39,135 nucleotides of DNA from Thermoplasmata archaeon (GTDB taxonomy: Archaea; Thermoplasmatota; Thermoplasmata; Halarchaeoplasmatales; Halarchaeoplasmataceae): contig PWKY01000072.1 in the NCBI GenBank assembly GCA_003560595.1, positions 1 through 39,135 of the forward strand, written 5' to 3'. The position numbers were made by a program, and so were the translations under genes. Positions within the stretch are counted from its first letter, which is position 1. Each line of letters opens with the position of its first letter. The notes beneath the pieces are model-generated. The model searched no databases and was not told the DNA's origin. It saw only the letters and a list, made by a program, of their open reading frames with translations. Shown here piece by piece: positions 1 to 39,135 of the stretch.

Positions 1-31
1 CAACACTTTCTATCTTATGTAGCTTCACCTT

Positions 32-760
32 TTAATCTTCTAGCATCGCTTTATTCATATCTCTGATCGTGCAGAAATCCATCAATCCTTCCTCACCTAA
101 TACGTATGCATGGAACTCCTCCGGTGGCAGGCCTTCTAGCGCTTTTGATATGAACTTCCTCGCTCTCAGAATATTTCTACCGTATGCAAGTGGACTAAAG
201 GCAGGTAATACCACCACGCCTGAAGGATGATATAGGAAACAGGATTTTTTAAAAGCCGCGGACATCTCATCCCTGATGGTAATAGATGGGTGCTCGTGGC
301 CAATTATAAGTGTGCCTTGTTTTTCAACTTCGATATGTCCGTGGGTTATCGATAGGGAATCTACTTTTAACACTTTTTCATAAAAAGGCACTCCAGCTGA
401 GTTGGTGATGGTTTTCAGAAAATTATCATGATTTCCTCTGACTACTACAAGGGAAGTTCTTTCTCGTAAAAAGTCCATAACTTCGTATATCTCTTTGAAT
501 TCCTGGTTACGATTTCTACCAAATTCATGTTTAAAATCCCCAGCAACAACGAGTGTTTTAGGCTCATACTGGTCTATTATCGTAGACAATGCGTCGATCA
601 TTAAATCTTTTTGTATCCTCGGAACGGTGGTACCCTGATCTGCCAAACTTGATTCGTGTCCAAGATGGAGGTCTGCGATTATCACCGTATCCTTGGCTTT
701 ATACCATACACACCGAGAAGAAGTTATGTAGAGATCCCGTTCTAATTTTATTTTCTGCAT
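32..760 (-). CDS. SbcD-related archaeal metallophosphoesterase (calcineurin-like)
   Basis: ORF with DLHLGHE, GDFKHEF, RGNHDN and GH.H motifs (metallophosphoesterase signature). Confidence 0.88.
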   Translation of the reverse strand: MQKIKLERDLYITSSRCVWYKAKDTVIIADLHLGHESSLADQGTTVPRIQKDLMIDALSTIIDQYEPKTLVVAGDFKHEFGRNRNQEFKEIYEVMDFLRERTSLVVVRGNHDNFLKTITNSAGVPFYEKVLKVDSLSITHGHIEVEKQGTLIIGHEHPSITIRDEMSAAFKKSCFLYHPSGVVVLPAFSPLAYGRNILRARKFISKALEGLPPEEFHAYVLGEEGLMDFCTIRDMNKAMLED

Positions 761-761
761 G

Positions 762-2204
762 TCAGGAAACTATGTCTTTGAAAATAGGGTTATCTTTTAG
801 TTCATCAAATGCCTCGTCGTTCAAAGCTTCTTCCCTATATTCATCGTTTAACTTTATGGCCCTACTCAAGAGAGGTTTCAACAGTTTAGTGTTGCCCTGT
901 TTAGCTGCGATCTTGGCTTTATAATACCATGCAGAAGGAGTGTCGGCTTCTCTTTTTACAACTTCATTGAACGCATTCATTGCATCTTGGTAATTGCCTA
1001 GTTGATATTGGGCTGCACCCATACTGAGCCATGCAAATATCTCATCATCTTGCTTTTCAAGAACCTTTTTAAAGGACTCAACAGCTTTTTCGTATTCTCC
1101 CAGCTGATATCGACAAGCACCCTGGTTATGCCAAAGATCTATATCGTTCTCCCCTAAATCTACCAGTTTGTTGTAGGTTTCTAAAGCCCCTTTGTATTTC
1201 TCAGCGTTGTAAAGTGCATCTCCTTTACGATACAATAGAGCCTTATTTTTTGGATTCATCTCCAAGGCTTTGTTGAAGTAAGTGATATCTGAAGGATCTA
1301 GTTCATGGATTTGTTTGTAAGTCTTCAGTGCTTTAGGTCTATCGCCTTTCTTTTCGAGGATCTCTGCCTTTTTACGCAATATGTCAGTATCACTATCATC
1401 TATATCCAATAGCAAATCGATGATGTCAAGGTTTTCCGGGTCGGTTTTTAGAGCTTTGTTTAAAAGTTTCTTTGCATCTTCTTCTTTCCCATCATCCAAC
1501 AAGGCCTCCGCTTTTTGAGTCACGAAACGACTATCGTGTGGCCTAAATTCAGCTAATTTCTCTAAAGCGATCTCATCATTTGGGTCGAGCTCCAAAATTT
1601 TTTCATAAGCTTTGACAACCTTGTCTTCTTTACCGATACTCTCAAAGTATTTTGCCTCGAGATGCCATAGACCTGGGTCATCAGGGGTCCTTTTCACCAT
1701 CTTATGGATATGCTTTACGTTGGCAGGGTTGATTTCTAGGAGTTTTTCATAAGTTTCATATGTCTGCTCCTTTCGTCCCAATATCCTCAGCACATTTGCC
1801 TTATTTAACAGTGCTTTTTGATTTTCGGGGTCTAATTTAAGTGCTTCATTTAAACACAATAAAGCGTACTCGTTCATCTCGTTCATGCTAACATAGGTCA
1901 TTGCTTTATTCAACCAAGCAGATATGTTAGTAGAATCTAGGTTTAACGCCAGTTCAAAAGCATCTATGGCCTGATCATGTTCTTCTGAGTTGTATAAACC
2001 CTTTCCGATATCTACATAGAACTTGGAAAAAACCTTTGGCTTCTCAGATACAACGTCCTCTTTATCTACGAGAAAACGGATGGCTTGCCTATACTTATAT
2101 AATGCTTTTAAATTCTCTCCATCTCGTATGTTTTGAGATGCTTCTCGAAGTATCTCTCGTACTTCTTCCAATACCTTCTCCTCTTTACTCTTTCCCAGCG
2201 GCAA
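762..2204 (-). CDS. TPR repeat protein
   Basis: Many ~34-aa TPR units (e.g. AWLNKAMTYVSMNEMNEYALLCLNEALKLDPENQ). Confidence 0.92.
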   Translation of the reverse strand: MPLGKSKEEKVLEEVREILREASQNIRDGENLKALYKYRQAIRFLVDKEDVVSEKPKVFSKFYVDIGKGLYNSEEHDQAIDAFELALNLDSTNISAWLNKAMTYVSMNEMNEYALLCLNEALKLDPENQKALLNKANVLRILGRKEQTYETYEKLLEINPANVKHIHKMVKRTPDDPGLWHLEAKYFESIGKEDKVVKAYEKILELDPNDEIALEKLAEFRPHDSRFVTQKAEALLDDGKEEDAKKLLNKALKTDPENLDIIDLLLDIDDSDTDILRKKAEILEKKGDRPKALKTYKQIHELDPSDITYFNKALEMNPKNKALLYRKGDALYNAEKYKGALETYNKLVDLGENDIDLWHNQGACRYQLGEYEKAVESFKKVLEKQDDEIFAWLSMGAAQYQLGNYQDAMNAFNEVVKREADTPSAWYYKAKIAAKQGNTKLLKPLLSRAIKLNDEYREEALNDEAFDELKDNPIFKDIVS

Positions 2205-2304
2205 TACAATTTCTCCTGTTGACTTTCAATCTTATATCAATACCCGATAGGATAATTTAGATATAAAATCTTCGGTATTAGAACTACTCATGTAAAACTA
2301 TTCC

Positions 2305-2841
2305 TTATTTAAAGATATAAAAAATTATATTCACTTCTTCATTTTCCAATCCAAATTCCACTGACCCTGCAGATATAATGTTACCATCGTACCCCCTTCT
2401 CACAGAATCAAAATCCTCTGATATCCCGTTTCGATGTAACACAAAGTTTTCGATACTTGTACTATCGATGCTTAGGGCCCAATATACATCTAGATGTCCG
2501 TTGATAAGAGAGGTTATATCTTTTAGATATGTAAAATTCTCTCTTGATATCCCTTCATCTATCAAATATACCATCTCCAATATTAGATTACGTACACGAT
2601 GATTTTCACGATAGTACGTTACCCCTGCATCTTGATAAGATGTTACTGGGATTGTGGCCGACATTATGGCTCTTTTAGTTTCCATACATTTGTTGTAGGT
2701 TATAGTCTGTCGATGATCGCTGTTAGATGGGTACATAATATAGGCGGATAGTATCGTAGAGGCAATCAGTAAGAAAACGAAGAAGAGAACTCCATCATAC
2801 AAAGTGAAAACACCCTCATTCTTTCTCATCCTAAACCCCAT
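2305..2841 (-). CDS. Pilin-like secreted/membrane protein with single N-terminal TM helix
   Basis: Short charged N-terminus then hydrophobic segment LYDGVLFFVFLLIASTILSAYIM; overlaps upstream ORF by 16 nt. Confidence 0.6.
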   Translation of the reverse strand: MGFRMRKNEGVFTLYDGVLFFVFLLIASTILSAYIMYPSNSDHRQTITYNKCMETKRAIMSATIPVTSYQDAGVTYYRENHRVRNLILEMVYLIDEGISRENFTYLKDITSLINGHLDVYWALSIDSTSIENFVLHRNGISEDFDSVRRGYDGNIISAGSVEFGLENEEVNIIFYIFK

Positions 2842-3308
2842 ATCCGTATCTGTAAAGAAGAAAGACGCATACTTCCATCCCTATTTGCTAAAACCATGGA
2901 ACTTGTTCTCGAATAAATGTTCATATCTTCAGGCAATTCTGCAGATGACATAGATAACGTAAAGGTATCCGTGTAAGAACTGTCGTCTCTTATATCAATG
3001 CGATAATTGAACCCCAACTCTTGAGGGTCGAGTGATCCTACTAAGTAAGAATGGTTCAATACTTGTAATTTGTCGCCACAAAATACTCCCGGAGATCTTA
3101 CCATCATATCCTCGGACCTAATCATCCTCATGAAATCTTCCAGATCATGGTACATATTTTCCATCTCTACTTCTTCGATGTATCTAGAATGCGTGCTATA
3201 AAGGCTGAAGCTAAACAGCCATATCCCGATTATGATGGCTAATAAAGCGGGAATATCCACAAAGAAACCTGCTACACCTTTGGTTCCTCTTAACATGAAG
3301 AACTGCAT
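2826..3308 (-). CDS. Pilin-like secreted/membrane protein with single N-terminal TM helix
   Basis: N-terminal hydrophobic segment GFFVDIPALLAIIIGIWLFSFSLYS followed by a polar extracytoplasmic region. Confidence 0.6.
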   Translation of the reverse strand: MQFFMLRGTKGVAGFFVDIPALLAIIIGIWLFSFSLYSTHSRYIEEVEMENMYHDLEDFMRMIRSEDMMVRSPGVFCGDKLQVLNHSYLVGSLDPQELGFNYRIDIRDDSSYTDTFTLSMSSAELPEDMNIYSRTSSMVLANRDGSMRLSSLQIRIWGLG

Positions 3309-3382
3309 TTTGTCCTAATATATAACTCTTTCAACATTGGTATCGGTACCAAATCAGAAATGCTTGTATAAATCAAAATTGA

Positions 3383-4864
3383 CTAGGATACATCATCTTT
3401 TAGTAAATCAAAGCATTTTTGATATAACTCCTGTTCTTCTATCTCATCAAATATATCTAAAGCCTCTTCCAAATACGTCTCATAAGAAGATCCTCCATCT
3501 TTCATCATGTCTGAACCGTATTCTAGAAGATAGATACCTAGATACTTTTTTATTTCTTTTTCTTTCACGGATTTAGACTCGAGCTTAGGTAATTCTAAAG
3601 CAGATCGATAATAGCTGATTTTTTCATTTTCATCTTCTTCGAGTTCAGCAGCTTTGACGTAATTATCAAATGCTTTATCATATAACTTCGCTTTCTCGTA
3701 ATACCTTGCTAATTTATCTCGATATAGATGAAGAGAATCTGAGTATAGCTTTTCAATAGTTTCAGCAGCTCTCCTATTAAGTAACCTTTTCTTCCCTTTA
3801 AATAAAGATTCATAAAGGATATCTCTTACAGGGAGATTCTTAAAACAGTAACCTTCTTCTTCATCCATCTCCTCTAAAATACCGTGTTCTAACGCTGTAT
3901 CAAGGTAGTCAAGTATTTCCATTTCATCCATACCTGCAAAATTCGATAGTAATTCATAATTAAATTTATATCCTAGTATACTCGCAGATTGTAGTAGATT
4001 TCTAGTTTTTTTATCCAGCTTAACTATCTTCCTTTCTATAACGTATTTCACCGTAGAAGGCCATTCAAAGGAATCATCCATAGGTGGATAAATACTTTCT
4101 TCAGGTATTATCAGCCCTTTACCCAACATAGATTTTACCGTTTCTACTATAAACAATGGATTTCCTTGGGTTTTGGAATGGATCATTTTGCAAAAATTAT
4201 CCGACGGCTCTACGTCTAATAATTCTTCTATGATCTTTTTTGTTTTATTTAAATCAAATGGTTTGAGTTCGATATGTTTACATAGATTTCTTTGTTTTAG
4301 ATGATGAATAGTTTCATCCAACACGATATATCCCATGGATTCCCCAGGCCTATATGTACCCAATAGTAAAATGGGATGGTTCGGTACGTGTTCCGATATA
4401 TATCTAAAGGCCAATAATGTGGCTTTATCCCCCCAATGTAATTCCTCAATAATTATAATAAGGGGACATCCATCTGCCATCTTCGCTATATTATCGAAAG
4501 ATTCTTTCAATGTATTTGGTTTTTCAACATCGAAAATAGAGATGCTATCTGTATTTTCTTGCCCAGAGAAAATGGATATACCTAAAGGCAGAGATGATAC
4601 GGATGTATCCGGCGTATTTAAAACTTCAAAAGCTTCATTGAAGGGATGATATGAAAGAGCATCTCTTGAGATGCATGAGCCCTGAAAACACTTAAAATCG
4701 TTTTCTTTTGCCTTATCTAAAAGCCATTCAACAAGTTCTGTTTTTCCGATACCCGCTTCCCCGGAAATAACCACGGTTTTACCTTTACCTTTCTTAACCT
4801 CCTCCAGAACCATGTTAAGGGTTTTGCATTCCCTATCCCTGTCGATAAAAATCAAATCACTCAT
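3383..4864 (-). CDS. AAA/STAND-like ATPase with C-terminal helical (TPR-like) region
   Basis: Walker A GEAGIGKT, Walker B LIIIIEELHWGD, C-terminal helical repeats; 8-nt overlap with upstream PAS gene. Confidence 0.82.
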   Translation of the reverse strand: MSDLIFIDRDRECKTLNMVLEEVKKGKGKTVVISGEAGIGKTELVEWLLDKAKENDFKCFQGSCISRDALSYHPFNEAFEVLNTPDTSVSSLPLGISIFSGQENTDSISIFDVEKPNTLKESFDNIAKMADGCPLIIIIEELHWGDKATLLAFRYISEHVPNHPILLLGTYRPGESMGYIVLDETIHHLKQRNLCKHIELKPFDLNKTKKIIEELLDVEPSDNFCKMIHSKTQGNPLFIVETVKSMLGKGLIIPEESIYPPMDDSFEWPSTVKYVIERKIVKLDKKTRNLLQSASILGYKFNYELLSNFAGMDEMEILDYLDTALEHGILEEMDEEEGYCFKNLPVRDILYESLFKGKKRLLNRRAAETIEKLYSDSLHLYRDKLARYYEKAKLYDKAFDNYVKAAELEEDENEKISYYRSALELPKLESKSVKEKEIKKYLGIYLLEYGSDMMKDGGSSYETYLEEALDIFDEIEEQELYQKCFDLLKDDVS

Positions 4865-6839
4865 TTCCCCCAGACTCCGTCAAACCCCCTTCTTTCAGAT
4901 AAATCAATAAATTATTGATACTTTTGTCTTTTTTCCTCACTGCTAGTGCCTTGACTTCACAACTTAGCCTTTCAGAATCCTTTTTGATCAAAGATACATT
5001 ACAACTACAGGATCCTTTTTGTCCTTCAGTGAGATCCTTTAGTTCTCTTTCCCACTTTTCTAGATCTTTTATCAGATGGTTCAAATTAAATGATAACATT
5101 TCTTTTTCAGTATATCCCGTCATCTCTAGAGCAGATCGATTTGCTTCGATTATATTCCCCTCTGAATCAACTAGTAACATCCCTATCGGTGCCCCTTCTA
5201 AGGCGATCCTAAATATCTCTTGAGAATTTTCCATGCTATCTAAATTCTTTTTATGTTGTGTTATGTCTATCATCGATATCAAAACAAGATCTGAACCTGG
5301 GAGAGATGAAGCGGTTTGGAAAACATCCCTGATATCGTTGTACCTGTTCTGTATACTCATTATCATATCTGAACGTTCGATATCCTTATTAAATAAGTCA
5401 TCGATCGAATCTTTCAGTTTACTTAAATCCTCGCTAAAAACAAAGTCTGAGAACTTCTTATCTTCCACCTCCTCTTGTGAATAACCGATAAGCTTTTCAC
5501 ACTCTTTATTCATCATCGAGATATTCATATCTTTACCTATGATCAACATCGCAGTACCCGTATTCTCTAGTATGCCTCGATGCATTTCTTCTTTTTCTTT
5601 TATCCCTTTTTCGTATCGGATCCTTTTTAAAGCATCGGTCATGTGTGAAACGAGGATCTCCCCCATCTTCAGATCGTTCTCGTCAAATCTATTTTTCTCG
5701 GTTGAAATATTCAGAAATACACCTATGTCATCAATAGGTATAGAAATAGCTGATCGGTACTCTTTATTGGCAGGTTCTGCATCTTCTGCGTCGTCAACAT
5801 CTTTGACAAGTATCGAACGCCTTTCTCTGTAACTCTTCCCAGCTATTCCTGTTACCGGATTTTTACTACCAACCTCAAGGGCACCGTCTTTGGTCGCTTT
5901 AACTACTAACTCATCATCTTCTACCTTATGTATAGTGCATGCACTGAAACCCAATATATTTTCAGCCGCGTGGATACTTAGATCATAAACCTCTTCTTCA
6001 GTCGTACAACCTACGATTTTGTAAGCAAAATCGTGAAGTCTTTCTATCTTATCTTTTTCCTCCTTCAACTTAATGTTTGCCTTATTTATGGCGGTTACAT
6101 CCTCCATGCTCCCTTCGATGTATATCACTTCGTTATCCTCATCGCGTATCACATAAGCATTATCTTTTACCCATATATTCTCTCCATCTATTCTTTCTAA
6201 AGGTATTTCATACCCTTTTATGACACCTTTTTCTTGTAAAATTGAGATCTCTTTATTTCTAAGGCTTTTATCTGGATAAAAATCATGTGCTTCACAAGAA
6301 TATAAGTCCTCTTTAGATTTAAATCCTAGTAGATCGACCATCGCGCTGTTAGCTGCTAGTATCTTTCCATCTACAGTTACGGAATACAATGGTATCGGCA
6401 CCCTTTCAAACAAACGAGTATATAAATCTTCAAGTTCTCTTCTTTCCTTCCTTTCTTTGATATCTTCGATCGCTGAATGCACGGAGGCGGATAGTCTAAC
6501 AAAATGTTTAGGAGATTTTACTACATAGTCTTCTAATCCCGATTTCATGGCTTGAACTGCGATCTCTTCATTACCTGTACCGGTGAACATTATAACTGGA
6601 CAATCCGGTTTACGTTTTTTCACTTCTCTCAAAACCTTCATCCCATCAGTCCATCTTATATGATAATCTGTTATGACTATATCGAAATCACATCCTTCTA
6701 AGGCATCCTTTAGTTCATTTGAATCTACAATCTCGTTGACTTCTACGTCTCTAAAATTTCTCTTTATTTCTCTTATCGCTAAAGAACGATCATCGGGGTT
6801 ATCGTCAACTATCATTATTTTTATCGTTTCACTCATCAT
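4857..6839 (-). CDS. Response-regulator receiver + multiple PAS + GAF sensory protein, no recognisable kinase domain
   Basis: Receiver: IMIVDDNPDD...VITDYH...PVIMFTGTG...VVKSP; PAS segments (ILAANSAMVDLLGF, ISMMNKECEKLIGYS, IIEANRSALEMTGYT); GAF-like central region; ends after the last PAS. Confidence 0.85.
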   Translation of the reverse strand: MMSETIKIMIVDDNPDDRSLAIREIKRNFRDVEVNEIVDSNELKDALEGCDFDIVITDYHIRWTDGMKVLREVKKRKPDCPVIMFTGTGNEEIAVQAMKSGLEDYVVKSPKHFVRLSASVHSAIEDIKERKERRELEDLYTRLFERVPIPLYSVTVDGKILAANSAMVDLLGFKSKEDLYSCEAHDFYPDKSLRNKEISILQEKGVIKGYEIPLERIDGENIWVKDNAYVIRDEDNEVIYIEGSMEDVTAINKANIKLKEEKDKIERLHDFAYKIVGCTTEEEVYDLSIHAAENILGFSACTIHKVEDDELVVKATKDGALEVGSKNPVTGIAGKSYRERRSILVKDVDDAEDAEPANKEYRSAISIPIDDIGVFLNISTEKNRFDENDLKMGEILVSHMTDALKRIRYEKGIKEKEEMHRGILENTGTAMLIIGKDMNISMMNKECEKLIGYSQEEVEDKKFSDFVFSEDLSKLKDSIDDLFNKDIERSDMIMSIQNRYNDIRDVFQTASSLPGSDLVLISMIDITQHKKNLDSMENSQEIFRIALEGAPIGMLLVDSEGNIIEANRSALEMTGYTEKEMLSFNLNHLIKDLEKWERELKDLTEGQKGSCSCNVSLIKKDSERLSCEVKALAVRKKDKSINNLLIYLKEGGLTESGGNE

Positions 6840-6887
6840 TTAGACCTCCATTCAGCGAAGGAGTTAGGGGGTTTTTGTTTGTTGATG

Positions 6888-6899
6888 GAGGATATCCTC
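6888..6899. promoter_or_regulatory. 12-bp perfect palindrome GAGGATATCCTC in divergent intergenic region
   Basis: Direct sequence; lies between the divergent PAS gene (start 6839) and DMT transporter (start 7040). Confidence 0.3.
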
Positions 6900-7039
6900 T
6901 ACCCATTCTTATCTTTTTTGTTGAATATGGCATCAAACACCCTTATCTTCATAGTTTATACAATTATTGTCCTATTTTAAGATTTTGTATAAATTCTGAT
7001 GGAAAATATTCATCTATAACGCCCTCATTTACCCCTTGA

Positions 7040-7915
7040 ATGTCCGAATCAAAGTCATCTATCAAATCGGTGTCAAAAGCTGTGATACCAGCGGCGATGA
7101 TAGCGGTATCTTTTGCAGCGGTTTTGATACGTCTATCGGATTCGCACCCGTTCACGATAGCTTTTTACCGGATGTTTTTTGCAACCTTGATATTACTTCC
7201 ATTGGTGTTTTTAAAAAGGACGGAGCTAAAAGAGATACAAAAAGATGAATGGAAAAATCTGACTAGTACTGGAATATTTCTCGCCGTACATTTTGCCGCT
7301 TGGATAACATCCCTACGCTATACCTCTGTTGTTTCATCAGTAGTTTTGGTAACTTCTCATCCATTGGTTGTAACTTGGATATCTGGTTGGTATCTTGGAG
7401 AAAGGTCCAGTAAAAAAGCATATATGGCTATATTATTATCTCTTTTAGGTATAACCATAATGGCGGCATCCAATTATAGAGTAGAACGATGGTCTCTCTT
7501 CGGAGATTTTTTAGCGATGATTGGTATGCTGGCTTTTGCAGGGTATATAATACGCGGAAGGGAGATGAGGAGGACCATGTCTACAACTACTTATTCTTTC
7601 GTGGTATATGGTATATCTTCATTGATACTTGGAGTCCTGAGCATTCTTTTCGGTGGAGCCGCCTCTTATCATCCTCCCAGGGAGTACTTGCTGTTTTTAT
7701 CCCTGGCCCTGATCCCTACCATATTCGGTCACACACTCTACAACTGGGCTTTAAAGTACGTAAGAGCGAGGTTGGTATCCACGAGTCTCCTCGCAGAACC
7801 CGTAGGTGCTTCACTTCTTGCATTTTTAATACTGCATGAGATACCTCCAGCTTTGACTATAGTAGGTGGAGCTATCACACTTTTAGGAGTCGTTATCTGT
7901 GCTAAGAGTAGGTAA
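7040..7915 (+). CDS. EamA/DMT-family transporter
   Basis: About 10 hydrophobic segments, two EamA-like halves ending in EIPPALTIVGGAITLLGVVI. Confidence 0.85.
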   Translation: MSESKSSIKSVSKAVIPAAMIAVSFAAVLIRLSDSHPFTIAFYRMFFATLILLPLVFLKRTELKEIQKDEWKNLTSTGIFLAVHFAAWITSLRYTSVVSSVVLVTSHPLVVTWISGWYLGERSSKKAYMAILLSLLGITIMAASNYRVERWSLFGDFLAMIGMLAFAGYIIRGREMRRTMSTTTYSFVVYGISSLILGVLSILFGGAASYHPPREYLLFLSLALIPTIFGHTLYNWALKYVRARLVSTSLLAEPVGASLLAFLILHEIPPALTIVGGAITLLGVVICAKSR

Positions 7916-7918
7916 AAA

Positions 7919-8229
7919 GCCGGATCACCGAGGTTGGCGCTCATCACGTTCGTGAGGACTCCAAGGACCTTCTCGACCCCGCTACCCATCGAGCATCGGT
8001 AGTCCACGGTAGGACTGCTCCCTTCCGGACCTGGCCCGTTCTCCGAGGCAAAGCTAAAGGTGAACAACCCTCCGGTTGTCTCCAATAGCACCTCCGATCC
8101 CAAAGGACGAGGTCTCACAGTTGGATCTTGGCTCATGAACGGGATGATTACGCCGTCCCCGGCGGTCACCCCCGCGTATCGACGGTTTCGGTGTATAAGG
8201 GCACGCCGAACGCCCCGGTTAGACCCGGC
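7919..8229 (-). ncRNA. ffs: Signal recognition particle (7S) RNA
   Basis: Minus strand has the helix 8 core GGCCAGGTCCGGAAGGGAGCAGTCC (8036-8012), helix 6 ACAACC-GGAG-GGTTGT with GNAR loop (8079-8064), complementary ends GCCGGGTC/GATCCGGC, a 3' T-run, and TATA TATATAAG (8251-8258) about 26 nt upstream. Confidence 0.96.
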
Positions 8230-8250
8230 AACTGACCTTATCCTGCATGG

Positions 8251-8258
8251 TATATAAG
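8251..8258 (-). promoter_or_regulatory. TATA box of SRP RNA
   Basis: CTTATATA on minus strand, ~26 nt upstream of inferred RNA 5' end. Confidence 0.75.
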
Positions 8259-8270
8259 GTTTTATCCCTT

Positions 8271-8903
8271 TCACCCTTCGTTTACAGCGCTTATATAGTT
8301 ATTCTGTCCAGATATAAAATGATCAGCGATTGTTAACCCGGATCTGACGACATCTTCTTTAAGTTCCTCAAGTGTGTACAAGTGGTAATAACGATCAAAA
8401 ACTTCTCCATCGTCTCTATTCCACGGAACCATCACATCTCTTTGCTCTTCAGGGAGATCCCACCTATCGGACTCTCTAGACCAGGAAGAAACCATAATCT
8501 TTCCCCCTGGTTTCAATATCCGTTTACATTCCTTCAAACTTTTTACTCTCCCCTCTTTCAAATGGTGGATAGCGGCGATGTACAGGATACCGTTAAAGGA
8601 CGAAACTTTAAAGGGGAGATCCCTTGCATCTCCTTTGATATATCCTCCTTTTGGACACCTTTGTTTAGCGATCTTAAGCAGTTCAAAGGAAGCATCTAAT
8701 CCTATGATATCTAGTCCAAGATCAACTGCCACTGAACAGTGTCTTCCGTTTCCACAACCGAGGTCTAGGATCCTACCTTCTAAATCTTTTATGAATTCTT
8801 CAACCTCTTTCCATGGGTATTTACGGGTTTTATCGAAATGTGACGCAATAGAATCAAAGACTTTCTGCGTATCCTGCTTATCTTCCATAGTTTTAGTTAT
8901 CAA
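8271..8903 (-). CDS. SAM-dependent methyltransferase (Trm9/ALKBH8-like class I)
   Basis: ILDLGCGNGRH, IIGLDAS, GDARDLPF, AAIHHLKEGRV, ILKPGGKIMVSSW motifs. Confidence 0.82.
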   Translation of the reverse strand: MITKTMEDKQDTQKVFDSIASHFDKTRKYPWKEVEEFIKDLEGRILDLGCGNGRHCSVAVDLGLDIIGLDASFELLKIAKQRCPKGGYIKGDARDLPFKVSSFNGILYIAAIHHLKEGRVKSLKECKRILKPGGKIMVSSWSRESDRWDLPEEQRDVMVPWNRDDGEVFDRYYHLYTLEELKEDVVRSGLTIADHFISGQNNYISAVNEG

Positions 8904-8944
8904 TGGGACAAAATTTATATTCTTTGCCTTAACTCATCCATAAA

Positions 8945-9709
8945 ATGTGTATTCTAGAATTAGTTTTGATAATGGTAATATGTATTATACTTTCCTCCGT
9001 AGCCTATATCTGCGGTCTGCTAAATTTGAGTGGGTCGGTGACCGCACTAATTCTCAGTCTGCTCCTAGGAATACAGGGGGGCATATTATGGATATTCCTT
9101 CTTTTGATATTCTTAGCAAGTTCTTTTTTGGCAACTAGGTATAAATTTAAATATAAAGAGGAAAGGGGTCTCCAGGAAGGAAAAAAGGGAGAACGTGGGG
9201 TGTTCAACGTACTTGCAAATGGTATGGTTCCTCTTATCATAGCCCTACTACACGGGGCTGACAATTCCTTCGGTCTTTTAGGTATAGGGATCCTAGGTAG
9301 AAGTTTGGCGGTCTTTCTATTCGTAACTGCAGTTGCCAGTGCGGCGTCGGATACCCTTGCCTCGGAGATGGGTGTGCTTTGTGATAAAGCTTATCTTATA
9401 ACAAATTTTAAGAGAGTACCCCCCGGTACCAACGGCGGTGTATCCGCCTATGGTCAATTATGGGCATATATAGGGTCCGCTTATACATTCGTTGTGGCCT
9501 TTGTGGTTTTTTCTTTACTAGAAGGTAATGTCCTTTCACCTTCCATGGTTCTGATCGGAAGTGTGTTAGGATTTGCTAGCTGTCAGTTCGACAGCATCTT
9601 GGGTGCTACATTAGAACGGAAAAAGATAATAGGTAAGTCTGCAGTTAACGTGATCGCGATATCTATAACAGTAATGATAAGTTGGGTGGTCATATGGATG
9701 ATAGGATAA
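8945..9709 (+). CDS. DUF92-family integral membrane protein
   Basis: Multi-TM protein with ASDTLASEMG and VPPGTNGGVSAYG motifs typical of DUF92. Confidence 0.85.
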   Translation: MCILELVLIMVICIILSSVAYICGLLNLSGSVTALILSLLLGIQGGILWIFLLLIFLASSFLATRYKFKYKEERGLQEGKKGERGVFNVLANGMVPLIIALLHGADNSFGLLGIGILGRSLAVFLFVTAVASAASDTLASEMGVLCDKAYLITNFKRVPPGTNGGVSAYGQLWAYIGSAYTFVVAFVVFSLLEGNVLSPSMVLIGSVLGFASCQFDSILGATLERKKIIGKSAVNVIAISITVMISWVVIWMIG

Positions 9710-10914
9710 TAATATTGATATTCGATGGGATCGGTGATAGACCGGTTAAAGAGCTAGATGGAAAAACACCTCTTGAGGCCGCTAATACGCCTAATTTGGA
9801 TAAGTACTCCGAGGAAGGCATCAACGGCATAATGGACACCATCGCTCCTGGAGTTGTGCCGGGAAGCGACACAGGACATCTGGCTTTATTGGGCTATGAT
9901 CCTTACAAAGTTTACACCGGCCGAGGTCCATTCGAAGCTTCGGGGATAGGGATGAAGCTAAAGAGTGGTGAGGTTGCTTTCAGGTGTAACTTTGGTACAA
10001 TAGAGGACAAAATAGTGGTCGACCGTAGGGCCGGACGTATTAAGAAGGGCACCGACTCTTTAGCCGAGGCTATAAACGAGATGGATTTTGATATAGATTT
10101 TGTTTTTCAGGAGAGTGTAGAACACCGGGCGGTTCTTCTCTTTAAAGATCCTTCTTTGGGTCCTTTCGTTTCGGATGTTGACCCACATGAAGAGGGCCTC
10201 CCATTGAAAAAGTCAAAAGCAAACCGGGAAGAGACATCAAGCCAACTTACTGCTGAACATTTGAACAGATTCACAGAGAAAAGTATCGAAATCCTGTCTG
10301 AGCATCCGATAAACATTGAAAGGAAAGAAAGGGGTTTACCACCTGCGAACGTTATACTTTCAAGGGGTGCAGGAGCTGTGCCTGAGATGGGTAAATTAGA
10401 AGAGATGAAGGGATTGAAAAGCGCAGCCATCGCTGGAATACCTTTGGTGAAAGGTGTGTGTGAACTAGCCGGAATGGATATTGTACAGGTAGAGGGTGCT
10501 ACCGGTGGATTAGATACGGATATAGAAGCTATAATGAATGGTATCGTAGATAATATAAACAATTATGATCTCATGATAGTCAACATCAAAGGACCTGATC
10601 TACCCGGGCATGATGGAGATCATATGGGGAAAATAGAGTTTATAGAGCGTATCGACTCCTCACTACCGATTTTGGAAAACATCGAAAACACCTACTTCGC
10701 TTTTACCGGAGACCATTCTACACCGGTCACTGTAAAAAACCACAGCGGTGATCCACTACCATTGATCATTAAGGGTGAAGAGGTCCGTGTTGACGCCGTT
10801 GACAGCTACGGAGAACGTAGCTGCGCGACTGGAGGTTTAGGACGTATCAGAGGTTCGGATCTTTTGAACGTGCTGATGGATCTGGCTAAAAGAGCCGAAA
10901 AATTCGGCGCCTAA
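9682..10914 (+). CDS. apgM: 2,3-bisphosphoglycerate-independent phosphoglycerate mutase, archaeal type
   Basis: IILIFDGIGDRP, PGSDTGHLALLGYDP, FTGDHSTP; true start may be the in-frame ATG at 9694 (MDDRI). Confidence 0.95.
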   Translation: MGGHMDDRIIILIFDGIGDRPVKELDGKTPLEAANTPNLDKYSEEGINGIMDTIAPGVVPGSDTGHLALLGYDPYKVYTGRGPFEASGIGMKLKSGEVAFRCNFGTIEDKIVVDRRAGRIKKGTDSLAEAINEMDFDIDFVFQESVEHRAVLLFKDPSLGPFVSDVDPHEEGLPLKKSKANREETSSQLTAEHLNRFTEKSIEILSEHPINIERKERGLPPANVILSRGAGAVPEMGKLEEMKGLKSAAIAGIPLVKGVCELAGMDIVQVEGATGGLDTDIEAIMNGIVDNINNYDLMIVNIKGPDLPGHDGDHMGKIEFIERIDSSLPILENIENTYFAFTGDHSTPVTVKNHSGDPLPLIIKGEEVRVDAVDSYGERSCATGGLGRIRGSDLLNVLMDLAKRAEKFGA

Positions 10915-11393
10915 CGTTTGTATCCGATATCTCTGAGGAAACTATTCCTCCATTCTTTATCCTCTTCTGCTTCAACTCCAATGGTGGGGCTGCCGTCTAT
11001 CACACCAAGTATACCTCTACCCGATCCATTCTCAACAACTATCACTTCAAGTGGATTGGCGGTAGCACAGTATATCCTACATATTTCCTGCACCTCTTTC
11101 AATCGGGGAAGCACGTTTATCGGGTAAGTTCCGTCAAGTACTATTATAAAAAAATGTCCTGCGTTGATGTCCCTAGCATTCTCAACTGCCAACTCCTTAC
11201 ACCTTTCATCCGTACCGTCGTACCTCACCAACCTATCGCCCGAGGCTTCACAGAACGCCACTCCGAATTTGATATCGGGAACATTGGTCACCAGTGACTC
11301 GTAGATGTCTTCGACTGTTTTTATAAAATGGCTTTGACCGAGTATCACATTCATCTCTTCATCCTTCTTGACTTTAATACTTTCAAGCTCCAT
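10911..11393 (-). CDS. Adenosine-specific kinase family protein (PF04008-type)
   Basis: Near-full-length match by eye: NVILGQSHFIKTVEDIYE, GVAFCEASGDRLVR, NAGHFFIIVL, VIVVENGSGRGILGVIDG. Confidence 0.88.
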   Translation of the reverse strand: MELESIKVKKDEEMNVILGQSHFIKTVEDIYESLVTNVPDIKFGVAFCEASGDRLVRYDGTDERCKELAVENARDINAGHFFIIVLDGTYPINVLPRLKEVQEICRIYCATANPLEVIVVENGSGRGILGVIDGSPTIGVEAEEDKEWRNSFLRDIGYKR

Positions 11394-11591
11394 GTTTTAA
11401 AGTAATGATTCGATGTTAAAAACCTTTACTACTATAAACAGGGATCAACACATCAAATCCCATATTTTTTATTTTATTCCACTCTGGTTTCCATGGATCT
11501 ATTTGTATGGTTTATGTTGATTCAAGAACGAGTTCTACCTCGTATCACCCCAAAAGTGTTTAATATATAGAGAAATTAGTGGTTTGAGCCT

Positions 11592-12479
11592 ATGATCAAA
11601 AGCGACGATGTACAGAACCAGAAGGCTGAACAGCGATTCAAGCTCACAAGGGTCGGTGTAACAGGAGTTAAAAAGCCCGTTGTAGTGGAAAGACCCTGGG
11701 GCAAAGTGACATTGAATGCAACCATCGATGTCTACGTTGACCTCCCTTCAGATCAAAAGGGTTCCCATATGTCTAGGAACGTTGAGGTTACCGGAGAGGT
11801 GGTTGATAGGAGTGTTCGGATGCCTGTGAGAGGTCTTGAAGAACTCACCTCCGAGATGTGTGAAATACTCTTAGAGCGACACGAATATGCATCGTATTCT
11901 GAAGTAGACATCTCTGCAGATTATTTTTTAGAAAGAAGATCGCCAGTAGGAAGAGCTAGCTTAGAGAATTATCGTATAATGGGTAAAACCGAATGTTTCA
12001 GAAAGGGTGATAAACGAAGGTACATCGGTGTCGAGGTTGTAGGTATGAACGCCTGCCCGTGTGCTATGGAATCTGTGAAAAACGTATATAGAAAAGATCA
12101 TCCAGAGGTTGAAAAGATGTTAGATATCATACCTGTGATCACACATAACCAACGTAACCGCTCAACTCTGATGATGGAAGTCCCGCTCGGGAAACAGGTG
12201 GAATTGAACGATATGATAGATATTGTGGAATCATCTTTATCATCACCAACCCACGAGATACTAAAAAGAGATGACGAGGCTCAGGTAGTCATACGGTCTC
12301 ACGAAAATCCAAAATTTGTTGAAGATGTAGTCCGTGACATTCTCTCAAAAGTTCTTGAACATTACAAAGATTTTCCAGACCAAACTCGTATAGAAGTAAA
12401 AAGTGAGAGCGAAGAATCTATCCACAAGCATAACGCCCTTGCTGAGCGTATAACCACCTTTGGAGAACTTAGAAAATAG
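11592..12479 (+). CDS. mptA: GTP cyclohydrolase MptA / FolE2 family
   Basis: FKLTRVGVTGVKKPV, RGSHMSRN-like KGSHMSRN, NACPCAMESV motifs. Confidence 0.93.
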   Translation: MIKSDDVQNQKAEQRFKLTRVGVTGVKKPVVVERPWGKVTLNATIDVYVDLPSDQKGSHMSRNVEVTGEVVDRSVRMPVRGLEELTSEMCEILLERHEYASYSEVDISADYFLERRSPVGRASLENYRIMGKTECFRKGDKRRYIGVEVVGMNACPCAMESVKNVYRKDHPEVEKMLDIIPVITHNQRNRSTLMMEVPLGKQVELNDMIDIVESSLSSPTHEILKRDDEAQVVIRSHENPKFVEDVVRDILSKVLEHYKDFPDQTRIEVKSESEESIHKHNALAERITTFGELRK

Positions 12480-12480
12480 G

Positions 12481-13194
12481 TCATTTTTGAGCTCTTAACT
12501 CGTAGATGGATCCGGATTTGACCACACTTTCTTCCACCTTATCCATGATGTCGTTGAGTTTTTTTCTGAAGGCGTTTTTTAGGTATTCTTCTTCTACATA
12601 TCCTATATTTTGTTTTATGGTTTCTTCATGTTCTTTGAATAGGTCTATAGGCCATGGTACTTCTTCCATAAGTATAGACGTGTCGGTTTCGGAGAAGCCG
12701 ATACATTTTAGTTCCTTCTCTATGACCGCGGGAGAGAATTCTTCTAGATGACCTTTCCCAAGCATCTCAGAAACCGTGTTCTCCAGTCTCCAAAGTTCTA
12801 TCTGTAAATTATCACATGGGCCGGGACATAACTCAGCTTCAAAAGGATAATAATCTATGATAACCAGCATCCCTTGTTTTTTAACTACCCGGTAAAATTC
12901 TCTTAGTGCCGACGTGATGAACAGGTTCTTGTTTTGAGACAGGGCACTTATAACGAAGTTGCATACAACATATTCGAAGCTTTCGTCTTTTAAAAAACTC
13001 ATGTTCGTTAGGTCCCCTGTAATGAATTCGGACTGAGATGCGATCTCTCTACATTCCTTTTGCCAATCCCCTCTGATATCGATAGATACAACCTCTGCCC
13101 CCCAGTCCTCCAAAAACTTAGTCATATTACAGCCGCCTGTACCTGCGTCGAGTATTTTCTTCCCTTCTAGGTCTAGGCCTTTCAACTTCTCCAT
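12481..13194 (-). CDS. SAM-dependent class I methyltransferase
   Basis: ILDAGTGGCNMTKFL, VVSIDIRG, YVVCNFVISAL. Confidence 0.78.
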   Translation of the reverse strand: MEKLKGLDLEGKKILDAGTGGCNMTKFLEDWGAEVVSIDIRGDWQKECREIASQSEFITGDLTNMSFLKDESFEYVVCNFVISALSQNKNLFITSALREFYRVVKKQGMLVIIDYYPFEAELCPGPCDNLQIELWRLENTVSEMLGKGHLEEFSPAVIEKELKCIGFSETDTSILMEEVPWPIDLFKEHEETIKQNIGYVEEEYLKNAFRKKLNDIMDKVEESVVKSGSIYELRAQK

Positions 13195-13463
13195 GTTGTG
13201 TAATAGGGAAAACTACATTATAAATTCAACGGAGATATCGAACTATAGTCAATCACCTAACTTGTTTTCAAGATAGCAACAAATTCTGTATCTCTATATC
13301 GAAATTGCCATGACCTCGATCATAGGATAAATAATTAGATCTTCGGTGGTTACATGTAGTCCCCCATGGTAGTGTAAACTCCTTTTACTCTGTATCATAA
13401 GATCATATGTAAAAATTTCTCTTATCGTTTACACACATCTCCTTCATACCTCCAACCATAATA

Positions 13464-13470
13464 TTTAAAT
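13464..13470 (+). promoter_or_regulatory. Probable TATA box of pcn
   Basis: ATATTTAAAT about 45 nt upstream of the pcn start. Confidence 0.45.
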
Positions 13471-13509
13471 CTACATACCTGATAACCTTTCTTCCTCAAG
13501 GGGACTAAC

Positions 13510-14247
13510 ATGTTACATGCTAAAATAAAATCGGACATATTGAGGGACCTAGTCGATATCGTAGGTACCATAGTTGATGAAGTTAAGATGAATTTGAGTG
13601 AAGATGGGATCGGTTTGAAGGCAGTTGATCCCGCTCACGTTGCAATGGTTGACCTTAAACTATCAAAGGAAGCATTTGAAAGTTTTGAAGCAGATCAGAT
13701 GGAGATAGGTATCAATCTAAATAAGATCGAACAGTTCCTTAAACTATCTTCCTCAGGAGAAATAGTTACACTAGAACACGTAGAGGACGAAAATAGGCTC
13801 GTTCTGGAAGTGGATAACATCACACAGAAGATGCCCCTGCTCGATACCGCTGGAATGACCGATCCTTCCGTACCTCAATTGGATCTACCAGTGAACTTGA
13901 TCGTCAAAGGCAAACACCTTCTTAAAGGTGTCAAGGCGTCACAAAACATCTCAGACCACATCGCACTTTCTGCAGGACCTGACGGATTTGAGATATTTTC
14001 TGAAGAGGATGAGGATATGGTCAGGCTGAGTTTATCTAAGGATAAGCTTGAAGAGCTCAATGCCAATGAAGAAGCTAGTTCTTTATTCGCACTAGATTAT
14101 TTCTCTAGTATGATCAAATCCGTTTCCAACGATGTTCCTATAAAGATAGACATCGGTTCGGATTATCCCGTCGTACTGCAGTTTGCCTTTGCCGGAGATA
14201 ATGGGGATGTAAAATTCCTATTAGCACCTAGGATCGAATCGTCTTAA
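13510..14247 (+). CDS. pcn: DNA polymerase sliding clamp (PCNA)
   Basis: Archaeal PCNA pattern: DIVGTIVDEVKMNLSEDGIGLKAVDPAHVAMVDLKL ... LAPRIE. Confidence 0.96.
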   Translation: MLHAKIKSDILRDLVDIVGTIVDEVKMNLSEDGIGLKAVDPAHVAMVDLKLSKEAFESFEADQMEIGINLNKIEQFLKLSSSGEIVTLEHVEDENRLVLEVDNITQKMPLLDTAGMTDPSVPQLDLPVNLIVKGKHLLKGVKASQNISDHIALSAGPDGFEIFSEEDEDMVRLSLSKDKLEELNANEEASSLFALDYFSSMIKSVSNDVPIKIDIGSDYPVVLQFAFAGDNGDVKFLLAPRIESS

Positions 14248-14288
14248 TCAATCGAAAATACCTTATTTGTTCGCTTATATACCCTCCT

Positions 14289-15383
14289 ATGAACGGGAGG
14301 ATTCCCGCTGGTAAACCGGTTATAGGAGAGGAGGAGGAAGAGGCAGTTCTACAAGTGCTGCGATCAGGGCAGATCGCTACAGGTCCAATGGTGAAAGATT
14401 TTGAGGAAAAGTTTGCAGAATACATCGGAGTCGATGAAGCCATCGCAGTCAGTTCAGGAACAGCATCTATACACCTCGCACTCCTCTCTTTAGGTATAGG
14501 TAAAGGAGATAAGGTTATCGTAACACCTTACAGCTTTATCGCTAGTGTTTCACCAGTTATTGCTGTTGGAGCCGAACCGGTGTTCGTAGATATAGATCCG
14601 GAAACATACTGTATTACACCCGATAATGTCAAAAAGGCCGTAGATAACGATACCTCTGCATTGATACCGGTTCACTTATACGGTCAAACAGCTGAGATGT
14701 CTGGTATGCTTGATATCGCCGAAGATAACGATATGTATGTTATCGAAGACGCATGTCAGGCACATGGCGCCACTTATAAAGGAAAGAAGACAGGTTCTAT
14801 GGGTGACCTCGGATGCTTTTCCTTTTACGCTACAAAAAATATGATCACCGGTGAAGGCGGTATGCTTACCACGGATGATCCTAAACTAGCAGATAAGGTT
14901 CGGAAATTACGTGCCCACGGCAAGTTTTCCAGGAATAGATACGACGTGTTAGGATTTAATTATCTCATGACCGATATAGAGGCGGCTATAGGTTTAGTTC
15001 AACTGGAAAAGCTGGATAAGATGAACGAGATAAGACGTAGGAACGCGGCGATACTCGATGATGAGATGAGACCTTTGGAGGAAGAAGGTATTGTGAATAT
15101 ACCCCGAGAAAAAGAAGGAGGTACACATGTGTATCATCAATATGCCCTTAGAGTTCCAAAGGAGAAGAGAGCTCGGCTTGTAAAAAACATGCAGAAAGCA
15201 GGAGTGGAAGTTAGAACAGGCTATGATCTACCTATATATAAACAAGGTTTTATCGATTCTGATTATAACTGTCCCGAGTCGGAGAGTGCTTGCCAGGAAG
15301 TTATATGGGTGCCGGTACACCCTATCCTGGAACCATCTCACATGAGACGTATAGCTTGGGGTTTAAAACAGATGCTAGGATAA
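14289..15383 (+). CDS. DegT/DnrJ/EryC1/StrS family PLP-dependent aminotransferase
   Basis: SSGTASIHLAL, EDACQAHGA, FSFYATKNM (PLP lysine), GFNYLMTDIEAAIG. Confidence 0.94.
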   Translation: MNGRIPAGKPVIGEEEEEAVLQVLRSGQIATGPMVKDFEEKFAEYIGVDEAIAVSSGTASIHLALLSLGIGKGDKVIVTPYSFIASVSPVIAVGAEPVFVDIDPETYCITPDNVKKAVDNDTSALIPVHLYGQTAEMSGMLDIAEDNDMYVIEDACQAHGATYKGKKTGSMGDLGCFSFYATKNMITGEGGMLTTDDPKLADKVRKLRAHGKFSRNRYDVLGFNYLMTDIEAAIGLVQLEKLDKMNEIRRRNAAILDDEMRPLEEEGIVNIPREKEGGTHVYHQYALRVPKEKRARLVKNMQKAGVEVRTGYDLPIYKQGFIDSDYNCPESESACQEVIWVPVHPILEPSHMRRIAWGLKQMLG

Positions 15384-15423
15384 CTCAAAATCGTTAAGTA
15401 GGTCTCTTACGTTCTCATCGACC

Positions 15424-16491
15424 ATGGGTCCGGAAACGATATATGCGAATTGGCGTCCTGAGCACAATGCACGCTACCCATTTTCAACACCAGCTAAAAT
15501 TTTCATCTCGGATCTAGACCTAACTTTGGAATCCTTACTATCTTCAAGAACATTCGGTATGGCACGGAGTCGGGCTAAAGAGAGGGTTATCGAAGCCATA
15601 GAGGAAGGCAAAGTCGGAGGCAAATGGACCTCTCCTGATACTCCCGATCCTAAAAGATTAAATGAGATCATATCCTATCCTTTAGCAAGGATGATCGTTT
15701 CCTGCATATCCGATGAATTTCTAATCAGACGTTATGCTTTAGCCGAGGCTGAGAACGTTTCGGCTTTTCTTAAAAATGAAGATGATCATGATATCCTCTT
15801 TGCAGTAGGAAAAGAACTTGGATTGGATGGAGAAAAAAAAGAAAATAAGATAACTGTCGGGTTCCATGACTTCATCGAGATAACAAAGGATATGAGTGCG
15901 GTTGATTGGAAATTGGTTAACCAGGACTTACGCCAAGGGATGGTTTATCTTGATAAGTCAAAATTTATACGTTTAGTTAAGGAAAGAGTATATCATGAGA
16001 TATTGAAGGATTTGCCCATATCGGTTAATGCAGATATTGAAGAATCGCTCTCAGGTATAATCGATGATGTGATCGCAAAGTTAGAGAAGATGAAAGATAA
16101 GTTTGTTGATCGAGATCTCGGCGAAGTTGAAGAAGGATTGTTCCCTCCTTGTATCAAGGGGTTGATAAAAAAGCAAGCGGAAGGACAAAACCTGTCCCAT
16201 GAAGCCCGGTTCGCACTCACTTCTTTTTTACACAAGATAGGATTTGACGAAGATCAGATAATCGCTATATTTTCCAGATCCCCCGATTTCAGGGTAGACC
16301 TAGCAAGTTATCAGATCGAACACATTATAGGTAAAGTATCCAGTACCGAATACACTCCTCCCGGTTGTGGTTATATGAAGACAGGAGGGATATGTTTTAA
16401 ACCGGACAGCCTTTGTGGTACGGAATGGATGAATCACCCTTTGACTTATTATTCGTATAAAAAAAAGCACGAAAGTGAAGAAAAAGATTAA
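15424..16491 (+). CDS. priL: DNA primase large subunit
   Basis: C-terminal Fe-S cluster region: FPPCIK, YTPPGCGYMKTGGICF, CGTEWMNHPLTYY. Confidence 0.93.
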   Translation: MGPETIYANWRPEHNARYPFSTPAKIFISDLDLTLESLLSSRTFGMARSRAKERVIEAIEEGKVGGKWTSPDTPDPKRLNEIISYPLARMIVSCISDEFLIRRYALAEAENVSAFLKNEDDHDILFAVGKELGLDGEKKENKITVGFHDFIEITKDMSAVDWKLVNQDLRQGMVYLDKSKFIRLVKERVYHEILKDLPISVNADIEESLSGIIDDVIAKLEKMKDKFVDRDLGEVEEGLFPPCIKGLIKKQAEGQNLSHEARFALTSFLHKIGFDEDQIIAIFSRSPDFRVDLASYQIEHIIGKVSSTEYTPPGCGYMKTGGICFKPDSLCGTEWMNHPLTYYSYKKKHESEEKD

Positions 16492-17189
16492 CCAGACAGA
16501 GCCTTCCAGCTGGCAATACCTCTATGCAAAGCCGTTAGATGGCCGGCCAAAGCGAACCAGACCATCAACAACTCGAAAAGAGTGAGATCATGACCTGCAA
16601 TGGTTAAAGATCCATATCCAAAGGCTGAAAGGAAAATGTAAATGATGGGTATTAAGATCAAGAGTACCAGTCTATCGGCCCTACCCGCTACACCTCCATA
16701 GTTCCGCTTTACCCCCACTGCCTGGGCCTGTGTTCCCATATAACTAGTCATCAAAATTCCTAGTAATGCTAGAAATCCCAGTGATAAACGACTTAGTGGG
16801 CCAAAGGCTATGCCACCTATGATAAATATATCGGCATACCGATCAAGTGTATGATCTAGGAAGTCACCTCTGATAGAGGTCTTTCCCGTAAACTTAGCTA
16901 CCCTTCCATCCATGGCGTCGAAAAAGGCGTTTAAAAGGATGAAGATCGAACCGAGTAGCACAAAAGTAGTGTTTTTACCGATGAAAAAAAAGGTACCTGC
17001 GAGAACCGCGGCTAAAAAAGCTATCCAAGATAAAGTATCCGGATCGATGTGCCTCATTTTTTTAGCCAGAGGTTTCAATATTGAATCGGCCTCATCACGG
17101 TAATCGTTTAATACCATCTTAGAAGCATATATCATACGGTATATAACAGTTTTATCCGTTAAAATCTTGTATCGATGTAGTGGGACCAA
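16488..17189 (-). CDS. CDP-alcohol phosphatidyltransferase (archaetidylinositol phosphate synthase-like)
   Basis: DAMDGRVAKFTGKTSIRGDFLDHTLDRYAD, matching the DG(x)2AR(x)8G(x)3D(x)3D-type signature. Confidence 0.88.
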   Translation of the reverse strand: MVPLHRYKILTDKTVIYRMIYASKMVLNDYRDEADSILKPLAKKMRHIDPDTLSWIAFLAAVLAGTFFFIGKNTTFVLLGSIFILLNAFFDAMDGRVAKFTGKTSIRGDFLDHTLDRYADIFIIGGIAFGPLSRLSLGFLALLGILMTSYMGTQAQAVGVKRNYGGVAGRADRLVLLILIPIIYIFLSAFGYGSLTIAGHDLTLFELLMVWFALAGHLTALHRGIASWKALSG

Positions 17190-17686
17190 TCCACCTGACC
17201 CGGTTCATATCGTTTTTTATCGCCCTTTAGAATGTCTATGACCGATCGACAAACGTCTTCAACGCTCAGATGAGTAGTATCGATCTCGTAAACCTCAGTA
17301 TCCAATTCTGATGCTTCTATAAGGATAACGTCCATGATCTCAGATTCTAGGTTCTCTTCCTTTTTTGCAACGCTCCAATCCTTTGTTTTCATCCTCTTTT
17401 TTAAAATCATTGGATCACAACGAAGAACAATCGTAATGGGCATTTCTAGGTAGTGTGAAAGATGACCCTCCACGATGTCATGCTCAGGGGCTTCATCGTA
17501 CATTTTCACCATCCTTTCTATATCTACGATATGGGTATCTCTGTTCATATCCTTTTTGATGATCAAATCATTGTTGTGAATAAAACCATTCAGATCTAGG
17601 ACTAGATATCCCTGTTTTTCAAGGATACCCGTCACGGTGGTTTTTCCAACGCCCGGAGTTCCAGTTATGGCTGCTCTAAGGGCCAT
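17159..17686 (-). CDS. Archaeal Fap7/AK6-like nucleoside monophosphate kinase
   Basis: P-loop AAITGTPGVGKTTV; DIVEGHLSHYL; LRCDPMILKKRMKTKDWS. Confidence 0.87.
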   Translation of the reverse strand: MALRAAITGTPGVGKTTVTGILEKQGYLVLDLNGFIHNNDLIIKKDMNRDTHIVDIERMVKMYDEAPEHDIVEGHLSHYLEMPITIVLRCDPMILKKRMKTKDWSVAKKEENLESEIMDVILIEASELDTEVYEIDTTHLSVEDVCRSVIDILKGDKKRYEPGQVDWSHYIDTRF

Positions 17687-17794
17687 GGCGTAGAATCATA
17701 TTGGCTGTATATTAGGGTTGAGGTTCACTTTCGGACCCCACTCCCATGTAGATATTTATATAGGTCTAGTTAGTTTAAGGTTTAGCGGGTAAAG

Positions 17795-19036
17795 ATGATA
17801 AAGGATTTAACTGTCAAAGGAGAAGGCTTCGAGATATTCTCGGTTTCCTCGCTTAACAGGCACGTTGAAAATATATTGGTAAACGAGCCTACTCTTAGAA
17901 ATATCTGGGTTAAAGGAGAAATATCTAATTTTACTCATTATAACCGGAGGCATATGTACTTTAGCCTCAAGGATAAAGACAGTGAAATCAACTGTGTTAT
18001 GTTCTATGGGTCTAATAAGGATATGGATTTTTTCCCCTCCGAAGGGCAGGAAGTCATCTGTAGAGGTGATGTAGGCTTTTATCACCCGAAAGGAAAGTAT
18101 CAGTTCGTTGTCCAAGAGATGGTTCCAGATGGAGTCGGTAAACTGTATTTGGCTTATGAAAAGCTAAAAAAGAAACTAGATAACGAGGGTCTTTTTTCCA
18201 CCGATCATAAAAAACCGATACCCTTTTTACCCAACCGTGTGGGTGTAGTTACTTCTTTAGACGCGGCAGCTCTAAGAGATATCATGAATGTGTTACATAG
18301 AAGGTTTCCCAACGTTAACATACTTATCTCCCCCACTTCAGTACAAGGTAAAGGTTCTCCTGAAAACATAGCTAAGGCCATCGAATCGATCGATAAACAG
18401 AACATCGATGTGATGATAGTTGGGAGAGGTGGTGGCTCTATGGAGGACCTTTGGAGTTTCAATGAAGAGGTAGTCGCCAGAGCGATATTTGAAGCAAACA
18501 CCCCTGTGATATCTGCTGTTGGCCACGAGACCGATGTCCTCATCTCTGATTTTGTTGCTGATAAGAGGGCTCCAACACCCTCTGCGGCCGCTGAGTTGGC
18601 AGTGCCGAAAAAATTGGAATTGACCAATAAGATAGGCAGGGAAAAAAATAGACTGATATCATCCTTGAGTAATGTGATCATCGAAAAACGAAATCTTTTA
18701 CAGACAATAACCAAAAGCATAGTATTTACATACCCAAATAGATTTTTAGAAGAGCGGGAGCAGATGCTCGACGAGAGTATATCTAGACTTCAAAAGAATG
18801 TTGAAGTAGTACTAGAACACATGGAGGGGCAATTGATCCTTCAAAGAGAACGTCTTAAGGCATTAGGTCCTGCATCAACTATGGAAAGGGGTTATTCAGT
18901 TGTAATGGACTCCAAAGGTATAGTTGTGAACTCCGTAGAAGGTTTAAAGAAAGGACATAACTTGGAATTAAGGATGAAAGATGGATCGGTTTCAACTGAG
19001 ATAATAGAGGTGAAAAAATGGAAGAAGAAAAATTGA
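17795..19036 (+). CDS. xseA: Exodeoxyribonuclease VII large subunit
   Basis: SSLNRHVENILVNEPTLRNIWVKGEISNF (OB fold), VGRGGGSMEDLWSFNEE, SAVGHETD, DKRAPTPSAAAE, ERGYSVV. Confidence 0.96.
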   Translation: MIKDLTVKGEGFEIFSVSSLNRHVENILVNEPTLRNIWVKGEISNFTHYNRRHMYFSLKDKDSEINCVMFYGSNKDMDFFPSEGQEVICRGDVGFYHPKGKYQFVVQEMVPDGVGKLYLAYEKLKKKLDNEGLFSTDHKKPIPFLPNRVGVVTSLDAAALRDIMNVLHRRFPNVNILISPTSVQGKGSPENIAKAIESIDKQNIDVMIVGRGGGSMEDLWSFNEEVVARAIFEANTPVISAVGHETDVLISDFVADKRAPTPSAAAELAVPKKLELTNKIGREKNRLISSLSNVIIEKRNLLQTITKSIVFTYPNRFLEEREQMLDESISRLQKNVEVVLEHMEGQLILQRERLKALGPASTMERGYSVVMDSKGIVVNSVEGLKKGHNLELRMKDGSVSTEIIEVKKWKKKN

Positions 19037-19251
19037 AAGAGAAAGGGTTCGAAGAATCTATGAGCGAGCTAGAAGAGATCAACGGTCGGCTTGAAAGAGA
19101 AAAAGTTTCTTTGGAAGAAACTCTTAGATTGTATGAGAGGGGCATGAAACTTATAGAGCATTGTACTAATAAATTAGAAGAAGCTGATGCTGAGATAAAG
19201 AAGATAATCGAGCGGGATGGACAGGAAGTGATCGAAGATTTCGAAGACTGA
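19018..19251 (+). CDS. xseB: Exodeoxyribonuclease VII small subunit
   Basis: FEESMSELEEINGRLEREKVSLEETLRLYERGMKLIEHC, overlaps the xseA 3' end by 19 nt. Confidence 0.93.
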   Translation: MEEEKLKEKGFEESMSELEEINGRLEREKVSLEETLRLYERGMKLIEHCTNKLEEADAEIKKIIERDGQEVIEDFED

Positions 19252-19277
19252 TTGTATGATTGTGCAATCTCTTCGAA
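19240..19277. repeat. Imperfect inverted repeat / hairpin spanning the xseB stop codon
   Basis: TTCGAAGA-CT-GATTG / CAATC-TCTTCGAA: 8 bp + 5 bp stem, 2-nt bulge, 10-nt loop. Confidence 0.6.
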
Positions 19278-19307
19278 AGGTTTTAACAAAATAAGATTAT
19301 TATAAAG

Positions 19308-19898
19308 TTGATGAGAGATGAGATTAGGGTGATAAGTGATCCTGAGGTTCTGCACATTTCTTTAGAACCTACTAGAAGTGAGATACTTTGTATATTGTCT
19401 GAACAGGACATGACCGTTGTTGAATTATCTGATAGGTTAGACAAACATCCAACAACCGTTTATAGACATATAAAAAAGTTGGAGGATAAAGACTTTGTTC
19501 GGGTCTCTGGCGTAAAATGGAAACGCCATAGTGAGGAATACGTTTATGGAAGGACTGCTAAATTATTTATACCGGACTGCAGTTTTATAAACGGGAATGG
19601 AAAAAGTAAGTTGAGATTGGTATGGAGTAAAAATCAGGTAAAAAGGCTACTCGACTGTTTAGAAAAGATAGGTTATGATAATAATGTTATCGGTATAGAA
19701 GATAATATATACCAGCTTTTTTCAGACCTAGACCAGATATATACTGACAAAGTAAAGAACGTGTTAGATGGTGGAGATGATCTAACGCTACTTGAGTTAT
19801 TAGCGATCAAGAGGGTTTTATTGGTTCTATCTATAGCTCATGATAAGGAAATCAAAGAAAAGGTAGAATCGATTTTTGGGTGTATATCTGAAAAATGA
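19308..19898 (+). CDS. ArsR-like winged-helix transcriptional regulator
   Basis: RSEILCILSEQDMTVVELSDRLDKHPTTVYRHIKKLEDKDFVRV. Confidence 0.85.
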   Translation: MMRDEIRVISDPEVLHISLEPTRSEILCILSEQDMTVVELSDRLDKHPTTVYRHIKKLEDKDFVRVSGVKWKRHSEEYVYGRTAKLFIPDCSFINGNGKSKLRLVWSKNQVKRLLDCLEKIGYDNNVIGIEDNIYQLFSDLDQIYTDKVKNVLDGGDDLTLLELLAIKRVLLVLSIAHDKEIKEKVESIFGCISEK

Positions 19899-20022
19899 CG
19901 TGTTATCTCTATTGCATCAATTCAATTTATCCTCTCGTAATCCTATTTATAAAAATTAATTAATATGGTCATGGGTTCTAGAAAAATAATATGTATAAAA
20001 ATAGACGCAGATTTTAAAAAAG

Positions 20023-20030
20023 TTTAAATA
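20023..20030 (+). promoter_or_regulatory. Probable TATA box for the large protease gene
   Basis: TTTAAATA upstream; purine-rich AGAGGGA just before the start codon. Confidence 0.45.
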
Positions 20031-20085
20031 TGTTCCGCCTAATTGCCTATATAGTAACATAAAACAATAACAAAGAGGGAATAAT

Positions 20086-23000
20086 ATGTTAGATAAGAAA
20101 AAAAGAAAGATTTTTAGTGCTGCTATAGCACTACTACTGCTGCTTTCGGTTTTTTCAGCACTATCTTCCAGCTTGGTTGCCCAAGTAGAGGATGAAGCTG
20201 TGATCGCCGGAGGTGATGCAGAAGAGAACCATGACATCAGTGAGTTGACCAACAGACTGAAAGAATACATCCAAGAGAACTACCCTGTTGATAGACCAGA
20301 TGTTCTAGACCCCGAGTTGACAAAACTACTGAGTGGGGCTAGCTTCTCCGGTGAAGGTTTAACGTCCAATAACGAGCTGTTAACGGATCCTCACACCATA
20401 GATCAACACAACGTTCAGGCCGTACATGATATGGGTATAACCGGTGAAAACGTAATAGTATCTTTGATGGACACTGGATTCGATATGGCACACCCCGATC
20501 TGATAGGCACCCACGCGGTATTTGAGTACGATGATACCGTTATGGAACCAGAGATGGAGATGTATCATGGATATCCGATAGCTTTCGACCCAGTCTCTAT
20601 GGCCGATTTTGTCTTTGACGGTGAGATCAGTCAGGATTACACCACCTGGTGGGGAACTACCGACAACAGTTGGTACGTGAACACCAGTTACGAGACCACA
20701 GCATACGAAGAGGACGGAATCATATGGGCTAATTATACTGAAAAACCAGAAGGCTTACACGTCTATGAGATGCCAGAAGGAGTAGAAGCCGGAGATCTTG
20801 TAAGATTCGGCCTTCACCCTGATGAGAAGCTTCATGCTGGTTGGGGAGAAAGACCCGCAGTCTTATTAACACAGGACGAAGACGGACAATGGGCTAATGT
20901 GTATGCAGACTTGTGGATGGATAGAAGTTTTGCCGAAGAAAAGCGGGCTTATATCGACGGAGACGTTCCGGATTCAGAAGTACTTACTAGAGATCTGAAC
21001 GGTGACGGGATCGCTGATATATCTGGAGGTATGGTTTACTTTGTCGCTAGAGAGTATGAAGGATCACCGATGCCTATACCTTACACCCAGCACTTTAGAG
21101 AGACGATGAATACCATTATCAATCTCTTTCTGGGATATCCGCCCGGAACTATTGAAGCGCTATTTGATGATGATGCGTGGGAAGTATTTATCGGTCCGGA
21201 TTTCTACGATACTCCTGAACCGGGTGATATGATAGCTCTCATGGGAGATTTCAACTCTTTTGGAGCCTATGGCGCACACGGTACATGGACGGCTTCTGCA
21301 GTGGCAGGCCAGGCAGTCACCGGTGTTCCCGATGAAGACATGTTGACTGGTGAACCGAGTCCTTTCCCACCAACACCAGAGGGTGGTGACGGATTAACAA
21401 GAGGTTTGGCACCTAATGCAAAGATAGTGCCCATGGGTAGATTCTTTGATGGGATGCCAGAAGACAATCCTTTAGGTATGTTCCCGACTACATATTCTTC
21501 GATATTCTTTACCGCCGAAGGATATACAGGTGATGTAACGATAACCTCGGATTCTGCAGACATCGCATCTAGCAGTTTCGGTAGAACTATAGACGAAAAC
21601 CACGGTGGTTTCAATTTCTATGAGAGATTATTCGATTATGTAGGGACACAACACACCCAGAATACCTTGTTCATAAATTCTCAAGGTAACGAAGGTAGTG
21701 GTTTCGGTACTGTAAGTGCCCCCTCGGGTGCACAGGGAGTACTTTCTGTCGGTGCCACCGGTAATCAGCTATACCGAGTAGATGGATGGAACATGTATGA
21801 TGGTGGTCCAAATCCATGGTATGGTGAAGTCACGGGTATGACCAGTACAGGCCCACACGCCAAGGGTTCACACGGTCCGGATATAATGACTAATGGTCAA
21901 TTTGGATATGGTGCAGACCCATTGAACCAACAGATAGCCAATATCGGAGGTTTCCAGGGTAATAACTCATGGACTCTATGGTCTGGTACGAGCTTGTCCG
22001 CGCCCAACGCAGCAGGTATCGCAGCATTAGTGTTCGAAGCATATGTAGATGCACACGGTGAAGCGCCAGATGCAGCCACCTTGAAGAACATCATAATGCA
22101 GGGTGCAAACGACATCAACAACACACCAAATCTACAGGGACCTGGAGATGCAAACGCTCTGAATTCAGTTTTGATCGCTCAAGGCGAAGGACTTTATTCC
22201 GAGGAATTCCAGTGGAGACCTGGAACGAATCCAGAGTGGGGGGCGCATGTTGAACATCACGTCAACATATTGGAACCTGGTGACAGTCATATAGACACAT
22301 TGACTTTGCACAATTGGCACGATGAAGAGATCGAATTCGAGATCAACGCTTACAGAGAAGAGCATGTGGGTTCAACACAGATAGAGCTCAACAGCGGTCC
22401 AGCTGGAAGAGTCCCATTTATAGTGATCAATGAAACCGGTGTTTACGAATTGATCTACAACGAGACCAATGAAAATTGGGACCTCGGCGAAGAACCCATA
22501 GCTGTGTTGGATGATCCAAACGCTGAATTGTTCCGGTTTGGAACACACACACCTAAATCACAACAGAATGGAGCCTACAGTTTAGCCGAATTCTATCATT
22601 GGACTGATGTAAATGACAATGGTTCATTCGACGGATTAGAGGAAAGAACCAGGATCGGATATACTTTGACTAATTTAGATGCAATCGGTTTTCCACATAC
22701 GAGCGACTACTTCACCATACACGATGCTATCGAACGATCAGAAGATGGGATAATAGTACAGATGAACAATGTCGTGGGCGGCGACTTCGATTTCACATTG
22801 AATATAGAACAGTACAACCATGTCCAGTGGAATTGGATAGAGGTAGATGGCGCATTACCTGGAACCATCGATGGTGAAGATTTCATTACATACGATATGG
22901 AAGCGGAAGTACCAAATGATGCACCCAAAGGGATATACAGTGGTAAGTTGATGATCAACGACGTCACAAACGATAGAATACATCCTGTACCGATAACCAT

Positions 23001-25785
23001 CACTGTAGGGGAGTATACTAACCTTGAAGAACCCTTCTTCTTTGGTGCTGGTGACGGAGATCCTGCTCACGACCAGGGAATATTCAGAAATGATCGATTG
23101 TACGGGAGCTGGGAAGGCGGACTCACCGGTGATTGGAGATTCTACACATTCCATCTAGAGGAAGATATACTGGATCGAGATATCACTCTAGAACTGAACT
23201 TCGATAACGAGATGAGTGATATGACCGCTTTCTTACTCGGTGGAGCAGAACACGACTTGTTGGAACTTGGAGCACCGTTCGACGTTGACCCCTTCAGCAT
23301 CATGAATGCTGGTAGGTATGGTTTGAACACCCTCGAAACTATTCATGAAACTGATATTGACCGTGGGGACTATGTAGCGTTTGTTAGAGAAGAAGGTCTC
23401 GAACAAGGAACTTATATGATAGCTCTACAGAGCCATCAGATATCCGGTTATGAACCTTCTCAGATATTCTCAGGACAATTGACTGCCAGTTACATACGGA
23501 CACCTAGAGATGAAGCAAGAGTAGTTGACAGAGGTGCTATAAACTTCCCAGGAGAATTGTTAGCCATGCCTGATGGAGCGGCCGAGGTAAATGCTTCTTT
23601 CAGATACAGACAGGTAGGAGAAGATGACTGGAATGAATCAGAAGGTCAAACTCTTACCGAAACTGGTGAATTCCATGAAACTGTAACCGGACTAGAAGAT
23701 GGTACTTATGAATGGAAACCAGTTATAGAATGGAATCCTGAGCAAACTGGTGTTATAGGTACCCCCGTTGTTTTACAGGACCTATCTGAATGGTTGATGA
23801 CCTCACCTGCAGAAGGAGAATTTGTCCGCGGTGATCCTTTAACCATACAAGCGCGGATGGTCGACTTCGAAGATGAACTAGTAGATGCTTCTATATCATT
23901 GGGTGATTGGTTCCCATATGATAATGTAGAGATCGAAAATAATCATGCCTGGTGGAACGTACCAGTCGCATTAAGTGAGGGTACACATGACTACGAATTC
24001 TACGTGGAAGATGAATACGGAAACGACCACACAGAACATGTCACATTCGAAGTACTGAACCATGAACCATACCTTGAAATAACCAGCGATTACGGTTACA
24101 TGACATACGACGATGAATTCATCATCGAAGGTCTGGTCGACGAAGATTCTTATGCATATGTCAATGGCGTTGAAGTCTATGATCCACAAGTAGAGTGGCA
24201 GGCTGTGTTCCATGACGATCTAACAGAAGGTGATCTTGGATACACAACTAGAGAAAATCCTGAAGGTGTCAACGAATGGGGCATAAGAGACCATGGATCC
24301 TATGTTGGAGACCTTTCATGGGACTTTGGAGATGGAAACTACGATGCTGATCCAACAGGTGCTCTTAGCGAATTGATATCTCCTGAGATAGACCTACACG
24401 GTTCAAGAGATGCTAGACTTACGTTCTGGCATTGGAGAGACTTCGAAGATGCGGCCGACCTTTGGGACGGCGGCAATCTAAAGATATCTACTGATGGCGG
24501 TGATTCTTGGGACCTTTTGATACCTGAAGAAGGATATGATGGAACTGTGATCGGAGGATACAACAATCCACTTGCTGGTCAACAGGCGTGGGGTCACTCA
24601 GCAGATTGGGAGATCGCAACATTTGATCTCGGTGATTACATAGATGAAACCATACATTTGAACTGGCAGGCCGGTGCTGATGATTGGGACACAGGACATC
24701 AAGGATGGCGTATAGACAACATCCTTATCGAAGGTCTTTTACCGATCGAAGAAGGCCCAACGGGCAGTTATACAATACTAGGGGATTCAACTGCTGATTT
24801 CACATATGAAACGACACTCGAAGAAGGATTAAACGTCTTCGAAATTTTAGCTGTGAACCCAGCGGGAATCACGAGTGAACAGGAGATCTATGTCACCTAT
24901 CTACCAGACTACCAAGATATCCCATTGATTTGGGAAAGCATCGATGACCTTTGGGATGCATTGGATGAGACTTTAACAGAAGCAGAGATACATGCACTGT
25001 TGGAGGACTATGTAACCCACGGCGAACTGGCGGAAATCCTTGAAGATTACTTGACAGAAGCAGAGATACATGCACTCTTGGAGGACTATGTAAATGAAAC
25101 GCATCTTGCAGAAGTACTAGAGGACTATCTTACAGAAGCCGAGATAGATGCATTGTTAGAGGACTATCTTACAGAAGCCGAGATAGATGCATTGTTAGAT
25201 GATTATCTGACAGAAGAGGAAATAGACACACTGTTGGAAGCCTACCTAACAGAAGCCGAGGTACACACGCTGTTAGAGGACTATCTGACAGAAGCAGAGA
25301 TACGTGCGCTTTTAGACGACCTTCTATCAGATTATCTAAAGGAAGCCGAGATAGATGCGCTATTAGAAGACTATGTAACTGAAGGTGATTTATCCACAAC
25401 TTTGGAAAGCTATCTAACCGAAGAACAGATAGACTCTTTGATCAGTAACATGCTAGATGACTACGTAACAGACACAAGCTTGGCTACGATTCTAGAAGAT
25501 TACCTAGAAGAAGATGAGATCAACGAAGTGATGGGCCAACTAGAAAGTGATATGATGGCTGAAATCGAAACAATGTTACAGAACTACGCGGTACAAGAAG
25601 AAGTGGACGAAGACATAGAAAGTGCATCGAACATGGCTTTGGTAGGGATAATCCTGGGTATCTTAGCCCTGATAATCGCCATCTTTGCGGTGGCTAAAAA
25701 GGCTAAAGGCTCAGAAACAGAGTCTTTTGAAGAGGAATCTTTCGAAGAGGAAGATGATCTCTACGAAGACGATGATATCTTCTAA
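20086..25785 (+). CDS. Very large S8 (subtilisin-like) surface protease with repeat stalk and C-terminal membrane anchor
   Basis: N-terminal signal-like hydrophobic segment; catalytic Asp in VSLMDTG (codon 20470), His in GAHGTW (codon 21277), oxyanion-region INSQGNEG, Ser in SGTSLSAP (codon 21991); C-terminal TM NMALVGIILGILALIIAIFAVAKK then acidic tail. Confidence 0.95.
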   Translation: MLDKKKRKIFSAAIALLLLLSVFSALSSSLVAQVEDEAVIAGGDAEENHDISELTNRLKEYIQENYPVDRPDVLDPELTKLLSGASFSGEGLTSNNELLTDPHTIDQHNVQAVHDMGITGENVIVSLMDTGFDMAHPDLIGTHAVFEYDDTVMEPEMEMYHGYPIAFDPVSMADFVFDGEISQDYTTWWGTTDNSWYVNTSYETTAYEEDGIIWANYTEKPEGLHVYEMPEGVEAGDLVRFGLHPDEKLHAGWGERPAVLLTQDEDGQWANVYADLWMDRSFAEEKRAYIDGDVPDSEVLTRDLNGDGIADISGGMVYFVAREYEGSPMPIPYTQHFRETMNTIINLFLGYPPGTIEALFDDDAWEVFIGPDFYDTPEPGDMIALMGDFNSFGAYGAHGTWTASAVAGQAVTGVPDEDMLTGEPSPFPPTPEGGDGLTRGLAPNAKIVPMGRFFDGMPEDNPLGMFPTTYSSIFFTAEGYTGDVTITSDSADIASSSFGRTIDENHGGFNFYERLFDYVGTQHTQNTLFINSQGNEGSGFGTVSAPSGAQGVLSVGATGNQLYRVDGWNMYDGGPNPWYGEVTGMTSTGPHAKGSHGPDIMTNGQFGYGADPLNQQIANIGGFQGNNSWTLWSGTSLSAPNAAGIAALVFEAYVDAHGEAPDAATLKNIIMQGANDINNTPNLQGPGDANALNSVLIAQGEGLYSEEFQWRPGTNPEWGAHVEHHVNILEPGDSHIDTLTLHNWHDEEIEFEINAYREEHVGSTQIELNSGPAGRVPFIVINETGVYELIYNETNENWDLGEEPIAVLDDPNAELFRFGTHTPKSQQNGAYSLAEFYHWTDVNDNGSFDGLEERTRIGYTLTNLDAIGFPHTSDYFTIHDAIERSEDGIIVQMNNVVGGDFDFTLNIEQYNHVQWNWIEVDGALPGTIDGEDFITYDMEAEVPNDAPKGIYSGKLMINDVTNDRIHPVPITITVGEYTNLEEPFFFGAGDGDPAHDQGIFRNDRLYGSWEGGLTGDWRFYTFHLEEDILDRDITLELNFDNEMSDMTAFLLGGAEHDLLELGAPFDVDPFSIMNAGRYGLNTLETIHETDIDRGDYVAFVREEGLEQGTYMIALQSHQISGYEPSQIFSGQLTASYIRTPRDEARVVDRGAINFPGELLAMPDGAAEVNASFRYRQVGEDDWNESEGQTLTETGEFHETVTGLEDGTYEWKPVIEWNPEQTGVIGTPVVLQDLSEWLMTSPAEGEFVRGDPLTIQARMVDFEDELVDASISLGDWFPYDNVEIENNHAWWNVPVALSEGTHDYEFYVEDEYGNDHTEHVTFEVLNHEPYLEITSDYGYMTYDDEFIIEGLVDEDSYAYVNGVEVYDPQVEWQAVFHDDLTEGDLGYTTRENPEGVNEWGIRDHGSYVGDLSWDFGDGNYDADPTGALSELISPEIDLHGSRDARLTFWHWRDFEDAADLWDGGNLKISTDGGDSWDLLIPEEGYDGTVIGGYNNPLAGQQAWGHSADWEIATFDLGDYIDETIHLNWQAGADDWDTGHQGWRIDNILIEGLLPIEEGPTGSYTILGDSTADFTYETTLEEGLNVFEILAVNPAGITSEQEIYVTYLPDYQDIPLIWESIDDLWDALDETLTEAEIHALLEDYVTHGELAEILEDYLTEAEIHALLEDYVNETHLAEVLEDYLTEAEIDALLEDYLTEAEIDALLDDYLTEEEIDTLLEAYLTEAEVHTLLEDYLTEAEIRALLDDLLSDYLKEAEIDALLEDYVTEGDLSTTLESYLTEEQIDSLISNMLDDYVTDTSLATILEDYLEEDEINEVMGQLESDMMAEIETMLQNYAVQEEVDEDIESASNMALVGIILGILALIIAIFAVAKKAKGSETESFEEESFEEEDDLYEDDDIF
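24970..25545 (+). repeat. Degenerate 39-bp (13-aa) tandem repeats within the protease gene
   Basis: Unit YLTEAEIDALLED repeated; two identical adjacent 39-bp copies at 25120-25158 and 25159-25197; near-identical segments 78 bp apart at ~24973 and ~25051. Confidence 0.93.
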
Positions 25786-25798
25786 AACCCCCAACCCC

Positions 25799-25820
25799 CT
25801 TTCTTTTTTTATTTTTTTTC
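25799..25820 (+). terminator. T-rich transcription terminator after the protease gene
   Basis: CCTTTCTTTTTTTATTTTTTTTC directly downstream of the stop, in the convergent junction with the OsmC gene. Confidence 0.5.
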
Positions 25821-26234
25821 TAAATTTGGTTCTAGTATCATCTCAGATCTTACACTTCTAGCTATGAGACAGTTATCCTTTGCAAGATCGACAGCCCTCT
25901 CCACTTTTTTTATGGCATCCGTTGATGTGACATGAGGTGAAAGGATTATTTTACTTATCATTCGTTTACCATCTACCTCTTCAAGAACACCCTCAGTTTC
26001 CAGCTCAAAATCTAATATATTCAACCTCATCTTCTTACAGACTTCCTTAAATGTAATAGAGTAACACATGGCGACAGATCCGACAAATGCATCTTCGGGG
26101 TTCATCACTCCTTCCCTTCCTCCGAATTCTACGGGTTTGTGAAAGGAGCAGGAATACCCGCAATCCAATTCCATAGTCCCGTGAACCTCTTCATCATCAC
26201 TCCATCTTATCCTTGAGATATAGCTATGAACCAT
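25809..26234 (-). CDS. OsmC/Ohr family protein
   Basis: GGREGVMNPEDAFVGSVAMCYSITFKEVCKKM, KVERAVDLAKDNCLIARSV. Confidence 0.86.
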   Translation of the reverse strand: MVHSYISRIRWSDDEEVHGTMELDCGYSCSFHKPVEFGGREGVMNPEDAFVGSVAMCYSITFKEVCKKMRLNILDFELETEGVLEEVDGKRMISKIILSPHVTSTDAIKKVERAVDLAKDNCLIARSVRSEMILEPNLEKK

Positions 26235-26279
26235 ATTTTATGTAAGTATTTGAGAATGATTTAAAATTAATGGTTTATT

Positions 26280-26414
26280 TCAATCTTCCTGAAACACCAA
26301 TGTGCCAGTGTAACCACAATCTCTACAGTGATATTTATATCCAGTTATGAATCCCGCCTCGGGTACTATGTTTTTTCCCTCACACTTGGGACATATCAGC
26401 TGTTTATTGGTCAT
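26280..26414 (-). CDS. Small zinc-ribbon protein (44 aa from the internal ATG)
   Basis: MTNKQLICPKCEGKNIVPEAGFITGYKYHCRDCGYTGTLVFQED with two CxxC knuckles; the upstream extension in the ORF track (to 26543) lies in the GC-rich RNA-like region and is unlikely to be coding. Confidence 0.75.
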   Translation of the reverse strand: MTNKQLICPKCEGKNIVPEAGFITGYKYHCRDCGYTGTLVFQED

Positions 26415-26424
26415 ATTGATCGTT

Positions 26425-26639
26425 AGCTGTCCCCTGGCTGTAACAGTAGGGTTCATAGTAAGGCACGGCCAACTCCCCTTCCTGACTCTAGCCAGGGGCA
26501 TGTTTGATCCCGGGGTTGTTCCCTGATCATAACTGGACGTCACGCCCTGGGTTCACAGGGGGACCCATCGGAATCCGACCCGACCCTTGCATCGTAGATC
26601 ACAGTGCTGGGGTACTCCCCACGACCTTCATGATCGGGC
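26425..26639 (-). ncRNA. Candidate structured non-coding RNA or structured 5' leader, class unknown
   Basis: GC-rich island; 9-bp helix with one bulge (26638-26630 / 26530-26521), 9-bp perfect helix (26498-26490 / 26439-26431), local hairpins TGGGG-AGTA-CCCCA and CCCTG-TGAACC-CAGGG; TATA-like element 26662-26669 about 26 nt upstream of 26639. Confidence 0.6.
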
Positions 26640-26661
26640 AGTATTAACAGTTCACTATGGG

Positions 26662-26669
26662 TATATTAA
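26662..26669 (-). promoter_or_regulatory. TATA-like element for the candidate ncRNA
   Basis: TTAATATA on minus strand at the same spacing as seen for the SRP RNA gene. Confidence 0.45.
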
Positions 26670-26740
26670 TCCTTCGAATCTAGTCCATAAAATGATATAC
26701 GTTGATCAAGGGGAATACTAGGCAAAAATGCTCTTTTACT

Positions 26741-26971
26741 CTAATCCATATTATTTGGGTCTTTACTCTCGATCTTTAGGCTTTTACGATTCGGCCATTT
26801 ACCCGCCTTTTGGATTATGATGAAGTCCTCACGCACACGTACCAGGACCTCGTCTCCTATCTCCATTCCCGCGGCCTCTAACTCGTCCTCGTTAAGGCTT
26901 AGATGAGCGTTGTGGAATCTTCCGTCTTGTCCTTTGGACCCACTTGGATTCAATTTCTTTTTTCTTACCAT
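26741..26971 (-). CDS. Small AbrB/SpoVT-like domain protein
   Basis: AHLSLNEDELEAAGMEIGDEVLVRVREDFIIIQKA resembles the swapped-hairpin AbrB pattern. Confidence 0.55.
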   Translation of the reverse strand: MVRKKKLNPSGSKGQDGRFHNAHLSLNEDELEAAGMEIGDEVLVRVREDFIIIQKAGKWPNRKSLKIESKDPNNMD

Positions 26972-27025
26972 GGGTATCCTGTACTATCCACACCAAGAGC
27001 TATTATTTAAATCTAATCTATGAGT

Positions 27026-27829
27026 TCATAGTAAGAGTCGTATGATGAAGTAAATGCCGATTATGAACGCATATCCCGGTATCAATACTTTCCAGATCTT
27101 GTTCGGGAGTACTCGAAGTATGTAAGGAGCTAGTACGGATGCAAAGAAGGAGCCGGTGAACATGGACGGTAAAAGTAGGAAATCTATCCTGCTGGTGGGA
27201 TCAAGTAACGCCAGGGCGAAGAATGATACCGCACCCACGGTGGATACTATGCCTTCGGTGGTTTGGGTAAGAGCTGCGGCGGTTTTTTCATAGATGCCGG
27301 AAAGTATGTTACCCATGACCAGGACCGGACCGTAACCGCCACCGCCGACGCCTTTGTTAAAACCGGCGATAGCTGCGAAGGTTACTATGAATTTGGGCCT
27401 GTAAGTGTACTTTTTACTTCCTTCTTTCACCCGAACGAGTCCCAGGAAACCCATGACTATCACTAATATGGCGATATACATGCTCAAAACAAAATCAGGC
27501 GGTTGGATCACGTAATGCACCAAGAATACGGAAAATGCGATCATCAAGGATCCGACCCCGCCGGTGAACAGTACGGTTTTGGTCTCGTCGTTCAGAGGTC
27601 TTTTCAACGAATAATGGACATTTTCGAACTCATGATGGAACCAACCTGAGACCAAGCCGGACATCGCTGCGACTATGACCAGAGATGGGATCACCTGGTA
27701 CGAGCTGAATCCCATCATCAGTAGTAAAGGTGCAGACACGGTACCCAGACCCTGGCCGGCCGAGCTATCTATGAGATCGAAAACGAATATTATCGCTATG
27801 ACCGTGAAAAAAATTTCCATCAGATACAC
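27026..27829 (-). CDS. TauE/SafE (sulfite exporter-like) permease
   Basis: Multi-TM protein; DSSAGQGLGTVSAPLLLMMGF and GFNKGVGGGGYGPVLVMG motifs. Confidence 0.9.
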   Translation of the reverse strand: MYLMEIFFTVIAIIFVFDLIDSSAGQGLGTVSAPLLLMMGFSSYQVIPSLVIVAAMSGLVSGWFHHEFENVHYSLKRPLNDETKTVLFTGGVGSLMIAFSVFLVHYVIQPPDFVLSMYIAILVIVMGFLGLVRVKEGSKKYTYRPKFIVTFAAIAGFNKGVGGGGYGPVLVMGNILSGIYEKTAAALTQTTEGIVSTVGAVSFFALALLDPTSRIDFLLLPSMFTGSFFASVLAPYILRVLPNKIWKVLIPGYAFIIGIYFIIRLLL

Positions 27830-27899
27830 CGCCTGAATATAGGTATACTTTCATCTCCTCTGCTCTGGAATCGTTCCTTTATTGTTTTATCCGACCCCA

Positions 27900-28073
27900 T
27901 CACAGGAACAGATACATTATCCCCATGGACAGGCCGTAAAAGCCAAAAGCTACAGCCAGTTTTTTTATCTTCTCCTTCTTCACCTTCATCCTTTCGGACA
28001 GGCTCTTCTGATCATTCCAGAACATGGCTGTCGCGCCCATTTCCTTCCTATATTCGATATTTTCATTCCCCAT
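27900..28073 (-). CDS. 57-aa single-TM small membrane protein (not in the ORF track)
   Basis: Own translation: MGNENIEYRKEMGATAMFWNDQKSLSERMKVKKEKIKKLAVAFGFYGLSMGIMYLFL*. Confidence 0.6.
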   Translation of the reverse strand: MGNENIEYRKEMGATAMFWNDQKSLSERMKVKKEKIKKLAVAFGFYGLSMGIMYLFL

Positions 28074-28271
28074 TTATATCACCTATCTACCTTTTATATA
28101 CCATCCATATTACTTAGGCATATTTTCTATGTAGGTTACACGTATCATATAGTATATGGTGTTTCGCCTTAATAAACTTTGCCTTCATCTCCATCCATGC
28201 CTTTATCTAAGGTAGAATATGAAGAGTTATCCGGAAAAACCTATATATCGACTGGATAATCTGTATATCCT

Positions 28272-29681
28272 ATGAAAGAGGACTTGGACCTAGATAATAT
28301 CATACGGGACGATAAGTTCCAGACCGCCCTAGGTTTGACTATATTTTTTATCATAGTGGTCCTAGCCCATCTTTTTACTGCTGACCCACAGATCTACTAC
28401 GGCGGTGCCGTCATCTTAATCGCTATCTATCTGTGGTTGTTAACACCGATATCCTTTATCTTTACTACATTCCTCATAATCTCTGCCTCGGTTCTCCTGG
28501 GTCTCCTACCTACCGAAGAAGCATTCTACGGTTTTTCCTCCGGTACCCTTTTCTTTCTTATGGGGGCCTTCATCCTGGCCATAGCCTTCGAAACTCAAGA
28601 TCTTCACAAGAGGGTTGCACTAACGTTCTTGAGATACTTTGGTGCATCGACCAAACGATTTCTGTTAGGGGTAACCATGATCGGTGCGTTCCTTTCCATG
28701 CTCATGCCCGAACACGGGATCACCGCCATATTCATACCGATCCTTCTCAGCATATACATGTATACCAAAAGGAAAAATATACTAGAATCCAACTTTGCAA
28801 AGGCAACTCTTCTTGCACTATCCTACGGTACCTCCGTGGGAAGCATAGCTACCTTCCTTGGTGGAGCAAGGAACATATTGGCGGTAGAGATATACACCAA
28901 TTATACCGGGGAAACCGTTTCTTTCGTAGAATGGTTCATAGCTTCCATACCCATCGCATTGGTGATGATGGTTTTAGTGTATCTAGTTCTGAAAAAGATC
29001 TTTAAACTCGAAGATGTGGACATGGATAACATCCGTTTTAAGATAGAGGGTGAGTTAAGGGATATGGGCGACCTGACCATGGGGCAGGGGATGGCCGGAG
29101 GTTTTCTCATATCAGGGTTCATATTATGGGCCACAATCGGTCAGGTACTCGGTATGGGCGTGGTTGCCGTTATGCTGGCAGTTGCCATAGGTATGACGAA
29201 GTTGGTAACGTGGGAAGATGTAGAATCCAGGATGCCCTGGGGTATGCTGTTCCTGTATGTAGGAGCGGTGACCCTTTCTTTGGTACTTCCAAGATCGGGT
29301 ATCCTTGATTCCATTGCCGAGTCCCTACTCTCGTTCGTTGGTACAAACCCCTTTTTGGTGCTAGCCACGTTCGCCCTCATGGCGGTTTTCTTATCCGGAA
29401 TAATGAGTAATGCGGCCGTTACCGCTATAATACTTCCCATAGCCATAACATCCATGAAACCCCTGGGGTTACCCCTTATCGTACCCGTCTATACCATCGC
29501 ACTTGCCAGTGCCTTTGCCTTCACTACTCCAGTGGGGACACCCAGCGCCATGCTGGTTTATGGTACCGGAAATTTGGAAGCCAGGGACTTTTTCAAATCG
29601 GGGATGATACTCAGTATCCTCGGTGTGCTGTGCTTCCTGACTGTAGGATTAGGTTGGTGGAAACTTTTAGGATATTGGTGA
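28272..29681 (+). CDS. DASS/SLC13-family anion transporter
   Basis: About 11 TM; SYGTSVGSIATFLGGARNILA, SGIMSNAAVTAIILPIA, FTTPVGTPSAMLVYG. Confidence 0.88.
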   Translation: MKEDLDLDNIIRDDKFQTALGLTIFFIIVVLAHLFTADPQIYYGGAVILIAIYLWLLTPISFIFTTFLIISASVLLGLLPTEEAFYGFSSGTLFFLMGAFILAIAFETQDLHKRVALTFLRYFGASTKRFLLGVTMIGAFLSMLMPEHGITAIFIPILLSIYMYTKRKNILESNFAKATLLALSYGTSVGSIATFLGGARNILAVEIYTNYTGETVSFVEWFIASIPIALVMMVLVYLVLKKIFKLEDVDMDNIRFKIEGELRDMGDLTMGQGMAGGFLISGFILWATIGQVLGMGVVAVMLAVAIGMTKLVTWEDVESRMPWGMLFLYVGAVTLSLVLPRSGILDSIAESLLSFVGTNPFLVLATFALMAVFLSGIMSNAAVTAIILPIAITSMKPLGLPLIVPVYTIALASAFAFTTPVGTPSAMLVYGTGNLEARDFFKSGMILSILGVLCFLTVGLGWWKLLGYW

Positions 29682-29700
29682 TATAGATAGGTGAATAGAG

Positions 29701-30168
29701 ATGAAAGAAAAAAAGGAAAAAATCATGCTGATAGCCAGCTATAAACGCGAATATTCGGATGCTGCCCTAAACAAGATTCAGCGTTTGATACAAAAGATGA
29801 AACCAGACAGGATAGTGGTGATAAAAGTTGTAGAGGAGAGACAAACCAAAGAACTGGTCAGCGCATCAGTTGGTATGGATGAAAAATCACACATGCAAAA
29901 ATCCATCAGAGAAGAGAAAAAAATCTGTTCAGACGAACTTGCCTCAGATTTAGTTAAAACGATTGAACAAATGGACATACCCATAGAAGTCTATTTCAGG
30001 ATGGGGGAGAGGATATCCCAAGTTATAGTCGATGAATTCAAACGTCAGGGCGCTAACCTATTGATAATACACGATACTAAAAAAGGAAGACTGGATAAAT
30101 TGTTCGGCAGCAATACTACCAAAGAGATCATGGAGGAGCTCGATGAGGAAATGGTCATCAGACTCTGA
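29701..30168 (+). CDS. Universal stress protein (UspA)-like
   Basis: Usp-like fold pattern; RISQVIVDEFKRQGANLLIIHDTKKGRLDKLFGSNTTKEIM. Confidence 0.75.
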   Translation: MKEKKEKIMLIASYKREYSDAALNKIQRLIQKMKPDRIVVIKVVEERQTKELVSASVGMDEKSHMQKSIREEKKICSDELASDLVKTIEQMDIPIEVYFRMGERISQVIVDEFKRQGANLLIIHDTKKGRLDKLFGSNTTKEIMEELDEEMVIRL

Positions 30169-30231
30169 ACGCCTACAAAAATTATAATAACTAGGACTTT
30201 CAACTAAATACACACAGGAGATGAAGAGAAA

Positions 30232-31062
30232 TTGACGATATACACGGATGTATTTCTCTGGACCGGTATCGCCTTGCTTTTGTTCGGATATATCGGAAAG
30301 TATCGCAAGCATGAAACGAGGATGGTCGGTTATGTGATACTTGGATTATTCTGGGTAGCTGAGGCGCCATATTTTTTCGACATCGGTGATATCGTGAACG
30401 CGACTCTGTGTTTAGCCGCTCTTCCTCTTTTCTCCTACTTCGCATACCACGAGTTCCTTTCTAGAAAGTGGGATGAGGATCCGGAGTTGATGAAGTTCAT
30501 AGCCGGAAGTATCTCTATATCCATGTTGATCTACTACAGCGTACAGAGGATACCATTGGCTGCAGGTTTTTTGACCCAGATCGTAGCACAGCATACCAAC
30601 TGGATCTTATCGGGCATGGGCTACGATTTTACACTGGGTGCCATCGAGTACGGAGGCAACCCCTTGTTTTATAGAGTGAATCAAGAACCTATAGGCATAC
30701 CGATAATCGGCTCGGGGATACGGATAATCTTCGCATGTACGGCTCTTCAAACCTTGGCCCCTGCAGGTACCTTGTTGGCACTCACAGCAGCGGAATGGCA
30801 GCGGAAAATTAAGAGTTTGATCATAGTTTTGGTCACAGTGTATATAGCCAATCTATTGAGGAACGTGATGATCGTTTATCTAACATATGAAGACATCACT
30901 TCTTTCGAAGTGGCCCATCATCAGATCGCCAAGGTCGGTTCCGTGATAGTACTCGTGATACTGATGTTGATCGTGTTCGAGATCATGCCCGAGTTCTACG
31001 ATAATATCATAGGTATAGTTTCATTACCCAAAAGAGAAAAGTTATCCGCCGGAGACGACTGA
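30232..31062 (+). CDS. artA: Archaeosortase A family protein (TTG start)
   Basis: Multi-TM; IIFACTALQ (catalytic Cys), NLLRNVMIVYLTY (Arg), FEVAHHQIAKVGSVIVLVILMLIVFEIMPEFYD. Confidence 0.88.
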   Translation: MTIYTDVFLWTGIALLLFGYIGKYRKHETRMVGYVILGLFWVAEAPYFFDIGDIVNATLCLAALPLFSYFAYHEFLSRKWDEDPELMKFIAGSISISMLIYYSVQRIPLAAGFLTQIVAQHTNWILSGMGYDFTLGAIEYGGNPLFYRVNQEPIGIPIIGSGIRIIFACTALQTLAPAGTLLALTAAEWQRKIKSLIIVLVTVYIANLLRNVMIVYLTYEDITSFEVAHHQIAKVGSVIVLVILMLIVFEIMPEFYDNIIGIVSLPKREKLSAGDD

Positions 31063-31248
31063 AAGTACTTTGATGGTATCTCCGTCTTCTAAGGGGTGAT
31101 CTAGAGGGACCGGTCTTCCATCTTTGACAACGATGATGGCATCGAGATGGTGATCCAGTTCTTTGACCAGGTCCGATACATGGCTGTCGGTCGACATCCT
31201 AACGTTTCCCACACCTTCAACGTTTATTTCCATAACGTTCAGCTTCAA
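31042..31248 (-). CDS. MoaD/ThiS/SAMP-like ubiquitin-fold protein
   Basis: 68 aa, beta-grasp pattern, PLEDGDTIKVLSVVSGG with terminal GG. Confidence 0.85.
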   Translation of the reverse strand: MKLNVMEINVEGVGNVRMSTDSHVSDLVKELDHHLDAIIVVKDGRPVPLDHPLEDGDTIKVLSVVSGG

Positions 31249-31271
31249 AGTGTTCGGATATAAAATAGTTT

Positions 31272-31700
31272 CTAATCGAGCAGTTCTCTTAGATATTCAT
31301 CCATCTTTTGCACTGCCGTTTCTTTCCTGGAGGGGTAGCTTTCGACCCTGGCTCTCACCCGGATCGTGTTGTCACCGGTGGAAAGTAGGGTTTTGCCTAG
31401 ATAGGCCTTGCCCTTATCAAGTCTGAAGAAAAAGTTACAGTCCTGGTCTATACGCCTTTCCAGGTCTCGAAGTAATCCTTCCACCACGTCTCTTGACAGA
31501 TTCATGAAAACACCGTCCATCTCTCGATTACGAGAGAGTTTGCCCTTGATTATGAGGATAGGATTGCCGTGATATCCCTCGGCTTCATCCTCCTCCCACT
31601 CGACTTCATGCAGGGCTACGGCGTGTAGTGCTTCTTTCACCTTAAGTGGATCCTCGGTAGCATGACAGTAGGTCAGGAACTCGATATAGTGGAAGGTCAT
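31272..31700 (-). CDS. COG1325-type archaeal RNA-binding/exosome-associated protein
   Basis: FHYIEFLTYCHATEDPLKVKEALHAV ... GYHGNPILIIKGKL. Confidence 0.75.
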   Translation of the reverse strand: MTFHYIEFLTYCHATEDPLKVKEALHAVALHEVEWEEDEAEGYHGNPILIIKGKLSRNREMDGVFMNLSRDVVEGLLRDLERRIDQDCNFFFRLDKGKAYLGKTLLSTGDNTIRVRARVESYPSRKETAVQKMDEYLRELLD

Positions 31701-31770
31701 ATCGAAGGTCAGGATTGATAAAATATAAATATCCTACTGTTGTGTACGGTTTAAAAAATGGTGATGAAAA

Positions 31771-32559
31771 ATGGATTGGGGAATAAAAAACCGCATGTCA
31801 CAGTTGATCCAGCCGGATGGTAAGTGTCTCTTTCTACCCATCGATCACGGGTACTTTCAAGGACCGACGACCAAATTAGAGAAACCGGGAAAGACCGTAG
31901 AGCCGTTGATGGAGTACGCCGACGCTCTCTTCGTTACTCGGGGTGTATTGAGGAACTGTATACCTGCAGATAACACAAAGCCGATAATCCTTCGCGTATC
32001 GGGAGGGCCTAGTGTGATAGGTGAGGACCTGGCCAACGAGGAGCTGACTACGTCGATAGAGGAGATATTGAGATTGAACGCTACCGCGGTGGGTATATCG
32101 ATCTTCGTGGGCAGTGAGTATGAAACTCAAACGGTCACCAACCTGGCCAACCTAGTGGATGAATGTGAGAACTACGGCGTCCCGGTGATGGCTGTGACCG
32201 CCGTTGGTAAGGAGTTAGAGAAGAGGGATGCCCGTTATCTCGGGTTGGCCTCGCGTATCGCCGCGGAGATGGGCGCACGGGTAGTCAAAACATACTGGTG
32301 CGAGAACTTCGATAAGGTCGTAGAAGGATGCCCGGTACCAGTGGTCATGGCCGGTGGTCCCGCAGTAGATACGGAGAAAGAAGTGTTCGACTTCGTTTAT
32401 GACGGCATCAGCAAAGGAGCCGCCGGTGTCAATCTAGGTAGAAACGTCTGGAAGAACGATTATCCAGTACCTATGATCCGCGCTCTCAGAGCGATAATCC
32501 ATGAAGGATATACTGCTGACGAGGCGAACGACCTGTTCGAAGAACTGAAAAGCGAGTAG
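31771..32559 (+). CDS. LsrF-like class I (DhnA-type) aldolase/thiolase
   Basis: LPIDHGYFQGPTTKLEK, FVTRGVLRNCIP, LRVSGGPS, VGSEYE, GLASRIAAEMGARVVKTYW, GAAGVNLGRNV. Confidence 0.88.
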   Translation: MDWGIKNRMSQLIQPDGKCLFLPIDHGYFQGPTTKLEKPGKTVEPLMEYADALFVTRGVLRNCIPADNTKPIILRVSGGPSVIGEDLANEELTTSIEEILRLNATAVGISIFVGSEYETQTVTNLANLVDECENYGVPVMAVTAVGKELEKRDARYLGLASRIAAEMGARVVKTYWCENFDKVVEGCPVPVVMAGGPAVDTEKEVFDFVYDGISKGAAGVNLGRNVWKNDYPVPMIRALRAIIHEGYTADEANDLFEELKSE

Positions 32560-32562
32560 AAT

Positions 32563-33588
32563 ATGCGGGTAGCCACATATCACAGTAACGACGATGTTCG
32601 TGTAGAGGAGATGCCGATACCTTCCATCGGCAGTGACGAACTACTGGTGAAGGTGCGAGCAAGCGGTATATGCGGCAGCGATGTGATGGAGTGGTACCGC
32701 ATAAAAAAAGCTCCTCGAGTACTCGGACATGAGATAGCAGGAGATATAGTTGAAGTGGGAGAAGACGTCCAGGGCTATGAGAAAGGGCAGCGTGTCTTCG
32801 TATCTCACCACGTTCCCTGTGGATCGTGTAAATACTGTGAAGACGATCATACATCGGTGTGTGATACACTCCGCTCTACGAACTTCGACCCAGGGGGATT
32901 CGCCGAGTATCTAAGGGTGCCAAAGATCAACGTTGAGAAGGGTGTGTACGTGATCCCCGATAATATGACTTATTCCCAAGGGGTTTTCATAGAACCTCTG
33001 GCGTGTGTGATCCGGGGGCAGAACTTTTTAGGTATCAGTCCCGGAGATACCGTGCTGGTCCTGGGCAGTGGTTTATCAGGACTATTACATGTAAAACTCG
33101 CCCTGGCCCACGGAGCTAAAAGGGTGATGGCCACGGATATCTCGGAGCTAAGGATGGAAACCGCAAAAAATATCGGTGCTGAAACCGTTTTTAACGCTGA
33201 AGATGTTTCACCTTCCAGCATCCGTGAAGCCAATGACGGATGCTTGGCTGAAAAAGTCATCGTCAGCGTGGGTGCGCCTTCCGCTATGGAACAGGCGTTC
33301 AGAACCGTCGATAAAGGTGGACGCATCCTCCTTTTTGCACCCCTTAAACCGGAACAGATGCTGCCCATGCCCGTATGGGACTTATGGAAAGATGAAGTGA
33401 CTATAACAACCTCCTACGCCGCCAGCCATGAAGATATAAAAGAGGCCATAGATCTCATCTCTTCAGGAAAGGTCCGAGTAAAAGATCTGATCACTCACGA
33501 ACTGCCTCTGGAGGAAGCTCAGAAAGGATTTCAACTAACGGCTAGAGGCGAGGACTCACTCAAAGTGATCATAAGACCGGATATGTGA
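32563..33588 (+). CDS. Zn-dependent medium-chain alcohol/polyol dehydrogenase
   Basis: GICGSDVMEW, GHEIAGDIVEVG, CGSCKYCEDDHTSVC, VLGSGLSGLLHVKLA. Confidence 0.92.
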   Translation: MRVATYHSNDDVRVEEMPIPSIGSDELLVKVRASGICGSDVMEWYRIKKAPRVLGHEIAGDIVEVGEDVQGYEKGQRVFVSHHVPCGSCKYCEDDHTSVCDTLRSTNFDPGGFAEYLRVPKINVEKGVYVIPDNMTYSQGVFIEPLACVIRGQNFLGISPGDTVLVLGSGLSGLLHVKLALAHGAKRVMATDISELRMETAKNIGAETVFNAEDVSPSSIREANDGCLAEKVIVSVGAPSAMEQAFRTVDKGGRILLFAPLKPEQMLPMPVWDLWKDEVTITTSYAASHEDIKEAIDLISSGKVRVKDLITHELPLEEAQKGFQLTARGEDSLKVIIRPDM

Positions 33589-33591
33589 TCT

Positions 33592-35475
33592 CTAACCAAC
33601 GAAGACAGGTCTTTTAGAGATATTCTTAGGTACAGGAAGACCTCTGAAAGGAAGTCGGCCTTGTTTACGGCTGAGTTCTTTCTTCAGTTCTTCAACATCC
33701 ATCGAGACCTGTTCTCCACTTTCACGCACTCGAACGGACAACTCCCCACTTTCGACCTCTCTAGAACCGATTATGACCACATATGGGATCCACTCTTTCT
33801 CAGCCTCACGTACCTTTCTTCCCACGGTCCTGTCCGTATCGTCGATGTCTACACGGACACCTGTGAACTCGTTCGATAGTTTCTCAACGAACTCGATCTG
33901 ATCTTCCGAAACCGGTAATAGCCTGAGTTGAGTAGGTGCTAGCCAGTATGGGAACGACGGTTTAACACCCCTAGACATCTCTTCCGCAGCCCTTTCCAGA
34001 AGGGTGAACATCACCCGCTCGATACCACCGCTGGGCGATAGGTGGAGTATGTATGGATGCTTTTCTTCCCCATCCGAATCAACGAATTTGATCCCGTAAC
34101 GCTCTGCGTTCTCCACATCGATCTGATCCGTAACGAGGGCACTGGCCCTACCGGAAGAGTCGATATAGTTGAACTCGTATTTCAATACGAAGTAAAAGAA
34201 CTGATCCTCCCATATCTCTACCAAGGCAGGTTTACCATAATTTTTCACTAATCTATTTAGGTGTTCGCGATGTTCTTCAAATATCTCCCTTGTACATCTG
34301 ATAGCTAGTTCCAATCCATCGGGCACTCCTATCCCGATACCGTTCAACACGTCCATGGCCAGGTCCATACGGACCATCATCTCTTCTTTAGCCTGGTCCA
34401 TATCTCTGCACAAGGCGTGGGAGTCGGGCATGGTGAAGGCCCTCTGTCTCCTTAAACCGCTTATCTCGCCCCTCTGCTCAACTCTGAATGAATATCGGGT
34501 CAATTCGTAGAGACGTAGAGGTAGGTTCCTGTAAGATACGGTCATATCTTTGGCCATGAGGAACTGTCCAAAGCAAGCGGCGAACCTCAAGAACACATCT
34601 TTATCGGGAGTCGCGATGGTATATTGTCTAGCCGGGAATCTATCGAGATAGCTCTTCAAAGTAGGGTGGTTCATGTCGTACATTATAGGTGACTCGATCT
34701 CCATTGCACCGTACTCTCTTGTTTTGGTACTGACAAAGTCCTCGAGTAAACCTTTTATCAGCCTACCCTTCGGATAGTAGCGCAAGTTGCCGGGATCGGA
34801 GCCGGGTTCGTAATCCACCAGTTCGTGTTCATGCATCAGCCTTATGTGAGGGGGTTCCTTACCTTCGGTGCGTTTTCCCCCGGCTTCATAGGTGATGAAA
34901 CGTTCTAGACCTTCTTCTCCTCCAAAATCATACCCTCGGACTTTATCGGATACTGTGACTTCATGAAATCCACCGTCAAGATCCAATATGCCCCAGGTAG
35001 ATTGCATCTCCTCTTCCGCTTCTAAGGCCTTAGAGACCACTTCTCCCTTTTCACCCTCGGGTACGATCTCCTTTGAGAGCTCGGAGAGTGGATGTCCTTT
35101 ACAGCTCAACTTGAAGGCTTTGTACCAACCGAAGGGTGAACGGTGAACCGTGTACTCCTCCGAAAGGATACTTTCCATCCCTTTCAATACTTCGACGGCG
35201 GTGTCGGGAGACGATAGGTCTGAGCTAAGATGTGCGTAGGGGTAGAGCATTATACGTTCTATGCCCAGCTGTTCCGCCACTTTTTTGACTTCGTCCACAC
35301 CCTGGTCCACGACTTCTTTCTCCCTACCCTCGTCACCTTTTTCTACGGCGGTGAACACGGATAAACATTCTTCCATCCTTCCTTCTTTCATCTCTTCGGA
35401 TATGTCCTCAGCCACAGGCGTGTCCTTCTTTACCTCGTACTCAAGATAATCCGAATGGATGAGAAGAAGTTTCAC
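33592..35475 (-). CDS. thrS: Threonyl-tRNA synthetase, archaeal type with N-terminal editing domain
   Basis: Archaeal N-terminus MKLLLIHSDYLEYEVK; class II motifs including RVEQRGEISGLRRQRAFTMPDSHAL; anticodon-binding C-terminus. Confidence 0.96.
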   Translation of the reverse strand: MKLLLIHSDYLEYEVKKDTPVAEDISEEMKEGRMEECLSVFTAVEKGDEGREKEVVDQGVDEVKKVAEQLGIERIMLYPYAHLSSDLSSPDTAVEVLKGMESILSEEYTVHRSPFGWYKAFKLSCKGHPLSELSKEIVPEGEKGEVVSKALEAEEEMQSTWGILDLDGGFHEVTVSDKVRGYDFGGEEGLERFITYEAGGKRTEGKEPPHIRLMHEHELVDYEPGSDPGNLRYYPKGRLIKGLLEDFVSTKTREYGAMEIESPIMYDMNHPTLKSYLDRFPARQYTIATPDKDVFLRFAACFGQFLMAKDMTVSYRNLPLRLYELTRYSFRVEQRGEISGLRRQRAFTMPDSHALCRDMDQAKEEMMVRMDLAMDVLNGIGIGVPDGLELAIRCTREIFEEHREHLNRLVKNYGKPALVEIWEDQFFYFVLKYEFNYIDSSGRASALVTDQIDVENAERYGIKFVDSDGEEKHPYILHLSPSGGIERVMFTLLERAAEEMSRGVKPSFPYWLAPTQLRLLPVSEDQIEFVEKLSNEFTGVRVDIDDTDRTVGRKVREAEKEWIPYVVIIGSREVESGELSVRVRESGEQVSMDVEELKKELSRKQGRLPFRGLPVPKNISKRPVFVG

Positions 35476-35696
35476 AGCACCGCCCCCATGTTAAGCGTCA
35501 ATAAACCAGGCATTATGAACTCTATCAGTAACATCCCGAACAGTGTTCCCAGTAAAAAGGCGATGATCAACAAACCCGCCCTATGTTCTTCTTTTTCTTC
35601 ATATCGTCTCAGCCTTTCATCCCATTCTAACAGCTCAACTGTTTTTTCCAATCCCGTGGACATGGTCTCATTCCTCATCATTTTCTGATCTGGCAA
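35472..35696 (-). CDS. Small single-TM membrane protein (real start may be at 35681 or 35663)
   Basis: EHRAGLLIIAFLLGTLFGMLLIEFIMPGLL; 4-nt overlap with thrS. Confidence 0.6.
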   Translation of the reverse strand: MPDQKMMRNETMSTGLEKTVELLEWDERLRRYEEKEEHRAGLLIIAFLLGTLFGMLLIEFIMPGLLTLNMGAVL

Positions 35697-35934
35697 GTAG
35701 TATCAAACCAGTGCAGCTTTCACATGCTCGTATCTCGGTGTCCCAACAGCCCTCTTTGCAAACCCATCTACCGCAGAAACCGCACTGTATTATCTCTTTT
35801 TTTACTTTGGTGTCTTTACATAGATCACAGACGAAACCTTCCAGCGAATCTATGGGCTCTTCCGGGCTCTGGCCCGGTTCCCTTACTCTAGATATCTGTT
35901 TCATCACCTTATCAAATGTATCTCTGGAACGCAT
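35668..35934 (-). CDS. Small zinc-finger protein (treble-clef/RING-like Cys pattern)
   Basis: CDLCKD...CGFCGRWVCKEGCWDTEIRACESC. Confidence 0.7.
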   Translation of the reverse strand: MRSRDTFDKVMKQISRVREPGQSPEEPIDSLEGFVCDLCKDTKVKKEIIQCGFCGRWVCKEGCWDTEIRACESCTGLILLARSENDEE

Positions 35935-36024
35935 ATCTCGTCATTAAGTGTACGCTAGTATAAAAGTTTTCGATGTCCTAGTACCCCAACAGATATAAAG
36001 CATACCGGCAGATTAAGAGAATCG

Positions 36025-36624
36025 ATGTCAGCGTACAACAAGAAAGATGGATTTTACCGCCGTGCGAAAAAAGAAGGATACCGTTCCCGTGCAGTTTACA
36101 AGTTAAAACAGATAGATGAAAAATTCAACATATTCCAGCCCGATCTCACCGTACTCGATCTCGGTGCAGCCCCGGGGGGATGGAGCCAATATGCTGTAGA
36201 GATGGTCGGTCCGGGAAATGTAATGGCCGTTGACTTAAAGGGTATGAGAGATGTAGATGGTGTAGAACAGTACAGGGCGGACGTTACCGACGAAGCCGCC
36301 ATGAGGAGGATATTGATAATCGCTGATGAGATAGACGTGGTGATCTCGGATATGGCCCCGGATATAAGCGGAAACTACAGTCTCGATCAAGCAAGGTCTG
36401 TCTATCTAGCTCGCTCCGCCCTGGATGTATGTCGCTGGGTGCTGAGAGAAGGGGGTAGTTTTGTCGTTAAAGTCTTCCAGGGTGAAGATTTCAACGATCT
36501 ACTCGAAGAGATCAGAGGGGGTTTTAGATTCGTAAAGTGTCATTCCCCTGAAGCCTCCCGAGATTCGAGTTCAGAGATGTACGTGATAGGTAAGGGGTTT
36601 TTAGGCTATGGCCAAAAAGATTAA
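36025..36624 (+). CDS. rlmE: 23S rRNA 2'-O-methyltransferase, FtsJ/RlmE family
   Basis: YRSRAVYKLKQIDEKF, VLDLGAAPGGWSQYA, DVVISDMAPDISGN, VVKVFQGEDF, KCHSPEASRDSSSEMYVIG. Confidence 0.95.
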   Translation: MSAYNKKDGFYRRAKKEGYRSRAVYKLKQIDEKFNIFQPDLTVLDLGAAPGGWSQYAVEMVGPGNVMAVDLKGMRDVDGVEQYRADVTDEAAMRRILIIADEIDVVISDMAPDISGNYSLDQARSVYLARSALDVCRWVLREGGSFVVKVFQGEDFNDLLEEIRGGFRFVKCHSPEASRDSSSEMYVIGKGFLGYGQKD

Positions 36625-36656
36625 TAACTAAGAAAGGTTTATTATTACTGGTCATC

Positions 36657-36881
36657 ATGAAAACGTACATCAAACTGGTATTTCACAGCGATGGTGAAAA
36701 GCCCTCTGAAATAGTTGATATACTCTACGGACTGGGGTTCGAACCCCAGAAGGGAGAATATGATATGGTGTACAAATGGAACAATGAAGCAACGGTATCC
36801 GACGCGATCTGGTTCGCGGACAAGATCCACGCTGCACTGAACGGTCTAGGCGTTTCATTCTCCATCGAAACTACTGAGTAA
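36657..36881 (+). CDS. Small conserved-looking protein of unknown function (74 aa)
   Basis: Short ORF directly after rlmE with well-behaved composition. Confidence 0.6.
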   Translation: MKTYIKLVFHSDGEKPSEIVDILYGLGFEPQKGEYDMVYKWNNEATVSDAIWFADKIHAALNGLGVSFSIETTE

Positions 36882-36914
36882 AAAAAATAAAAAAAGAGGG
36901 AAATGGGTTAGCTA

Positions 36915-37802
36915 TCAGAAGCCGTACTTTTCACACTTTTCATCGACTTCTTTTTGGATCTTTTCGATATCCTTTTCGGATAGATGTCTGAACCTTCTCT
37001 GTGGGCGTAAGTATTCCTCTACTGGCTTCCTCTTCTTTGGCTTGACTGTAACGTTCAGGTTGCATATGTCTCCATCCTCGGCTTCCCACAGTACGAAAAC
37101 ACCGGTCTCCACAGCAAGTCTGGCGATACTGATGGTGTCGTCGCTTCCGTGTCTCCATCCCGTTGGACATGGTGAGAACACGTGTAGGAAAGCCGGACCG
37201 TCAGTTTCTATCGCCTTCTTTACCTTCTTCTTAAGATCGGGTATATGTGAGATAGAAGCAGTTGCCGTGTAGGGTATTCCATGGGCGGCGCATATAGCGG
37301 CTATCGGTTTTTTCGGCCTGTGTTCACCGATGCTCAGTTTACCCGCTGGTGAAGTCGTTGTGCTCGCTCCGTAAGGTGTGGAACTGCATCTCTGAATACC
37401 TGTGTTCATGTAGGCCTCGTTGTCCAGACATACATAGGTTATGTTATGCCCTCTTTCCAGCATACCTGAGAGTGCTTGGAAGCCGATATCGAAGGTTCCG
37501 CCGTCACCACCGAAGGCTATGACGTTCACACCTTCTTTCTTTCCCAACTCTTTAAGAGCGACCTCAACACCGGAAGCTACGCTTGCGGAGTTCTCGAAAG
37601 CTGCGTGTATAATAGGTATCTCCCAGGCGGTTTCAGGATATCCTGTAGAGATCACTTCTAAACAACCCGTACATATTGTCGCTATGGTATCCGGACCCGC
37701 GACTTTCAGTATCTGTCTGACCGCAGTACCTTCACCGCAGCCCGCGCATGCTCTGTGCCCGGAAGCAAATAATTCTAGTTCTTCTTCTGCCATCTTGATC
37801 AC
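36915..37802 (-). CDS. porB: Pyruvate:ferredoxin oxidoreductase beta subunit
   Basis: [49 protein letters not shown] (TPP binding). Confidence 0.96.
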
Positions 37803-38995
37803 CTCAGTACATCCTCGTTAACGTTTATCCATTCAACCGGCTTTCCCAAGTTACCCGTATCGACCGCTTTCTTTGTCATCTCGTACATCTCTTCGAAATT
37901 TTTGACGAATATCTCTCGGCCGCCGAGACCGGTTATGAAGTTTTTCAATATCGGTTTTTCTTCGTCATTAGTATATGCGGCGGCTAGATCCGAGTACATG
38001 GCACCGTAGGCACCAGGTGATATGTTCCTGTCTACAACAGCGACACCTTTTACTCCAGATAATATCTCTTTCAGTTCGGGAGACGGGAAAGGTCTGAACA
38101 CGGTCAGTTTGATCAAACCGACTTTCTTGCCTTCCTTTCTCAACTTCTTCACTGCTTCCCGGGCGGTTCCTGTCATGGAGCCCATGGTGATCAACACTAT
38201 TTCAGCGTCATCGCAGTAGTATGGTGTGGCTTTGTTGTATTCCCTGCCGAACATCTCTTCATACTCTTCGAATACCTCGTCTATGACATCCCTACTGCCT
38301 TCGATGGCCTCGACCTGAGCTTGTTTGAACTCCTGATAATATTCAGGTGTACCGAAGGAGCCGAAAGTAGCCGGTTCTTTTGGATCCAGCTTGCCATGTG
38401 GAGGCTCGTAAGGGGGTAAGAAATCATCCACATCTTCCTGTGCCGGTACATCGACACCCTCTATGGTATGTGTCAATACGAAGGCGTCTATGCCCACCAT
38501 CACGGGCAGTAGTACTCTCTTGTCTTCTCCGATCCTGAAGGCGTTTATCATGAGATCCAATCCTTCCTGATTGTTCTCCGCATAGAACTGCAGCCAACCG
38601 GAGTCCCTGGAAGCTACCGTGTCTTGATGGTCGCACCATATATTGATGGGGGCTGAAAGTGCTCTGTTTCCCACAGCCATCACCATAGGTAAACGCATAC
38701 CGGATGCGATGAAAAGCATCTCGTGCATCAAAGCTACACCCTGTGACGCCGAAGCGGTGCACACCCTTGCACCAGTAGCCGCTGCACCGATACACGCACT
38801 CATAGCTGAATGTTCGCTCTCTACGTTGATCATGGATGCATCCAGTTCACCATCGGCTACGAATTCCGACATCTTCTCAGGGAATAAGGTCGATGGAGTT
38901 ATGGGGTAAGCCGGTATAACGTTCGGTCGGCATAGCTTGGCTCCCATGGCCGTGGCCATGTTTCCTTTTATCGTCATCGCTTTTTGTTCTCCCAT
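37799..38995 (-). CDS. porA: Pyruvate:ferredoxin oxidoreductase alpha subunit
   Basis: [57 protein letters not shown]. Confidence 0.96.
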
Positions 38996-38999
38996 GGTA

Positions 39000-39135
39000 T
39001 CACTTCTCCTCCTTGACCATAATGATCGCCTTTACTGGACATTCAGATGCACATATTCCGCATCCTTTACAGTAGTCGAGATCGTACTCTATCCCATCTT
39101 CTATCTTTTTTATAGCTCCATCGGGACAGTAATCG
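39000..39135 (-). CDS. porD: Pyruvate:ferredoxin oxidoreductase delta subunit (ferredoxin), truncated by window edge
   Basis: Own translation: [44 protein letters not shown]; 4Fe-4S CxxCxxCxxxCP. Confidence 0.92.

Follow-up and report, generated by a model that had tools for sequence, protein, structure and literature searches.

It is probable that one giant gene of a salt-loving archaeon encodes an S8 (subtilase) protease that stands on a long oligomeric stalk, is held by a transmembrane (TM) helix and degrades protein in the surrounding brine for peptide uptake, the stalk being a trimeric α/β coiled coil made of 13-residue units. The gene lies at positions 20086-25785 (+) of the stretch of DNA that was analysed (39,135 nucleotides, referred to below as the window). 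According to this model, the secreted protease would be displayed at the tip of a long fibrous stalk, and one C-terminal TM helix would hold the protein in the membrane. The stalk would be an oligomeric rod: most relatives would form it from heptads as a coiled coil, and the window protein from 13-residue units as an α/β coiled coil, where a parallel and homotrimeric arrangement of the chains would bring three protease heads onto one pillar with a length of, by our estimate, roughly 35-40 nm. Tethered in this way, the protease would degrade proteins in the brine near the cell, and the peptides would then be taken up. The sequences themselves establish the reading frame, its catalytic residues, the sharing of the C-terminal module, the exchange of stalks at one locus and the 13-residue period, while the oligomeric state, the β-layers, the rod shape, the proteolytic activity and the nutritional role are inferred from them.

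The window is one of the 100 contigs of a 1.89 Mb draft genome. Scanning of contigs with the single protein gave no relatives, an alignment-based scan succeeded, and the relatives were studied as stretches around the relevant matches. The nearest named relatives in the alignment scan were Thermoplasmata MAGs of the B1Sed10 and T1Sed10 samples, together with one Great Salt Lake MAG, B1Sed10 and T1Sed10 being sample names for high-salinity sediments of the soda lakes of the Kulunda Steppe (PMC6146748). The source organism is a salt-loving archaeon of an uncultured Thermoplasmata family.

The giant open reading frame (ORF), which starts with ATG and encodes 1,899 amino acids, is genuine. A sequence-only reading of this DNA had divided the protein into a subtilase with an intact S8 triad, a beta-rich ectodomain of about 900 residues, a region of helical repeats, a single TM helix and a short, very acidic tail; each of these parts was found in its place, with a signal peptide in front of them:

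20086..20184 (+): signal peptide, residues 1 to about 33; a hydrophobic segment after KKKRK, with an approximate cleavage site
20185..20400 (+): short region N-terminal to the catalytic domain, residues about 34-105; putative propeptide
20401..22155 (+): S8 subtilase catalytic domain, residues about 106-690; PF00082, E=1e-28
20470-20472, 21277-21279, 21688-21690 and 21991-21993 (+): catalytic residues Asp129, His398, Asn535 and Ser636, respectively, from the alignment of relatives
20518..21240 (+): long insertion that separates Asp from His, residues about 145-385; kept in all orthologs and remote relatives, pLDDT mixed
22156..23499 (+): β-sandwich ectodomains, residues about 691-1138; strand-rich model of moderate confidence, matching tandem Ig/Fn3 proteins only
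23500..24075 (+): Fn3/Ig-like domains, residues about 1139-1330; pLDDT mostly 80-91, weak Big_13 match
24076..24177 (+): first half of an Ig-like domain of the Glucodextranase-B type, residues about 1331-1364; aligned to uninterrupted orthologs, PF09136 in module-sharing proteins
24178..24765 (+): MAM-like (InhA-type) domain, residues about 1365-1560; inserted within the Ig-like domain, from the alignment to orthologs
24766..24897 (+): second half of the Ig-like domain, residues about 1561-1604; motif of the Y-x-x-Y-L-P type at its end
24898..25623 (+): stalk, residues 1605-1846; 13-residue repeats
25633..25695 (+): TM helix, residues about 1850-1870; KKAK flank on the inner side
25705..25782 (+): acidic tail, residues 1874-1899; motif of the SFEEESFEEE type, seen again in paralogs

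In a Pfam scan of the protein, the S8 match lay above its cut-off (100.9 bits against 21.8) and all other matches were sub-threshold. Asp129, His398 and Ser636, which stand within DTG, HGT and GTS motifs, and the oxyanion residue Asn535 are invariant in an alignment of seven sequences of relatives; the triad was thus intact, as had been claimed, and the "about 270 residues" given for the distance from Asp to His measured 269. The region of residues 34-105 contains no recognisable I9 propeptide, and three remote relatives (L020, L067 and L071) have a longer region N-terminal to the catalytic domain than the window protein. AlphaFold2 was run twice on monomers with 9-10 sequences, giving a mean pLDDT of 56 for residues 700-1899 and of 49 for residues 27-1139, so the model of the catalytic domain is poor (mean 49 with 10 sequences). 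Residues 691-1604 are nevertheless strand-rich in these models, in keeping with the beta-rich ectodomain proposed earlier, and the Fn3/Ig part at about 1139-1370 is confident, with pLDDT mostly 80-91. Foldseek on the low-confidence models returned no more than generic matches to Ig/Fn3 proteins and weak ones of the subtilase type, which were used no further than for the term "β-sandwich", and a search of the PDB by sequence with the ectodomain gave nothing useful.

The C-terminus was also as described: besides the signal peptide there is a single hydrophobic segment (in Kyte-Doolittle windows of 19 residues that start at 1844-1857), and D/E make up 54% of the final 26 residues (1874-1899). By the positive-inside rule, the acidic tail would lie on the cytoplasmic side. 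The acidic tails of the window protein and of the paralogs L037, L041, L052, L058 and L059 contain [DE]-x-F-E-E-E or D-L-F-E-E in more than one genus, and this recurring motif is a candidate for cytoplasmic docking.

The MAM-like domain splits the last Ig-like domain of the window protein. It is missing in all five orthologs, where the alignment shows the Ig-like domain intact, and about 60 other copies occur in the family on giant surface proteins, the better matches being 45-57% identical. The window's own copy falls below the PF20773 cut-off, and a homologous copy in the paralog L052 passes it (27.9 bits against 26.9). The MAM-like domain is a spreading accessory domain. An assembly chimera is an unlikely source of the insertion, which is in frame, about 45-57% identical to the best-matching family copies and not a recent duplicate.

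The five orthologs (G005, G009, G010, G011 and G013) are 47-75% identical to the window protein. In the window, in G005 (same genus) and in G013 (another genus) the genes for GTP cyclohydrolase, PCNA, DegT, the large subunit of primase and exonuclease VII run colinearly up to the protease, and because these are housekeeping genes in the same order, the three proteins are positional orthologs at one locus. G010 and G011 have a common gene context that differs from that of the window. The 13-residue units make up the stalks of the window protein and of G005, whose contig ends within the stalk; at the same place G009, G010, G011 and G013 carry a coiled coil of the heptad type, followed by the TM helix and acidic tail. 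The stalk is thus exchangeable at one syntenic locus, with heptads in G013 and 13-mers in the window and G005. Four further proteins (L042, L050, L054 and L056) are hybrids, in which a stretch of heptads passes without a break into 13-mers, as would suit one continuous rod. Since the two stalk types share a position and join in one chain, the best explanation is that both have the same mechanical role, that of a rod.

These comparisons support the idea of an extracellular protease that stands on a stalk and is anchored in the membrane: wherever the C-terminus of an ortholog is complete (four cases, G009, G010, G011 and G013), a stalk, a TM helix and an acidic tail are all retained, while the sequence of the stalk varies. 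Homologues lacking the TM anchor, which were to speak against it, amounted to one remote case, a 1325-aa L071 paralog that ends without a TM helix; the orthologs keep theirs, and L071 (RBG_13_57_23), a remote relative, combines a subtilase, Ig repeats, a coiled coil, a TM helix and a charged tail. On the whole, the stalked and anchored protease of the sequence-only reading stands, its comparison with tetrabrachion fails in detail (see below), and two features had gone unseen, the shared anchor module and the fold pattern of the 13-mers.

The periodicity of the stalk is well beyond chance. Its self-identity at lag 13 is 0.37, a value reached at any lag by none of 10,000 shuffles, and the unit, strictly 13 residues long, follows the consensus Y-[LVI]-T-E-x-[ED]-[IL]-x-x-[LIA]-L-E-D, with positions 6 and 10 (counting Y as 0) hydrophobic in 100% and 95% of units. 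The stalk is 33% D/E and 0.8% K/R, and one interval in it, between the motifs at 1733 and 1750, is of 17 residues. Among 61 intervals between motifs in eight proteins, 47 measured 13 residues, five 26 (read as one unrecognised motif), four 19 (13+6) and one 17 (13+4), i.e., 57 of the 61, the other four (15, 21, 24 and 32) not being simple; shuffled sequences gave zero 13-residue intervals in 500 trials.

Such spacings have a structural precedent. Hartmann et al. (2016) described how insertions of two or six residues into the heptads of a trimeric coiled coil lead to short β-strands, the "β-layers", after which the downstream register begins at e following the preceding c or g (PMC4786415). Thirteen residues equal a heptad plus a hexad (7+6) or a nonad plus a stutter (9+4), 17 and 19 are the next expected steps, and the Y-L-T of the consensus resembles the β-layer motif of that survey. 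With heptads, insertions and a β-layer motif, the 13-residue repeats match the α/β coiled-coil pattern. The homotrimer MPN010 (PDB 2BA2) has two β-layers 13 residues apart in YVTHKQLDEKLKNFVTKTEF (Table 2 of PMC4786415), which is close to the window-type repeat YVTHGELAEILEDYLTEAEI, a likeness of motif and spacing; the score of the MPN010 segment under the repeat profile was reached by 9 of 20,000 shuffles, which is supportive, not proof. Because searches of the PDB with the stalk and its repeats, by profile and by sequence, convincingly returned neither 2BA2 nor any other coiled coil, it is the motif and its spacing that carry the structural match. All β-layers of the survey were found in homotrimers (PMC4786415), and the trimeric surface stalk of Deinococcus SlpA has two (PMC9388160). 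Since the α/β fold has so far been seen in homotrimers, the stalk probably trimerises, with three protease heads predicted per pillar. A β-layer run of the length found in the window would be an extrapolation, as the published maximum is four per coiled coil (PMC4786415).

In the AlphaFold monomer the stalk is a series of short helices with a break at intervals of about 13 residues, several of them starting exactly 13 apart, at a pLDDT of about 45-50. Folding of a monomer cannot form β-layers, and for this reason the model neither confirms nor refutes the pillar. A disordered or globular prediction, which was to count against the pillar, did not clearly emerge, the model being neither globular nor plainly disordered at the same low values. 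The repeat profile was found in 7 of the 16 family genomes, and across 390 sampled genomes of the phylum (few of the family being in the draw) it recovered only the window's own repeats at E<=0.001. A tblastn search of phages with the stalk gave no match, and hence there is no sign of a borrowed tail fibre.

Other structures for the repeats have to be considered. The 13-mers might build a monomeric α-solenoid or helical-hairpin domain, two of them to each 26-residue hairpin, so that a monomeric protease would sit on a compact spacer. This is improbable, even though the repeats of L053 alternate with a 26-residue pattern, the repeat region has a sub-threshold Pfam match to DUF445 (23.4 bits against 33.8) and the AlphaFold helices break about every 13 residues; helices of about 10 residues are short for a solenoid, the monomer model lacks confident packing, an ordinary coiled coil of heptads occupies this position in orthologs, hybrids join both types directly, and motifs spaced by an extra 4 or 6 residues are typical of β-layer coiled coils. 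That the rod is a coiled coil of two or four chains, with the 13-residue pattern accommodated otherwise, is quite improbable. The tetrabrachion stalk is a tetramer (PMC5744192) and the heptad stalks give no secure reading of the oligomeric state, but a continuous helix with a 13-residue period would need 3.25 residues per turn instead of the unperturbed 3.63 (PMC4786415), and the known β-layers, including those of SlpA, belong to trimers. The composition of the stalk, with its abundant D/E, and its low pLDDT would also suit a disordered, salt-adapted acidic linker; this is very improbable given that position-specific hydrophobics occur in 95-100% of units and that the N-cap Thr and the strict spacing are conserved across genera.

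Cell-envelope proteinases of the PrtP type are anchored in lactic acid bacteria by covalent linkage to peptidoglycan, whereas the window protein is anchored by a TM helix with an acidic tail. Otherwise the two are alike in their order of S8 protease, β-sandwich domains, spacer and surface anchor, and the PrtP-type enzymes feed on extracellular protein, a likeness drawn from general background (see also PMC7783315). The sequence-only reading had pointed instead to the tetrabrachion/STABLE complex of Staphylothermus marinus, which likewise exposes a protease of the subtilisin family at the surface of an archaeon, on a long stalk that is rooted in the membrane and has beta-rich parts. Tetrabrachion is, however, a four-chain right-handed coiled coil of 11-residue repeats, to which the separate protease STABLE is bound non-covalently (PMC5744192), while window-type stalks have repeats of 13 or 7 residues and the protease is fused into the same ORF. 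No sequence link between them was found, and membership in this system was rejected, as was that in the trimeric autotransporter adhesins, the C-terminus being one TM helix and an acidic tail and not a β-barrel translocator. With the α/β coiled coils Tcar0761, OMP100 and MPN010/2BA2 the stalk shares the [aliphatic/aromatic]-[small hydrophobic]-T motif and the heptad/stutter spacing, a spacing of 13 occurring once in MPN010. These known examples are short, with up to four β-layers, and mostly bacterial or viral, in contrast to 13-mers running through about 240 residues of an archaeal surface protein. The window protein is placed with known kinds, the S8 proteases and the α/β coiled coils.

The end of the protein is shared more widely than its head. 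The anchor consists of an Ig-like domain of the Glucodextranase-B type, the stalk, the TM helix and the acidic tail, and a profile of the TM region found about 28 strong copies in 11 of the 16 family genomes, as well as clear copies in a second family of the class (f13), the copies terminating ORFs whose length reaches about 3,600 aa. In nearly all anchor proteins the Glucodextran_B-type domain stands directly before the stalk and ends in Y-x-L-Y-L-P or similar. The heads include S8 proteases (L050, L052, L057, L058 and L060), GLUG repeats (L042 and L056) and a PQQ propeller (L053). In f13 (L092-L094, from G027, G068 and G230) the head is a C25 gingipain-type protease with a C25 propeptide; these proteins share the C-terminal module, with its Glucodextran_B domain, a stalk of the heptad type and the homologous TM helix and acidic tail, and differ from the window protein in the protease head, 13-residue repeats not being detected in them. 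Also in f13, G205 encodes a fragment of 1014 aa that bears the anchor and corresponds to the C-terminal half of the subtilase; the catalytic half lies on a different contig, and the two would form one protein. Stalk and anchor together are a shared, exchangeable module under several heads. No NCBIfam model covered the anchor module in a scan of the window protein, and a literature search on stalked Thermoplasmata proteases gave no match. The chances are about even that a previously undescribed Thermoplasmata display anchor raises proteases and other heads, and that some stalks of the family are very long 13-mer α/β coiled coils with three heads per pillar. If the model is true, stalked surface proteases would be common in Thermoplasmata, which would use a single anchor again and again beneath different enzymes; and fibres so far known as short segments would have a long counterpart in nature, with rods of heptads and of 13-mers interchanging at one locus, providing a natural experiment on stalk evolution and a testable fibre for design.

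As to function, the predicted protease would most simply feed peptide uptake in a fermentative archaeon. It might instead be mainly a structural component of the S-layer, or a protease of envelope maturation that cuts neighbouring surface proteins. Many giant surface proteins do have the anchor in common, and STABLE has been proposed to process tetrabrachion (PMC5744192). Such a non-nutritional role is nonetheless unlikely. The related KTK 4A Thermoplasmata of soda lakes, a comparison that does not imply membership of the window's lineage in that group, are heterotrophic fermenters and possible primary degraders (PMC6146748), and other Thermoplasmata (MBG-D) express extracellular peptidases of the C25 and collagenase types (PMC6461988). 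Comparison of the loci, which had been suggested as a check for fixed neighbours, gave no fixed neighbourhood of envelope genes, and the adjoining genes offer no functional hint. The nutritional role of a tethered protease is therefore preferred.

Some further observations concern the cell and its surface. K/R content is 3-4% in the ectodomain and 0.8% in the stalk, against 9-15% in cytosolic proteins (six window proteins); the scarcity of basic residues in the ectodomain and stalk is as expected for parts exposed to brine. The exterior is thus far more salt-adapted than the interior, a contrast that speaks against a cytosol of the strict salt-in type. An archaeosortase A is encoded 4.4 kb downstream (30232-31062, +; TIGR04125, 124 bits against 75) and is present in 10 of the 16 family genomes. 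A PGF-CTERM signal was found neither in the protein (NCBIfam scan) nor genome-wide (TIGR04126), so the protein was rejected as a PGF-CTERM archaeosortase substrate, and the enzyme would have either other substrates or a divergent signal. Three giant proteins of the same genome (L044, L045 and L047) share another C-terminal domain (W-N-M-V/I-G ... P-G-x-G-Y-W), without a TM helix. Finally, an AAA ATPase protein of the window (3383-4864, -) is about 27-32% identical to large TPR-like proteins that adjoin giant surface genes in relatives (L063, 17159-20377, and L065, 14955-18050, both on the - strand).
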